From Sandaracinus amylolyticus (GTDB lineage Bacteria; Myxococcota_A; Polyangia; Polyangiales; Sandaracinaceae), in the NCBI RefSeq assembly GCF_000737325.1, contig NZ_CP011125.1, forward strand, positions 6,448,001-6,512,000: a stretch of DNA of 64,000 nt, given 5' to 3'. The position numbers were made by a program, and so were the translations under genes. Positions 1 to 64,000 of this stretch are shown here, one piece after another (the stretch's first letter is position 1; the number at the start of each line of letters is the position of its first letter). Under the pieces are notes generated by a model, which did not search any database, was not told where the DNA came from, and saw nothing but the letters and a program-made list of their open reading frames with translations.

Positions 1-1024
1 CGAAGTGCGCGGCGTAGTTCCGATCGATCGCCTCGGTGTCACGCGAGTGATGCCAGTGATGGAAGTTCGGCGTGACGATCAGATAGCGCAGCGGCCCGAG
101 CCGCACGTCGACGTTGGCGTGGTTGAACACGGCCTGGAAGCCGACGACGATCACGTAGACGTCGATCACGCGCTGCGAGAACCCGAGCACGAAGATCGGC
201 GCGAGCACCATGATGCGCGTGGCGATCAGCTCGAGCAGGTGCTGACGCGATCCCGCGAGCCAGTCCATGTGCTCGGCGCTGTGGTGCACCGAGTGGAAGC
301 GCCAGAGGAACGGGACCTCGTGGTAGGCGCGGTGCGTCCAGTACTGCACGAGATCGGCGACGAGGATCACGAGGAAGAGCTGCGCGAGGAACGGCAGCGA
401 CGCGACGAACGACTGCACCGTGGTGCTGACCGCCCAGCCGAACGCGCCGTGCACGACGCGGTTCGTGATCAGCAGCACGAGCCCGACGATCAGGTGGTTC
501 ACGAAGAAGTGCGTCAGGTCGTTCTGCCACTCGGCGCGGAAGATCGGCTGGTCGCGGCGCAGCGGGAACAGCTTCTCGAGGAAGACGAAGACGAGCGTCG
601 AGCCGAGGAGATCGAGCACGAAGAAGTCGAGCCCGACGTACGGCGTGTGATCGGGGAAATCGCCGATCGGCACGGTGGGCCCGCCGAGCGCTTCCGCGAG
701 CGCGACGATCGCGAAGGCGGACGCGGCGAGCCAGCGGCGGCGCCCGAAGACGATGTTGACGAGCGAGAGCGCGCCCGAGACGACCATCGCGCCGAAGAGC
801 ACGTAGCGCAGCGTCTGGACGTCGTAGACGTGGCGAAGCTCGGGCGTCGAGAGGTAGGCCGGGAAGTGGAAGCCGATCACCGCGAGCACCGAGAGGATCG
901 CGAGCACGAGCGCGATGACGCCGGTGAGCAGGCCGGTCCCGGGCGCGAGCGCGCCGTGCGAGGTGGCGAGGCGCTCGAGCTTCTCGACCGTGGGCGCGAC
1001 CACGAGCTTCGGTTCGTCGGACAT
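1..1024 (-). CDS. Sterol desaturase / fatty acid hydroxylase family membrane protein (3' end outside window)
   Basis: The leftward frame from an ATG at 1024 is open to the window edge, giving 341 codons without a stop. The protein begins MSDEPKLVVAPTVEKL, has several hydrophobic helices, and then the three histidine clusters of the di-iron membrane hydroxylase superfamily: THRAYH, FHSVHHS and NFHHWHHS. These clusters bind the two irons that activate O2 for hydroxylation or desaturation of lipids. The end HHWHHSRD...DRNYAAHF is the conserved C-terminal part of the family, so only a short tail should be missing. The natural substrate (sterol, fatty acid or carotenoid) cannot be told from sequence. 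It is transcribed divergently from the flavin reductase at 1188, with 163 bp between them, so the two could share a control region; a reductase would be a sensible electron donor, but that is inference. Confidence 0.9.
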   Translation of the reverse strand, partial: MSDEPKLVVAPTVEKLERLATSHGALAPGTGLLTGVIALVLAILSVLAVIGFHFPAYLSTPELRHVYDVQTLRYVLFGAMVVSGALSLVNIVFGRRRWLAASAFAIVALAEALGGPTVPIGDFPDHTPYVGLDFFVLDLLGSTLVFVFLEKLFPLRRDQPIFRAEWQNDLTHFFVNHLIVGLVLLITNRVVHGAFGWAVSTTVQSFVASLPFLAQLFLVILVADLVQYWTHRAYHEVPFLWRFHSVHHSAEHMDWLAGSRQHLLELIATRIMVLAPIFVLGFSQRVIDVYVIVVGFQAVFNHANVDVRLGPLRYLIVTPNFHHWHHSRDTEAIDRNYAAHF

Positions 1025-1187
1025 GGCTGACGGCGATTCTGCCCGAAGGTGCGGCGCACCCGCCGACGATCGTGCGACGCTCGGCAGGCGCGGTCGCCGG
1101 TGAGGTGCGCTTGCGATCGCGCGCGGATCGCCCGAGAGAGGGCTCGACGCGCACGATTTCCGACGTCAGCCTGCGCGCCCTCTCGTC

Positions 1188-1916
1188 ATGCGCCGAATCC
1201 CCGCCGAGCTGCGAACCGTCGAGCTGACCGATGCGAGGATGCTCTCGCCCACGGTGCGCGAGCTGGTGTTCCGCACCACCGACGGACGCGCGTTCGACTT
1301 CCTCGCCGGACAGTGGGTCAAGCTGCACCTCGGGGGCGGGATCGATCGCGACTACTCGATCGCGAGCGCGCCCGACGCGAGCGCGCCCGATCGCTTCGCG
1401 CTCGCGGTGACGCTCGTCGAGGGCGGGCCGGGCTCGGAGCGCCTGCACGCGATGGAGCTCGGGACGCGCGTCGACGCGCGCGGGCCGAACGGGCTCTTCG
1501 TGCGCGAGGACGCGGAGCGCGACGCGCCGGCGCTCTACGTGGGCACCGGCACCGGGCTCGCGCCGCTGCGCGCGATGCTGCAGGAAGAGCTGCGCCGCGA
1601 GGACGGACCGCCGCAGGTGCTGCTCTTCGGCTCGCGCACCGAGGAGGACATCCTGTGGCGCGAGGAGCTCGAGGGCTGGGCCGCGCGCCACCCGCGCTTC
1701 CGCCTCGAGCTGACGCTGTCGCGCGCCGACACGCGCATCTGGAAGGGGCGCTGCGGCTGGGTGCAGCACCACCTCCACGAGCTGTTGCCCACGATGCCGG
1801 GCGCGCCGCACGTGTACGTCTGCGGGCTGTCGAAGATGGTGAGCGAGGTGCGCCGCACGCTGAAGGACGAGCTGCGCCTGGATCGCCGCCACGTGCACTC
1901 GGAACGCTACGACTGA
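1188..1916 (+). CDS. FAD/NAD(P)-binding oxidoreductase (ferredoxin-NADP reductase-like)
   Basis: The 242-aa protein has the two-domain ferredoxin-NADP reductase fold. A flavin-binding barrel carries RDYSIAS (Arg54, Tyr56, Ser57), the RxYS signature that contacts FAD. A nucleotide-binding domain carries GTGTGLAPLR near residue 118, and a late YVCGLSKM segment matches the conserved Cys-Gly of the NAD(P) site. No 2Fe-2S cysteine cluster is visible, so it should pass electrons from NAD(P)H to a separate partner. ATG at 1188 gives an N-terminus typical of single-chain reductases. It lies divergent to a di-iron hydroxylase gene, making it a candidate reductase for that enzyme, though this is context only. 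Confidence 0.88.
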   Translation: MRRIPAELRTVELTDARMLSPTVRELVFRTTDGRAFDFLAGQWVKLHLGGGIDRDYSIASAPDASAPDRFALAVTLVEGGPGSERLHAMELGTRVDARGPNGLFVREDAERDAPALYVGTGTGLAPLRAMLQEELRREDGPPQVLLFGSRTEEDILWREELEGWAARHPRFRLELTLSRADTRIWKGRCGWVQHHLHELLPTMPGAPHVYVCGLSKMVSEVRRTLKDELRLDRRHVHSERYD

Positions 1917-1999
1917 GGCGGTCTGCAACCCGTCGAGCTCCGGGCTGCCTACATGTCGTTTCCTTGATCCCACGCTCGCCCTCTGGCACGCCCGGCGGC

Positions 2000-3958
2000 A
2001 TGATGGCCGACGCGATGCCCCTGCCCCTCGAGCTCCTCGACGGAGCCCGCCCTGCGCTGCGTCGCGCTGCCCTCCTCACGCTCCTGCCGCTCGCCGCTGC
2101 GCTGGTGTTCACGGGGTGCCCAGGCGGCACGGGACAGCGCCCGATCGGCACGACGCCCGCGCTGACCACCGACGATCCCGACGCCGAGGCCGACTTGCGC
2201 GAGGCCGAGCGCGCCTCGGAGCAAGGCCGCTCGAGCGAGGCCGCGGAGCGCTACCGCGAGTTCCTCGCCGAGCACCCCGAGGATCGGCTGGTCCCGCTCG
2301 CCGAGCTGGGCCTGGGGCGCGTGCTGCTCGCGAGCGGCGACGCGCAGGGCTCGCTCGAGCGCTTCGAGCGCGCCGCGACGAGCGACGACGAGGTGGTCGC
2401 GGAGCGCGCGCGCTTCCATCGCGGTGTCGCGCTGCATCTGCTCGGGCGCAGCGCCGAGGCGATCGACGTGCTCACGCCGCTGCGCGGTCGGCTGGTCGAT
2501 CCCGAGAGCACGTCGCTCCTGCTGCGCACGCTCGCGGCGGCGTCGATGCAGACGGGCGATCCGATCACCGCGCTCGGCGCGCTCGACGATCTCGTCCGCG
2601 CGAACACCTCCGAGACCGACACGAACGAGGCGCGCACGCGCATCGAGGCCATCGTGACGAACGAGCTGCCCGCCGAGCTCGTCCCGCTCGCCTACGACAC
2701 GCTCGCGCGCGACGGCACGTCGTGGCCCCAGGTCGCGCTGCGCGCGATCCGCGCGGCGTACGACGCGGGCGACGTCGAGCGGGTGCGCGCGATCGCGAGC
2801 GAGCTGCGCTCGCAGGGCGTGGAGCTCTCGGAGGAGCTCGCGGCGCTCGTGCTGCGCGCCGACCGCATCGCGACGGCAGATCCGCGGGTGATCGGCGCGA
2901 TCCTTCCGCTCTCGGGGCGCGGCCGCGAGATCGGCCAGCGCGCGCTGCGCGGACTGATGCTCGCGGCAGGAACGCCCGCCGAGGGCCCGCCGCCGCCCGA
3001 CGCGCCGCAGCTCGTGCTGCGCGACGACGCGGGCGATCCCGAGCGCGCGGCGCGCGCGGTCGAGGAGCTGGTGTCGACGCACCGTGCGATCGCGATCGTG
3101 GGCCCGCTCGATGGTCCTTCGGCGGTCGCCGCGGCGCGTCGCGCACAGCAGCTCGGGGTGCCGCTGATCACGCTCTCGCCCGCGGGCGACGTGACGAGCG
3201 CGGGCCCGATGGCGTTCCGCTTGTTCCCGAGCGCCGAGGGCGAGCTGCGCGCGCTGGTCCGCGCGGCGCGAGCGCGCGGCGCGGCGCGGTTCGCGGCGCT
3301 GCACCCGGAGTCGCCGTACGGCGTGGCGATGCGCGATGCGCTGGCGCGCGCGGTCGCGGCCGAGGGCGGCGAGATGGCGACGAGCGCGGCCTACGCGCCG
3401 ACCGCGACGAGCTTCGGGCCGCAGGTGCAGCAGATCGCGCAGGGCGGCGCGGACGCGGTGCTCGTCGCGGACAGCGGCGCGCGCCTCGCGCTGATCGCGC
3501 CCGCGCTCGCGGCGGGGGGGCTGTGGAGCACGATGCCGGGCGCGGCGCCTCCGCCGCGCGGGCGGCGCATCGCGCTGATGGTGCCGAGCGTCGGGTTCGA
3601 TCCGCGCCTGCCGCGCACCGCGGGTCGTTACCTGCAGGGCGCGCTCTTCAGCGTGCCGTTCCACGCGCCGACGGCGGAGGGCGAGGCGCGCTCGTTCACC
3701 GACGGCTTCATGGCGCGCTTCGCGACCGAGCCCGACGCGTTCGCGGCGTACGCGTACGACGCGTTCGGGCTCGTGCGGCGCGCCGTGGCGTCGGGCGCGA
3801 CGAGCCGCGCCGACGTCGCGTCGTGGCTCGCCGCGGGACGCGAGGCGCCGACGGCCGGCGCGAGCGGCGGGCTCGGCGCGGCGCGCGAGGCGAGGCAGGC
3901 GACGCGCTTGCTCGAGCTGCGCGGAGAGCTCTTCGTCTCGCCCGACGCGCCGCGCTGA
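2000..3958 (+). CDS. Lipoprotein with N-terminal TPR-like repeats and a periplasmic-binding (LpoA-like) domain
   Basis: A tandem ATG ATG begins at 2000. After a basic start, a hydrophobic stretch ends in VFTGC, a lipobox, so the mature protein should be an outer- or inner-membrane-anchored lipoprotein of about 620 aa. Residues about 55-290 are alpha-helical with TPR character (for example AAERYREFLAEHPEDRLVPL). From about residue 295 the segment IGAILPLSGRGREIGQRAL opens a type-1 periplasmic-binding domain (Leu/Ile/Val-binding family) that runs to the C-terminus. This TPR plus binding-domain order is that of LpoA-like activators of penicillin-binding proteins. A role in peptidoglycan synthesis is therefore possible, but a ligand-binding lipoprotein of another kind cannot be excluded. 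The stop lies 6 bp from the stop of the convergent gene at 3965. Confidence 0.82.
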   Translation: MMADAMPLPLELLDGARPALRRAALLTLLPLAAALVFTGCPGGTGQRPIGTTPALTTDDPDAEADLREAERASEQGRSSEAAERYREFLAEHPEDRLVPLAELGLGRVLLASGDAQGSLERFERAATSDDEVVAERARFHRGVALHLLGRSAEAIDVLTPLRGRLVDPESTSLLLRTLAAASMQTGDPITALGALDDLVRANTSETDTNEARTRIEAIVTNELPAELVPLAYDTLARDGTSWPQVALRAIRAAYDAGDVERVRAIASELRSQGVELSEELAALVLRADRIATADPRVIGAILPLSGRGREIGQRALRGLMLAAGTPAEGPPPPDAPQLVLRDDAGDPERAARAVEELVSTHRAIAIVGPLDGPSAVAAARRAQQLGVPLITLSPAGDVTSAGPMAFRLFPSAEGELRALVRAARARGAARFAALHPESPYGVAMRDALARAVAAEGGEMATSAAYAPTATSFGPQVQQIAQGGADAVLVADSGARLALIAPALAAGGLWSTMPGAAPPPRGRRIALMVPSVGFDPRLPRTAGRYLQGALFSVPFHAPTAEGEARSFTDGFMARFATEPDAFAAYAYDAFGLVRRAVASGATSRADVASWLAAGREAPTAGASGGLGAAREARQATRLLELRGELFVSPDAPR

Positions 3959-3964
3959 CGAAGA

Positions 3965-4489
3965 TCACTGCGCGACGGCGGGCGCAGGCTGCAGCGCGAA
4001 CGGGTACCGCACCGCGATGTCGTGCGCGGCCTCGGGGAAGTGCCAGTGCTGCGCGTGCTCGGCGATGCACGTGCCGAGCGTATCGATGCCAGTCGTGTTC
4101 TCCGCGACCTCGGTCGACACGACGTTGCCCGTCGACGAGATGTGCATGAGGACCGCGACGCGGCCCGCGGTGCCCGGCGCGGCGTGGAGCGCGTTCTCGT
4201 AACACTGGTGCACGTCGGTGAGCTGACCCGTGACGACGTGCTGGACGATCTCGGGCGTGAGGCGCTCGGGCGGCGCGTCCGAGGGGCTCGCGGTCACGAC
4301 CTGCTCGTCGAATTCGAGATCGTGCTGCGGCGTCTCGTGCGCGGTCGGGCCCTGCGACGCGACGACCGTCGACTCGCTGCCCTCGCTGCTGTTCCCCCCG
4401 GTGCTCGCGGCGCGACGCGGACAGTTCCCGCCCGCGCATCCCGACAGCGCCAGAACGATCGCCGCGACCCCACCCGCTCGCCGCATCAT
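3965..4489 (-). CDS. Small lipoprotein with AgmX/TonB-C-like C-terminal domain
   Basis: The 174-aa product starts MMRRAGGVAAIVLALSGC, a short signal peptide ending in the lipobox ALSGC. The C-terminal 90 residues contain CYENALHAAPGTAGRVAVLM and ISSTGNVVSTEV, followed by a paired Cys. This is the pattern of the AgmX/PglI C-terminal domain found in many copies in myxobacteria, where it resembles the TonB C-terminal fold. Proteins with this domain are linked to gliding motility or envelope complexes, but the precise role here is unknown. ATG at 4489 and the next codon, ATG at 4486, are both possible starts. It lies 34 bp downstream of the esterase gene and could be the last gene of that leftward unit. 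Confidence 0.75.
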   Translation of the reverse strand: MMRRAGGVAAIVLALSGCAGGNCPRRAASTGGNSSEGSESTVVASQGPTAHETPQHDLEFDEQVVTASPSDAPPERLTPEIVQHVVTGQLTDVHQCYENALHAAPGTAGRVAVLMHISSTGNVVSTEVAENTTGIDTLGTCIAEHAQHWHFPEAAHDIAVRYPFALQPAPAVAQ

Positions 4490-4523
4490 GCGCGCGAGCA
4501 GTACTCGGAGCGCGCGCCGCGCG

Positions 4524-5240
4524 TCAATCGCGCGGCGCGAGCACGCGATGCGCGAGCGCGCCGAAGCGCTGCAGCGCGACCGGCGGGATCTCGTGGCCGC
4601 CGCGGAACGGCACGAAGTCCACGTCGACGCCCGCGTCCTTCAAACGATCGCGCAAGAGCTCGGCGTTCGGGTACGGAAGGATCGGATCGAACGCGCCGTG
4701 GCTCTGCATCACGGGCAGACCGGCGCGCGCGGCCATCTTCGGCGCCCAGATCGACTGCGCGAGCAGCGTGCCCGAGAAGAGGGCGAGCCCCGCGAGCGGG
4801 CGCGCATCGTGGAGCGCGACGTCGAGCGAGAGCATCGCGCCCTGCGAGAAGCCGCCGAGGATCAGCGAGCTCGGCCGGAGGCGCTCTTCGATCGCGTCGA
4901 GCATCGAGACGATCTTCGCGCGCGCCTCTTCGATGCCCTCGGGCACCTCGTTCGCGAGATCGCGCGCGCGCCCTTCGCGCATCATCCGATCGAGCGCGAT
5001 CATGTCGATCATCCACCACGCGCGGCCCATCCCGTAGACGCTCGAGAGATCGAGCGGCGCTTCGGGGAACACGAAGCGCGTGCCGCGCGGCACGTCGGCG
5101 ACGCGCCAGAGCCCGACGAGATCCTCGCCCGGCGCGCCGAACCCGTGCAGGAGCACCACCACCGGTCCGTCGCCACCGCCCTGGCGATCGGTGCCGCCGA
5201 CGATGCGCGCGTCGAGATCTCCGAGCCGCTCGATCTTCAT
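4524..5240 (-). CDS. Alpha/beta hydrolase, phospholipase/carboxylesterase (YpfH-like) family
   Basis: The 238-aa protein has the compact serine-esterase fold of the phospholipase/carboxylesterase family. LLHGFGAPGED forms the oxyanion loop region. GGFSQGA contains the nucleophile Ser132, Asp185 lies in HGAFDPILP and His216 in RGGHEIPP, giving a complete triad. No signal peptide is present, so it should act in the cytoplasm on short acyl esters; the substrate is unknown. The ATG overlaps the stop of the upstream membrane gene (ATGA), so the two are translationally coupled and very likely co-transcribed with the Crp-family regulator further upstream. Confidence 0.9.
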   Translation of the reverse strand: MKIERLGDLDARIVGGTDRQGGGDGPVVVLLHGFGAPGEDLVGLWRVADVPRGTRFVFPEAPLDLSSVYGMGRAWWMIDMIALDRMMREGRARDLANEVPEGIEEARAKIVSMLDAIEERLRPSSLILGGFSQGAMLSLDVALHDARPLAGLALFSGTLLAQSIWAPKMAARAGLPVMQSHGAFDPILPYPNAELLRDRLKDAGVDVDFVPFRGGHEIPPVALQRFGALAHRVLAPRD

Positions 5241-6037
5241 CGGGACAGGGCTAGCACGCTGATCACGAGCACGGCGAGGACGCCGATCCCGATCGCGGCG
5301 ACGCGCCGCTCGTGCGGCGGAGGCAAGCGCGTCTCGGGGTGCGCGACGAGGATCGCCGCGCCGAGGAACGGCAACGCCGGCAGCGCGCGCTCCAGCGCGA
5401 TCACGCTGGCGGCGGTCACCGCGAACGCGATCCCGAGCGCGACGATGGTGCGACGCACGCCGAGCGCGAAGCGCCGCGACACCGTGAGGTACAGCGCGAC
5501 GAACACCACGTCGCCGATGCCGAGCAGCGGCTCGATCGCGCGCGTGCCGAGCATCGGGAACGGGAGCGCGAGCACCGAGAGCATCGGCGCCGACTCGAGC
5601 GCAGCAGCGCTCGGCCCGGCGGGGCTGAGCACGCTCCACACGTCGGCGAGCGACGACACCACGGCGACGATCACGACGTGCCCCGCGTGCTGGATGCGCG
5701 CGCCGACCACGCCGCCCGACACCGCGCCGCCCGTGAGCAGCGCGACGATCACCAGCGCGCTCGCGGCGATGCCGCTCGCGCGCGTCGCGGCCGACCCCGC
5801 GAGCACTGCGATGACCGGGACCCAGAGCGCGAGCGCGCGCGGCGGCAGCGGCCCGATCACCGCGCCGGCCGCGATCGTCATCGCCGACACCGCCGCGAAC
5901 CCGAGCCCGAACGCGGCGAACGCGGCCACCGCGCTGCGGCTCGGATCGACCGGCACCAGCGGCGCGACGAGCGCGGCGAGCACGAACGCGACGACGCAGG
6001 CCCCGACGACGGCCGCGAACGCCCGCGCGCCGATCAC
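5237..6037 (-). CDS. Polytopic membrane protein with presenilin/SPP-like GxGD motif (candidate intramembrane aspartyl protease)
   Basis: This 266-aa protein is almost entirely hydrophobic, with about eight or nine predicted membrane helices. Three short motifs stand out in the right order and spacing for the presenilin/signal peptide peptidase (A22) family. Asp132 lies in SSLADVWSV, matching the place of the first catalytic Asp (YD). GIGD at 173-176 matches the GxGD that holds the second Asp. PALP at 220-223 matches the PAL motif. The spacing is 44 residues between the Asps and 44 from the second Asp to PAL; family members have about 45-60. The first motif has Ala instead of the usual Tyr before Asp. 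Function is therefore inferred from motifs only; an unrelated transporter-like protein remains possible. It sits in a tight unit, 6 bp after the Crp-like gene and overlapping the esterase gene. Confidence 0.6.
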   Translation of the reverse strand: MIGARAFAAVVGACVVAFVLAALVAPLVPVDPSRSAVAAFAAFGLGFAAVSAMTIAAGAVIGPLPPRALALWVPVIAVLAGSAATRASGIAASALVIVALLTGGAVSGGVVGARIQHAGHVVIVAVVSSLADVWSVLSPAGPSAAALESAPMLSVLALPFPMLGTRAIEPLLGIGDVVFVALYLTVSRRFALGVRRTIVALGIAFAVTAASVIALERALPALPFLGAAILVAHPETRLPPPHERRVAAIGIGVLAVLVISVLALSR

Positions 6038-6043
6038 CGCTCG

Positions 6044-6757
6044 TTACGAGCCCTTCTTGCGCCCGTACGCGATCGACTCGAGCTTCGAGATGTCGAGCAC
6101 CTCGATCAGATCGGGCGTGACCTTCAGCGCGCCCTCGCGCTCGAGCAGCGCCAGGCCGCGCGAGATCTCCTCGCGCACCGTCCCGAGCCGCCCCGCGACC
6201 GTCTCGGTCGTCAGATCGCGCACCAGGTGCCGCGAGTCCTCGCCGCGCAGCTCGCGCGCCGCGGCGAGCGTGCAGAGGAACGACGCGAGGCGCGCCGGCA
6301 CCGTGCGCAGCGACAGATCGCTCACCAGGCGCAGCGTCTTGTCCGCGCGGTGAGCGCGCAGATCGAGCATCACACGCAGGATCGCGGGGCGCTTCTCGCC
6401 GAGCGCGGCGATCGTCTCGTTCGAGACGAGGAGCGCGCTGCCCGCGCGCATCGCGATCGCGCTCGCGGGGTACACCCCGCCGTCGAACCGCACGCCCTCG
6501 ATGATCGGCCGTCCCGGGCGCGCGAGGTAGATGATCTGCTCGCGTCCGTCACGGCCGCTCTTCGTGAGCTTCACCTCGCCGGTGCGCACCACGAAGAGCC
6601 CCTCGGCGGCCTGTCCCTCGCTGAACAGCGGCGCGGCGCGCGCCACCTTCCGTACCTCGGCGGCCTCGGCGAGGAGATGCAGATCGGGAGCAGGGAGCTG
6701 ACCGAGGATGGGCACATCCCGGAAGAGCTCGTCGGCCGAACGAGGTGCGATCGCCAT
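6044..6757 (-). CDS. Crp/Fnr-family transcriptional regulator
   Basis: The 237-aa protein has an N-terminal cyclic-nucleotide-binding-like beta barrel (residues about 15-130, with PLFSEGQAAEGLFVVRTGEV). A dimerisation helix follows, then a C-terminal winged helix-turn-helix (DLTTETVAGRLGTVREEISR) that contacts DNA. The barrel lacks the four N-terminal cysteines of Fnr, and the cAMP-binding signature is not obvious (GRPIIEGVRFDGG is in that place), so the effector is unknown. ATG at 6757 is chosen; a GTG three codons upstream is an alternative. It heads the leftward unit with the GxGD membrane protein and the esterase, and is divergent from the AAA+ regulator at 6863. The 105-bp intergenic region is a likely site of autoregulation. 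Confidence 0.9.
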   Translation of the reverse strand: MAIAPRSADELFRDVPILGQLPAPDLHLLAEAAEVRKVARAAPLFSEGQAAEGLFVVRTGEVKLTKSGRDGREQIIYLARPGRPIIEGVRFDGGVYPASAIAMRAGSALLVSNETIAALGEKRPAILRVMLDLRAHRADKTLRLVSDLSLRTVPARLASFLCTLAAARELRGEDSRHLVRDLTTETVAGRLGTVREEISRGLALLEREGALKVTPDLIEVLDISKLESIAYGRKKGS

Positions 6758-6862
6758 CGTGGTCACCCACCATATCACGACCACTCCGTTTCGCGGCGAG
6801 AACGTCGCGCGCGTGACACGCGTGCCCCGTTGGCGCCTCGGCTCGGGATATAGTCGGCCCGC

Positions 6863-8503
6863 ATGGCGGCGGAGCGCACCGCAGCGGAGGGAGCATCCGG
6901 CGCGGTGGCACGCGCCTTCGTGGCGGTGCGGTGTCGCGATCGCAGCTGGATCGTCGACGTGCCGCTCGGGGAGTCGATGCTCGCGGGTCCACGCGGCGAG
7001 GCGCTCGTCGCGGTCGACGGGATCGCGGAGCCGCTCGGATCGCAAGGCCGCATCGCGTGGAACGGGCGGACGCTCTCGCTGCGCGAGACCTCGCGCGCGC
7101 CCGAGATCTTCCTGGGCGGCAAGCGCATGGAGAGCCCGGTCGAGCTCAAGCCGGGCGACGAGCTCACGATCGGCCCGGCTCACCTGGTGGTCGGGATCAG
7201 CTCCCCCGATCTGCCAGCGACGCGACGCGCGCTCACCCACGCGGAGTTCAAGGAGCGCCTCGCCGAGGAGATGGCGCGCGCCGCGCGCGGCGGTCGTCCG
7301 ACCGCGCTGGTCATGGCGCTCGCGCGCAGCGGCGAGGGCGGCGTGCTCCTCGGGGCGGCGCTCGATCGCTTCCGCGCGGGCGACGTCGTCGCGAGCTACG
7401 CCCACGACGAGACCGAGATCCTCCTGCCCGACACCACGCGCGAGCGCGCGCTCGCGGTCGTCGAGCGCGTGCTGCGCGGCGTCGGGCTCGAGGGCGTGAT
7501 CGTCGCGTGCGCGGTCGCGCCGAAGGACGCGGATCACCCCGAGCGCCTGATCCGCGCGGCGCGCCTCGCCCTTCGGATGCAGCTCGAGGAGCGAGGTCGA
7601 GTGCCGGTGTCGCGCCCGCCGGAGGACGATCCGGTGCTCGACGACGCCGCGAGCCGACGCGCCGCCGAGCGGCTCGAGGTCCGCGCCCACGCCCGCGGCC
7701 CGATCCTGCTGACCGGCGAGCCGAGCGCCGGCAAGGTCGCGTTCGCGCGCCGCATGCACCGCATCGCGGGAGGCGGCCCGCTGGTGGTGCTCTCGTGTGC
7801 GCGCACGGCCGACCCGCGCGCGCTGGAGCACGCGCTCGACGAGGCCGCGGAGGCGCGCGGCGGCACGCTGATCCTCGACGAAGTCGGCGAGCTGACACCC
7901 GACGCCCAGGCGCGCTGGCTCCCGGTGCTGCGCGCGCTCGAGCCCGAGGCGCGCCTCGTCGTGACGAGCCATCGCGATCTGCGCGCGCTCGCCGAGCGTG
8001 GTGCGTTCCACGCGGAGCTCGCGGCGTATCTCTTCGCGCGCGACCCGATCGCGATCCCGCCGCTGCGGCAGCGCCCCGACGACGTGGTCCCGCTCGCGAC
8101 GCGCTTCGCGATCGAGGCCGGCGCGCGCGTCCCGGTGCGCTTCTCGGCGGGCGCGCTCGCGCGCCTGCGCAGCTATCCGTGGCCGGGCAACGTGCTCGAG
8201 CTGCGCAACGCGATGGAGCGCGCGGTGCGGCTCGCGGGCGGCGGCGAGATCCTCGCAGAGCACCTCCCGGGCGACAGCCTCGCGGCGGCGCAGGGCGACG
8301 GTCGGCTCCGCGAGCACGTCGACTCGGTGGAGCGCGACGCGATCGTGAAGGCGCTCGCCGAGGCGAACCACAACCAGACCCACGCCGCGAAGCGCCTCGG
8401 CCTCTCGCGCCGCGCGCTGATCTACAAGATGGAGAAGTACGGCCTGAAGCCGCCCCCGGGCAGAACCGCCGCGGCCCTCGCGGATGATGTCGCCGGCCGG
8501 TAG
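6863..8503 (+). CDS. FHA-like / degenerate GGDEF / AAA+ (sigma-54-type without GAFTGA) / Fis-HTH regulator
   Basis: The 546-aa protein has four parts. Residues about 15-115 resemble an FHA domain (VELKPGDELTIGPAHLVVG). Residues about 120-245 resemble a GGDEF domain whose signature has decayed (SYAHDETEILLPDT where RYGGDEF is expected). Residues about 260-450 form an AAA+ domain of the sigma-54 activator type, with Walker A GEPSAGK, Walker B GGTLILDEVGEL and the sensor segment YPWPGNVLELRNAMERA. The C-terminus is a Fis-type HTH (NHNQTHAAKRLGLSRRALIY). The stretch between Walker A and Walker B is short and lacks the ELFGHEKGAFTGA loop that touches sigma-54. It may therefore bind DNA without activating sigma-54 promoters in the usual way. 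It could act as a repressor or a sigma-70 regulator. Confidence 0.82.
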   Translation: MAAERTAAEGASGAVARAFVAVRCRDRSWIVDVPLGESMLAGPRGEALVAVDGIAEPLGSQGRIAWNGRTLSLRETSRAPEIFLGGKRMESPVELKPGDELTIGPAHLVVGISSPDLPATRRALTHAEFKERLAEEMARAARGGRPTALVMALARSGEGGVLLGAALDRFRAGDVVASYAHDETEILLPDTTRERALAVVERVLRGVGLEGVIVACAVAPKDADHPERLIRAARLALRMQLEERGRVPVSRPPEDDPVLDDAASRRAAERLEVRAHARGPILLTGEPSAGKVAFARRMHRIAGGGPLVVLSCARTADPRALEHALDEAAEARGGTLILDEVGELTPDAQARWLPVLRALEPEARLVVTSHRDLRALAERGAFHAELAAYLFARDPIAIPPLRQRPDDVVPLATRFAIEAGARVPVRFSAGALARLRSYPWPGNVLELRNAMERAVRLAGGGEILAEHLPGDSLAAAQGDGRLREHVDSVERDAIVKALAEANHNQTHAAKRLGLSRRALIYKMEKYGLKPPPGRTAAALADDVAGR

Positions 8504-8672
8504 CGGCCATACAGGTCGAGCCACGTTGTGAGGAGAGGTCGGACCGTCGCGCCGTCATCGGACGCACCGGGACATTTCTCGTCACAGCTTGAATCCAGGG
8601 TGACGTAGGGTCGTCCTGGAGCACACCGGCAAGCTCGTGAGACGCTTCGAAGCCGGGGAGGACTTCCAGAAC

Positions 8673-9626
8673 ATGAAAAGAATCGCCCTCGCGACGGTCT
8701 GCCTCGCCACCATGCTCCTGGCCTCGGGATGCAAGGTCGTCGTGACGGGGTCGTCGACGTACGAGACCTGCGTCACCGACGGAGACTGCAACGACGCGTT
8801 CGACCGCTGCGTCTCGGTGACCAACGGCTCGGCGACCGACGCCCAGTGCACATCGACGTGCGACTTCGACAGCGACTGCCCCGGCAGCGGTCACTGCGTC
8901 TCCTTCGATGGCGTGAACTCGTTCTGCTACCAGACCTGCGTCACCGACGCGATCTGCGAGTCCGGCTGGTCGTGCAACGACCTCAGCGACGGCAGCGCGG
9001 TGTGCCTCCCGGGCGGCACGGCGCCGGTCGGCGAGCCGACCTACGACGCGTGCTCGAGCACCAGCCAGTGCGCCGACGGCAACGACCAGTGCGTGCCGAT
9101 CACGAACGGCAGCGACACCGGCTCGCAGTGCACGCGTGAGTGCGCGGACGACCTCGACTGCCCCGGCAGCGGCCACTGCGTCTCGTTCGATGGCTCGAAC
9201 TTCTTCTGTTACGAGCTCTGCACGACGAACGCGAGCTGCGAGAGCAACTGGGGCTGCACCGACCTCAGCGACGGCAGCGCGGTCTGTCTCCCGGGTGACG
9301 GCACCCCGCCGCCCCCGCCCGGCATCCCGCCGTACAACGAGTGCCCCTTCGGCGCGAACCCCGATCAGTGCTCGGAGGTCTCGCAGGGCTGCTTCCAGAT
9401 CGCGGTCGACGGCACGACGGCGGCCGGCGTCTGCACGAGCGAGTGCACCTCGTCGGCGCAGTGCCCGGTGACGCCTTCGGGCCTCCAGGGCACCTGCGTC
9501 GAGTACTTCGGCTCGCCGCGCATCTGCTTCGAGTCGTGCATCGACGACAACGACTGCCTCGAGGGCTTCAACTGCAAGCCGATCGCGGCGGGCGAGTCGC
9601 AGCGCATCTGTCTGCCGACGCCCTGA
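8673..9626 (+). CDS. Secreted Cys-rich lipoprotein with three repeats
   Basis: An ATG at 8673 follows the strong ribosome-binding site GGGGAGGA at 8655-8662, ten bases upstream, so it is preferred over the in-frame GTG at 8637. The 317-aa product begins MKRIALATVCLATMLLASGC, a clear lipoprotein signal with lipobox LASGC. The mature part has three repeats of about 90 residues with regularly placed cysteines. The first two are nearly identical in CPGSGHCVSFDG and CLPGG/CLPGD segments and are joined by a Pro-rich linker (TPPPPPGIPP) to a more divergent third. All cysteines probably form disulfides outside the cytoplasm. No enzymatic motif is seen. Such proteins are abundant on myxobacterial surfaces; function unknown. 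Confidence 0.85.
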   Translation: MKRIALATVCLATMLLASGCKVVVTGSSTYETCVTDGDCNDAFDRCVSVTNGSATDAQCTSTCDFDSDCPGSGHCVSFDGVNSFCYQTCVTDAICESGWSCNDLSDGSAVCLPGGTAPVGEPTYDACSSTSQCADGNDQCVPITNGSDTGSQCTRECADDLDCPGSGHCVSFDGSNFFCYELCTTNASCESNWGCTDLSDGSAVCLPGDGTPPPPPGIPPYNECPFGANPDQCSEVSQGCFQIAVDGTTAAGVCTSECTSSAQCPVTPSGLQGTCVEYFGSPRICFESCIDDNDCLEGFNCKPIAAGESQRICLPTP

Positions 9627-9655
9627 CGTCGATCCGACACGTGTGATCCGCGCGA

Positions 9656-9692
9656 GGGCGGCGGGGCGAGAGCCTCGCCGCCCTTCGCGTTT
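9656..9692 (+). terminator. Strong GC hairpin with short T-rich tail after the Cys-rich lipoprotein gene
   Basis: GGGCGGCGGGGC, loop GAGA, then GCCTCGCCGCCC can form a stem of about 12 bp with one imperfect pair, followed by TTCGCGTTT. It starts 30 bp after the stop at 9626. The tail has few consecutive Ts, so intrinsic termination is likely but may be inefficient. Confidence 0.6.
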
Positions 9693-9949
9693 CCGTCGGT
9701 GCGTCGTGGCCCCCGCCGCGCGGATGGCACCTCGGGCCTCGAAGACTGCGCGCCCCGCCTCGGAAGATCGCGGCCCCACCCTCGCGCAGCGTGCCCCCCG
9801 GCGATCGCCGATGAGCCCCCCGCCGTCGGCGGGATGATCCCCCGCCTCCACGACCTCGCCCCCCGCATCCGATCCTCTCGGTCCCTCGGGGACCACGATC
9901 GATCGAGGCGGGGCAGCGAACGTTCGAGCGAGGGCCGCGATCGACGCCC
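9693..9949. other. Intergenic region between two converging genes
   Basis: No convincing gene is seen. A perfect 6-bp hairpin GGTCCC-TCG-GGGACC lies at 9880-9894. It could help to end transcription of the leftward protease gene, but it has no T-run. The rest is GC-rich with no other clear structure. Confidence 0.5.
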
Positions 9950-11572
<1,623 letters not shown>

Positions 11573-11824
11573 GGTCGTCCTGGAACGGGGAGCTTCTGGG
11601 ACCGAAGGGGCGGAATCATGCGCCTCGATGAGGCCCGGGCAAGACACCCGACGCCTCGCCCTCCTTCCGGAAACGGCTCCGGGGGAGGGGGTGGACCTCT
11701 GCGCGGGAGCGTGGCAGGGTGCGCGCCCCGCGGGTCGACAGGCCCGTGGGCCGCCACCAGGACTGCGTTTCCGCGCTGCTCCGCTCGCTCTTTTCGGGAA
11801 CCAGCCGCCTCGGGATACACCGCC

Positions 11825-14647
11825 GTGACCAAGTCCCTCGTCATCGTCGAGTCCCCCGCCAAGGCCCGCACCATCGCGGGCTTCCTCGGCGACGGCTACG
11901 TCGTGGAGAGCTCCATCGGGCACATCCGCGACCTGCCGAAGAGCGCGGACGACGTCCCGCCGGCCCTCAAGAAGGTGCCCTGGGCGAAGCTCGGGGTGGA
12001 CGTCGAGAACGACTTCAAGCCGCTCTACGTCGTCGACGCCGACAAGAAGCAGCACATCCAGCGGCTCAAGCAGCTCCTCAAGGACGCCGACGAGCTCTAC
12101 CTCGCGACCGACGAAGACCGCGAGGGAGAGAGCATCGCGTGGCACCTCTACGAGGTGCTGCAGCCGAAGGTCCCGGTGCGGCGCATGGTCTTCCACGAGA
12201 TCACGCGGAAGGCGATCCAGCAGGCGCTCTCGTCGCCGCGCGAGATCGACCGGCGGCTCGTGGAGGCGCAGGAGGCGCGGCGCATCCTCGATCGGCTCTT
12301 CGGGTACGAGGTCTCGCCGGTCCTCTGGAAGAAGATCCTGCCGAAGCTGTCGGCGGGCCGCGTGCAGAGCGTGGCGACGCGCGTGCTCGTGGAGCGCGAG
12401 CGCGAGCGCATGCGCTTCGTGACCGCGAAGTACTGGGACCTCGACGCGCTGATCGCGAAGAAGGACGGCTCGACGTTCGACGCGGGCCTGGTGTCGGTCG
12501 GCCGCGCGCGCGTCGCGAGCGGCAAGGACTTCGGCGAGGACGGCCGGCTCACGAAGAGCGACGTCGTGCTGCTCGACGAGGCGCAGGCGAAGGCGCTCGC
12601 CGACGGGCTGCGCGGCCAGCCGATGACGGTGCGCTCGGTCGAGCGCAAGCCGTACAAGCGCTCGCCCTCGGCGCCGTTCATGACGTCGACGCTGCAGCAG
12701 GAGGCGGGGCGCAAGCTGCGCTTCAGCACGTCGCGCACGATGAAGGCGGCGCAGCGCCTCTACGAGAACGGCTACATCACCTATATGCGTACCGACAGCA
12801 CGACGCTGTCGGAGGCAGCGCTCACCGCGGCGCGGCGGCTCATCGAGGAGATGTACGGCCGCGAGTACGTGCCGAGCGCGCCGCGCACCTACGCGAACAA
12901 GGTGAAGAACGCGCAGGAGGCCCACGAGGCGATCCGTCCCGCGGGCGACACCTGGAAGACGCCCGAGGACGTCTCGCGCGAGGTCGGGCCCGACGAGGCG
13001 AAGGTCTACGAGCTCGTCTGGAAGCGCACCGTCGCATCGCAGATGCAGGACGTGCGCGGCGAGAGCATCGTCGTGAAGATCGCGGGCAAGGCGCGCGACG
13101 GACGCGACGTCGAGTTCTCGGTCTCGGGCAACACGATCCAGTTCGCGGGCTTCTATCGCGCGTACGTCGAGGGCTCGGACGATCCCGAAGCGGAGCTCGA
13201 GAGCCGGGAGAAGCACCTGCCCGAGCTGGTCGAGGGCGAGTCGCTCGTCGCGCGCGAGCTGAAGGCGAACGGGCACGAGACGCAGCCGCCGGCGCGCTAC
13301 ACGGAAGCGTCGCTGGTGCGCCGGCTCGAGGAGCTGGGCGTCGGTCGCCCGTCGACGTACGCGTCGACGCTGTCGACGATCCAGGACCGCGGCTACGTGT
13401 TCAAGAAGGGCACCGCGCTCTATCCGTCGTGGACCGCATTCGCGGTGGTCTCGCTGCTCGAGAAGCACTTCCCCGAGCTCGTCGACTACGCGTTCACCGC
13501 GCGCATGGAGGACGATCTCGACGAGATCGCGAACGGCGCGCAGAACGCGGTGCCGTGGCTGCGTCGCTTCTACTTCGGTGAGGCAGCGAACGAAGGGCCG
13601 AACGGCGCGGGCGGCGACAACGGGCTCAAGACGATGGTCTCCGAGAACCTCGGAGAGATCGATGCGCGCGCCGTAAACTCGATCCCGATCGGGGTCGATC
13701 CGAACGGCGTGGAGATCGTGGCGCGCGTCGGGCGCTACGGCCCGTACCTGCAGCGCGGCGAGGACACGGTGTCGATCCCCGAGGAGCTCGCGCCGGACGA
13801 GCTCACGGTGGAGAAGTCGCTCGCGCTGCTCACGGCGCCGAGCGGCGATCGCGAGGTCGGCAAGGATCCCGAGACCGGCCTGACGGTGTTCGTGAAGGCC
13901 GGGCGCTTCGGCACGTACGTGCAGCTCGGCGAGGCGACGAAGGACGGCGAGAAGCCGAAGACGGCGTCGCTCTTCTCGAGCATGAAGGCGGAGACGCTGA
14001 CGCTCGAGCAGGCGCTCAAGCTGCTCTCGCTGCCGCGCACGGTGGGCAACGATCCCGCGGACGGCGTGGCGATCACCGCGCAGAACGGGCGCTACGGGCC
14101 GTACGTGCAGAAGGGCACGGAGAGCCGGAGCCTCGAGAGCGAGGATCAGATCTTCACGGTCACGACCGAGCAGGCGCTGGCGCTGCTCGCGCAGCCGAAG
14201 ACGCGTGGCCCGCGTCGCGCGGCGGCGACGGGGCCGCTCAAGGAGCTCGGCGTCGACCCGGTGAGCCAGAAGCCGATCGTGCTGCGCGAGGGACGCTTCG
14301 GTCCGTACGTGAGCGACGGCGACACCGTCGCGTCGCTGCGCAAGGGCGACACGATCGACGGCATCACGCCGGAGCGCGCGCAGGAGCTGCTCGCGGAGCG
14401 CCGCGAGCGCGGCCCGAGCACGAAGAGCAAGCGCGGCCGTGGCGGCGCGAAGGCGAAGGCGGCGGCGAGCGAGAAGCCCGCGGCCGAGAAGAAGGCGCCC
14501 GCGAAGAAGGCCGCCAAGAAGGCGAGCACCAAGAAGCCCGCCGCGAAGAAGGCGAGCGCGAAGAAGAGCGACGAAGGCGACGGCGCGGAGGCGGAGGACA
14601 GCCGCCCCGCGAAGAAGCGCTCGCCCGACGTCACCGCCGAGCCCTGA
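11825..14647 (+). CDS. topA: DNA topoisomerase I, with Lys/Ala-rich C-terminal tail
   Basis: The 940-aa protein starts at GTG 11825 (VTKSLVIVESPAKARTI), the usual N-terminus of type IA topoisomerases. The Toprim domain contains DREGESIAWH, which binds Mg2+. The active-site tyrosine is Tyr320 in YITYMRTDST and forms the 5'-phosphotyrosine link during relaxation of negative supercoils. After the core (to about residue 600), the usual zinc fingers are absent. In their place are four repeats of about 75-80 residues of the type GRYGPYLQRGEDTVSIPEEL, then a basic tail of KKAPAKKAAKK-like repeats rich in Lys and Ala, resembling histone H1 or actinobacterial TopA tails. The tail probably binds DNA nonspecifically and raises processivity. 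The stop is followed after 3 bp by the next start. Confidence 0.96.
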   Translation: MTKSLVIVESPAKARTIAGFLGDGYVVESSIGHIRDLPKSADDVPPALKKVPWAKLGVDVENDFKPLYVVDADKKQHIQRLKQLLKDADELYLATDEDREGESIAWHLYEVLQPKVPVRRMVFHEITRKAIQQALSSPREIDRRLVEAQEARRILDRLFGYEVSPVLWKKILPKLSAGRVQSVATRVLVERERERMRFVTAKYWDLDALIAKKDGSTFDAGLVSVGRARVASGKDFGEDGRLTKSDVVLLDEAQAKALADGLRGQPMTVRSVERKPYKRSPSAPFMTSTLQQEAGRKLRFSTSRTMKAAQRLYENGYITYMRTDSTTLSEAALTAARRLIEEMYGREYVPSAPRTYANKVKNAQEAHEAIRPAGDTWKTPEDVSREVGPDEAKVYELVWKRTVASQMQDVRGESIVVKIAGKARDGRDVEFSVSGNTIQFAGFYRAYVEGSDDPEAELESREKHLPELVEGESLVARELKANGHETQPPARYTEASLVRRLEELGVGRPSTYASTLSTIQDRGYVFKKGTALYPSWTAFAVVSLLEKHFPELVDYAFTARMEDDLDEIANGAQNAVPWLRRFYFGEAANEGPNGAGGDNGLKTMVSENLGEIDARAVNSIPIGVDPNGVEIVARVGRYGPYLQRGEDTVSIPEELAPDELTVEKSLALLTAPSGDREVGKDPETGLTVFVKAGRFGTYVQLGEATKDGEKPKTASLFSSMKAETLTLEQALKLLSLPRTVGNDPADGVAITAQNGRYGPYVQKGTESRSLESEDQIFTVTTEQALALLAQPKTRGPRRAAATGPLKELGVDPVSQKPIVLREGRFGPYVSDGDTVASLRKGDTIDGITPERAQELLAERRERGPSTKSKRGRGGAKAKAAASEKPAAEKKAPAKKAAKKASTKKPAAKKASAKKSDEGDGAEAEDSRPAKKRSPDVTAEP

Positions 14648-14650
14648 CGC

Positions 14651-15490
14651 GTGGGCGCGGTCCTGATCGCCGGGTGCGGCTACGTCGGGAGCGCGCTCGC
14701 GACCCGGCTGGTCGCACGCCGCGAGCGGGTGCTCGCGCTGCGGCGGAGCGCGCGCGAGCTGCCCGCGGGCGTGGTCCCGATCGCGGCGGATCTGCGGGAT
14801 CGCGCGACGCTGCGGCTGCCCGGTGACGTGGATCGGCTGGTCTACGCGGTCGGGCCCGACGCGGGCGGCGACGACGCGTACCGCGCGGCGTACGTGACGG
14901 GTCTCGAGAACGTGCGCGACGCTTTGCGCGAGGCGGGCGCCGACGTGCGGCGCGCGGTGCTGACGACGAGCACCGCGGTGTACGCGCAGGACGACGGCGG
15001 GTGGGTCGACGAGTCGTCGGAGACGACGCCGACCGGCACCGCGCGCTGGCTGCTCGAGGGCGAACGCGTGGTGCGCGAGGGGTTCGCGGAGGGCGTCGCG
15101 CTGCGCCTGGCGGGCATCTACGGGCCGGGACGCGACCGGATGGTGCGGATGGTCGCGGAGGGCACCGCGCGGCTACCTCGGGACCCGCGGTGGACCAACC
15201 GCATCCATCGAGACGACGCGGCGAGCGCGATCGAGCGGCTGCTCGAGATCGACGCGGTCGAGCCGGCGTACGTCGGCGTGGACGACGAGCCGACGGATCT
15301 CGCGGACGTGTATCGATGGGTCGCCGCGGAGCTCGGGATGCCCGAGCCGCCCTTCGAGGAGAGCGCGGGCGAGCGCGGGCGGGGCACCCAGAAGCGCTGT
15401 CGGAACGCGCGGTTGCGCGCGATCGGATGGGCGCCCGCGTACCCGACGTACCGCGAGGGATACCGCGACGCGATCGCGGCGCGACGCTGA
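14651..15490 (+). CDS. NAD(P)-binding SDR-family protein (YeeZ-like epimerase/dehydratase)
   Basis: The 279-aa protein starts at GTG 14651, three bases after the topA stop, so it is likely co-transcribed. GCGYVGSALA at the N-terminus is the Rossmann Gly motif (GxGYxG). STAVYAQDD contains the serine and tyrosine that usually build the SDR active site, but the downstream Lys of YxxxK is not present in the standard place (WLLEGERVV follows), as in atypical YeeZ-like proteins. It ends with RLRAIGWAPAYPTYREGYRDA, the typical C-terminus of this group. It probably binds NAD(P)H, but the sugar or other substrate is not known and activity is uncertain. Confidence 0.82.
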   Translation: MGAVLIAGCGYVGSALATRLVARRERVLALRRSARELPAGVVPIAADLRDRATLRLPGDVDRLVYAVGPDAGGDDAYRAAYVTGLENVRDALREAGADVRRAVLTTSTAVYAQDDGGWVDESSETTPTGTARWLLEGERVVREGFAEGVALRLAGIYGPGRDRMVRMVAEGTARLPRDPRWTNRIHRDDAASAIERLLEIDAVEPAYVGVDDEPTDLADVYRWVAAELGMPEPPFEESAGERGRGTQKRCRNARLRAIGWAPAYPTYREGYRDAIAARR

Positions 15491-15539
15491 CGCGCCGGCG
15501 CGGTTGGAAACGGCCGGTCGCCGGGCCGACTCGCGTGGG

Positions 15540-16766
15540 ATGGCGCTCACTTCGCGGCGCGAGCCACCGAAGACCGCGCGGGCAGCGGTGCTGGGGGCCG
15601 TGTCGCTCGCGCTGCTCGCCGGCTGCTACGAGGCGCACGAAGGGCCCGGCTGCGAGGTCCTGATCGCACGGGAGGACGAGCGCGTCCCGTATCCATGGCG
15701 CGGGCGGGTCGCGGTGTCTCCGGCGTCGGGCGAGATCGCGCTCGGGGACGGGCGCGGCGCCGGACTGCCGCACGTGGCGTGGGACGGCGCCGCGTGGAAC
15801 GTCGCGTGGGGCGGACGCGTCGCGGTGCTCGCGCGCGACGGTCGGGTGCGCGCGATCGAAGCGCGCGAGGACGGCGGTGGGAACGCGACCGCGCTCGACG
15901 CCGACGCGTGCCAGCGCGGCGTGGCCGCGGTGGGCGCGAGCCCGGGGCGCAGCGTCGTGTCGTGGCTGGGCGGCGATGGAGTCGTCGAGGGCGCGACCGA
16001 GGTGATCGGGGTCGATGCGGACGTCGCGCGCGGCGCACAGCGCTGGTTCGTGGTGACCGACGCGTCGGCGACGACGCGCGGCGCCGCGCTGCTCGCGGTC
16101 TCCGAGGTGCTCGACGACTCGCTCGGGCTCGCGCGTGTCCGCGCCGTGGTGGGCGCGGACGTCGCGGCGTCGGCGCGCATCGTCGCCGCGGGCGAGCATG
16201 CGATCGTCGCGTGGGCCGATCGCGAGGGCATCGTGCAGCGGGTGATCGCGCAGGACGGCGCGCGCGCCGAGCTGCGCGTCATGACCGCGAACGTCTGGTC
16301 GCGCGGCGCGATCGAGGCCGCGCGCGTGAGCGCACCCGAGGACGACGAGCTGCGCGTCGCGGTCGCAGCGACCGACGGCGTGCAGGTGCACGTCGCGATC
16401 ACCGAGCCGCTCGCGCGTCGCGTCGTCGCGGGCCCGCTCGCGGTCGCGCGCACCACCGCGCGCGGCGTGCGGCCGTCGATCGCGACGATGCCGGAGCGTC
16501 GCGCGCTCGCGGTGTGCGTGCCGTCGGGGCCGGGACCGTGGGGCGGCGCGGACGTGATCGATCGCGTCGAGGTCGTGGTGCTCGACGAGGACGCCGAGCC
16601 GCTCTCGCGCGCGGTCGAGGTCGGCGCCGGCGGCTCGGTGCGCGCCGTGTCGTGCGCGTGGAGCGGGCAGGAGCTCTTCGTGGTGTGGTGGCGCGTCGTC
16701 GACGGTCGCGAGGAGATCGTCGGGCGCCGCGTGCAGATCGTGGAGCGCGGATCGATCCTCATCTGA
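15540..16766 (+). CDS. Hypothetical lipoprotein with beta-propeller-like repeats
   Basis: The ATG at 15540 is chosen because it places SLALLAGC, a lipobox, after a short basic N-terminus; an ATG 12 codons upstream (15504) is less suitable. The 408-aa product has recurring short beta-strand patterns such as HVAWDGAAWNVAWGGRVAVL and SCAWSGQELFVVWWR, which resemble blades of a propeller. No catalytic motif is recognised. It is likely a surface lipoprotein of the kind with many paralogues in myxobacteria. It lies between an SDR protein and an amidohydrolase with gaps of about 50 and 36 bp and may belong to the same transcription unit. Confidence 0.7.
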   Translation: MALTSRREPPKTARAAVLGAVSLALLAGCYEAHEGPGCEVLIAREDERVPYPWRGRVAVSPASGEIALGDGRGAGLPHVAWDGAAWNVAWGGRVAVLARDGRVRAIEAREDGGGNATALDADACQRGVAAVGASPGRSVVSWLGGDGVVEGATEVIGVDADVARGAQRWFVVTDASATTRGAALLAVSEVLDDSLGLARVRAVVGADVAASARIVAAGEHAIVAWADREGIVQRVIAQDGARAELRVMTANVWSRGAIEAARVSAPEDDELRVAVAATDGVQVHVAITEPLARRVVAGPLAVARTTARGVRPSIATMPERRALAVCVPSGPGPWGGADVIDRVEVVVLDEDAEPLSRAVEVGAGGSVRAVSCAWSGQELFVVWWRVVDGREEIVGRRVQIVERGSILI

Positions 16767-16802
16767 TCGACAGCGCGGTGCGGCGTGATAGCCCGTGGGC
16801 GC

Positions 16803-17525
16803 ATGCACGCGATCGAGATCGACGAAGCATGGGAGGTCGTGCGCGCGGGCACCGGCGCAGGCGTGTTGATCACCTGCGAGCACGCGTCGCAGCGACTGCC
16901 CGAGCCGTGGCGGTGGAGCGCGCGCGACGAGGCGCGGCTCGTCGGGACGCACTGGGCGTACGACCTCGGCGCGGCGGACCTCGCGCGCGAGTACGCGGCG
17001 GCGATCGGCGGTGTCGCGGTGCTCTCGCGGTTCTCGCGGCTGCTCGCCGATCCGAACCGGCCCGAGAGCTCTCCGACGCTGTTCCGCGACGTGGCCGACG
17101 GCGAGGTCGTGGAGCTCAACGCGGCGATCGATCCCGCGGAGCGCGAGATCCGGCTCGACGGGTACTACCGGCCGTTCCACGCCGCGGTGGATCGCGAGGT
17201 CGCGGCATCGCAAGCGCCGATCCTGCTCGCGATGCACACGTTCACGCCGCTCTACGAGGGCACGCCGCGCGCGCTCGAGGTCGGCGTGCTCTTCGACGAA
17301 GAAGAAGTGCTCGCGATGGAGCTGATCGAAGCGTTCGCGGCGGCGGGGATGAAGGTCGCGGCGAACGAGCCGTACTCGGGGCGCGCGGGGCTGATCCACG
17401 TCGTCGATCGACACGCGCGCACGCACGGGCGGCGCGCGATCGAGCTCGAGGTGCGGCAGGATCTCGCGGTCGATGCGGCGTTCCGGGCGCGCTTCGTGTC
17501 GCTGCTCGCGTCGCGGCTGCGCTGA
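16803..17525 (+). CDS. N-formylglutamate amidohydrolase family protein
   Basis: The 240-aa product has the features of the N-formylglutamate amidohydrolase family. These include LITCEHASQRLPEPW near the start, GTHWAYDLGAADLARE, LSRFSRLLADPNR, the metal-binding-like MHTFTPLYEG and IELEVRQDL near the end. Members hydrolyse N-formyl-glutamate to glutamate and formate in histidine breakdown, or act on related substrates. No hut genes are near, so the true substrate here is uncertain. ATG at 16803 is preferred to a GTG six codons upstream because it begins close to the conserved core. The stop lies 3 bp from that of the convergent gene at 17529. Confidence 0.85.
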   Translation: MHAIEIDEAWEVVRAGTGAGVLITCEHASQRLPEPWRWSARDEARLVGTHWAYDLGAADLAREYAAAIGGVAVLSRFSRLLADPNRPESSPTLFRDVADGEVVELNAAIDPAEREIRLDGYYRPFHAAVDREVAASQAPILLAMHTFTPLYEGTPRALEVGVLFDEEEVLAMELIEAFAAAGMKVAANEPYSGRAGLIHVVDRHARTHGRRAIELEVRQDLAVDAAFRARFVSLLASRLR

Positions 17526-17528
17526 CTC

Positions 17529-18083
17529 TCAGCGCTCGCAGCGCTGGCGATAGGCGCTCGCGAGCGCGTCGATGCCGGGCGCGCCGTCGGGGTGCGCCTC
17601 GAGGTACGCGCGGACGAGCGCGACTCGCTCGTCGGGCGGTGCGGCCCAGTACGCGGGCTCGAGCTCGTAGCGCAGCACGTCGGGCGCGACCGAGAGCGCG
17701 CGGCGGAGGTCGAGCTCGAGCGCGTGAGCGCGCGCTTCGGCGTCGAGCGCGCGCGCGACGACGACGTCGCAGTGGGGGCCTTCGCGATAGGGCGAGCCGT
17801 CACGGACGTGCACCAGCAGGTGCCCGAGCCGCGCGGCGGCTTCACCCTCGCCGAGCGCACGATCGAGCACGACGGCGTGGGTCCGCTCGTCGATGACCGA
17901 GGGCCCGTCCGCGAAGCAGATCGGCCCGGAATGCACGCGCAGCAGCGACGCGCCTTCCAGGACCGTGGCGAGGCGCGCGCGGATCGCGTCGGCGCGCGCG
18001 GGGCGCTCGATCGCACCCTCGGGGCACGAGGCCGGCGCCTCGCATGCGACGAGCGTCACGAGCACGAGCACCGTCAGCCGCAC
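17529..18083 (-). CDS. Hypothetical lipoprotein
   Basis: The 184-aa protein begins MRLTVLVLVTLVAC, a very short signal peptide ending in a lipobox, so it should be anchored in a membrane. The mature part has a central segment GEGEAAARLGHLLVHVRDG; HLLVH slightly resembles a degenerate zinc-protease HExxH but lacks the Glu. Three further cysteines may form disulfides. No family is recognised. It is the downstream neighbour of the von Willebrand-like lipoprotein, from which it is separated by 75 bp. Confidence 0.7.
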   Translation of the reverse strand: MRLTVLVLVTLVACEAPASCPEGAIERPARADAIRARLATVLEGASLLRVHSGPICFADGPSVIDERTHAVVLDRALGEGEAAARLGHLLVHVRDGSPYREGPHCDVVVARALDAEARAHALELDLRRALSVAPDVLRYELEPAYWAAPPDERVALVRAYLEAHPDGAPGIDALASAYRQRCER

Positions 18084-18158
18084 GCGAGCGAGTCTGCCAG
18101 AGACACGCGCGCCCTCGCGCCGTGCATCGACGACGCGAGGGCGCTCGATCGCGACCGA

Positions 18159-19676
18159 TCAGCGGCACTCGCCGCGCGCGCGCGACGCGACGCGGCTCAG
18201 GATCGCATCGATCACCGGCGTGAAGTCGTCCTGGCAGATCGAACCGACCACGCCGTGCGCGCCCGCCGCGTCGAGATCGCGCGCCACCTCGACGATGCGC
18301 CGCGGCGGGAACGCGTTGCCGATGCCGGGCACTTCGCACGACGGCGTGAGGCGCGTCGGCATGTCGGGATCGATCACCGACTGCATGCGCGCGTCCGAGA
18401 GGATCGTATCGAGCGAGGGATCGCCCTCGAGCGCGTCCGTCGGCACGCCGGCGACGCTCGCGAAGATCACGTCGGCCGGCTGATCACGCAGCGCGAGCAG
18501 GCCGTCGACGTAGCGCTCGGTGTCGTGCACCGCCTCGGGGAACGCGTGGCAGCGCAGGTTGAGGTCGACGCTCGAGTACTCGCCACTCGGATCGATGATC
18601 TCGGGGTCGAGCACGGAGCAGTCGTCCTCGTCGGTCAGCATCACGACCGCGAGCATCGAGTCGTCGCGCAGGAATCCCGCGTTCTCGCCGTCGGCGTGGC
18701 CCATCGTGTCGTCGAAGAAGCGCAGCGGCGACGTCGCCGGCGTGACCGCCTTGAGCATCGACTCGAGCTGCTGCTCGAAGCCGCAGCCGCCGGTGCCGAT
18801 CGTGCCGACGCACGACACGTGGCGGACGAAGCCCTCGATCTCCGCGCTCGTCGAGTCGGCGCCGACCTCGGCGAACGCCGGATAGCTCGCGTCGCAGCCG
18901 GGGAGCGAAGTGCGTCCGGCGGTGCGAAGCACCCCGTCGTCGCCGAACATCGCGCCTCCCGCGCCGCCGTCGCAGGTCGGGACGGAGTTGCCCCCGGCAC
19001 CCATGTCGCTCGACACGACGCCGACGCGCACGCTCTCGAGCGCGGGGAAGTCCTGCACGCCGTCGCCGTTCGAGTCGCCGCTCGCGAGCGCGCGCGCGAG
19101 GCGCGGGAGCTGCGCGGCGAGCGCGGCCTGCTCCTCGGACATCGAGTTCGAGTTGTCGACCATCAGCACGACGTCGAGCTCGCCGTTCGCCTGATCGCAG
19201 CAGTCGTCGCCCTCGCACGCGCTGCCGACGAACGCCTGGCTGAAGTGCGTGCTCTCCGCGATCGCGACGCGGCCTTCGATGCGCGTCGCCCGCGGCACGA
19301 ACGCGTCGCCCTCGCGCTGGCTCCAGAACACCGTCGCGGTACGCGAGTCGCCGCTGAACGGGATGCGCACTTCGATCGGCTGATCGAACTCGAGGCCCTC
19401 GGGCTCGAAGCGCAGGATCGGCGAGCTGGGTCGCAGCCACGACGGCGGGGTCTCGTCGACGACCGTGACGCGCACCTGGCGATCGCTCGGGAGCGCGCCG
19501 GGCGGGATCGTGATCTCGACGCCCGTGAGCGCGAGCGTTCCGCCGCTCGCACCGACGGTGATCTCGGCGGTCTCGCCGAGCGCGGGCATCTCGATGCGAT
19601 CGTGCGATTGAGTGCAGCCGCTCAGCGCGGCCGCGAGCATCAGGATCGAGACGAGCAGGACGTGGCGACTTCGCAT
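18159..19676 (-). CDS. Lipoprotein with ZU5-like and von Willebrand factor A-like domains
   Basis: ATG at 19676 gives MRSRHVLLVSILMLAAALSGC, a typical lipoprotein signal. Residues about 35-150 resemble the beta-sandwich ZU5-type segment (GASGGTLALTGVEITIPPGALPSDRQV is in the family pattern). This is followed at about 180 by LDVVLMVDNSNSMSEEQ, the DxSxS metal-ion-dependent adhesion motif of a von Willebrand A domain. Later parts hold acidic and Cys-containing segments (DEDDCSVLD, LNLRCHAFPE) as in myxobacterial vWA lipoproteins. The protein should lie on the outside of the membrane and bind a ligand through a metal. Two pairs of cysteines suggest disulfides. Function unknown beyond adhesion or protein binding. 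Confidence 0.82.
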   Translation of the reverse strand: MRSRHVLLVSILMLAAALSGCTQSHDRIEMPALGETAEITVGASGGTLALTGVEITIPPGALPSDRQVRVTVVDETPPSWLRPSSPILRFEPEGLEFDQPIEVRIPFSGDSRTATVFWSQREGDAFVPRATRIEGRVAIAESTHFSQAFVGSACEGDDCCDQANGELDVVLMVDNSNSMSEEQAALAAQLPRLARALASGDSNGDGVQDFPALESVRVGVVSSDMGAGGNSVPTCDGGAGGAMFGDDGVLRTAGRTSLPGCDASYPAFAEVGADSTSAEIEGFVRHVSCVGTIGTGGCGFEQQLESMLKAVTPATSPLRFFDDTMGHADGENAGFLRDDSMLAVVMLTDEDDCSVLDPEIIDPSGEYSSVDLNLRCHAFPEAVHDTERYVDGLLALRDQPADVIFASVAGVPTDALEGDPSLDTILSDARMQSVIDPDMPTRLTPSCEVPGIGNAFPPRRIVEVARDLDAAGAHGVVGSICQDDFTPVIDAILSRVASRARGECR

Positions 19677-19722
19677 GCCGCTGCGTCGTCGCGGGGCAGC
19701 GCGGAATTCCAACCGGGATCGC

Positions 19723-20847
19723 TCAACGACCCAGGAACGCCTCGACCGGCTCGAAGATCTCCTCACGCGCGCGACGACCGATCGCGAGGTCGCCATGCCC
19801 GTAGTCCTCGCTCGCGCCGGCCTCGCGGCCGAGCAGCACGAACGTCTTCTCCACGGCGGGCCGGTCGCGAGCCCACGCGTCGTACGCCGCGCGCACGCTG
19901 TCGGGCGGTGCGATCTGGTCTGCGGCGCCCGCGAAGAAGAGGGCTGGGATCTCGAGCTCCTCGAGCCGCTCCACGACCGGACGCCCCTCGCCGTCGCACG
20001 GCCCGCCCCGGCCGACCCACGACACGAGGTCGTACGCGAGCGCCGCCGGCAGGTCCTGGATCGTCATCAACGAGGCGCCCGCGATGCCGCGCTCGACGTT
20101 CGCGGGGTTGTAGACGATGCGATGCAGCGGCGTCGCGGGCAGCACGTCCGCGATGAACGCGAACATGCGCGACGCGAGCCGCAGCGGGATCGTCGGCACG
20201 AGCCACCACGGCAGGAAGCGGGTCCACGCGAAGAGCGCGAGCGGCCAGCGCGTCTTCACGATCCCCGGCGAGCCGATGATCACGACCTTGCGCACGAGCG
20301 CCGGGTCGACGGTGCGCGCGATCGAGCCGTAGAGGAGGATGCCGCCCATCGAGAAGCCGACGTAGTCGAGCTGCTTCGCGCCGGTGAGCTCGAGGACGCG
20401 CGCGATGCCGATCGGCAGATCGTGTCGCGCCATGCGCTCGAAGCGCATGAGGCCCCGCTCGCGAAGCCGCGCGTCGCTGCGCCCGGTGCGCAGCGTGAGC
20501 AGCCAGCAGTCGCGTCCCGCGGTCGCGAGGTGTCGCGCCAGCGAGAGGTCCGGGAGCATGTCGTTGTTCTGGTGGTTGATGCCGATCCCGTGCACGAGGA
20601 GCACGGGCGGGCGCGAGAGCGCTTCGGGCACCTTCTCGGGCGCGGGCTCGACGACGCCGCCCGGCTCCTCGCGCAGCGGTGGCAGGCGACGCAGCTCGAT
20701 CGCGGAGCCGTCGGGCGTCTCGATGCGCTCCTCGAGCACGTACTCGAGGGGCACCGTCAGCCGCTTCACCCAGTAGCGGTAGTGCGCGATCGTCGCGACG
20801 AGGAAGGCGATGCCGGTCGCGACCGCGAGCAGCGCCGCGACGCTCAT
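19723..20847 (-). CDS. Alpha/beta hydrolase (lipase / PHA synthase-like), membrane-anchored
   Basis: The 374-aa protein has an N-terminal membrane helix (VAALLAVATGIAFLVATIAH) and an alpha/beta hydrolase domain. The oxyanion segment is PVLLVHGIGINHQNND, the nucleophile lies in YVGFSMGGILL, an Asp in FFAGAADQIAPP, and the catalytic His in EDYGHGDL near the end. The His in a GHxD/L context and the HGxxxN-like start resemble PHA synthase and acid-lipase type enzymes. It should hydrolyse or acylate lipid substrates at the membrane; the exact reaction is not known. Its ATG overlaps the stop of the upstream gene by 3 bp (ATGA), showing translational coupling with the PtsP-like protein. Confidence 0.87.
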   Translation of the reverse strand: MSVAALLAVATGIAFLVATIAHYRYWVKRLTVPLEYVLEERIETPDGSAIELRRLPPLREEPGGVVEPAPEKVPEALSRPPVLLVHGIGINHQNNDMLPDLSLARHLATAGRDCWLLTLRTGRSDARLRERGLMRFERMARHDLPIGIARVLELTGAKQLDYVGFSMGGILLYGSIARTVDPALVRKVVIIGSPGIVKTRWPLALFAWTRFLPWWLVPTIPLRLASRMFAFIADVLPATPLHRIVYNPANVERGIAGASLMTIQDLPAALAYDLVSWVGRGGPCDGEGRPVVERLEELEIPALFFAGAADQIAPPDSVRAAYDAWARDRPAVEKTFVLLGREAGASEDYGHGDLAIGRRAREEIFEPVEAFLGR

Positions 20848-22247
20848 CCGCGCGGCGGCTCCTCGCCACCTTCGCCCGGCGGGGGCGACACGGTCTCGCG
20901 CGCGACGCGCTCCTTCTGGCGGAAGCGCGCGATCTGCGTCGCCGTCGGGTTCACGCGGACGACGCCCTCGTCGCCCTCGACGAGCACGACGTCGCCCGCG
21001 CGCGCCCACGCGAAGAGCCCACCGACGCCCGACACCGCGGGAACGCCCGCGGCGCGCGCGATCGCGGGGCCGAGCGCGTTCGCCTCGACGCTGTTGCCCA
21101 CCGCGATCGCCGCTGTCTTGTGCGCGACCGCCGCGAGCGCGACGACCGCCGACAGGCGCTCCGGGACCAGCAGCGCCGCGTTGCCCGTCGGGACACGCTC
21201 GCCGACCGAGCGCGCGGCGATGAGCAAGCAGAGCTCCTCGACCTCTTCGGCGCGCTCGGCGAGCCAGCCCTGCACCGAGCCCGCGACCGTGCTTTTGTAC
21301 GGCGCCTGCGCGTACTCGCGCGCGACCTTGCGCAGCGCGAGCGGGATGTTGCCGCCCTTCGCGCCTTCTTCCGCGAGCATCTCGAGGAAGCGCGAGTCCG
21401 ACTCGAGCAGCGCGAGCGACTCGAGCGCGGTGCGCTGCGCGCCGTCGAGCTTCGGCGCGACCTTCTTGCGCGCCTTCGAGAGATCGCGGACCAGCGTCTC
21501 GAACGCGTCCTTCACGCGCGACGCGCGCCACGTCGCCGCGACGCCGACGTCGGCCGGTTGCTCCGCTTCCATCGCCGCCCAGCGCGCGGCGAGCCCCTCG
21601 AACGTCGGCAGCGTCTCGACGCGCCCGAGCTCGCTCCCCGGCGAGAGCGACTCGCCCTCGAGGCGCGCGCGGCGCGACTCCTTCGACGGCGAGACCTCGC
21701 TCCGGCGCACACGCGCGCGCTCGAGCGCGTACGCGAAGGAGCTCGCGAGCGCGGTCGCGAGCACGACCTCTTCCGCCGCCCATCGCTCGCGCGATCGCTG
21801 GAGCACCATCACGCCCTCGGCGCGACGACCGACGAGCAGCGGCACCGCGAGGAAGATCGGATAGCGCTCTTCGCCGAGCTCGGGGAACGCCTTGAAGCGC
21901 GGGTCGGTCGGCGCGAGCTCGACCGACACCGGGCGCAGCTTCTGCGCGACGTGACCGACGATGCCTTCGCCGACGTGCAGGCGGATCTTCTGGATCGCGC
22001 CCGCGGGGAACCCGACGTTCGCGGCGATGCGCAGGTCCTCGCCGTCGTCGTGCTTCTCGCGCAGGTAGATCGAGACGATCTCGCACCCGACGATCTGCGA
22101 GACCTCGGCGCACAGCGCCGCGAGCACCTCGCTCAGCGGGCGCGGACGCGCGGCCTCGTCGATCAGACGCAGCACACCTTCGAGCGCGGCGTCGCCTCGC
22201 TCGTGCACCTGCACCGACAGGGGCAGCTCGGGCTCTCGCTGGCTCAC
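20844..22247 (-). CDS. GAF domain protein with degenerate phosphotransferase enzyme I (PtsP-like) region
   Basis: GTG at 22247 gives a 467-aa protein. Residues about 20-180 form a GAF domain (GCEIVSIYLREKHDDGEDL). The next part, about 225-340, is helical and matches the N-terminal HPr-binding region of enzyme I. Residues about 350-445 match the swivelling phosphohistidine domain (ARAAGVPAVSGVGGLFAW, VLVEGDEGVVRVNPT). In active enzymes the swivel contains TSHxAI; here the aligned segment is VEANALGPAIAR, so the phosphorylated His is absent. The protein also ends before the C-terminal PEP-binding domain. It therefore looks like a catalytically dead relative of PtsP (enzyme I-Ntr) that kept the sensor domain. 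It is coupled to a lipase-like gene. Confidence 0.78.
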   Translation of the reverse strand: MSQREPELPLSVQVHERGDAALEGVLRLIDEAARPRPLSEVLAALCAEVSQIVGCEIVSIYLREKHDDGEDLRIAANVGFPAGAIQKIRLHVGEGIVGHVAQKLRPVSVELAPTDPRFKAFPELGEERYPIFLAVPLLVGRRAEGVMVLQRSRERWAAEEVVLATALASSFAYALERARVRRSEVSPSKESRRARLEGESLSPGSELGRVETLPTFEGLAARWAAMEAEQPADVGVAATWRASRVKDAFETLVRDLSKARKKVAPKLDGAQRTALESLALLESDSRFLEMLAEEGAKGGNIPLALRKVAREYAQAPYKSTVAGSVQGWLAERAEEVEELCLLIAARSVGERVPTGNAALLVPERLSAVVALAAVAHKTAAIAVGNSVEANALGPAIARAAGVPAVSGVGGLFAWARAGDVVLVEGDEGVVRVNPTATQIARFRQKERVARETVSPPPGEGGEEPPRG

Positions 22248-22341
22248 GATGAGGCGAGTATAGGGTCCGCTCCTCGCGTCGCCACCGCACGTCGGAGCAC
22301 GTGGCTTGACGCGTCCGAGGGCGCCGCACAGCTTGCGCGCG

Positions 22342-22629
22342 ATGCTCCTCGAGGTGCGACGCGCAGACGATGGCGGCGCGGGCGACGGCGATGGCGGCGT
22401 GGACCTCCGGGACTTCCTCGGCACGCGCGATCGCGGTCCGCGCATCCGCTGTCCGAAGTGCCGGTGGGAGCCGCGCTCGCACGATCGCTGGCAGTGCGAG
22501 TGCCTGCACGTGTGGAACACGTTCGACACGCGCGGTCGCTGTCCCGCGTGCGCGAAGCAGTGGCGCATGACGCAGTGCCTGCGCTGTCACGCGCTGTCGA
22601 GCCACGACGACTGGTACGAGGAGCGATGA
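22342..22629 (+). CDS. Small zinc-ribbon protein
   Basis: The 95-aa protein from ATG 22342 has an acidic Gly-rich start, then four Cys pairs: RCPKCRWEP, QCECLHVWNTF, RCPACAKQW and QCLRCHALS. These pairs fit two treble-clef or zinc-ribbon metal sites. A Trp-rich framework (RWEP, DRW, VWNTFDTRG, DDWYEE) is shared by a conserved family of small bacterial zinc-ribbon proteins of unknown function. A TTG 12 codons upstream is an alternative start but is not needed for the motif. Its stop overlaps the ATG of rsmG (ATGA), so the two are coupled, suggesting a role linked to rRNA or translation, which is inference only. Confidence 0.72.
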   Translation: MLLEVRRADDGGAGDGDGGVDLRDFLGTRDRGPRIRCPKCRWEPRSHDRWQCECLHVWNTFDTRGRCPACAKQWRMTQCLRCHALSSHDDWYEER

Positions 22630-23240
22630 GCACTGCACGCATCGACGAGCTCGCGCGCTCGCTGGGTCGCCCGCTCGAGGCGGCGCAGCGTGATGCGCTC
22701 GACCGCTTCGCGGCGCTGGTGCGCACGTGGAACGCGCGGCTCGATCTCACCGCGGCGCGCGAGGAGCGCGCGATGACCGAGGTGCTCTTCGCCGACGCGA
22801 TCGTGATGGCGGATCGCGCGCTCGTGCCGGAGGGCGCGTCGGTGATCGACGTGGGCTCCGGGGCGGGCGCGCCTGCCCTGCCCTTCGCGCTGCTGCGGCC
22901 CGACGTGACGCTCACGATGGTCGAGCCGCTGCGCAAGCGCATCGCGTTCCTGCGCACCGCGATCGGCTCGCTCGATCTCGCGTCGCGCGTGCGCGCTGTC
23001 GAGGGGCGCGTCGAGCCGGGGAGCGCGAGCGCGCTCGGTGCGCACGACGTCGCGTCGGCGCGCGCGACGTTCGCGCCCGAGGTGTGGCTCGAGACGGGGC
23101 TCGCGCTCGCACCGAGCTGCCTCGTGTTCACCGCGGGCGAGCCGCCCACGACGGCGAGCGCGAAGCTCGCCCATCGTGCGGGCTACGCGCTGCCGTGGAG
23201 CAGCGCGCCGCGCGTGCTGGCGCGCTTCGAGCGCGCGTAG
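22626..23240 (+). CDS. rsmG: 16S rRNA (guanine527-N7)-methyltransferase
   Basis: The 204-aa protein has the RsmG/GidB pattern: WNARLDLTAAREERAM (NLTA-like), VIDVGSGAGAPALPFAL for the S-adenosylmethionine site, VEPLRKRIAFLR as motif II, and a late SARATFAPEVWLE. It methylates N7 of G527 in 16S rRNA. The usual GIPLAI is GAPALPFAL, and the C-terminus is somewhat short, but length is close to normal. ATG at 22626 overlaps the zinc-ribbon gene. In many bacteria rsmG lies with mnmG next to the rpmH-rnpA-yidC-jag-mnmE cluster; here it faces jag, so the replication-origin-type gene neighbourhood is kept but rearranged. Confidence 0.85.
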   Translation: MSTARIDELARSLGRPLEAAQRDALDRFAALVRTWNARLDLTAAREERAMTEVLFADAIVMADRALVPEGASVIDVGSGAGAPALPFALLRPDVTLTMVEPLRKRIAFLRTAIGSLDLASRVRAVEGRVEPGSASALGAHDVASARATFAPEVWLETGLALAPSCLVFTAGEPPTTASAKLAHRAGYALPWSSAPRVLARFERA

Positions 23241-23246
23241 GGACCC

Positions 23247-23909
23247 TCAGTCGTCGCGGCGCGGACGGTCGTCGCGGGGACGATCATCGCGCGGACGGTC
23301 GTCGCGCGGACCGCGATCGCGATCGCGACGTCCGCCGCCACCACCCCCGCCACCGCCGTTGCGGCGCGCCGGGATGATCTGGATGCGGCGCCCGATCCCC
23401 TCGCCGTTCGACTTCGTCGACACGCCGGGGAACTTCGCGAGCGAGAGGTGGATCAGCCGCCGATCGCGCGCCGGCATCGGCTCGAGCGTCACGGTGCGGC
23501 CGAGCTCGACCGCGCGCTTCGCCTCGCGACGCGCCATGTTCACGAGGCTCGCGTCGTGGCGCTCGCGGTAGTCGCCGCTGTCGACGACGACGTAGCGACG
23601 CCCGTCGGGGAAGCGGTTCACCACCTTGTTCACGAGGAACTGCAGCGCATCGAGCGTCGCGCCCTTCTTGCCGATCGCGCGTCCCGCGTCTGCGCCCTGG
23701 ATGTCGAGGACGACTTGCTCGTCGTCCTCGCGCACCGTCACGCGCGTCTCGAGGCCCATCCGATAGAGCACGCCGGAGAGGAACTCCATCGCCTCCTCGG
23801 CCTTGCCGTCGCCCGGCGAGCCTCGCGTCCCGCCCGACTCGCCCTCGAGCTCCTCGTCGTCCCCGAGGAGCAGCGCGCCCTCGAGCTCCTGCTTGCGATC
23901 GTCACCCAC
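23247..23909 (-). CDS. jag: Jag/KhpB-like KH-R3H RNA-binding protein
   Basis: The 220-aa product starts at GTG 23909, overlapping yidC by 8 bp. It holds a KH domain (VVLDIQGADAGRAIGKKGAT with the GxxG-like GKKG loop) and an R3H domain (EPMPARDRRLIHLSLAKF). Both bind RNA in the Jag/KhpB family, which acts in RNA regulation and cell-envelope growth. An N-terminal acidic part replaces the usual Jag-N region. The C-terminus is a glycine run followed by RDDRP repeats, a low-complexity tail. It lies directly after yidC in the canonical rpmH-rnpA-yidD-yidC-jag order and is the last gene of that unit. Confidence 0.9.
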   Translation of the reverse strand: MGDDRKQELEGALLLGDDEELEGESGGTRGSPGDGKAEEAMEFLSGVLYRMGLETRVTVREDDEQVVLDIQGADAGRAIGKKGATLDALQFLVNKVVNRFPDGRRYVVVDSGDYRERHDASLVNMARREAKRAVELGRTVTLEPMPARDRRLIHLSLAKFPGVSTKSNGEGIGRRIQIIPARRNGGGGGGGGGRRDRDRGPRDDRPRDDRPRDDRPRRDD

Positions 23910-25644
23910 GACGCGACCTCCCGGGACCGCGCTTGCTCGCGCTCGCGCCCCCCGTGCCCTTGTCACCTTCGTTCGCCCCCGACTCGGTGGTCGTCCCGGT
24001 CGTCGCGACCGCGGCGGCCTGCGAACGGTTGAGACGCCACTCGTTCAGCTTCTGTTGTCCGATGCCCAGCACGGAGTTGGTCAACATGTACAGGCAGAGA
24101 CCCGCCGGCAGGAAGAGCATGAACAACGTCACGATCACCGGCATGAACTGCATCACACGCGCCTGAGCCGGGTCCATCGAGGTCGGCGTCAGCTTCTGCT
24201 GCAGCCACATCAGCGCGCCGAGCGCGAGCGGAAGCACGAAGAACGGATCGGGCGCGCTCAGATCCTGCCACCAGAGCGCGAAGGGCTGGTGGTAGAGCTC
24301 GATGTTCGTCGAGAGCGACGCGTAGAGCGCGAAGAACACCGGCATCTGGAACAGCACCGGGAGACAGCCGCCCAGCTGCGCGAGCGGGTTGATCCCGTGC
24401 TTGCGATACAGCTCCATGATCGCCGCCTGCTTCTTCTCCGGATCGCTCGGGAAGCGGGCGTTGATCTCGTCCATCTCGGGCTTGAGCTTCCGCATCTGCG
24501 CCATCGAGCGGAAACTGCGGTCCGTCAGCGGGAAGAGCGCGATCCGGACCATGATGGTCAGGATGATGATCGCGATGCCCCAGTTGCCGACGTAGGTCTG
24601 GATGAAGCGCAGCAGCGACGCGAAGGCGCGCGCGATCATCGCGAACGTGCCGAGGTTCACGACCTCGGGCAGATCGTGGCCCGCGGCCTCGAGCGCGGCG
24701 GGCGTCTTCGGGCCGACGAACGCGAGCGTCTGCCAGACGTGCTGCTCGCCGGCATCGAGCTCGACGCGCGGGAAGAGCAGCGTCGCCTCGAAGAGCGAGC
24801 CGTGCGGCTCGCCGTCGACGTCACCGCGATTCGTCGCCTGCAGGCCGCAGAACTCGGCGGGCGTCTCGTGCGGCGCGATCGCCTGCACGAAGTACGTGTT
24901 CTCGACGGCGACGAAGTCGATCGCGCCGCCCCAGCCGTGACGCTCGAGCAGCGCCTCGCGATCCTTGCGCTCGGTCTCGTCGTCGTGGCGGCAGAGGCCC
25001 TGGCTGATCGCGGGCGAGCGGTTCCCGAAGAAGCTCGAGCCGCCCTCGGCCTCGCGCGCGACGTAGTGCCACGTCGACACGCGGAGGCGCAGATCGCGCT
25101 CGGTGCTGCCGGTGTTGCGCACCCGCACCGTCTGCCAGATCTGGTACGGGCCCTCGCCCGCCCGGAAGCTGCGCACGACCTCGACCCCGCGGCCCTGCCA
25201 CGTGAGACGGACCTCGGTCGGCGAGACCTGCTCCAGATCCCACACGGCATCGACCGGGATCGACACGCCCGGCAGATCGATGCGCAGCGGGCGGTACTCC
25301 TCGCGATCCGTCGTCACGAGGTCCATCGCCGCTTCGGCCTGGCGATACCGCTCGGCCGTGAGCTGCACGTGCGTGAGCCCGCCGCCGAGGTTGTCGATCG
25401 TGGCGATCATGTCGCCGGTGGTGATCGTGCCGGTCGCGAGCTGGCCCTGGCGCGCGGCCGAGTCGCGGCGGACCTCGGCGTCGCGCTGCTCGCGCTGCTC
25501 GGGCGTCAGCTCGGCGGTCTCGCCCCCGTCGGGCGTGGTCTCCTCGGGCGAGCCGAAGAAGTACTGGGCGCCGTAGTAGATCGCCAGGAACGCGCCGGCG
25601 ACGAGGAGCATCGTCGGCAACGAGCGCTGATTCTCACCTTGCAT
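23902..25644 (-). CDS. yidC: Membrane protein insertase YidC
   Basis: The 580-aa protein has the full Gram-negative architecture. An N-terminal membrane helix comes first ([18 protein letters not shown]). A large periplasmic P1 domain of about 320 residues follows (for example [19 protein letters not shown]). Then come five C-terminal helices with the conserved insertase core ([32 protein letters not shown]). The insertase core inserts proteins into the inner membrane alone or with SecYEG. ATG at 25644 ([17 protein letters not shown]) is standard. The 3' end overlaps jag and the 5' end overlaps yidD by 11 bp, so all are in one transcript. Confidence 0.96.
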
Positions 25645-25903
25645 CGGCGTTCGCCTCGATGGGAGCGGAGGGTCCCGATCTGCCGGGCAGCTCGGGCGGC
25701 GGGTCCCATCCCCCCGGATGGAAGGGATGGCACCGACAGATGCGCTTCACGCCGAGCCATCCGCCGCGCGCGGCGCCGAAGCGCTCGATGCACGTCGCGG
25801 TGTAGCGCGAGCACGTGGGCTGGAAGCGGCAGACCTGGCCGATCAGCGGGGACAGCGTCCACCAGTAGATCCGGATCAGGAAGAGCATCGCGCGGGCGAT
25901 CAC
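25634..25903 (-). CDS. yidD: Membrane protein insertion efficiency factor YidD
   Basis: The 89-aa product has the YidD features [26 protein letters not shown] and [20 protein letters not shown], with three conserved Cys. YidD is a small inner-membrane-associated protein that helps YidC insertion. GTG at 25903 overlaps the rnpA stop (GTGA) and gives the normal spacing from start to the LIRxY motif; an ATG five codons later is also possible. It is transcribed from right to left, after rnpA and before yidC. Confidence 0.93.
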
Positions 25904-26391
25904 GGCGCGCCTCCTCCCCCACGGCGCGGCGCCGGCCCGCGCGGTCCGCGCGGACGGTGCGCTCCGGAGAGCCCGCGCTGCGCGCTCTGGATCTCCGCGA
26001 GCACGTCCGCGAAGCCCAGCGTGTGGGCGCTCTCCTTCGCGATCGCGACGACGTCGCACGCGACGGGGAAGAGCTCGCGGTGGCGGCGGAAGACCTCGCG
26101 CATGACTCGTTTGACCCGGTTGCGGCCCACCGCGCCCGCGACCTTGCGCGTGACGGTGATGCCGAGCCGCGTCGGGCCGCCCTCGGGGCGAGGGAGCACG
26201 GCCAGAACGAAGTGCGGGGTATGGATCTTCCGTCCCGAGCTCTGGACTCGACGGAAGTCGACGCGCCGCTTGAGGCGATCGTCGGGGCGCAACGTCTCGC
26301 GGGTCGAGCCGCGCTCGACCCGAGCGGCTGCTGCGTCGACGATCGATGCGTCGACGAGCGCTCGCGCCTCGGGCTTGGGGTCGGGGGCCAT
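25900..26391 (-). CDS. rnpA: Ribonuclease P protein component
   Basis: The product, 163 aa from ATG 26391 ([14 protein letters not shown]), has the RnpA signature: [19 protein letters not shown], then [19 protein letters not shown] with the RNRxKR RNA-binding motif, and [13 protein letters not shown]. It binds the RNA subunit that matures the 5' ends of tRNAs. It is longer than usual (about 120 aa) because of a 45-residue N-terminal region and a Pro/Gly-rich C-terminal tail ([14 protein letters not shown]). An open frame continues upstream to 26547; the extra part shows no conservation I can recognise. Confidence 0.93.
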
Positions 26392-26613
26392 GCTCGGATG
26401 GGTCGGGCTCGCTGCCGAGAGCAGCACGCGAAGCGTGCGCCTCTTCGGCGGACACGTCGTCGCGGCCGAGCCCATCACGAGAGCCTCGACCGCATGAGCG
26501 GACGTTCGATCCCGGCGCGCGGCTCCGGCATGCGCGACGCCCGTCACGAGGTGTTCCCCTCTCGAGGGGTGGCCCCGCGACGGGCTGCGCTCCCGACGCC
26601 GTCGGGCATGCGG

Positions 26614-26763
26614 CTACTTCTTGTAGATGCTCGGGACGAGGCTGTGACGGCCCTTGGCGCGACGACGAGCGAGGACCTTGCGGCCGTTCTTGCTCGCCAT
26701 GCGGGCGCGGAAGCCATGGGTGCGCAGCCGGCGCGTGGTGTGCGGCTGATAGGTGCGCTTCAC
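26614..26763 (-). CDS. rpmH: 50S ribosomal protein L34
   Basis: A short leftward frame from GTG at 26763 to TAG at 26614-26616 encodes 49 residues: [18 protein letters not shown] then [19 protein letters not shown] and a short tail ending YKK. This is the conserved L34 sequence (KRTYQP...RRLRxHGFRxRM...GRKVLxxRRxKGR). An ATG slightly upstream is out of frame and stops at once, so GTG is the start. It is 223 bp upstream of rnpA and begins the rpmH-rnpA-yidD-yidC-jag unit. Confidence 0.97.
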
Positions 26764-26878
26764 GAGAACATCCCTCCGGGGGCCCCGGCCCTTCGGGGAC
26801 CGGAAAAATCAGGGCGCGGAAATAAGCACGCGCCACGAACGGCGTCAAGCGACGCTCGTGCTCTGGCGCCCTCGCGCC

Positions 26879-27568
26879 TCATCCGGCCGAGCGGGGCAGG
26901 AGCCCGGCATCGACGAAGGAAAAGTAGCCTTCGCGCCCCACCACGACGTGATCGAGGACGCGCACGCCGAGCAGCGTACCCGCCCTCACGAGGCGATCGG
27001 TGAGGGCGATGTCGTCGGCGCTCGGCGTCGAATCGCCGCTCGGATGGTTGTGGGCGAACACCACGCTCGCCGCGGCCTCGCGCAGGATCGCGCGGAACAC
27101 GTCGGCCGGCGCGACCGGGCACGCGGAGAGCCCGCCGACCGCGATCTTCAGCTCGGCGGAGACGCGGTTCTTCGCGTCGAGCGCGAGCGCGACGAACTGC
27201 TCGATCTCCTGATCGGCGAGCCGCGGCCGCAGGAGATCGTCGACGTCGCGGCTGGTCTCGATCTTCGGTCCCGGCGACCACGGGCGCTGCTGCACGCGAC
27301 GGCCGAGCTCGATCGCCGCCACGAGCCGCATCGCCTTCGACTCGCCGAGCCCGTCGATGCTCGAGAGACCGCCGACGCCGCTCCGCGCGAGGCCCGCCGC
27401 ACCGCCGATCTCGCGCACCACGCGCGCCGCCAGCACCGTGACCGGCTCGCGCGCGCTGCCGGTGCCGAGCACCAGCGCGACCAGCTCTTCTTCGCTCAGC
27501 GCCTCGCGCCCTTCCCGCCTCAGGCGCTCGCGCGGTCCGTCTCCTGCGAAGCTCTCGACCACGTGCAT
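26879..27568 (-). CDS. radC: RadC/JAMM-domain DNA repair-like protein
   Basis: The 229-aa product starts at ATG 27568 after a GGAGGCG ribosome-binding site. It has an N-terminal helix-hairpin-helix part (GGLSSIDGLGESKAMRLVAA) and a C-terminal JAMM metal domain with HNHPSGDSTPSADD and a downstream LDHVVVGREGYFSFVDAG, typical of RadC/YicR. The catalytic metal residues (Glu, two His, Asp) appear present. RadC proteins have been linked to DNA repair, but their real activity is unclear. It lies upstream of rpmH on the same strand, with the rpmH promoter region (115 bp) between them. Confidence 0.92.
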   Translation of the reverse strand: MHVVESFAGDGPRERLRREGREALSEEELVALVLGTGSAREPVTVLAARVVREIGGAAGLARSGVGGLSSIDGLGESKAMRLVAAIELGRRVQQRPWSPGPKIETSRDVDDLLRPRLADQEIEQFVALALDAKNRVSAELKIAVGGLSACPVAPADVFRAILREAAASVVFAHNHPSGDSTPSADDIALTDRLVRAGTLLGVRVLDHVVVGREGYFSFVDAGLLPRSAG

Positions 27569-27713
27569 CACGACGCCTCCTCGCGCCGGCGCTGCGCATC
27601 GCGCGTGCCGGTGTCGCGCCGCGCGATCTCGTGCGTTCTCGCGGCGTCGGGTGGCGGCGTGGCGGGCGGAGAGGTGGCGGCCGCCAGGCGCATCTGGTAA
27701 GCGCGCGGCCGCC

Positions 27714-28958
27714 ATGACGGTCGATCGGCGCTGGCTCGCGTTCGTCGGGATGTGGGTCGCGGCGATCGCCGCGATGGTCGTCATCTACGTCACGCAGGAG
27801 CGCGCGCCCGATCCGCGCGCACGCTCCGCGGACGCCGCGCCGGTGCACGATCATCAGGCGCGCGCCGAGGGCGCGATCACGAGCGCGCCGCCGCGCCCCG
27901 CCGAGCCCGGCCCGCCGCGACAGTTCCGGTCCGATCGGCGCCACACCGCGCGCAGCGCGTTCGCCGGCCCGGCGTCGGCAGCGCTCGCGTGGGAGGTCGA
28001 GACGGGCGGGCACGTCAGCGCGCAGCCGGTCGTCGGCGAGGACGGCACGATCTACGTCGGCTCGCACGACCACCACCTCTACGCGATCACGCGCGATGGG
28101 CGGGTGCGCTGGCGCCGCGATCTCGGCGGGCCGATCTACTCGACCGCCGCGCTCGCCGACGGGCGCGTGTACGTCGGCTCGGACGCCGATCGCTTCTTCG
28201 CGATCGACGCGACCAGCGGCGAGATCGTGTGGCACCTCGACACCGAGGACGACGCCGACACCGGCGTCGCGATCGCGCCCGACGGAACGCTCGTCTTCGG
28301 CGCGGGCGAGGACGTGTTCGCCGTCGATCGCGAGGGCACGGTGCGCTGGCGCTTCCGCACCGGGCTCAAGGTGTTCGCGACCCCCGCGATCGACGAGGAC
28401 GGCACCGTCTACGTCGGCTCGCAGGACGATCACGTCTACGCGATCGCGCCCGACGGACGGATGCGCTGGCGCTTCCAGACGCGCGACGACGTCGATGGAT
28501 CGCCGGCGATCGGCGACGACGGGACGATCTACGCGGGCAGCGACGATCACCGTGTCTACGCGCTGCACCGCGATGGGACGCTGCGCTGGTCGACCGACGT
28601 CGACGGGGACGTGCGCGCGCCGCTCGGGCTCGGTGAAGGCGTCGTGTACGCGGGCGTGTTCGCGCCGCATCCGCGGGTCGTCGCGCTCGACGCCGCGAGC
28701 GGGCAGGAGCGCTGGAGCTTCGCGATCACCGCGGGCGAGTCGGGCGGAAGCGTGTCGAGCGGACCGCTCGTCGATCGCGACGGGAACGTCTACTTCGGGG
28801 CCGACGACGACTTCGTGTACTCGCTCGATCCCGGCGGGCGGCTCCGCTGGTTCTTCCGCGCGCACGGCAACGTCGACGGCGAGCCGATCATCACGCCCGA
28901 GGGGCTGCTGATCGTGGGCGCCGACGATCATCGCGTGCGCGCGCTGCGCGCGGAGTGA
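27714..28958 (+). CDS. PQQ-like beta-propeller repeat protein, membrane-anchored
   Basis: The 414-aa protein has one N-terminal membrane helix (WLAFVGMWVAAIAAMVVIYV) and then about seven to eight propeller blades of the PQQ/BamB-like type, with the recurring motif DGTIYVGSHDHHLYAI, DGTVYVGSQDDHVYAI, DGTIYAGSDDHRVYAL. These repeats fold outside the cytoplasm. No catalytic site is seen; such proteins act as scaffolds or ligand-binding platforms, or as BamB-like parts. The repeat copies are closely similar, suggesting recent expansion. It starts at ATG 27714, 145 bp from the divergent radC gene, and precedes a glycosyltransferase on the same strand. Confidence 0.82.
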   Translation: MTVDRRWLAFVGMWVAAIAAMVVIYVTQERAPDPRARSADAAPVHDHQARAEGAITSAPPRPAEPGPPRQFRSDRRHTARSAFAGPASAALAWEVETGGHVSAQPVVGEDGTIYVGSHDHHLYAITRDGRVRWRRDLGGPIYSTAALADGRVYVGSDADRFFAIDATSGEIVWHLDTEDDADTGVAIAPDGTLVFGAGEDVFAVDREGTVRWRFRTGLKVFATPAIDEDGTVYVGSQDDHVYAIAPDGRMRWRFQTRDDVDGSPAIGDDGTIYAGSDDHRVYALHRDGTLRWSTDVDGDVRAPLGLGEGVVYAGVFAPHPRVVALDAASGQERWSFAITAGESGGSVSSGPLVDRDGNVYFGADDDFVYSLDPGGRLRWFFRAHGNVDGEPIITPEGLLIVGADDHRVRALRAE

Positions 28959-28980
28959 TCACGGCGTGTAGGATTCGCGC

Positions 28981-30060
28981 ATGCGGATCCTCTACGGCGT
29001 CGTCGGTGAAGGGATGGGCCACGCGATGCGCTCGCGCGTCGTGCTCGAGCACCTTCTCTCGCAGGGTCACGAGGTCGAGATCATGGCGTCGGGGCGCGCC
29101 GTGGACTTCCTCCAGAAGCGCTTCACCGGGACCGAGGTGAACCGCATCCACGGCCTGCACATCGTCTACGAGGAGAACCGCGTCCGGCGCGGCAAGACGC
29201 TCTTCGAGAACGTCTTCAAGGGCACCGCCGCGCTGCCCAAGCAGATCGCGGCGTACTTCGAGCTCATCGGGGACTTCGCGCCCCAGTGCGTCATCAGCGA
29301 CTTCGAGTCGTGGACGTACTTCTACGGCAAGGCGCATCGCCTCCCGGTGATCAGCATCGACAACATGCAGGTGCTCAATCGCTGCTGGATCGACGACGAG
29401 GCGATCGAGGGGCACCGCGCGGACTTCGAGATCGCGAAGGCGTTCGTGAAGAGCAAGCTGCCCTTCTGCGACTGGTACCTGATCACGACGTTCTTCCATC
29501 CGCCGATCCGCAAGGAGCGCACGTCGCTCCACAAGCCGATCCTGCGCCCCGAGATCCTCTCGGCGAAGCGCTCGCGCGGCGATCACCTGCTCGTCTACCA
29601 GACCGCCGAGGGCTACGAGGGGCTCGTCGAGACGCTGCAGAAGACCGGGCTCGAGTGCCGCGTGTACGGCATGCGCCGGAACATCGCGGCGGAGCAGGTC
29701 GAGGGCAACCTGCGCTACCGACCGTTCAGCGAGACGGGCTTCATCGACGACCTCGCGTCGGCGCGCGCGGTGATCGCGGGCGGCGGGTTCACGCTGATGG
29801 GCGAGGCGGTGTTCCTCCACAAGCCGATGCTCAGCGTGCCGGTGGGCGGCCAGTACGAGCAGGTGCTCAACGGACGTTACCTTCAGAAGCTCGGGTACGG
29901 GCGGTACGCCGAGTCGCTGGACGACCCGAAGGTCGTGCACGACTTCGTCGCGTCGATCGAGCGGTGCGAAGAGGCGCTCGCCACCTACGACCAGAAGGAC
30001 AACGCGCCGCTGATGCGCGAGCTCGATCAGCTCCTCGACCGGGCCGCCGCGGGGCTGTGA
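28981..30060 (+). CDS. Glycosyltransferase (MurG/UDP-glucuronosyltransferase-like, GT-B fold)
   Basis: The 359-aa protein begins MRILYGVVGEGMGHAMRSR, the Gly/His-rich start of GT-B transferases of the GT28/GT1 type. The second half has ARAVIAGGGFTLMGEAVFLHKPMLSVPVGGQYEQ, the donor-binding and acceptor segment of UGT/MurG relatives. It likely transfers a nucleotide sugar to a lipid, glycan or aglycone, but the substrate is unknown. No membrane helix is seen, so it is cytoplasmic or peripheral. ATG at 28981 follows the propeller gene by 22 bp, so the two may be co-transcribed. Confidence 0.88.
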   Translation: MRILYGVVGEGMGHAMRSRVVLEHLLSQGHEVEIMASGRAVDFLQKRFTGTEVNRIHGLHIVYEENRVRRGKTLFENVFKGTAALPKQIAAYFELIGDFAPQCVISDFESWTYFYGKAHRLPVISIDNMQVLNRCWIDDEAIEGHRADFEIAKAFVKSKLPFCDWYLITTFFHPPIRKERTSLHKPILRPEILSAKRSRGDHLLVYQTAEGYEGLVETLQKTGLECRVYGMRRNIAAEQVEGNLRYRPFSETGFIDDLASARAVIAGGGFTLMGEAVFLHKPMLSVPVGGQYEQVLNGRYLQKLGYGRYAESLDDPKVVHDFVASIERCEEALATYDQKDNAPLMRELDQLLDRAAAGL

Positions 30061-30136
30061 AATCGCGGTTAAACCGAGCGACCCGTCTGGAACGAGATCG
30101 TTGCGATCGCTAGCATCGGCCGCCTAGAGGTGGCTC

Positions 30137-31693
30137 ATGCAGCGGCTCTCTCGTCTTGTCTTGATCGTCGGCTCGCTCTCGCTCTTCGCCTGCACCGAGC
30201 GTGAGCCCAGGGACGCGACCGACGCGGGCGGCGGCGGCTCGCCCGACGCGAACACCGCGCTCGACGGCGGCCCAGTCGACGCCCGCATCGACGATGCATG
30301 CGGGAACGGGCGTTTCGTCGAAGGTCTCGAGCAATGTGACGACGGGAACCTCACGCCCGGCGACGGCTGCAACGCGACCTGCATGCTCGAGGACGGATGG
30401 CGCTGCCCGGGCGCGGGTCTGCCCTGCGTCGCGCGCGAGTGCGGCGACGGAATCGTCGCGGGCGTGGGCGCGCTCGGCGAGGAGTGCGACGACGACAACG
30501 CCGCTCCGGGCGACGGCTGCTCGGAGACCTGCAAGGTCGAGGACGGCTGGGTCTGCGAGGCGAGCGGGTGCCGTCGCACGGAGTGCGGCGACGGAACGGC
30601 CGAGGGCAGCGAGGACTGCGACGACGGCAACGAGTTCCCGTTCGATGGTTGCTCGGAGTGCGTGGTGGTGCCGCAGTGCGCGGTCGGCGCGTGCGCGTCG
30701 GTGTGCGGCGACGGGATGAAGTTCCCCGACGAGCCGTGCGACGACGGGAACGTCGCGGCGGGCGACGGATGCTCGCCGACGTGCGCCATCGAAGAGGGCT
30801 GGGGCTGCACCGCCGAGCCCGACGAGTTCCCGCCGGTGTCGCTCGAGGTCCCGACGGTGTTCCGCGACTTCGTGATGGTCCCGACCGCGGCGGGCACCGC
30901 GCACCGCGACTTCAACCACACCGTGGGCTCGCAGGGCGTCTCGCCGGGGATGGTCGAGGCGATGCTCGATGCGAACGGCGATCCGGTCTACACGGGCATC
31001 TGCGAGATCGGCGCGACAGCGGGGACGTGCCGCGGCGACGCGGCCGGCAACTGGCAGACCCACAGCGAGCTGGAGTGGAACCAGTGGTACCGCGGGGGCC
31101 CTCTCGCGCGAGAGGTGGTCTCGTCGCTGACGCTCACGCGCGGCGCGAGCGGTACGTACACGTACTCGCCGGCGGGCGGCGGCTTCTTCCCGCTCGACGG
31201 GCAGGGCTGGGTCGAGGCGCTCGTCGAGCGCGAGGACTGCACGCCGGCGCACAACTTCGGGTTCACCTCCGAGGTCCGCTACTGGTTCGTCTTCGAGGGC
31301 GGCGAGCAGCTCACGTTCAGCGGCGACGACGACGTCTGGGTGTTCGTCGGAGGCCAGCTCGCGCTCGACCTCGGGGGCATCCACGGCGAGCTCACGGGAA
31401 CCATCACGCTCAACGCGGACGGCACCGCGTCGTGCACCGGGAGCTGCGTGCAGCCGTCTCGCAACCTCGGGCTCGAGGTCGGACGCATCTACGAGGTCGC
31501 GCTCTTCCACGCGGAGCGGCGCGGCTGCGGCTCGAACTTCCGCCTCGATCTGAACGGGTTCGATCGCATCCAGTCGAGCTGCCAGGAGGTGTGCGGCGAC
31601 GGGATCCTCACGCGCGGCGAGCAGTGCGACGACGGCAACGAAGTCGACGACGACGAGTGCGGCAACGACTGCGAGTTCACCGGACCGATCTGA
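30137..31693 (+). CDS. Lipoprotein with DUF4215 Cys-rich repeats and fibro-slime domain
   Basis: The 518-aa protein begins MQRLSRLVLIVGSLSLFAC, a lipoprotein signal. The next 200 residues hold myxobacterial Cys-rich repeats of DUF4215 type, such as ECDDDNAAPGDGCSETC and CDDGNEFPFDGCSEC. A fibro-slime domain follows (VFRDF, ELEWNQWYRG, ISGDDDVWVF-like SGDDDVWVFVGGQLALDLGG, then AERRGCGSNFRLDL). A last Cys-rich repeat closes the chain (CDDGNEVDDDECGNDC). Such proteins are thought to lie on the cell surface or in extracellular slime and fibres. The stop directly touches that of the leftward gene at 31694. Confidence 0.88.
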   Translation: MQRLSRLVLIVGSLSLFACTEREPRDATDAGGGGSPDANTALDGGPVDARIDDACGNGRFVEGLEQCDDGNLTPGDGCNATCMLEDGWRCPGAGLPCVARECGDGIVAGVGALGEECDDDNAAPGDGCSETCKVEDGWVCEASGCRRTECGDGTAEGSEDCDDGNEFPFDGCSECVVVPQCAVGACASVCGDGMKFPDEPCDDGNVAAGDGCSPTCAIEEGWGCTAEPDEFPPVSLEVPTVFRDFVMVPTAAGTAHRDFNHTVGSQGVSPGMVEAMLDANGDPVYTGICEIGATAGTCRGDAAGNWQTHSELEWNQWYRGGPLAREVVSSLTLTRGASGTYTYSPAGGGFFPLDGQGWVEALVEREDCTPAHNFGFTSEVRYWFVFEGGEQLTFSGDDDVWVFVGGQLALDLGGIHGELTGTITLNADGTASCTGSCVQPSRNLGLEVGRIYEVALFHAERRGCGSNFRLDLNGFDRIQSSCQEVCGDGILTRGEQCDDGNEVDDDECGNDCEFTGPI

Positions 31694-32191
31694 TCACGCG
31701 GGAGGCGGTGGGCTCGGCGACGGCTTCGCGATCGCCGCGCCCACCGCACCACCGATCGCGCCGAGCGCGGGCGAGAGCGCGAGGTACGCGAAGAACGTCG
31801 CCGCGCCCGCCCACACGAAGCGCAGCACGTCGGAGCTCGTGAGCTCGACGTCGTTCGAGAGGAGCGGCGCGATCAGACCGCCGCTCGCGAAGAGCATCTC
31901 GCGCAGCGCGGCGACCACGCCGCCGACGAGGCCCGCGACCGAGCCGGTGATCAGCCCGACGAGCGCGCCCTCCGCGGGCTCCATGCGAGCGCTCGCCTTC
32001 TGAACGATCGCGAACGTCGCGATCGCGCCGGCGATCGCCGCCCACGGCATGCAGCAGCAGTCGAACCCGGCGCGGATCGGCAGCGCTTGCAGCAGCCCGC
32101 CCGCGACGCCGAGCGCGGGCGCCCACGGCATCCAGAACGCGCGCGTGGCGGAGTGCGCGAACGGGCCGCGACCGGTGGGCGTCGACGTCAT
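31694..32191 (-). CDS. Small integral membrane protein of unknown function
   Basis: The 165-aa product has four hydrophobic stretches (VAGGLLQALPIRAGF, CMPWAAIAGAIATFAIV, GALVGLITGSVAGLVGGVVAAL, AGAATFFAYLALSPALGAIGG) and a run of three cysteines near residue 44. It ends in a Pro/Ser tail. The Gly-rich helices resemble the DUF4199/DUF5518 class of glycine-zipper proteins, but I do not recognise a specific family. ATG at 32191 is chosen. The group II intron lies just upstream, so its promoter was probably displaced by the insertion or lies in the intron. Confidence 0.65.
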   Translation of the reverse strand: MTSTPTGRGPFAHSATRAFWMPWAPALGVAGGLLQALPIRAGFDCCCMPWAAIAGAIATFAIVQKASARMEPAEGALVGLITGSVAGLVGGVVAALREMLFASGGLIAPLLSNDVELTSSDVLRFVWAGAATFFAYLALSPALGAIGGAVGAAIAKPSPSPPPPA

Positions 32192-32247
32192 TGGTAGATC
32201 CTTACCTGCTACCGGCCTGCGCCGGCGGTTGGTCAAGACCCCCGTTC

Positions 32248-32280
32248 AAACCGTGCGTGCGGATTTCCCGCACACGGCTT
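32248..32280 (-). ncRNA. Group II intron domain V
   Basis: Leftward strand AAGCCGTGTGCGG, tetraloop-like GAAA, then CCGCACGCACGG forms the typical domain V: AGC triad, lower stem, two-base bulge and a GNRA-type loop. It lies just after the maturase stop and marks the catalytic core of the intron RNA. Confidence 0.82.
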
Positions 32281-32305
32281 ACGGGCAGTCTCTCGAGTCG
32301 CTGCA

Positions 32306-33757
32306 TTACGCGACCTCCTGGAAGAAGGCTCGCTCGGGGTACTGCACGGTCCCTCGCAGGCGATGAAGTCCGAGGCTCCAGAAGTACTCGCGCGTCCACC
32401 TGCTCGACTCCCCCGGCTTCAGATGCCGGCCCTTGCGCTCCACGCGCAGGTCCCGCAGCCGACGCCAGACGTAGCTGTCGAGTTGGTTGAATTTCTTGGC
32501 GGCATTTCCGGTGCGGAAGTAGTTGCCCCAGCCCCGCAGCACGGGGTTGAGATCGGCGATCACCTCGCGGAGATCCGCGTGGCACCGCCTCCTCGGGGTC
32601 AGCTCCTTCACGCGCTGTCTCACCCGCTTCATCGCACGCGCGGACGGCCAGCGATGCAGGAAGTACAGGCGTTTGCCTTTCCTCTCCCACAGCGCTCCGC
32701 TCATGCGTTTGTGCAGGTGATGTCCGAGAAAATCGAAGCCCTGCTTGCCATCGTAGAGCTCGACTCGCCTCGTCTTGTCCGGATGCAGCTCGAGACCGAG
32801 GCGCCCGAGGATGACTCGAATGCGCCTCTCTGCCTCTTCGCACTCGCGCTTCGTCTTGCACATCACGACGAAGTCATCCGCGTAGCGCACCAGCGTCCCG
32901 GGCGGGGCGCTCCTGCGCATCCACGTCACGTCGAGCACGTGCAGGTAGATGTTCGAGAGCAGCGGAGAGATGACTCCGCCCTGCGGCGTTCCCGCGATGT
33001 TGCGAGTCACGACGCCCTCGTCCATCACGCCCGCTTCGAGCCACTGCCGCACCAGCTTGAGCATCCGCCGATCCGAGATGCGTCGAGCGACCAGCTTCAT
33101 CAGCTTGTCGTGATCGATGCTCCCGAAGTAGTCGCGGATGTCGGCGTCGAGCACGTGGTGATGCCCCTTCGCGCCGAGCTTCCTCAGCGTCTCCAGCGCA
33201 CCCAGCGCGCCCCGCTTCGGCCGGAAGCCCCACGAGCACGGAAGAAAGTCCGCCTCGAAGATCGGCTCCAGCACCAGCTTCGCCGCCATCTGGACCGCTC
33301 GATCCCGGACCGTCGGAATCCCCAGCGGCCGCTTCCTTCCATCTGCCTTCGGGATGTACCGGCGCAGCACCACCTCGGGCCGGTACGTCTTGCTCCGCAG
33401 TGCGTCGCCGAGCTCTTCGAGGAAGCGCTCGACTCCGTACTGCTTCACCTCGGCGATCGTCTGGCCATCGACGCCCGCCGCGCCCTTGTTCGCCTCGACT
33501 CGCTTCCACGCTTCCCGAAGGACGTCACTCCTCCAGATGTGGTCATAAAGAGCGTGAAAACGTCTTCCAGGTGCTCGCTTGGCCGCGACCCACAGTCGCC
33601 TCTGCAGTTGTCGCACTTCTTCGCGCGGCCTACGGCCGCCGGGGTCGTTAGGTCCGGTCCTGCCGGCCATTCCCTCGCGCTTACCTGCTTCCTCGACGTG
33701 ACTGCCCCAGGGACCCTTCCCTCCCGTCGCGTTGTTCTGCACGACGTTCGTCGACAT
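32306..33757 (-). CDS. ltrA: Group II intron reverse transcriptase/maturase
   Basis: The 483-aa protein has reverse-transcriptase blocks in order: KGAAGVDGQTI (RT-0/1), RPLGIPTVRDRAVQMAAKLV (RT-2), WGFRPKRGAL (RT-2a), HHVLDADIRDYFGSIDH (RT-3), IAGTPQGGVISPLLSNIYL (RT-4), RYADDFVVM with the catalytic YADD (RT-5), then LHPDKTRRV and a maturase X domain (NPVLRGWGNYFRTGN). No HNH endonuclease zinc motif is obvious at the C-terminus. It makes cDNA from the intron and helps splicing. ATG at 33757 is taken; an in-frame ATG at 33670 is possible. Confidence 0.92.
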   Translation of the reverse strand: MSTNVVQNNATGGKGPWGSHVEEAGKREGMAGRTGPNDPGGRRPREEVRQLQRRLWVAAKRAPGRRFHALYDHIWRSDVLREAWKRVEANKGAAGVDGQTIAEVKQYGVERFLEELGDALRSKTYRPEVVLRRYIPKADGRKRPLGIPTVRDRAVQMAAKLVLEPIFEADFLPCSWGFRPKRGALGALETLRKLGAKGHHHVLDADIRDYFGSIDHDKLMKLVARRISDRRMLKLVRQWLEAGVMDEGVVTRNIAGTPQGGVISPLLSNIYLHVLDVTWMRRSAPPGTLVRYADDFVVMCKTKRECEEAERRIRVILGRLGLELHPDKTRRVELYDGKQGFDFLGHHLHKRMSGALWERKGKRLYFLHRWPSARAMKRVRQRVKELTPRRRCHADLREVIADLNPVLRGWGNYFRTGNAAKKFNQLDSYVWRRLRDLRVERKGRHLKPGESSRWTREYFWSLGLHRLRGTVQYPERAFFQEVA

Positions 33758-34363
33758 CGCCGACGCGATGCCGTGCGGTACTACGATCCCCTCGGACTCC
33801 CGCTGCGCGGCGGCCGATTTCGCCTTCGGCTTATACGGCGCGCTTCGCCCCGACGAGGGCTGCGCAGACGGGCCTCTCGTGTTCCGCGCTTCTCCGTGAT
33901 CGCGTGCTGCGCCCCATACCCCGCCGAGACTCGATGCGCGCTCCGGAACAGACGCTTCGAGCGTGGCCTTCGCCGTGAAATGAGCGGCTCGGCTCTCGGA
34001 TTGTTCATCTGACGAGGCTGCAGGCTTCACTTCATGTTGCGGCCCGCGATCTTGCTCCCCGCTGCACAGCTCTCGCTGCCTGACAGGCTTTCGACGCCCC
34101 GCTCGGGACGACGGGATCTCTCCCGACGCCCGGGGCCTGCTACTCGGCGCTCCGGTGCCTACCGAGGCGGGACTCTCACCCGCAGGAGAAACGCAGCGCG
34201 CAGACGTCGGCCCTACGGCTCGACCTTCGTCTGCGTCACGACGCACCATCTCGTGATGGTACGCGGCTGTCGCGGCACTCCGCCCCGGCTGCGACCGGTC
34301 GCCACGAGATCGCGACGCTCGCGCCGCTGCGTCGTGGGCGCACGCTTTGCTGAACGCAGACGT

Positions 34364-34873
34364 GTGACGACGACGTCCTTGGATCGCGCGGACCATCCGC
34401 CGTCCCCGCCGAAGCTGCGCCCGCGGTTGCACCTTCCGCGCGCGCAGTGGCTCGGCCTCTTGCTCTTCACGCTGCCGCCGGCGCTCGCGCTCGGAGGCCT
34501 CTTCGACGCGCACGAGGAGCACGTGACGCGACGCGTCGGCCCGCTCGAGGTGCACGCGGAGATCCCGCAGCGCGTTCGCCAGAACCGCTACGCGATGGTG
34601 CAGATCGATCTCGTGAATCGGGGGGACCGCGCGACGCGCGCGGAGGTCGCGATCTCGCCCGAGTACGTGCGCGAGGCGATCGCCGTCGAGATGACGCCCG
34701 CGCCGCGACGCGCGTGGGCGTCCGACGTCGGACCGATCGAGCCCGGCGAGCGCGCGCGCGTGGTGCTCGAGCTCCAGGCGGACGGCGCCGGCCCTCACGC
34801 GGGCGTGCTGCGCGTGCGCGACGAGAGCGGCGAGGAGACGCGCATCGAGCTCTCCACGTTCGTGTTCCCGTGA
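34364..34873 (+). CDS. Hypothetical membrane-anchored protein
   Basis: The 169-aa product from GTG 34364 (VTTTSLDRADHP) has a single hydrophobic segment (WLGLLLFTLPPALALGGLF), then a beta-rich outer domain of about 100 residues with repeated short strands (MVQIDLVNRGDRATRAEVAI, RVVLELQADGAGPHAGVLRV). This resembles an Ig-like or NEW3-type fold, as used in envelope proteins. The gene begins about 20 bp from the predicted 5' end of the group II intron; an alternative start further upstream would be destroyed by it. It is followed after 13 bp by the DUF421 gene. Confidence 0.6.
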   Translation: MTTTSLDRADHPPSPPKLRPRLHLPRAQWLGLLLFTLPPALALGGLFDAHEEHVTRRVGPLEVHAEIPQRVRQNRYAMVQIDLVNRGDRATRAEVAISPEYVREAIAVEMTPAPRRAWASDVGPIEPGERARVVLELQADGAGPHAGVLRVRDESGEETRIELSTFVFP

Positions 34874-34886
34874 GAGGAGAGGCGCT

Positions 34887-35375
34887 GTGGACACCGTGTT
34901 TCGCGTCGCGATCGTCTACGTGGTGCTCTTCTTCGCGTTCCGCGTGATGGGCAAGCGCGAGCTCGGCAGCCTCACGCCGTTCGAGCTCGTCACGCTCATG
35001 ATCGTCCCCGAGATCGTCTCCGAGGCGATGCACGACGGCGATCACTCGCTCACGAACGCGGCGATCGGCGTGATGACGCTCTTCCTGCTCGTGTTCGCGA
35101 CCAGCGTCATCACGCATCGGTTCCCGCGCGCGGCGAAGGTGCTCGAGAGCCAACCCACGGTGCTCGTGTCCGAAGGCAAGATCGTCGAGGACGCGATGAA
35201 CGTGGAGCGCGTCTCGGTCGAGGATCTCTTCGGCGAGATGCACAAGGCCGGCATCTCGCGCCTCGAGGACGTGCGCTGGGCCATCCTCGAGGGCGACGGG
35301 CGCATCGCGATCATCGCGCGGGATCGGACGCCGGCGGGGTCGCGCCCGACGCTGCGGGACGAAGTGCTGACGTGA
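34887..35375 (+). CDS. DUF421 (YetF/YdfR-like) membrane protein
   Basis: The 162-aa protein starts at GTG 34887 and has three N-terminal membrane helices ([55 protein letters not shown]). A soluble C-terminal YetF-type domain follows, with [31 protein letters not shown] and [10 protein letters not shown]. The family is widespread but its role is unknown. It forms an operon with the preceding gene. The last 65 bp overlap the 3' end of the leftward EamA gene, an unusually long antisense overlap for this region. Confidence 0.88.
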
Positions 35376-36228
35376 GCGCGGGGCGCGTGACGAGCCAGAT
35401 GCCCGCGAACACCGCGAGGCCGGTGACGAGCACGCGCGGGCTCGGGCTCTCGTCGAGGAACGTCCACGCGAGCCACGCCGCGAAGAGCGGCTGGACGTAG
35501 ACGTAGATCGCGACGACCGACGAGCTCGCGAAGCGCAGCGCCCACGCGTTCGCGAGGTACGTGAAGACCGTCGGCACGAGGACGACGTAGAGGACGAGCC
35601 ACCACGTCTCCACGGCAATCGAGGGTGCCTGCGCGACGAGCGCGGGCACGCCGAGCGGCAACGCGAGCAGCGCGCCCGCGGCGAACCCGATCGCGACGAC
35701 GCGGATCGATCCGTGTCGCCGCGCGAGATCGCGCACCAGCACGAGGTAGAACGCGTACCCGATCGAGTTGCCGACGACGAGCAGATCGCCGAGCGCGCCG
35801 TCCGCGTCGATGCGCGGCCCACCGACGAGCCAGACCACGCCGGCGAACGCGACGAGCACGCCGAGCAGCGCGTTCGCGCGCGCCGCCTCGCGGCGCAGGA
35901 GGATCGCGACCAGCACCGTGAAGATCGGGATCGTGGCGACGAGCACGGTCGCGTTGACGGCGCTGGTGAGGCGCAGGCCGTGGAGGAAGAGCACCTGGTT
36001 GCCGAAGATCCCGAGCGACGCGCAGCCCGCGATCGCGAGCACGTCGCGCAGCGGGACCGGCGCGGCATCGCGCTCGCGGCGCGCGAGCGCGAGCACGCCG
36101 AACACCAGCGCTCCGCCCGCGAGACGGATCAGCGCGAGCGCGCTCGGGTCGAGCGTGCGCACGACGACCTTGCCGGCGACCGAGAGCGACGCGAACGCGA
36201 TCTGCACGCCGACCAGCGCGGCGTGCAC
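35311..36228 (-). CDS. EamA-family (drug/metabolite transporter) membrane protein
   Basis: The 305-aa protein has ten hydrophobic helices in two repeats, each of the EamA type ([20 protein letters not shown] and [20 protein letters not shown]). The family exports amino acids, nucleotide sugars or other small molecules, but the substrate is not shown. GTG at 36228 ([20 protein letters not shown]) gives the normal N-terminal helix; a TTG about 15 codons upstream is less likely. It converges on, and overlaps, the DUF421 gene. The tail after the last helix ([19 protein letters not shown]) is Ala/Pro-rich and lies inside the overlap. Confidence 0.88.
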
Positions 36229-36444
36229 GAGGGCGCGCGACGGCTCGCCCGAGGTGGATGCGACAGCCAAGCGCGCGCAGCCTGGGCCGCGGCGCCGCGG
36301 AGGTCGAGGGCCAACGATCGGCTCGCCCGGCGTCCCTCGCGTCCGCGCGTTGCGCGGTCCCGTCGGGGTCCGCCGGGACGAGCGCTCCTGCAGAGGGCCA
36401 CGGGTTGCGTGCTCGGTGCCCGTTGCGATATGCGCGGACTCGAC

Positions 36445-38117
<1,673 letters not shown>

Positions 38118-38121
<4 letters not shown>

Positions 38122-39581
38122 GCGACGACCTCGCGCCCCTCCCCGTCGAGCTGCTCCACGCGCAGCGCGGCTATGCGCTCGCGTGGAGCGCGCCGTGGGG
38201 CGCGGCCGCGTCGATCGTCCAGCGCTTCGCGCCCGAGTACGCGCGCCCGCCGATCCCGCTCGGCACGAGCGATCGCACCCGCAGCGACGCGCCGCGCCTG
38301 TTCCACGTCGACGAGGGCATCGCGTGCGTGTGGTGCCAGGACGACGGCGCGTGGCTCGCCATCATCGGCGACGACGGGCGCGGGCTCGTGCGCGCGCCCG
38401 AGCGCGTGGCCGCGGGCGCGCGCAGCGTCGCGATCGCGCCCTCGCGCGGCGAGACCCACGTGCTCACCGAGGACGGCGAGAGCGTGCGCGTGCTCGTGGT
38501 GAAGGCCGACGGAACGCTCGCGCGCGCGCCCGAGCCGCTGATCGTGCAGCACGGACGCGTGCGCCTCGCCGCGGCGCGCGCCGGAGAAGCGCCGCTGCTC
38601 GTCGCAGCCTACGCGAGCGAGCGAAGGCTGATCGTCGCCGACGCAACGCGCGGGCGCGCGTCCCTGGTGCGCCACGATCTCCCGGGCGACGTCACCGCGC
38701 TCGACGCGCACGGCGCAGGAGCGCGCGTCGCGTTCGCGCTGGTCTACGACGACGGCGAGCTCGTCGAGGCTGCCGTGCTCGATCGCGCGGGGAAGCTCGT
38801 CGAGCGACGTCACGTCGTGCTGCGCGAGACCGGCGCGCGATACGCCGACGTGCGCGTCACGTGGATCGAGGACGACTTCCACGTGGTCGCGCGCGACGCG
38901 AGCACCGATCGCGCGATCGTCGTCGCCGTCGGGAGCGCGAAGCGCGTGCTCGAGATCACGAAGGTGCGCGGCCCCTTCGCGGTCGGGTACCAGGAGAAGG
39001 GGCTCTCGCTCGCGCAGGTCTTCGCCGACGGCGACACGAGCGTGCTGCGCGTCACGCGCGAGCTGCGCGACCCCTCGGTGCGCGAGGTGCGCGAGCCGGC
39101 CCCGCCCACGCTGCGCGTGCGACGCGCCGAGGAGCAGACCGTGCGCTGCTTCGACGAGCTCGAGCGCATGCTCGGCACCGCGGGCTACCGCGATGCGCGC
39201 GCCGTGCGCGTCGCGGTGCCGACCGGCGCGGCGCTGCGGCTCGAGAGCGAGGGGCAGCACGTCGAGCTGCGACCCGACGGCGAAAGCTTCCGCCTCACGC
39301 TCGTCGCGCTCGAGGACGGGATCACCGAGCCCGCGCGCGACGGCAGCGTCGAGCGCCTCGCGCGCTGGGTCCGCGAGCGCGTGTCGGGCGACGCGAAGGC
39401 GCACGCCGAGCGGGATCACGCGCTCGGCGTGGCGCTCGCGGGTGCGCTCGAGGCCGCGCTCGTCCACGTCGAGCGCAACGAGAGCGGTCTCCGCTTCGAG
39501 CTGATGCTCTCCTCGATCCCCGCGGCGCAGCGGCTCTCGGCGTGGCTGCACCGCGCGCGCACGCTGCTCGCGCAGCGTTGA
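38118..39581 (+). CDS. Hypothetical protein, coupled to pgi
   Basis: The 487-aa product starts at GTG 38118, overlapping the pgi stop by 4 bp. There is no signal peptide or membrane helix, so it is cytoplasmic. Residues about 20-320 contain repeats with propeller-like strands ([31 protein letters not shown]), while residues about 340-485 are alpha/beta with charged surfaces ([20 protein letters not shown]). No family is recognised. Its 3' end touches the stop of the leftward gene at 39582. The tight coupling to pgi suggests expression together, not necessarily function in sugar metabolism. Confidence 0.72.
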
Positions 39582-40295
39582 TCAGGACGGCTTCTCGTCG
39601 CCGCCCTCGCCTTCGTCCTCGTCGTCGTCCTCGCCGTCGAGCGCGCCGAACATCTCCTGCAGCTGCGCGAGCTTCGTCGGATCGGAGAGCAGCTGCGTGC
39701 GCACGTCGTCGACCATCCGCTGGAACGCGGGGTCGCTCATCAGCGCGCCGAGATCGACCGGCATCTCGCCCGCGCCGTGCTGCTCGACCATCCGCTTCAT
39801 CTCGGCCTCGGTGTCCGCGTCGACGCTCGGCGACATGCCCGCCGACATCGAGCGCGCGAGCTCCATCATGCGCTGCGGGTCCGCGCCGCCCGCGCCCGCC
39901 ATCGCGTCGCGAGCGCGCGCGATCGCGCTCTGCATCTCGGGGCTCGACATCGCGTTCATCATCGTCGCGAGCAGGTCACCGCCCTCGAACGCGCCCTCCT
40001 CGTCCTCGTCGAGCGAGATCCACGTCCCGCCCTCCCCGATCTCGTCGACCACCGACTCGTACGTCTTGCCGCTCGGTCGCGCGACGTCGGGCAGGATCAG
40101 CACGCCGCGCTCGTCGCGATGACGATCGAGCGCGTCCCCGACGGCGCGACGGAGCGCGTGCGCGAGCTCGTCGGGCTCGGACGCGAAGCTCGCGCGCGTG
40201 CGCACCAGCACGCCGTCCGAGAGCGTGCGCACCACGGCGCCTTCGGGGAGGTCCGAAGCAGAGAGACGGAGGAGAGCGATCGCGTCGAGGGCCAT
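39582..40295 (-). CDS. Hypothetical protein with methionine-rich, acidic C-terminus
   Basis: The 237-aa product from ATG 40295 (MALDAIALLRLSASDLPEGA) has an alpha/beta N-terminal part of about 110 residues. A helical, Met-rich segment follows (MMNAMSSPEMQSAIARARDA, MMELARSMSAGMS), similar to STI1-type helical repeats (PAFQRMVDDVRTQLLSDPTK). The C-terminus is acidic (GEDDDEDEGEGGDEKPS). Methionine-rich helices of this kind bind exposed hydrophobic segments in co-chaperones, but the function here is unknown. ATG at 40307 is a second possible start. It is followed leftward by the convergent gene at 39581 with no gap. Confidence 0.72.
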   Translation of the reverse strand: MALDAIALLRLSASDLPEGAVVRTLSDGVLVRTRASFASEPDELAHALRRAVGDALDRHRDERGVLILPDVARPSGKTYESVVDEIGEGGTWISLDEDEEGAFEGGDLLATMMNAMSSPEMQSAIARARDAMAGAGGADPQRMMELARSMSAGMSPSVDADTEAEMKRMVEQHGAGEMPVDLGALMSDPAFQRMVDDVRTQLLSDPTKLAQLQEMFGALDGEDDDEDEGEGGDEKPS

Positions 40296-40352
40296 GTCGC
40301 GGAGCATCGTCGCAGCGATGCCCCGGTGCAATCGTGGGGACCCGAGTCGCGG

Positions 40353-40673
40353 CTACTCGGCCGCGAGCTCGTCGGCGAGACGCACCTCGTGCACCGACCC
40401 GCTCGCGTTCTCGCGCACGCTCACGCGCAGCGACGCGCGGCCGCCGAGCGCGCGCACCGCGATCTGCACCGCGCCCTCGCCCACGCGCCACGGCACGATG
40501 CAGAGCCCCTGCGCCGCGACCACCGAGCGCTGATCACGGCGCCCCGACGCCCACGTGATCACCAGCTCGACCTGCTCGGGGATCGCGCCCGAGCCCGCGC
40601 GCACCCGCAGCAGGAGCGGCGGCGCGGGTGGGCGCTCGCCGAAGCCACCGAACAGGCGTCGCAAGAGGCTCAT
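40353..40673 (-). CDS. Small hypothetical protein
   Basis: A 106-aa product, MSLLRRLFGGFGERPPAPP, with an amphipathic N-terminal helix and then beta-rich sequence (LLLRVRAGSGAIPEQVELVI, GEGAVQIAVRALGGRASLRV). No signal peptide is obvious. It has no recognised family. It lies between the Met-rich hypothetical gene and the TPR gene on the same strand, spaced by about 60 bp on either side. Confidence 0.6.
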   Translation of the reverse strand: MSLLRRLFGGFGERPPAPPLLLRVRAGSGAIPEQVELVITWASGRRDQRSVVAAQGLCIVPWRVGEGAVQIAVRALGGRASLRVSVRENASGSVHEVRLADELAAE

Positions 40674-40734
40674 GCGTCGCCATGGTTCGTATCACGACTC
40701 GCCGAAGAGATTCACGTCCCCCCGGTCGTGGACA

Positions 40735-41589
40735 TCAACGCAGTGCGTCGAGACGATCCTGCGCCGTCTGCCGCTGATCGGGGTCGCGCACCATCCCGAT
40801 GTACCGCTCGTACACGCGCGCGGCCTCGTCGCGACGGCCCATCTGCTCGTACGCGTACGCCATGTCGAAGAGCGGCCCGGGATCGCGCGGCGAGGGCTCG
40901 GCGCGCGACCACGCCTCGAAGTGACGCGCAGCCTCGGGCCACCGCGACTGCGAGCGGTACGCGGTCGCGAGGTTGAGGTGGATGTTCGCGTCGTCGGGCG
41001 CGCGCGCGAGCGCCGCCTCGAGCGCGCTGATCGCGTCACCGGCGCGCCCGACCTGACGCAGCGCGACCGCGTAGTTGTTGAGCAGATCGGGGTTGCCCGG
41101 GTTCTCGCGGAGCCCGTTCTGGTACGCGGTGATCGCCTCTTCGATGCGCCGCATGCGGCGCAGGCACGCACCGAGGTTGCCCCAGCTCGACGCGTCGCGC
41201 GCGTTCAGCTCCACCGCGCGCCGCAGCTCCGGCACCGCTTCCTCGCAGCGCTCGAGGCGCGCGAGCGCGGCGCCCGCCATCGCGTGCCCGTCGGCGTCGT
41301 TCGGCTCGAGCTCGATCACGCGACGGAACGACGCGAGCGCCTGCTCGTACTGGCCCTGCTGCCGCAGGATCGATCCGATCGTGAAGTGCGCCGCCGCGTG
41401 CTGCGGGCGCATGCGCACGACCTCCTGTGCGGCGGCGAGCGCTTCGGGCAGACGCCCTGCGCGCTTGTGCGCGAGCGCGACGCGGTACTGCGCCTCGAAG
41501 TCCTGCGCGTGAACGCGCTCCGGCGGCGTCATCGCGATCGCGAGCGCGATCATCGAGAGGGCGGCGAGGGCGGCGAGCGCTGATCTCAT
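40735..41589 (-). CDS. Exported tetratricopeptide-repeat protein
   Basis: The 284-aa protein begins MRSALAALAALSMIALAIAM with a cleavage-like site after VHAQ, suggesting export to the periplasm. The mature part has six to seven TPR units (for example QYRVALAHKRAGRLPEALAA, AYQNGLRENPGNPDLLNNYA, YEQMGRRDEAARVYERYI). TPRs mediate protein contacts in larger assemblies. There is no enzymatic motif. It is transcribed divergently from the kinase at 41681, with 91 bp between the starts, so shared regulation is possible. Confidence 0.82.
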   Translation of the reverse strand: MRSALAALAALSMIALAIAMTPPERVHAQDFEAQYRVALAHKRAGRLPEALAAAQEVVRMRPQHAAAHFTIGSILRQQGQYEQALASFRRVIELEPNDADGHAMAGAALARLERCEEAVPELRRAVELNARDASSWGNLGACLRRMRRIEEAITAYQNGLRENPGNPDLLNNYAVALRQVGRAGDAISALEAALARAPDDANIHLNLATAYRSQSRWPEAARHFEAWSRAEPSPRDPGPLFDMAYAYEQMGRRDEAARVYERYIGMVRDPDQRQTAQDRLDALR

Positions 41590-41680
41590 CGAGGCATCCT
41601 CCGGTCGTGCTGCGACGCGAGCACGCGCGCGGCCATTCTAGACGGGTCTCGTGCGCGTGCGTCGAGGGTATGCTCGCGCC

Positions 41681-44564
<2,884 letters not shown>

Positions 44565-44672
44565 CGAGGGCGCGCGATCGATACGCGCATCGTCTCGGCG
44601 TGCCCTCCGGGCCCGACGGTCGCGACGCGGAGCCCCCTCACGGTCGACGAACACTGGGCGCGGCGTTGGTCG
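44565..44672. other. Intergenic segment with a degenerate repeat copy
   Basis: A decayed copy of the downstream 42-bp unit begins near 44600 (GTGCCCTCCGGGCCCGACGG). The remainder is GC-rich with no gene. It separates the kinase stop from the ordered array. Confidence 0.5.
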
Positions 44673-44944
44673 GTGCCCTCCGGGCTCGACGATCGCGCCG
44701 CGCGGCGTCGCGCCGTGCCCTCCGGGCTCGACGATCGCCGCGCGCCGCGTCGGTACGTGCCCTCCGGGCTCGACGATCGCCGCGCGCGGCGTCGCGCCGT
44801 GTCCTCCGGGCTCGACGATCACCGTGCGCGGCGTCGCGCCGTGCCCTCCGGGCTCGACGATCACCGCGCGCGGCGTCGCGCCGTGCCCTCCGGGCTCGAC
44901 GATGCCCGCGCGCGGCGTCGCGCCGTGCCCTGCGGGCTCAGCAG
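44673..44944. repeat. 42-bp tandem repeat array, six copies plus a partial seventh
   Basis: Units start at 44673, 44715, 44757, 44799, 44841 and 44883, and a partial copy at 44925 overlaps the last codons of the leftward Kazal gene. The unit begins GTGCCCTCCGGGCTCGACGA and ends in GGCGTCGCGCC, which can form a GGCG-TCG-CGCC hairpin. Copies differ at a few bases only. The length is a multiple of three, so all frames can stay open, but no start and ribosome-binding site support translation. It fills the gap between two converging genes. Confidence 0.85.
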
Positions 44945-45723
44945 GGGCCGTCGTGGGCGACCGAGACGCCCTGCGAGTTCGCGACGCAGCGCGTGGGATG
45001 CGTCTGCCCGTCGCAGCCGCACACGGGCGCGAATTCACGGGTGCACATCTGGGGGCGCGGCCGGCACACACCCGGCACGTCGGTCGCTCCGCACTGCGCC
45101 GACGCCGCCCAGTCGCAGAACTCGTCCGCCCCGCAGGGCGCCATGCCGCGGCTGCCGCAGGCGCGCTCTCCGCCGGCTGCGCCGCCACCGCCCGCCGCGG
45201 TGCACTCACCCTGCGACGCGACGCTCACGCCCGCGCGGTTCGCGTCGCACTCGTTGCCGTACGTGCGCCCGTCGCAGCCGCACACCGGCTGGTAGATCTC
45301 GGCGCACACCTCGGGCTGCGCCTGGCACGTCCCGCTCTGGTCGCCGGCGCCGCAGTGGCTGCCGAAGTTGCAGAACTGGCCCGTCGGACACTGCACGCCC
45401 GCGATCCCGCCGCACATCGCGCCGCCGCCCGCCGCGCCCCCGCCGCCGCCCGTCGGCTCGCCCGGCGGGCACTCCCGGACGATCCAGGCACAGCGCCCGT
45501 TCGCGTCGCGCGCGCACGCCGGCCCGGCGACCGTCACGCCGTCCGCGCAGGGGCTGTTCGGCATCTGCGGGCGCGGCCCGCAGGCGCTCTCGTCGCACGA
45601 GTCACCGCCGGCGTGCTGACCGCCGCCGGCGCCACCGCCCGACGTCCCGCCGTTCCCACCGCCACACGCCGCGAGCACACCCGCGAGCACGAAGAAGACA
45701 CCCAGAGCTCGGTTCGAACGCAT
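44938..45723 (-). CDS. Secreted lipoprotein with two Kazal-type domains
   Basis: The 261-aa product starts MRSNRALGVFFVLAGVLAAC, a lipoprotein signal with lipobox, followed by a Gly-rich linker. Two Kazal-type protease-inhibitor modules are clear: QPEVCAEIYQPVCGCDGRTY and PQMCTREFAPVCGCDGQTH, each with the CGCDGxTYxxxC core. Further Cys-rich segments (CGAGDQSGTC, CGATDVPGVC) resemble whey-acidic or EGF-like units. It likely sits on the outer face and may inhibit serine proteases. Its stop codon overlaps the last partial unit of the 42-bp array. Confidence 0.88.
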   Translation of the reverse strand: MRSNRALGVFFVLAGVLAACGGGNGGTSGGGAGGGQHAGGDSCDESACGPRPQMPNSPCADGVTVAGPACARDANGRCAWIVRECPPGEPTGGGGGAAGGGAMCGGIAGVQCPTGQFCNFGSHCGAGDQSGTCQAQPEVCAEIYQPVCGCDGRTYGNECDANRAGVSVASQGECTAAGGGGAAGGERACGSRGMAPCGADEFCDWAASAQCGATDVPGVCRPRPQMCTREFAPVCGCDGQTHPTRCVANSQGVSVAHDGPC

Positions 45724-45791
45724 GACACCTCGATGTGGTTTCCGGAACGCGCACCAAGTGCCCGCGGGCGTGCGCCTCGGCTCACGAACGT

Positions 45792-46223
45792 TCAGCGACA
45801 GGCTTCGGGCACGTCGAGGCCCGTCGCCCGGAGCGACGAGCGGAAGCCCTCGAGCGCACCCTGACAGGCCTCGTCGCGCGCCTGTCCTTCGAGCTCCACG
45901 GCGAGCGCGAGCGAGACACACGCCTCGCCCGCCTCGCCGCGTCCCGACGCAGGCAGCGCCGCGACGTACGCCGGACAGCACGACTGCGCGCGAGCGCAGG
46001 CGTCGGCAGGCGCGCGCGCGTCGCCCGTCGCCTCCGCGGCCTCGTCGGTCGCGGGCGGCGTCGGGGCGGGAGCGCTCTCGGCGACCGAGGGTGGAGGCGC
46101 CGGCTCGGCGGGCGCGCTCTCCGGAGCCGGAGGCGCGCTCTCGCCCGAGCCACAGGCGCTCCACACCACGACCAGCGCGAGCGCCCACCCGCGACGGTCA
46201 GCGCGGGGCGGCGCGGACCGCAT
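45792..46223 (-). CDS. Small lipoprotein of the CARAQxCC family (paralogue of 48218-48634)
   Basis: The 143-aa product has a hydrophobic N-terminus (GWALALVVVWSACGSGES) with lipobox-like SAC, then an Ala/Pro/Glu spacer, and a Cys-rich C-terminal 70 residues: CARAQSCCPAYVAALPASGR then ACQGALEGFRSSLRATGLDV and a final Cys. The same pattern occurs in the gene at 48218-48634 (CARAQECCTAYVNAMPGG, ACQAAIDGYRQSLTAMGTAV). The six conserved Cys suggest three disulfides in an exported helical domain. Function is unknown. The start overlaps the preceding gene by 26 bp, so they form a transcription unit. Confidence 0.75.
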   Translation of the reverse strand: MRSAPPRADRRGWALALVVVWSACGSGESAPPAPESAPAEPAPPPSVAESAPAPTPPATDEAAEATGDARAPADACARAQSCCPAYVAALPASGRGEAGEACVSLALAVELEGQARDEACQGALEGFRSSLRATGLDVPEACR

Positions 46224-47487
46224 CGCGCGGCAGGGGCGGCTGCACCTGCTCCGGCTCTCGGCGGGGACGCACGCGCGTGCGGGGGTCGGGACCGCCCGGG
46301 CGCACCTCGGGATCGGGCGCCTCGATACGCGGCGGCGGCGCCTCGCGCTGCGGCGGATCGGGGAGCACGACGGTCGCGCCGCCGCCGGTGCGGGGCGGGG
46401 GCGTGGTCACCGTCGCGCCGCGGCCACCACCGCGGGGCGCCTCGGGCGCTTCGACCTGACGCGGCGGCGGCGCGGTCACCGTCGCGCGCGGCGGCGGCGC
46501 GACCGGCACCTCGGCCTCCTGGCGCGGCGGCGGCGCGGTCACCGTCGCGCGCGGCGGCGGCGCGACCGGCACCTCGGCCTCCTGGCGCGGCGGCGGCGCG
46601 GTCACCGTCGCGCGCGGCGGGTCCTGGCGCGGCGGAGGGGTCGTCACGGTGACGCCACCGCGCGGCGGAGGCGTCGTCTCACGAGGCGGCGTGACCACCA
46701 CGGTGCCACCGCGCGGCGGCGGGGTGGTCTCGCGCGGCGGCGTCACCGTCACGGTCCCGCCCGACGACTGCGGAGGCGGCGTCACCGTCACCGTCCCGCC
46801 GCGCGGCGGAGGCGTGACCACCACGGTGCCGCCCGACGACTGCGGAGGCGGCGTCACCGTCACCGTCCCACCGCGCGGCGGCGGCGTCACCGTCACGGTC
46901 CCGCCCGACGACTGCGGAGGCGGCGTCACCGTCACCGTCCCGCCGCGCGGCGGAGGCGGCGTCACCACCACCGTCCCGCCCGACGACTGCGGAGGCGGCG
47001 TCACCGTCACCGTCCCACCCGCGCGCGGCGGAGGCGTGACCACGACCGTCCCGCCCGACGACTGCGGAGGCGGCGTCACCACGACCGCTCCGCCCGCCCG
47101 CGGCGGCGGCGTGACCACCACGGTCCCGCGGTGCCCCGGCGGCGGCGTCACCACGACCTGCCCGTCGCGGCGGCGGCACCCGCCCGGGTCGTACACCCAC
47201 CCGGCGCCCCGGCGCTCCCAGTGCGGCTGGATGTACGCGCAGTCGGGCTGCGGCTCGAGCCAGTAGCCGTCGACCCACACGTACGTGTTCGCCTGCCACT
47301 CCCAGTGCGCCTCGACCCAGATCGCGCCCTGCATCGGCGGGGCGGGCGGCGTCACGACGACGGCGGGGCGGGGCGGCGGCGCGCTCGCCACGATCGTCGC
47401 CGAGCCGCGCGCGCGCACGGTCGCGCCACCGCAGCCGGCACCGGCGATCGAGAGCGCCACGAGCAGGAGAGGAACGAGTCGTCTCAC
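46198..47487 (-). CDS. Lipoprotein with YXWXXGYW domain and long Thr/Pro/Val repeats
   Basis: GTG 47487 preceded by GGAGGA is the best start and gives RRLVPLLLVALSIAGAGC, a lipoprotein signal. Residues about 55-100 contain HWEWQANTYVWVDGYWLEPQ and CAYIQPHWERRGAGWVYDPG, the YXWXXGYW domain of envelope proteins. From residue 110 to about 275 runs a repeat of TVTVTPPPQSSGG and TVVVTPPPRGG modules. Then two copies of a 21-residue unit (VTAPPPRQEAEVPVAPPPRA) and a Pro/Arg-rich tail follow. The repeats resemble unstructured wall-spanning or glycosylated linkers. It overlaps the CARAQxCC lipoprotein gene. Confidence 0.78.
   Translation of the reverse strand: MRRLVPLLLVALSIAGAGCGGATVRARGSATIVASAPPPRPAVVVTPPAPPMQGAIWVEAHWEWQANTYVWVDGYWLEPQPDCAYIQPHWERRGAGWVYDPGGCRRRDGQVVVTPPPGHRGTVVVTPPPRAGGAVVVTPPPQSSGGTVVVTPPPRAGGTVTVTPPPQSSGGTVVVTPPPPRGGTVTVTPPPQSSGGTVTVTPPPRGGTVTVTPPPQSSGGTVVVTPPPRGGTVTVTPPPQSSGGTVTVTPPRETTPPPRGGTVVVTPPRETTPPPRGGVTVTTPPPRQDPPRATVTAPPPRQEAEVPVAPPPRATVTAPPPRQEAEVPVAPPPRATVTAPPPRQVEAPEAPRGGGRGATVTTPPPRTGGGATVVLPDPPQREAPPPRIEAPDPEVRPGGPDPRTRVRPRREPEQVQPPLPRDAVRAAPR
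46640..47160 (-). repeat. Coding repeat region of Thr/Val/Pro modules
   Basis: Within the lipoprotein gene, 11- and 13-codon modules alternate about 14 times. The base sequence is nearly identical between copies, with GTCACCGTCACCGTCCCGCC and CGACGACTGCGGAGGCGG patterns on the plus strand. Such closely similar copies indicate recent expansion or gene conversion, so copy number may vary between strains. Confidence 0.7.
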
Positions 47488-47605
47488 GGGTCCTCCGGGG
47501 TGAGCCATCCAGACGTCCGGGCGGATTCTCGCCGCTCCCGCCGTCCGGTGCACGCGTTCATCGACGCGCGGTCACCCTGCCCGCTTCACGCGCGAGAGTC
47601 ACGCG

Positions 47606-48121
47606 TCACGGGCGAGCCGGGCGCCGGTAGTCGCGCGGCGTCATCCCGACCGGCCGCGCGACGCGCGCCGCGTCGAGCTCGGCGAACGCGCGCTCGAGCG
47701 CGATGGTGATCGTCGCGACGTTCTCGGACTCCGCCATCTTCGGGTAGACCCACGCGAGCGCGGTCACGACCCCGCGCATCAGCATGCTCTCGATCACGAC
47801 GAAGCTGCGCACCGTCAGCGCCGCGACGTCGGGCGCCTGCGCGGCCGTGAGGTCGACGATGCGCTTGCGCGCCTTGGGCGACGGCGCGCCGGTCGCGAAC
47901 GTGTCGGTGATCAGCACGAAGCGCGTGCGGCTCGCCCGCGCGCGATCGACGACCTCCCCGTGCACCGCGAAGTAGCGCTCGACCAGCGCCTCCGTCGGCT
48001 CCCCGAACCACGTCGCGATCACCACCGGCCACGCGCGCGTGTCGACCACCACCGACGACGCGCCGTCGACCACGACGACCGTGCCGCTCTCGCCCCCGCC
48101 CTGCCCCATGCGGGGAGCCAT
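47606..48121 (-). CDS. Hypothetical cytoplasmic protein (possible STAS-like fold)
   Basis: The 171-aa protein has no signal peptide. An alternating pattern of strands and helices (TRAWPVVIATWFGEPTEALV, TRFVLITDTFATGAPSPKAR, VRSFVVIESMLMRGVVTALA) resembles SpoIIAA/STAS-like proteins common in myxobacteria, but this is pattern-based only. It ends GMTPRDYRRPARP. ATG at 48121 is used; alternative downstream starts exist. It lies 97 bp from the CARAQxCC gene at 48218. Confidence 0.65.
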   Translation of the reverse strand: MAPRMGQGGGESGTVVVVDGASSVVVDTRAWPVVIATWFGEPTEALVERYFAVHGEVVDRARASRTRFVLITDTFATGAPSPKARKRIVDLTAAQAPDVAALTVRSFVVIESMLMRGVVTALAWVYPKMAESENVATITIALERAFAELDAARVARPVGMTPRDYRRPARP

Positions 48122-48217
48122 CGTACCGGAGGTCGCGTGCCGGGATCACCGACGAAAACGCGCGAGCGCGCGCCCGCGAGACCGCGAGCGCGCGCCCGTT
48201 CGTCGATCGTCAGACGA

Positions 48218-48634
48218 TCACTGGCAGGCCGCGGGGACCGCGGTGCCCATCGCGGTGAGCGACTGGCGGTAGCCGTCGATCGCCGCCTGGCAGGCCGGCT
48301 CCGCCGACGCGCCCGCCGCCGCCGTCTGGCGCAGCGCATCGCAGGCCGCGCCCGCGCCGCTCGCCGCGCCGCCGGGCATCGCGTTGACGTACGCCGTGCA
48401 GCACTCCTGCGCGCGCGCGCAGACGCCGCCGCCGCCGCCCGCCGCGGGCGCCGCTTCGGCCGCAGGGGCCGCCTCGGCCGCGGGCGCCGGAGCCGGCTCG
48501 GCCGCGGGCGCCGCCGGAGCCGCCGGAGCCGCCGCCGGGGCCTCGGCCGCCGGTGTCTCGGCCGTCTCCGACGACCCGCACGCGACGAGACCGAGCATGG
48601 CGAGCGAGATGGTGAGCTTCGCGATCGTCTTCAT
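48218..48634 (-). CDS. Small lipoprotein of the CARAQxCC family (paralogue of 45792-46223)
   Basis: ATG 48634 follows the ribosome-binding site AGGAGGACAGGA and gives MKTIAKLTISLAMLGLVAC, a lipoprotein signal with lipobox. A long Ala/Pro/Glu segment acts as spacer. The C-terminal domain CARAQECCTAYVNAMPGG ... ACQAAIDGYRQSLTAMGTAV ends in a Cys and matches the paralogue at 45792-46223. The 138-aa product should be exported and rich in disulfides. Function unknown. The two copies flank the Thr/Pro-rich lipoprotein, which suggests one envelope locus. Confidence 0.8.
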   Translation of the reverse strand: MKTIAKLTISLAMLGLVACGSSETAETPAAEAPAAAPAAPAAPAAEPAPAPAAEAAPAAEAAPAAGGGGGVCARAQECCTAYVNAMPGGAASGAGAACDALRQTAAAGASAEPACQAAIDGYRQSLTAMGTAVPAACQ

Positions 48635-48919
48635 TCCTGTCCTCCTGGCTCTCTTCCGGAACGGAAGGCCCACTGCGCGCCCCTCGTGGGGCGCGTGGCG
48701 CGAGAAGGCTGCGGGAAGGTCCCGCCTCGCGGGGCGCGCCGGGCCAAGACCAAGAAGCGGACCAGGCGCGAATCCGCGCGGGATGTTGCATTTGTTTCGC
48801 GCCGCGCCGCAATGCCCCCCCGCCTCGCGCGCGCCACCTCGTCCCGATCACGCAACGGTTGCTCGCCGCGCGCGCCCCGCGTTCGCCGCAGCACGGCTTC
48901 GCTGTCATGCTCGCGCCCG

Positions 48920-50080
48920 ATGTCGCTCCCCGTCCTGCCGTCGGCCCGCCCGCCCGCCGACGACGACGCGGGCCTCGATGCGTCCGACTGGCGCTGGCAG
49001 GTCCGCCACGCGATCACCGATCTCGCCGGGCTCGAGGCTGCGCTGGAGCTCACGCCGGAGGAGCGCGAGGGCACCCGACGCGCGCTCGCGGGCGGGTTCC
49101 CGATGTCGATCACGCCCTATTACCTCGGGCTCTGCGATCGACGGGATCCCCACTGTCCGATCCGCCTGCAGTGCGTGCCGCGCATCGAGGAGGCGCGCGA
49201 GGTCCCCGGCGATCTGCGCGATCCGCTCGGCGAAGAAGCGCACGAGGTCGCGCCGCACCTCGTGCGTCGATATCCCGACCGCGTCCTCTTGATCGCGACC
49301 GACCGCTGCTCGGTCTACTGCCGCTTCTGCACGCGCTCGCGCATGGTCGGCCAGGACGGCGGCGTGCGCGCCCTCGAGAAGCTCGAGCCCGCGTTCGCGT
49401 GGATCGAGGCGCACCCCGAGATCCACGACGTGATCGTCTCGGGCGGCGACCCGCTGGTCGGCACCGACGCGCGCATCGCAGCCATCCTCGAGCGCCTCGC
49501 GCGCATCGAGCACGTGATGGTCGTCCGCATGGCCACGCGCGCGCCTGTCACGTTGCCGCAGCGCATCTCGTCGGATCTGTGTCGGGCGCTGCGATCGCAC
49601 CCGTCGGTCTGGGTCATGACCCACTTCAACCATCCGAAGGAGCTCTCGCCCGAGTCGCGCGACGCGTGCGCGCGCCTCGTGGATCACGGGATCCCGGTGA
49701 TGAACCAGAGCGTGCTCCTGCGCGGCGTGAACGACGACGCGCGCACGCTCGAGACGCTCTTCCGAGGCCTGGTGCGCGCGCGCGTCCGGCCCTATTACCT
49801 GCTCCAGGCCGACCCGGTCCGCGGCACCTCGCACCTGCGCACGCCGCTGCAGACCGGGATCGACCTCATGGAACGACTGCAGGGACGCGTCGGCGGCATC
49901 GCGCTGCCGAAGCTGATCGTCGACACGCCGGGCGGCATGGGGAAGGTGCCGGTCGGACCGGATTGGATCGTGCGGCGCGAGCGCGGTGTCACCACGCTCC
50001 GCACGCACCGCGGCGTGGAGGTCGACTACGTCGATCCGCCCTCGCCGCCGAAGGTGTGCGTCCCTGCGGATCGCGATTGA
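48920..50080 (+). CDS. Lysine 2,3-aminomutase-like radical SAM/PLP enzyme (KamA/EpmB family)
   Basis: The 386-aa protein has the radical SAM cluster CSVYCRFCTR, the PLP-binding Lys in DTPGGMGKVPV and the two acidic residues of the lysine-binding site (QADPVRGTSHLRT, LIVDTPGG). The enzyme moves the alpha-amino group of lysine to the beta position. It is shorter than Clostridium KamA and longer than EpmB, and no lysine-catabolism or EF-P genes (epmA, efp) are in the window. It could therefore make free beta-lysine or modify a protein. ATG at 48920 is the first sensible start after a 285-bp gap. Confidence 0.88.
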   Translation: MSLPVLPSARPPADDDAGLDASDWRWQVRHAITDLAGLEAALELTPEEREGTRRALAGGFPMSITPYYLGLCDRRDPHCPIRLQCVPRIEEAREVPGDLRDPLGEEAHEVAPHLVRRYPDRVLLIATDRCSVYCRFCTRSRMVGQDGGVRALEKLEPAFAWIEAHPEIHDVIVSGGDPLVGTDARIAAILERLARIEHVMVVRMATRAPVTLPQRISSDLCRALRSHPSVWVMTHFNHPKELSPESRDACARLVDHGIPVMNQSVLLRGVNDDARTLETLFRGLVRARVRPYYLLQADPVRGTSHLRTPLQTGIDLMERLQGRVGGIALPKLIVDTPGGMGKVPVGPDWIVRRERGVTTLRTHRGVEVDYVDPPSPPKVCVPADRD

Positions 50081-50149
50081 ATTCCGAAACCCTGGGTGTA
50101 TAGCTGGCGCGCCTCACGCGCAGGGGCGCGGCGAGAGCAGGAACCGACG

Positions 50150-50869
50150 ATGCAGAAGGCGCTGACCCTCACGCGGACCTCGATCGGGAAGAAGGCGCTG
50201 GTCGCCATCACGGGCGCCATCCTCTTCGGCTTCGTGATCGCCCACCTGATCGGCAACCTGCAGGTCTTCCTCGGCCCCGAGCACCTCAACGCGTACGCCG
50301 AGCTCCTGCACTCGATGCCGAAGGCGCTCTGGACGGCGCGCGCCATCCTGCTGCTCGCGCTCGTCGTGCACGTCGGGCTCACGGTGCAGCTCTCGCTCGC
50401 GAACAACGCCGCGCGCCCCAGCCGCTACAAGGTCGCGAGCGACGTCGGCGCGCAGGGCCCGCTGCTGCGCTACGCGCGCAAGACGATGATCCTCTCGGGC
50501 CCGATCGTGTTCGCGTTCATCGCGTTCCACCTCGCGCACCTGACGATCGGCGCCGACGTCGTCCAGGGCTACCGCTTCGATCCCCACGACGTCTATCTCA
50601 ACGTCGTCTACGGGTTCCGCAGCATCTGGGTCACGTCGTTCTACGTCTTCGCGAACATCCTGCTCGGCTTCCACCTCTACCAGGGTGGCCACTCGCTGCT
50701 GCAGAGCCTCGGCCTCCGCTCGCCGCGCTTCGACCAGCGCATCCGCGGCGCCGCGATGGCGTTCGCCGCGTTCGTGACGCTCGGCAACGTGATCATCCCG
50801 CTCACGATCATGGCGCGCGTCATCGGCGGCGACGTGCCCGACCTCCCCGCGCTGCCGCCCACGCCCTGA
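50150..50869 (+). CDS. sdhC: Succinate dehydrogenase/fumarate reductase cytochrome b subunit
   Basis: The 239-aa protein has five membrane helices (LVAITGAILFGFVIAHLIGN, ALWTARAILLLALVVHVGLT, FAFIAFHLAHLTIG, SFYVFANILLGFHLYQGGHS) with the His residues that bind two haems in the fused C/D type subunit. The five-helix, one-subunit form marks a type B complex II, as in many Bacteroidota and delta/epsilon groups. It anchors SdhA and SdhB to the membrane and passes electrons to menaquinone. It is the first gene of sdhCAB, 45 bp before sdhA. Confidence 0.95.
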   Translation: MQKALTLTRTSIGKKALVAITGAILFGFVIAHLIGNLQVFLGPEHLNAYAELLHSMPKALWTARAILLLALVVHVGLTVQLSLANNAARPSRYKVASDVGAQGPLLRYARKTMILSGPIVFAFIAFHLAHLTIGADVVQGYRFDPHDVYLNVVYGFRSIWVTSFYVFANILLGFHLYQGGHSLLQSLGLRSPRFDQRIRGAAMAFAAFVTLGNVIIPLTIMARVIGGDVPDLPALPPTP

Positions 50870-50914
50870 GCGCGCGCGGTCTCAACTTCCGTTCGTCGTA
50901 AGGAGCATCACGAG

Positions 50915-52858
<1,944 letters not shown>

Positions 52859-52869
52859 GGAGCTGAACC

Positions 52870-53664
52870 GTGGCCGAGACGATCGATCTCAAGCTTCACG
52901 TCTGGCGACAGAACGGCCCGAACGACGCGGGTCGCTTCGAGGACTACTCGGAGTACGCGAAGGGCATCAGCACGCACGCGTCGTTCCTCGAGATGATGGA
53001 CGTCGTGAACGACCGCCTGATCCTGGCGGGCAAGGAGCCGTTCGCGTTCGATCACGACTGCCGCGAGGGCATCTGCGGCACGTGCGGCGTCGTGATCAAC
53101 GGGCAGCCCCACGGGCCGCAGCGCGCGACGACGACCTGCCAGCTCCACATGCGCAAGTTCGAGAACGGCGCGACCATCTACGTCGAGCCGTTCCGCGCGA
53201 AGTCGTTCCCGGTGATCAGGGACCTGATGGTCGAGCGCGCGTCGCTCGATCGGATCATCCAGGCGGGCGGCTACATCACGGTGCGCGCGGGCAGCGCGGT
53301 CGACGCGAACGAGATGCCCATCCCGAAGCCCATCGCCGACGAGGCGATGGACGCGGCGGCGTGCATCGGCTGCGGCGCGTGCGTCGCGGCGTGCCCGAAC
53401 GCGTCGGCGAGCCTCTTCACGGCGGCGAAGATCTCGCACCTCGGCCTGCTCCCGCAGGGCCAGGCGGAGCGCTCGCGCCGCGCGCTCGACATGGTCGCGC
53501 AGCACGACCGCGAGGGGTTCGGCGCGTGCTCGAACCACTACGAGTGCGAGGCCGCGTGCCCGAAGCAGATCAGCGTCGCGTTCATCGCGCGCATGAACCG
53601 CGATCACCTGAAGGCGCAGCTCACGTACAAGGAGCCGACCGCCAAAGACGGCGGCGCTGGGTGA
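52870..53664 (+). CDS. sdhB: Succinate dehydrogenase iron-sulfur subunit
   Basis: The 264-aa protein has the 2Fe-2S motif [10 protein letters not shown], and the [13 protein letters not shown] and CEAACPKQ cysteines of the 4Fe-4S and 3Fe-4S clusters. It carries electrons from SdhA to SdhC. GTG at 52870 gives [16 protein letters not shown]. It is the last gene of the sdhCAB order, which is typical of this subfamily. The next gene starts 1 bp after its stop. Confidence 0.97.
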
Positions 53665-53665
53665 G

Positions 53666-54478
53666 ATGACTCGATCGACGTCGCACGCCTCGTTCCCGAG
53701 GGGCGTGGTGATCGCGCTCGCGTGCGCTCTCGCCGCGTGCGACGTCGAGGACGAGCTCCCGTGGCCCGGACCGCCGGGCGCGCTGCCGACCGATCTCGAT
53801 CTCGACGAGGATCTCGCCGCGATCGACGTCGAGCCGCCGCGCGAGCGACGCGCGCCCGAAGCGCCGGCGACCACGCGCGCATCGATCGCGCCGGGCGGCA
53901 CCGCGCAGCTCGCAGGGACCGCGGGCGGATCCGTCGCCGCGAGCACGCGACGCGGCGAGTGCGCGGGGCACGTCGCGGAGGAGCCCGATCACGTGATCGA
54001 CGTGACCGCGGAGACGCACGTCGCGCTGCGGGTCACGAGCGAAGGCGACACCACGCTGCTCGTGCAGACCGCGGACGGCGCGTGGCTCTGCAACGACGAC
54101 TTCGACGGCCTCGCGCCGGCGATCGCGCGCACGCTCGCGCCGGGCGCGCTGCGGGTGTGGGTCGGCACCTGGGACGCGGAGCACGCGGGCGCGCCCTACG
54201 AGCTCGCGGTGGGCACCGAGCTCGACCCCGCGATGCCGCGCGGCGAGCCGGTCATCGATCGGCTGAACGCGGTGTGTGAAGAGAACTGGTGCGCGAGCGG
54301 GACCGCGTATCGCTTCGAGCGCGTGACCTGCGACGGCGCCAGCGACTGCCGCGTGACCTTCACGATCGACGGCACGACGGGCGAGGTCACGACGCCCGGA
54401 GCGCGCTCGAGCTGGCGCGACGAAGGGCTCGACGAGCGCTTCGTCGACGCGCTCGGTGAAGCGCTGAATTCGCGGTGA
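53666..54478 (+). CDS. Hypothetical lipoprotein co-located with sdhCAB
   Basis: The 270-aa product (MTRSTSHASFPRGVVIALAC, lipobox-like ALAAC further on) is an exported lipoprotein. Most of the chain is beta-rich with repeated strands (GDTTLLVQTADGAWLCNDDF, LRVWVGTWDAEHAGAPYELA), similar to pre-peptidase-like C-terminal or DUF domains of myxobacterial surface proteins. Two pairs of Cys suggest disulfides. The gene begins directly after sdhB but no link to complex II is evident. Confidence 0.7.
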   Translation: MTRSTSHASFPRGVVIALACALAACDVEDELPWPGPPGALPTDLDLDEDLAAIDVEPPRERRAPEAPATTRASIAPGGTAQLAGTAGGSVAASTRRGECAGHVAEEPDHVIDVTAETHVALRVTSEGDTTLLVQTADGAWLCNDDFDGLAPAIARTLAPGALRVWVGTWDAEHAGAPYELAVGTELDPAMPRGEPVIDRLNAVCEENWCASGTAYRFERVTCDGASDCRVTFTIDGTTGEVTTPGARSSWRDEGLDERFVDALGEALNSR

Positions 54479-54600
54479 AACCCGTCGAATTCCGCGTTTG
54501 ATCGTGGTACTCTTCCGTCATTGATCGCGCCCGCTGGAGGGGCTCCGAACGCGACGTGGGATGCGCGCGTGCGAGCGCGATCCACCCAGGAGGAGACGCG

Positions 54601-55689
54601 ATGGGCGCGACCTATGAGCCTCGTGACATCGAGGTGCTCGAGGGCCTCGAACCGATCCGGAAACGGCCAGGGATGTACGTCGGAGACCTGCGCGACTCTC
54701 GCACGGTTTCCCGGTGCATCGCCGAGGCGGTCCGCACCTTCCTGCACACCGGTGCGTCACGCGTGATCGTCACGATCGAGGACGACACGCGCTTCGAGAT
54801 CGTCGGCGAGGACGCACGCGTCCCCGCCGACACGCTCTCGCTGCGCACCGTGTTCTCCACGATGCACTGCGGCTGCGAGTGCATTCGCGAGCGGCGGGTC
54901 TTCGTGGAGGCGTGCAATCCCGCGGTGACGAACGCGCTCTGTGAGGCCTTCGATGTCGAGGCCAGCGCGGATGGCGCACGCGCCCGGGTGTGCTGGAAGA
55001 AGGGAGTCGCGGTGTCCGACGAGCGCTCGGACTGCTCCGCTGCCCGGCGGATGGTGCGCGTCCGTGGAGCGCTCGATCTCGGCATCTTCGGGGTGAACGC
55101 GCGCATCGTCGCCGACGAGCTCGACGCATTGCTCGACGACCTCGCGGTGCTCGCGGCGGGCACGCGGATCCACATGCTGGATGCGCGCTCGGGCGCCACG
55201 CACGAGCACCACGCGCCGAACGGTCTCGTCGATCGGCTGGTCGCCCGAGGCGTCGCCGAGCCGCTCCTGGCGCATCTCGCGCGCGTCGACGGCACCTCGC
55301 TCGCGATCGCGCTCGGCTGGGTCGAAGACGGGCCCGCGCGGGTCGACGCGTGGGCGGTCGGATGGTGGAACCAGCTGCGGCAGGACGATCTCGCGCCCGC
55401 GCTCGTCGGGACGATGGCGACCGCGCTGCTCCCGGAGCGCTGCCTCTTCGAGCCGGGGCCGGGCGCGCGGCTGCCCGAGAACGTCGCGCGCGGTCTGGTC
55501 GGCGCGATCGCGATCGATGTCGGCGTCGGGTCGAAGGTGGGCCTCGACGAGCTGGTGCGCGAAGCCCTCGAGCCCGTGCTCGCGCCCTACGTCCTCGCGC
55601 GCCCTGCCCTGCTCGCGCAGCTCGCACGCAACACCGGGTGCACCACCGAGGAGCTCGCCGCGCGGCTCGATTCCCGCATTCCCCACTGA
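54601..55689 (+). CDS. GyrB/ParE-like ATPase-transducer protein without toprim, ATP site degenerate
   Basis: ATG 54601 follows AGGAGGAG at 54588-54595. The 362-aa protein opens with IEVLEGLEPIRKRPGMYVGD, the signature N-terminus of GyrB/ParE, and continues through the GHKL and transducer parts (ARIVADELDALLDDLAVLAAG, GWVEDGPARVDAWAVG). It ends before the toprim and C-terminal regions. E42 lies where the catalytic Glu should be, but N46 is Thr and the flexible ATP lid GGLHGVG is replaced by EACNPAV at 103-109. ATP binding is thus doubtful. It may regulate gyrase or bind DNA; the true role is unknown. No gyrA or parC lies nearby. Confidence 0.8.
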   Translation: MGATYEPRDIEVLEGLEPIRKRPGMYVGDLRDSRTVSRCIAEAVRTFLHTGASRVIVTIEDDTRFEIVGEDARVPADTLSLRTVFSTMHCGCECIRERRVFVEACNPAVTNALCEAFDVEASADGARARVCWKKGVAVSDERSDCSAARRMVRVRGALDLGIFGVNARIVADELDALLDDLAVLAAGTRIHMLDARSGATHEHHAPNGLVDRLVARGVAEPLLAHLARVDGTSLAIALGWVEDGPARVDAWAVGWWNQLRQDDLAPALVGTMATALLPERCLFEPGPGARLPENVARGLVGAIAIDVGVGSKVGLDELVREALEPVLAPYVLARPALLAQLARNTGCTTEELAARLDSRIPH

Positions 55690-55755
55690 GAAACTGGTGT
55701 TTCGACGACGTGCCCGCGCTAGGATGCGGTCGCTCGTTCGTCGGAGGCGTCGCGC

Positions 55756-57552
55756 TTGGGCTGGGAAGGGTACGTGACCTGCGGCGTGGTCGCCGCGCTC
55801 GTCGTCGCGCTCGCGCGCAACCTCGCCTCGGCCGATGCGCTCCTGCTCGGCGCCGCGACGGTGCTCTCGACGCTCCGGATCTTCTCGGATCGGTTCCTCG
55901 ACCCGCGCGACGTCGCGTCGTCGCTCGGCAACCAGGGCCTGGTCACGGTCGCGGCGCTCTTCGTCGTCGCGGCGGGGCTCGCGCACTCGGGCGGCAGCTC
56001 GCGCATCGGCGCGCCCATCCTCGGCAGGCCACGCAGCACGCTCGTCGCGCAAGTGCGGATGATGCTGCCGGTCACCGCCGTCAGCGCGTTCCTCAACAAC
56101 ACGACCGTCGTCGCCGCGTTCCTGCCGGTCGTGAAGGACTGGGCGCGCACCTACCGCCTCGACGTCACGCGCCTCCTGATGCCGCTCTCGTACGCGGCGG
56201 TGCTCGGCGGCGTGTGCACGCTGATCGGCACCAGCACGAACATCGTCGTGCAGGGCCTGATGATCGACGCCGGCATGCCGCCGATGGGCATGTTCTCGCT
56301 CACCCCGATCGGCATCGCGATCGCGGTCGCGGGCATCGTCTACGTGGTGATCGCGTCGCGCATCCTCCTGCCCTCGCGCACGCCCGCCGCGGAGCGCCTC
56401 GCGAACCCGCGCGAGTACACCGTCGAGATGGAGGTCGAGAAGGGCAGCCCGCTCGACGGCACCTCGGTCGAGAAGGCCGGCCTCCGACAGCTCCCCGGGC
56501 TCTTCCTCGCCGAGGTCGAGCGCGGGGACGACGTCGAGCCCGCCGTCGGTCCCGAGTTCGTGCTGCGCGGCGGTGATCGGCTGATCTTCGTCGGGCTCGT
56601 GCAGTCGGTCGCGGACCTGACGAACGTGCGCGGGCTCGTTCCCGTCGCCGACGGCGACGGCATCGAGCTCGACGTGCCGCGCACCGACCGCATCTTCTGC
56701 GAGGCGGTCGTCAGCGTGACCTCGCCGATGGTCGGCAAGAGCATCCGCGACGGGCGCTTCCGCAGTCGCTACGGCGCGGCGGTGCTCGCGGTGCATCGCA
56801 ACGGCGAGCTCATCAAGCGCAAGGTCGGCGACATCGTGCTGCAGCCCGGCGACACGCTGCTCGTCGAGGGCCCCCCGCGCTTCCTCGAGGAGCAGCGCGA
56901 TCGCGGCGACTTCTTCCTCGTCTCGGCGGTCGAGGGGCGCGCGCCGGTGCGCCACGACCGTGGCTGGATCGCGATCGCGATCCTCGGCGCGGTGGTGCTC
57001 GGCGGCGCGCTCGAGCCGTGGACGAACCTCGACGTGCTGCCGTTCGCGCTCGCGGGCGGCGCGCTGATGATCGTGACCGGCTGCTGCACGATGGAGCAGG
57101 CGCGGCGCTCGATCGACTGGAGCGTGCTCTTCTCGATCGCGGGCGCGCTCGTGGTCGCGCGGACGCTGGAGTCGACCGGCGCGGCGGCGGTGATGGCGAG
57201 CGGCGTGGTCGCGATCGCGCAGCCGCTCGGCCCGACGTTCGCGCTCGCGGCGGTGTACGTCACGACGCTGCTGCTGACCGAGCTGCTGACGAACAACGCG
57301 GCGGCCGCGCTCGCGTTCCCGCTGGCGATCGCGACGGCGCAGCAGCTCGGCGTGAGCGCGATGCCGTTCGCGATGGCGGTCGCGATCGCCGCGTCGTGCG
57401 GGTTCGCGACGCCGACCGGGTACCAGACGCACCTGATGGTCTACGGCGCGGGCGGCTATCGGTTCGGCGACTTCATGCGGATGGGCGCCGGGCTCGACAT
57501 CGTGTGCGCGATCATCGCGACGCTGCTGATCCCGCTGGTCTTTCCGTTCTGA
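55756..57552 (+). CDS. SLC13-family permease with two TrkA-C domains
   Basis: The 598-aa protein starts at TTG 55756, eight bases after GGAGG. It has N- and C-terminal sets of membrane helices of the DASS/SLC13 (sodium/anion symporter) type, with the SNT-like FLNNTTVVAAFLPVV, TLIGTSTNIVVQGLM and LTELLTNNAAAALAFPLAIA, CGFATPTGYQTHLMVYG. Two cytoplasmic TrkA-C (RCK-C) domains lie between (residues about 215-300 and 310-390). Such permeases carry sulfate, phosphate or carboxylates. The cargo is not shown. Confidence 0.93.
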   Translation: MGWEGYVTCGVVAALVVALARNLASADALLLGAATVLSTLRIFSDRFLDPRDVASSLGNQGLVTVAALFVVAAGLAHSGGSSRIGAPILGRPRSTLVAQVRMMLPVTAVSAFLNNTTVVAAFLPVVKDWARTYRLDVTRLLMPLSYAAVLGGVCTLIGTSTNIVVQGLMIDAGMPPMGMFSLTPIGIAIAVAGIVYVVIASRILLPSRTPAAERLANPREYTVEMEVEKGSPLDGTSVEKAGLRQLPGLFLAEVERGDDVEPAVGPEFVLRGGDRLIFVGLVQSVADLTNVRGLVPVADGDGIELDVPRTDRIFCEAVVSVTSPMVGKSIRDGRFRSRYGAAVLAVHRNGELIKRKVGDIVLQPGDTLLVEGPPRFLEEQRDRGDFFLVSAVEGRAPVRHDRGWIAIAILGAVVLGGALEPWTNLDVLPFALAGGALMIVTGCCTMEQARRSIDWSVLFSIAGALVVARTLESTGAAAVMASGVVAIAQPLGPTFALAAVYVTTLLLTELLTNNAAAALAFPLAIATAQQLGVSAMPFAMAVAIAASCGFATPTGYQTHLMVYGAGGYRFGDFMRMGAGLDIVCAIIATLLIPLVFPF

Positions 57553-57743
57553 TACGGCAGCGCGTGCGCGCGGCGGGGCCGCACGGGAGCTCACCGCGGA
57601 GGGCCACGGAGGGCCACGGAGAGATTTCGTGTCTCTCGCCCTCTTCGTCGGAGCGGTCCCCTTCTCCGCGCTGGCCTCTGCGGCCCTCTGCGGCCCTCTG
57701 CGGTGAAATCCGATCGCTTCAGCCCGGGCGATGGGATGGCCAG
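57553..57743. repeat. Long imperfect inverted repeat (57591-57623 / 57676-57706)
   Basis: The left arm TCACCGCGGAGGGCCACGGA continues to 57623, and the right arm ending TGCGGTGA at 57706 is its near-complete reverse complement, over about 32 bp with 52 bp between. Each arm contains an internal duplication of GGAGGGCCACG. Similar GC-rich, GAGGGC-containing repeats occur in many bacterial genomes. The structure lies between two converging genes and could act as a terminator or be a small mobile repeat. No gene is present. Confidence 0.6.
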
Positions 57744-58037
57744 AGTCACAATTTGTCGATCCGTGACCATGCGTATGAGGTCACGAGTCACAATTTATCG
57801 ATCCGTGACCATGCGTATGAGGTCACGAGTCACAATTTATCGATCCGTGACCATGCGTATGAGGTCACGAGTCACAATTCTCGCCTGCGACCACTTCGGG
57901 CAGAGGTCGCGAGTCAGAATTCTCGGCTTCGACCACTTCGGGCAGAGGTCGCGAGTCAGAATTCTCGCGTTCGACCAGTGCCGTCACGGGTTGGAAGTCA
58001 GAATTCTCGCTGCGACGACTCCGGCTGACCGTCGTAG
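57744..58037. repeat. 42-bp tandem repeat array, seven copies, each with a possible hairpin
   Basis: Units begin exactly every 42 bp at 57744, 57786, 57828, 57870, 57912, 57954 and 57996. Copies 1-3 are nearly identical (AGTCACAATTTATCGATCCG start) and have CGTGACC paired with GGTCACG. Copies 4-6 are changed in both arms so that pairing remains (TGCGACC with GGTCGCG in copy 4; CGACC with GGTTG in copy 6). The array is AT-richer than its surroundings. No reliable coding frame is seen. Confidence 0.85.
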
Positions 58038-58227
58038 CCTCGGACGTCTCGGCTTCGGCCTCTTCGCTCACCGTCGCGCGCGGCGACCGTGGCTTCGCGC
58101 GGTGCGTCGGGGGTTCGCAGCCATCGCGGACGGATCGCGCCTCCGGCACTCGGTCGTCCGCGGCGCGCCGTACTCGTTCTCTCGTGCTCGGTCGTCCGCT
58201 CAGCGAGGGCGCGCTCGGCCGAGCCGC
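58038..58227. other. Intergenic segment before the aldo/keto reductase stop
   Basis: No gene is supported. The stretch is GC-rich, with weak palindromes only. Together with the repeats it makes the convergent junction 57552/58228 one of the longest gaps in the window. Confidence 0.45.
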
Positions 58228-59313
58228 TCACGATCCCGAGGGCATCACCCGCCGCTTCACCGCCCCGACCACGCTGCGCGCCCTGCGCATCACCCCGCCG
58301 ACCTTCGCGTGTCGCTGCGCGGCGGCCGTGACCCGCGCGAACGCGCTCTCCAGCTCCGCGATCTCGCGCGGCTCGAGGCGCAGCGCCGACGCGCCCGCGT
58401 TCTGTCGCGCCTGCGCCTCGCTGCTCGCGCCCGCGATCACCGCGCTCACGCCGGGGCGCGCGAGCACCCACGCGAGCGACACCTGGCCCGGCGTCGCGCC
58501 GTGGCGCGTCGCGATCGGCTGGAGCACGTCGCGGATCGCCTCCTGGATCAGCTCGCGAACCTTCGGCGCGAAGAGCGCGGTCCCGGCGCGCCAGTCCTTG
58601 ACCTCGCGGTGCGGGCCGTAGGTGCCGCAGAGCAGGCCCTGCGCGAGCGGTGAGTACGCGAGGAACCCCGCGCCCACGCGGCGCGCCGCGACGAGCCCGT
58701 CGCGCTCGACGTCGCGCGTCAGCAAGCTCAGCGGCGACTGCAGGCTCGCGAGCGGCACGTCACCGAGCGCGGCGCGCGCTTCTTCGACCTCGCGCCCCGT
58801 GAAGTTCGACACCCCGACGTGCGCCACCGCGCCCGCGCGCACCGCGTCGCGCAGCGCGGCGAACGTCTCGCGGATGGGCACCCGTCGATCACGCTGGTGC
58901 ACCTGCACCAGATCGAGCCGCTCCACCCCGAGCCGCTCGAGGCTGCGCTCGATCTCGAGCAGCACCGACTCCGGGCGCGAGTCGCGCCGCACGACGAGCG
59001 GCTGCCCGTGCTCGCCGAGCGCCTGGAAGAGCGGCTCGCCGTGCTGCGAGGGGCAGTCCCAGCGCAGGCCGACCTTCGTGAGCACCTTCGGGCGCGGCCG
59101 CAGCTCCGCGATGACCTTGCCGACGACGCGCTCCGAGCGACCGAAGCCGTAGAGCGGCGCGGTGTCGATCGCGGTCACGCCGGCGTCGAGCGCGGCGCGG
59201 AGGATCGCGGCGCGGCGCGCGTCCTCGTCGGGGCCTGGCGCGGCGAAGCCCATCGCGCCGAACGTGACGACGGATACCCGCAGATCTCCGGGCCCGAGCG
59301 CTCGCTGCTCCAT
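58228..59313 (-). CDS. Aldo/keto reductase
   Basis: The 361-aa protein has the family tetrad: Asp50 and Tyr55 in IDTAPLYGFGRSE, Lys80 in TKVGL and His139 in VQVHQRD. The (beta/alpha)8 barrel continues through HVGVSNFTG and AYSPLAQGLL. The coenzyme region VLARPGVSAVIAGASSEAQ is typical of NADPH-binding AKRs. It reduces aldehydes or ketones; the substrate is not known. ATG at 59313. It is followed on the plus strand by the MopE-like lipoprotein gene at 59409, with 95 bp between the divergent starts. Confidence 0.93.
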   Translation of the reverse strand: MEQRALGPGDLRVSVVTFGAMGFAAPGPDEDARRAAILRAALDAGVTAIDTAPLYGFGRSERVVGKVIAELRPRPKVLTKVGLRWDCPSQHGEPLFQALGEHGQPLVVRRDSRPESVLLEIERSLERLGVERLDLVQVHQRDRRVPIRETFAALRDAVRAGAVAHVGVSNFTGREVEEARAALGDVPLASLQSPLSLLTRDVERDGLVAARRVGAGFLAYSPLAQGLLCGTYGPHREVKDWRAGTALFAPKVRELIQEAIRDVLQPIATRHGATPGQVSLAWVLARPGVSAVIAGASSEAQARQNAGASALRLEPREIAELESAFARVTAAAQRHAKVGGVMRRARSVVGAVKRRVMPSGS

Positions 59314-59408
59314 CCGATCGGGATCCTATCGCAGCGCGATGGCGTGATCGCCGGTTTCCGCGGGCGCTGCGCGATCTGGGATACGCTCGTCCCTCGACGG
59401 AGGACACC

Positions 59409-61127
59409 GTGATCGCACGCGCGCTGGTGCTCGGGACGACGCTCGCGCTGGTGGGCTGTGGCGTGCGCACGGCGCTCGACGTCGCGCCCGACGGCTCGGT
59501 GATGCCACGCGACGGCGGCGCGGGGCTCGACGCGGCGACCGTCACGTGCCGCACCGACGGCCAGTGCGACGATCGCCGCGAGTGCAACGGCGTGGAGCTC
59601 TGCATCGGCGGCCGCTGCGCGCCCGGCGAGCCGCCCCGCTGCGACGACTCGACCGAGTGCACCCACGACCAGTGCGTCGAGGGCATGGGCTGCGTGAGCG
59701 TGCCCGACGACTCGGTGTGCCCGCGGCTCATGGCGTGCGACCCGACGTTCGGGTGCTCGCCGATCCGCTGCACGAGCGACGAGGAGTGCCAGGACGGCGT
59801 CGCCTGCAACGGCTTCGAGGGCTGTGCGCCCTCGGGGCTGTGCACGCTCTCGTCTCCGCCGTCCTGCGACGACGGCGTCGAGTGCACGGTCGAGCGCTGC
59901 GCCGAGCCCGACGGTGCGTGCGAGTCGATCCCCGACGACACGCTCTGCGGCGCGGGGCGCACCTGCGATCCCGCGCGCGGCTGCGTCGCGGCGCGATGCG
60001 GGAGCGACGCGGACTGCGACGACCGGCTGTTCTGCACCGGACAGGAGCGCTGCGGCCCGGGCGGCACCTGCGTCGCGGGCACGCCGATCGCGTGCGCGGA
60101 CGGCGCGGCGTGCACCGACGACGTGTGCGACGAGGGCGCGCGCGCTTGCGTGTCGCGGCCGAGCACGCGCTGTCCCGCGGGCGAGATCTGCAGCCCGGTG
60201 CCGGGTGATGCGGACGGGTGCCGGGTGGTGCCGTGCATGGGCGATGCGCAGTGCCGCGACGCGTCGGTGTGCAACGGCGAGGAGCGCTGCGTCGCGGCGC
60301 GCTGCGTGCGCGGTGCGCCGCTCGACTGCGGACCGGTCGCGGAGTGTCAGGTCGCGACGTGCAGCGACGCGGAAGGCGGGTGCGTCGTGGTCCCGCGCGC
60401 GGAGCGCGAGATCTGCACGAACGGCCTCGACGATGACTGCGACGAGCAGCGCGACTGCGAGGACGAGCCCGACTGTCGCGCGCACCCGGCGTGCGCGTGT
60501 CGTCCGAGCTCGAGGAGCGAGGTGCGCTGCGGCGACGGCGTCGACGACGACTGCGACGAGCGCATCGACTGCGACGATCCCGACTGCGCGCCCGCCCCGG
60601 CGTGCGCGCGCGGAGAGCTCTTCTGCGCCGACCTCCGCGACGACGACGGCGACGGGCTCGTCGACTGCGCGGATCCCGACTGCGCGCGCGATCCGCGCTG
60701 CGGCGCGCGCGACGCGGGCCCTCCTCCGCTCGACGCGGGCGCGCCGCGCGATGCGGGTCGGCCGCGTGACGCGGGCCCGGTCGCGAACGAGCTCGGCATC
60801 GCCGCGTGCACCAACGGCGTCGACGACGATCGCGACGGGCGCACCGACTGCAGCGATCGCGACTGCCGCCCGTTCCTGCCCGACGGCGAGTGCTGCAACG
60901 GGATCGACGACGAGCCCGGCGACGACACGCCGGCCGACGTGTTCACGTGCCGCTGCTTCGACGACTCGACGTGCGCGGGCGTGAGCGAATTCGATCAGGT
61001 GTGCTGGCGCAGCGCGTTCAGCGTGTGCGCGCCGCGCTGCAACTTCTTCGGCGGCGACGCATGGTGCCGCTCGCTGATGGTCGGCCTGCCGCGCTGCAAC
61101 GTGTCGACGGGCGAGTGCGTGCCCTGA
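59409..61127 (+). CDS. Secreted Cys-rich lipoprotein with MopE-like Asp/Cys repeats
   Basis: GTG 59409 gives a 572-aa product with a lipoprotein signal (ARALVLGTTLALVGC). Residues about 45-300 hold Cys-rich units (CRTDGQCDDRRECNG, CDDSTECTHDQC). From about 330 appear MopE-type putative metal-binding repeats, NGLDDDCDEQRDCEDEPDC, DGVDDDCDERIDCDDPDC, and similar with DxDxDG. These bind Ca2+ or copper in related proteins. It likely forms part of the extracellular surface. The stop lies one base from that of the leftward gene at 61129. Confidence 0.85.
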   Translation: MIARALVLGTTLALVGCGVRTALDVAPDGSVMPRDGGAGLDAATVTCRTDGQCDDRRECNGVELCIGGRCAPGEPPRCDDSTECTHDQCVEGMGCVSVPDDSVCPRLMACDPTFGCSPIRCTSDEECQDGVACNGFEGCAPSGLCTLSSPPSCDDGVECTVERCAEPDGACESIPDDTLCGAGRTCDPARGCVAARCGSDADCDDRLFCTGQERCGPGGTCVAGTPIACADGAACTDDVCDEGARACVSRPSTRCPAGEICSPVPGDADGCRVVPCMGDAQCRDASVCNGEERCVAARCVRGAPLDCGPVAECQVATCSDAEGGCVVVPRAEREICTNGLDDDCDEQRDCEDEPDCRAHPACACRPSSRSEVRCGDGVDDDCDERIDCDDPDCAPAPACARGELFCADLRDDDGDGLVDCADPDCARDPRCGARDAGPPPLDAGAPRDAGRPRDAGPVANELGIAACTNGVDDDRDGRTDCSDRDCRPFLPDGECCNGIDDEPGDDTPADVFTCRCFDDSTCAGVSEFDQVCWRSAFSVCAPRCNFFGGDAWCRSLMVGLPRCNVSTGECVP

Positions 61128-61128
61128 C

Positions 61129-61869
61129 TCATGCGTCCGGCACGACGCAGACCAGGCGGCCGAGGACGGCGCCGCACACCTGACCATCGGGACACGTCTG
61201 ACCGGCGCCGCAGTCGAGCGAGCACGAGGTCCCCGCGACGTCGCAGTCGGGCACCGCGGTGCCGGAGCTGGGCACCGGGCAGTCGGCGTCGGTGAAGCAC
61301 GAGGGCTGGCAGGTGCCGCCCTGCTCGCCGCTCGCGAAGCCGGAGAGGCCGCACTCCGGGTAGGTCGGCCACGGCGCGGACGTCATCGTGCACGCGCTCA
61401 CGCGGTAACGCCGCGAGGGATCGGGCAGGAGCACCGTGGAATCGCCAGGCGGGACCCGGACCTCGTACACGCCGGACTCGAACCCGCCACCCTCGAGGCC
61501 GACGCCACACTCGCACCCGCCACCGCCGTGCCAGTACAGATCGCGCGGGCAGGGCCCGACGGTGCAGGTCGACGGCGAGACGAGGAGCTCGACGCGCATC
61601 ACGGTCGGCAGGTCGTGCGCGCGGCGCACGCGGACCCGGCGGCCAGCGACGATCGGTGAGGCACCGGCGTCGGGGACGGACGAAGTGTCGCAGGCGGCCT
61701 CGTCGCTGCCCTCGACCTCGATCGACGTGCACCCGACCTCCGCGGGCGCGGTGACGACGTCGACGTCCTCGCTGCACGAGGGCGTCGAGGGGCTCGAGAG
61801 CAGAGAGGCCTCGGTGACGCAGCCGCCGAGGAGCATCGTGATCACGAGGAGGGCGTGTGAGCGGGTCAT
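61129..61869 (-). CDS. Secreted Cys-rich lipoprotein
   Basis: The 246-aa product starts MTRSHALLVITMLLGGC, a lipoprotein signal. Fifteen or more cysteines lie in the mature part, with CTSIEVEGSDEAACD, CECGVGLEGG, CQPSCFTDADCPVPSSG and CGAGQTCPDGQVC. Such Cys patterns form disulfide-rich outer domains. No catalytic motif is seen. It ends CVVPDA. ATG at 61869 is well supported by the signal; an upstream extension is possible. It converges with the MopE-like lipoprotein gene, separated by 1 bp. Confidence 0.82.
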   Translation of the reverse strand: MTRSHALLVITMLLGGCVTEASLLSSPSTPSCSEDVDVVTAPAEVGCTSIEVEGSDEAACDTSSVPDAGASPIVAGRRVRVRRAHDLPTVMRVELLVSPSTCTVGPCPRDLYWHGGGGCECGVGLEGGGFESGVYEVRVPPGDSTVLLPDPSRRYRVSACTMTSAPWPTYPECGLSGFASGEQGGTCQPSCFTDADCPVPSSGTAVPDCDVAGTSCSLDCGAGQTCPDGQVCGAVLGRLVCVVPDA

Positions 61870-61956
61870 GCGAGGAGGACACGCGAGGTGCGGATCCAGG
61901 CTCACCTCGGAAGCATTGAGCCGATCGCGCGAGGTCGGGGATCCTGACCTCGACCC

Positions 61957-62565
61957 GTGCCGCGCGCCGCCCGCATCGCTCCCGTGACCGAGCTGCCCGC
62001 GCCGTCGTTCGTCGACGACGCGGACCTGGTGCGCCGCGCGCGCGACGGGGATCGCTGGGCGACGGAGGCGCTCTACCGGCGCCACGCCGGCGCGGTGACG
62101 AGCGCGGTGACGCGCGTGCTCGGCCGGGTGCACGAGGCCGACGACGTGGTGCAGGACACGTTCGTGCGCGCGCTCGAGCGGCTCGATCAGGTGCGCGACG
62201 GCGTCGCGTTCCGCGCGTGGATCCAGCGCATCGCGATCACGCTCTGTCATCGCAGGTTCCGACGGCGGCGCCTGTTGCGCGCGCTGGGCCTCGACCGGGG
62301 TGACGACGACGCGACGCTCGCGGCGCACGCCGCGCACGGGAGCCGTCCCGATCTCGTCGCGGAGCTGCGCGAGATCGATGGCGCGCTCGCGACGCTCTCG
62401 GTGGCTTCACGGAGCGCGTGGATCCTCCATCGCGTCGAGGGCTGGACGCTCGAGGAGACCGCGCACGCGCTCTCGGTCTCGCTCGCCACGTGCAAGCGCA
62501 GGCTCGCCGAGGCAGACGAGCGAATCGCGCCGCTGCGGCGGCTCACGGCGGAGGACCGAGCATGA
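61957..62565 (+). CDS. RNA polymerase ECF-type sigma factor
   Basis: The 202-aa protein has sigma region 2 (LVRRARDGDRWATEALYRRH, EADDVVQDTFVRALERLD) and region 4 (LATLSVASRSAWILHRVEGW, TLEETAHALSVSLATCKRRL), with no region 3, as in ECF sigma factors. It recruits RNA polymerase to promoters recognised by its partner system. GTG 61957 is given; GTG 61984 is a plausible shorter start. It overlaps the next gene by 4 bp (ATGA), an arrangement typical of sigma with its anti-sigma factor. The partner here is a FecR-like protein. Confidence 0.92.
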   Translation: MPRAARIAPVTELPAPSFVDDADLVRRARDGDRWATEALYRRHAGAVTSAVTRVLGRVHEADDVVQDTFVRALERLDQVRDGVAFRAWIQRIAITLCHRRFRRRRLLRALGLDRGDDDATLAAHAAHGSRPDLVAELREIDGALATLSVASRSAWILHRVEGWTLEETAHALSVSLATCKRRLAEADERIAPLRRLTAEDRA

Positions 62566-63686
62566 GCGACGAGCGACTGCGCGCGTCGCTGCGCGACGCC
62601 AGCGACGAGCACCGGCTGCATCACAACTGGGGGGCGATCGAGGCGCGGCGCAGCGCGCGCCCGGCGCGCGGCGCGCTCGTGATCGGCGCCGCGGCCGCAT
62701 CGATCGCGCTCGTCGTCCTCGCGATCCGCGGGTCGACCCCGCGGCCCGGCCCGCTGCAGCTGGGGGACGGCGCGGAGCTCGCGTGCGCGCCGGGGCGCGA
62801 CCTGGTGCTCGCCGACGGCTCGCGCGTCGACGTGGACGCGAACAGCGAGCTCGACGTGCTCGAGAACGACGCGCACGCGCTGCGGTGGTGGCTGCGCGCA
62901 GGGCGCGCACGGTTCGACGTGACGCCGGGAGGATCGAGGCGCTGGATCGTCGAGACCGGCGCGGTGGTGGTCGAGGTGCTCGGCACGTCGTTCACGGTGG
63001 CGCACGTCGACGGTGGGGTGCGGGTCGACGTCGAGCACGGCGTCGTGCTGGTGCGGGGTGACGACGTGCCGGGTGGGCTCGCGCGGCTCACCGCGGGTCG
63101 GTCGATGACGATCGGCGCGCGGCAGGCGCTCGAGACGCTCGTGGTCGCGGCGCGGTCCGAGACGCCGCCGGAGGCGACGCTCGAGACCGCGGGGCCCGAG
63201 CGCAGGCCAGCTCGCGCCACGACCGCGCCATCGCGCGAGACCGCGCCGTCCGAGGCCGTCGCGCCCGAGACCGCGCCCCCCGAGACTGCACCGGCCGAGC
63301 CCGCAGCCGCCGAGCGACGCGCGGGCGATCTGCGCGACGCCGACCTGCTGCGCTCGCAGGGGCGCGTCGCCGAAGCGGCCGCGCTGCTCGGGGACATCGC
63401 GCGCGCGCACGACGAGCCGCGTGCCGATCGCGCGCTCGCCGCGTTCACGCTCGCGCGCCTCGCGCTCGACCGCCTCGATCGACCGCGGGACGCGGCGGAT
63501 GCGTTCACGCTCGCGCTGGAGCTCGGGCTCGACACCACCCTCGTCGAGGCGGCGCGCGCCCGTCGCGTCGAGGCGCTGGTGCGCGCGGGCGAGACCGCGC
63601 GCGCGACCGAGGCCGCGCGTGAGTACGTGCGTCACCATCCCGCGGGACGGTGGCGGCACCAGGTCGAGCGTTGGGTCGCGCGCTGA
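62562..63686 (+). CDS. FecR-domain protein with TPR-like C-terminus (probable anti-sigma/sensor)
   Basis: The 374-aa protein has a short cytoplasmic N-terminal part, one membrane helix (LVIGAAAASIALVVLAIRG) and a FecR beta-sandwich domain outside (GDGAELACAPGRDLVLADGS, FDVTPGGSRRWIVETGAVVV, EVLGTSFTVAHVDGGVRVDV). A Pro/Glu/Ala-rich linker and TPR-like helices follow (LRSQGRVAEAAALLGDIARA, ERVEALVRAGETARATEAAR). FecR proteins sense a signal at the envelope and control an ECF sigma factor. No TonB receptor is beside it, so the signal is not iron-siderophore by context. It overlaps the sigma gene and the next gene. Confidence 0.88.
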   Translation: MSDERLRASLRDASDEHRLHHNWGAIEARRSARPARGALVIGAAAASIALVVLAIRGSTPRPGPLQLGDGAELACAPGRDLVLADGSRVDVDANSELDVLENDAHALRWWLRAGRARFDVTPGGSRRWIVETGAVVVEVLGTSFTVAHVDGGVRVDVEHGVVLVRGDDVPGGLARLTAGRSMTIGARQALETLVVAARSETPPEATLETAGPERRPARATTAPSRETAPSEAVAPETAPPETAPAEPAAAERRAGDLRDADLLRSQGRVAEAAALLGDIARAHDEPRADRALAAFTLARLALDRLDRPRDAADAFTLALELGLDTTLVEAARARRVEALVRAGETARATEAAREYVRHHPAGRWRHQVERWVAR

Positions 63687-64000
63687 TCGCGCTCGTGCTG
63701 TTCGCGGCGTCGACCGCGCGAGCGCAGCACGCACCACTGCGCGTGCCCGCGTGCGCCGCGGTGCACGCCGACGTCGTGCTGCTCGCGGAGCTCGTCGCGA
63801 TCGAGGTCGGTGCGGAGGCGATGACCATCGAGCTCGACGCGACGCTCTGCGATCCGAGCGCGCGCACCCTCTCGTTCGTCGCTCGCGCGGAGGGCGTCGT
63901 CGCGCACGACGCGATCGCCCTGCCCTCGCGCGACGAGCTCGCGTCCACGACACGCGCGCTCGCGCTCGCGTTGGTGGAGCGCGCACGACTGGCCCTCGCG
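63671..64000 (+). CDS. Exported protein of unknown function (3' end outside window)
   Basis: TTG 63671 lies 16 bp inside the FecR gene and gives LGRALIALVLFAASTARA then QHAPLRVPACAAVH, a signal peptide with a cleavage-like ARA/QH site. The visible 110 residues continue ADVVLLAELVAIEVGAEAMT and end LVERARLALA at the window edge. No family is recognised. Position as third gene of the sigma-FecR unit suggests that it belongs to the same envelope regulation system. Confidence 0.65.
   Translation, partial: MGRALIALVLFAASTARAQHAPLRVPACAAVHADVVLLAELVAIEVGAEAMTIELDATLCDPSARTLSFVARAEGVVAHDAIALPSRDELASTTRALALALVERARLALA

Follow-up and report, generated by a model that had tools for sequence, protein, structure and literature searches.

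Does a myxobacterium encode an intramembrane protease of the presenilin type? Presenilin and signal peptide peptidase (SPP) are proteases that cleave their substrates within the membrane, and the human enzymes make the amyloid peptides of Alzheimer's disease. The question is raised by a membrane protein encoded in a 64,000-nucleotide stretch of Sandaracinus amylolyticus DNA, analysed here as the window, from a host genome of 10,327,335 bases in one contig. Presenilin-type proteases have been placed in eukaryotes and archaea, apart from the GxGD prepilin peptidases of prokaryotes (PMC2947513). An earlier note, made from the letters of the window, had read D132, GIGD at residues 173-176 and PALP at residues 220-223 in the open reading frame at 5237-6037, with spacings of 44 and 44 residues, and had proposed a bacterial relative of presenilin and SPP. 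The motifs and both spacings are present in the sequence as described. The features used below are as follows.

5237-6037, minus strand: GxGD/PAL presenilin-SPP-like membrane protein of 266 aa, with predicted catalytic Asp132 and Asp176 and PAL at residues 220-223
5630-5647, minus strand: Asp132 segment ADVWSV, residues 131-136, the putative counterpart of the presenilin TM6 Asp (coordinates via residue numbering)
5510-5521, minus strand: GIGD motif, residues 173-176, with the predicted second catalytic Asp (coordinates via residue numbering)
5369-5380, minus strand: PALP motif, residues 220-223 (coordinates via residue numbering)
6044-6757, minus strand: Crp/Fnr-family regulator immediately upstream (Pfam cNMP_binding PF00027 and HTH_Crp_2 PF13545)
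4527-5240, minus strand: phospholipase/carboxylesterase-type alpha/beta hydrolase, here called the esterase (Pfam Abhydrolase_2 PF02230)
6863-8503, plus strand: divergent sigma-54-type activator (AAA+ and Fis HTH, with FHA below threshold)

The reading frame at 5237-6037, which starts with GTG, is a real gene, as judged by its homologues, its GC3 of 0.97 and the codon positions at which it differs from its nearest orthologue (29, 20 and 65 changes at positions 1, 2 and 3, mostly third). In searches of Myxococcota genomes, 30 of 56 near relatives had a homologue, always as a single copy; homologues were also found in 41 of the 289 genomes of the class and in 28 of 367 across the phylum, the last two with one match per genome. 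A scan of the genome collection with the GxGD protein matched three close relatives only, and tblastn of plasmids with the same protein gave no match. On a tree of 43 members, eight changes suffice to fit the nine host families, which is the minimum possible, so that inheritance of the gene has been mainly vertical. The Myxococcota proteins thus form a single-copy, mostly vertically inherited family, for which no Pfam or NCBIfam model exists. Its most divergent member, a homologue of 274 aa (L035, from genome G056), sits on an end branch of 3.55 and has GVTD in place of GxGD; it may be a sign that the family extends further among bacteria than the classes sampled here.

The family is divergent: the alignment (44-45 rows, one of which duplicates the window protein) has a median pairwise identity of 31% and a minimum of 17%. 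Seven residues (G108, D132, S135, G173, D176, P220 and L222) do not vary in any row that covers them. D132, within a hydrophobic segment, is kept in 44/44 rows, as are G173 and D176; G175 is kept in 39/44, and the motif reads GxAD or GxTD in the other five. P220 and L222 are found in 45/45 rows and A221 in 43/45. The distance from D132 to D176 varies between 44 and 49 residues across the alignment, and every sequence has the same spacing of 44 between D176 and P220. Of the invariant residues, D132 and D176 alone are charged, and both lie in hydrophobic segments. Judged from this alignment, the motifs are not due to chance; they are kept, and in order, where most else has changed, the pattern that would be expected of an active site. 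One feature that the earlier note had listed for A22 proteases is absent. The canonical YD motif at the first catalytic Asp lacks its Tyr in all 44 rows, where the preceding residue is A (23), V (18), F (2) or S (1), and for this reason we describe the family as a divergent A22-like clade and not as a canonical member of A22A or A22B.

How closely are these proteins related to known A22 proteases? Searched alone, the window protein gave a sub-threshold match to Peptidase_A22B in Pfam (E 0.079), no match in NCBIfam and nothing useful by phmmer against the Protein Data Bank (PDB). The family as a whole was more telling. Among 28 members compared with Pfam, six touched Presenilin and five Peptidase_A22B, while every other family was touched by at most one; the earlier note had named a confident transporter match as contrary evidence, and no transporter family was matched by more than one member. 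The best member score was that of homologue L036 against Presenilin (E 0.0031, 16.8 bits vs. a cut-off of 34.3), the best PF04258 (Peptidase_A22B) score was 13 bits vs. a cut-off of 23.3, and no member tested reached the curated Pfam cut-off of PF01080 or PF04258. These matches span the region from GxGD to PAL, except in L035, whose Presenilin match covers residues 128-167, N-terminal to the GxGD region.

Profiles built from the family gave a more specific answer. An 18-member profile returned eight matches among PDB sequences, all eight A22 (best E 0.0018), and a 28-member profile searched against 177,635 distinct PDB sequences returned nine, each of them presenilin-1, presenilin-2 or SPPL2A (best E 1.9e-5). 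The PDB sequence set holds many other membrane proteins and so carries its own control; none of them matched the family profile. In the alignments, the family GxGD falls on LGLGD and PALP on PALP, both in register. Those with full-length presenilins add a separate stretch, weak at 2-4 bits, that pairs "D..SV..P.GP" with "YDLVAVLCPKGP", the TM6 Asp region. A hold-out profile made from the distant clade only (six sequences from two other host families) had presenilin-1 as its sole PDB match up to E 10, at E 0.015. The archaeal A22 model PF06550 matched nothing in 222 Myxococcota genomes, and two archaeal controls were positive; the PF01080 profile had no match in 28 genomes, but no control matched either, which makes that negative uninformative. 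The earlier note had proposed a profile search against A22B/DUF1119 families; in the PDB the profile matches are to A22 only, and in Pfam the cut-offs are unreached. Together with the invariant catalytic motifs, these matches support its proposal of a bacterial relative of presenilin and SPP. The gene very probably encodes a single-chain GxGD intramembrane aspartyl protease, a presenilin/SPP homologue (MEROPS A22-like) that belongs to a separate bacterial clade not covered by existing models.

Hydrophobicity and charge bias fit nine membrane helices, with several segments and helix boundaries weak in the hydropathy profile. When the sequences are read with nine helices and the N-terminus inside, the inside loops have an excess of K+R in 42/42 sequences (mean total 11.8 inside vs. 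4.0 outside, over similar loop lengths). In this model Asp132 belongs to helix 5 and Asp176 to helix 6, PAL sits at the turn between helices 7 and 8, and the loop at 138-171 is outside. In presenilin, the catalytic loop is cytosolic. SPP is described with the opposite topology, matching type II rather than type I cleavage (PMC2947513). Taken with the charge bias, these two orientations point to an SPP-like arrangement, with the catalytic loop predicted to lie outside the cytoplasm, and the family would be SPP-like in predicted orientation and presenilin-like in motif neighbourhood. Two AlphaFold models made on a 4-sequence alignment were of low confidence (pLDDT 46.8 and 44.7), and Foldseek with the first of them returned noise only.

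The resemblance to each known system is therefore best given together with its limits. Presenilin (MEROPS A22A, PF01080) shares with the family a D-x-x-x-V-x-x-P-x-G-P-like stretch after the first Asp, LGxGD and (A)LPALP, and provides the best profile matches. The family differs from presenilin in scoring below the PF01080 cut-off, in lacking the YD Tyr and in the loop that connects the catalytic helices, which is much shorter and predicted to lie outside the cytoplasm. The predicted number of helices also differs, being lower by one ahead of the first Asp and higher by one beyond PAL. The SPP/SPPL proteins (A22B, PF04258) are alike in the GxGD and PAL motifs, which align in register to those of SPPL2A, in the predicted orientation of the catalytic core and, by assumption, in being a single chain, but the family lacks their YD Tyr and the long N-terminal part of SPPL2A and falls below the PF04258 cut-off. 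Archaeal PSH/MCMJR1 (PF06550) is likewise prokaryotic and, with motifs as given in PMC2947513, also has PAL and two neighbouring helices towards its C-terminal half that carry an Asp and GxGD; this likeness is one of motif description, whereas PF06550 matches no Myxococcota genome among those searched. The A24 prepilin/preflagellin peptidases are also prokaryotic GxGD-type aspartyl proteases, yet the family has no A24 match (PF01478 and related), has a PAL motif and carries its Asp residues in hydrophobic helices.

Could a different kind of protein account for the same motifs? Ion-coupled transporters commonly carry a conserved Asp embedded in the membrane, and another polytopic membrane protein of this sort might have acquired two Asp and a PAL-like turn by convergence, a view that the low confidence of the AlphaFold models leaves some room for. 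We regard it as unlikely, since three motifs occur in the correct order and register, all PDB profile matches are A22 and transporter families in Pfam are matched by one member at most. Retention of an A22 fold that no longer cuts but acts as a scaffold or chaperone is less likely still: the absent active-site Tyr and the replacement of Gly175 in 5/44 rows would suit it, but few residues of the family are kept as strictly as both Asp and the Pro and Leu of PAL. It is scarcely credible that the protein is a divergent member of the type 4 prepilin peptidases (A24), the GxGD proteases already known from bacteria. A24 enzymes too have a GxGD Asp and occur in prokaryotes, but their Asp residues are described in soluble regions (PMC2947513), whereas both Asp of the family lie in hydrophobic segments; the family has PAL at a fixed spacing, and the families matched best, up to E 1, include none of A24 (28 members in Pfam, 18 in NCBIfam).

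As an A22-type protease, the protein would have nine membrane helices and a cytoplasmic N-terminus. Asp132 (helix 5) and Asp176 (helix 6, in GxGD) would jointly activate water within the membrane, with the PAL turn ahead of helix 8 shaping the active site. The loop that joins the catalytic helices would face the periplasm, an orientation shared with SPP and the reverse of that in presenilin, which would make type II (N-in) segments the likeliest substrates, namely spent signal peptides or membrane anchors at the N-terminus. Like SPP and archaeal PSH, the protein would be expected to work without partner subunits.

We compared the gene neighbourhoods of 21 loci with flanks. Eight of them have a Crp-family gene directly upstream (all seven from the host family of the window that have flanks, and one from another family). 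A divergent sigma-54-type activator occurs in 11 loci, and two, those of the window genome and its nearest relative, have the esterase next to the gene. Downstream genes vary by lineage (UvrD-like helicase, MMPL transporter, MaoC dehydratase, SMC protein), and none of the neighbours at the 21 loci is kept throughout the family. Because neighbours differ by lineage, the substrate is not identifiable from gene context. The earlier note had described one overlapping, Crp-regulated unit of Crp-family regulator, protease and esterase. Both genes do adjoin in the window, and the esterase overlaps, its ATG sharing 4 nt with the stop of the GxGD gene (ATGA), but the stop of the Crp-family gene is separated by 6 nt from the GTG start. 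A gap of this size makes co-transcription with the Crp-family gene likely; that the Crp protein also regulates the GxGD gene is a guess from the adjacency. A conserved Crp-protease-esterase functional module was rejected, given that the esterase is adjacent only here and in the nearest relative.

Several other features of these loci were recorded. In the N-terminal half of the sigma-54-type activator of the window, FHA and GGDEF are matched below threshold, and next to this activator lies an open reading frame (8637-9626, plus strand) for a Cys-rich, lipoprotein-like product with repeated Cys/Asp-rich segments. Just past the divergent activator in L049 is an SspB-like gene (9175-9963, minus strand; PF04386) that is absent from the window, and related open reading frames occur in L041, L044, L046, L047 and L050; in other bacteria, SspB serves as an adaptor of ClpXP. 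In L052, a run of genes with the MMPL transporter and the GxGD homologue includes one for a 954-aa protein (1033-3894, minus strand) with six stretches of Stig1 (PF04885), a family of plant stigma-specific proteins.

What does the protease do in the cell? We slightly favour the clearance of signal peptides or anchors over signalling. The competing view, tentative and with somewhat less than an even chance in our estimate, is that an A22-type protease here serves regulated proteolysis, freeing a membrane-held regulator or degrading an anti-regulator in connection with the Crp-family and sigma-54-type neighbours. The frequency of those neighbours among the loci speaks for it, as do the SspB-like gene past the activator in L049, with its relatives at several other loci, and the patchy occurrence of the gene within the class, which suits an accessory role more than a housekeeping one. 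Against it, no neighbour is kept family-wide, no single-pass membrane regulator was recognised beside the gene, and a divergent gene need not share function.

We found no report in the open literature of presenilin/SPP-type proteins in myxobacteria. Since that search was of open papers, with subscription papers outside its scope, and the genome searches covered one phylum, earlier notice of such proteins in bacteria is possible. A compact, single-copy bacterial clade would be new material for work on structure and mechanism, and a test of which active-site residues matter: if the family is active, the YD Tyr would be dispensable. It would also be a candidate new class of intramembrane protease to seek in bacterial signalling or signal-peptide turnover. 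The chances seem to us evenly balanced that the Myxococcota proteins represent an ancient third branch of the presenilin/SPP group, which would combine presenilin-like motifs with an SPP-like membrane orientation and do without the YD Tyr. If so, bacteria would have a native route to presenilin-type intramembrane proteolysis, and the family would inform the origin of the inverted topologies of presenilin and SPP.
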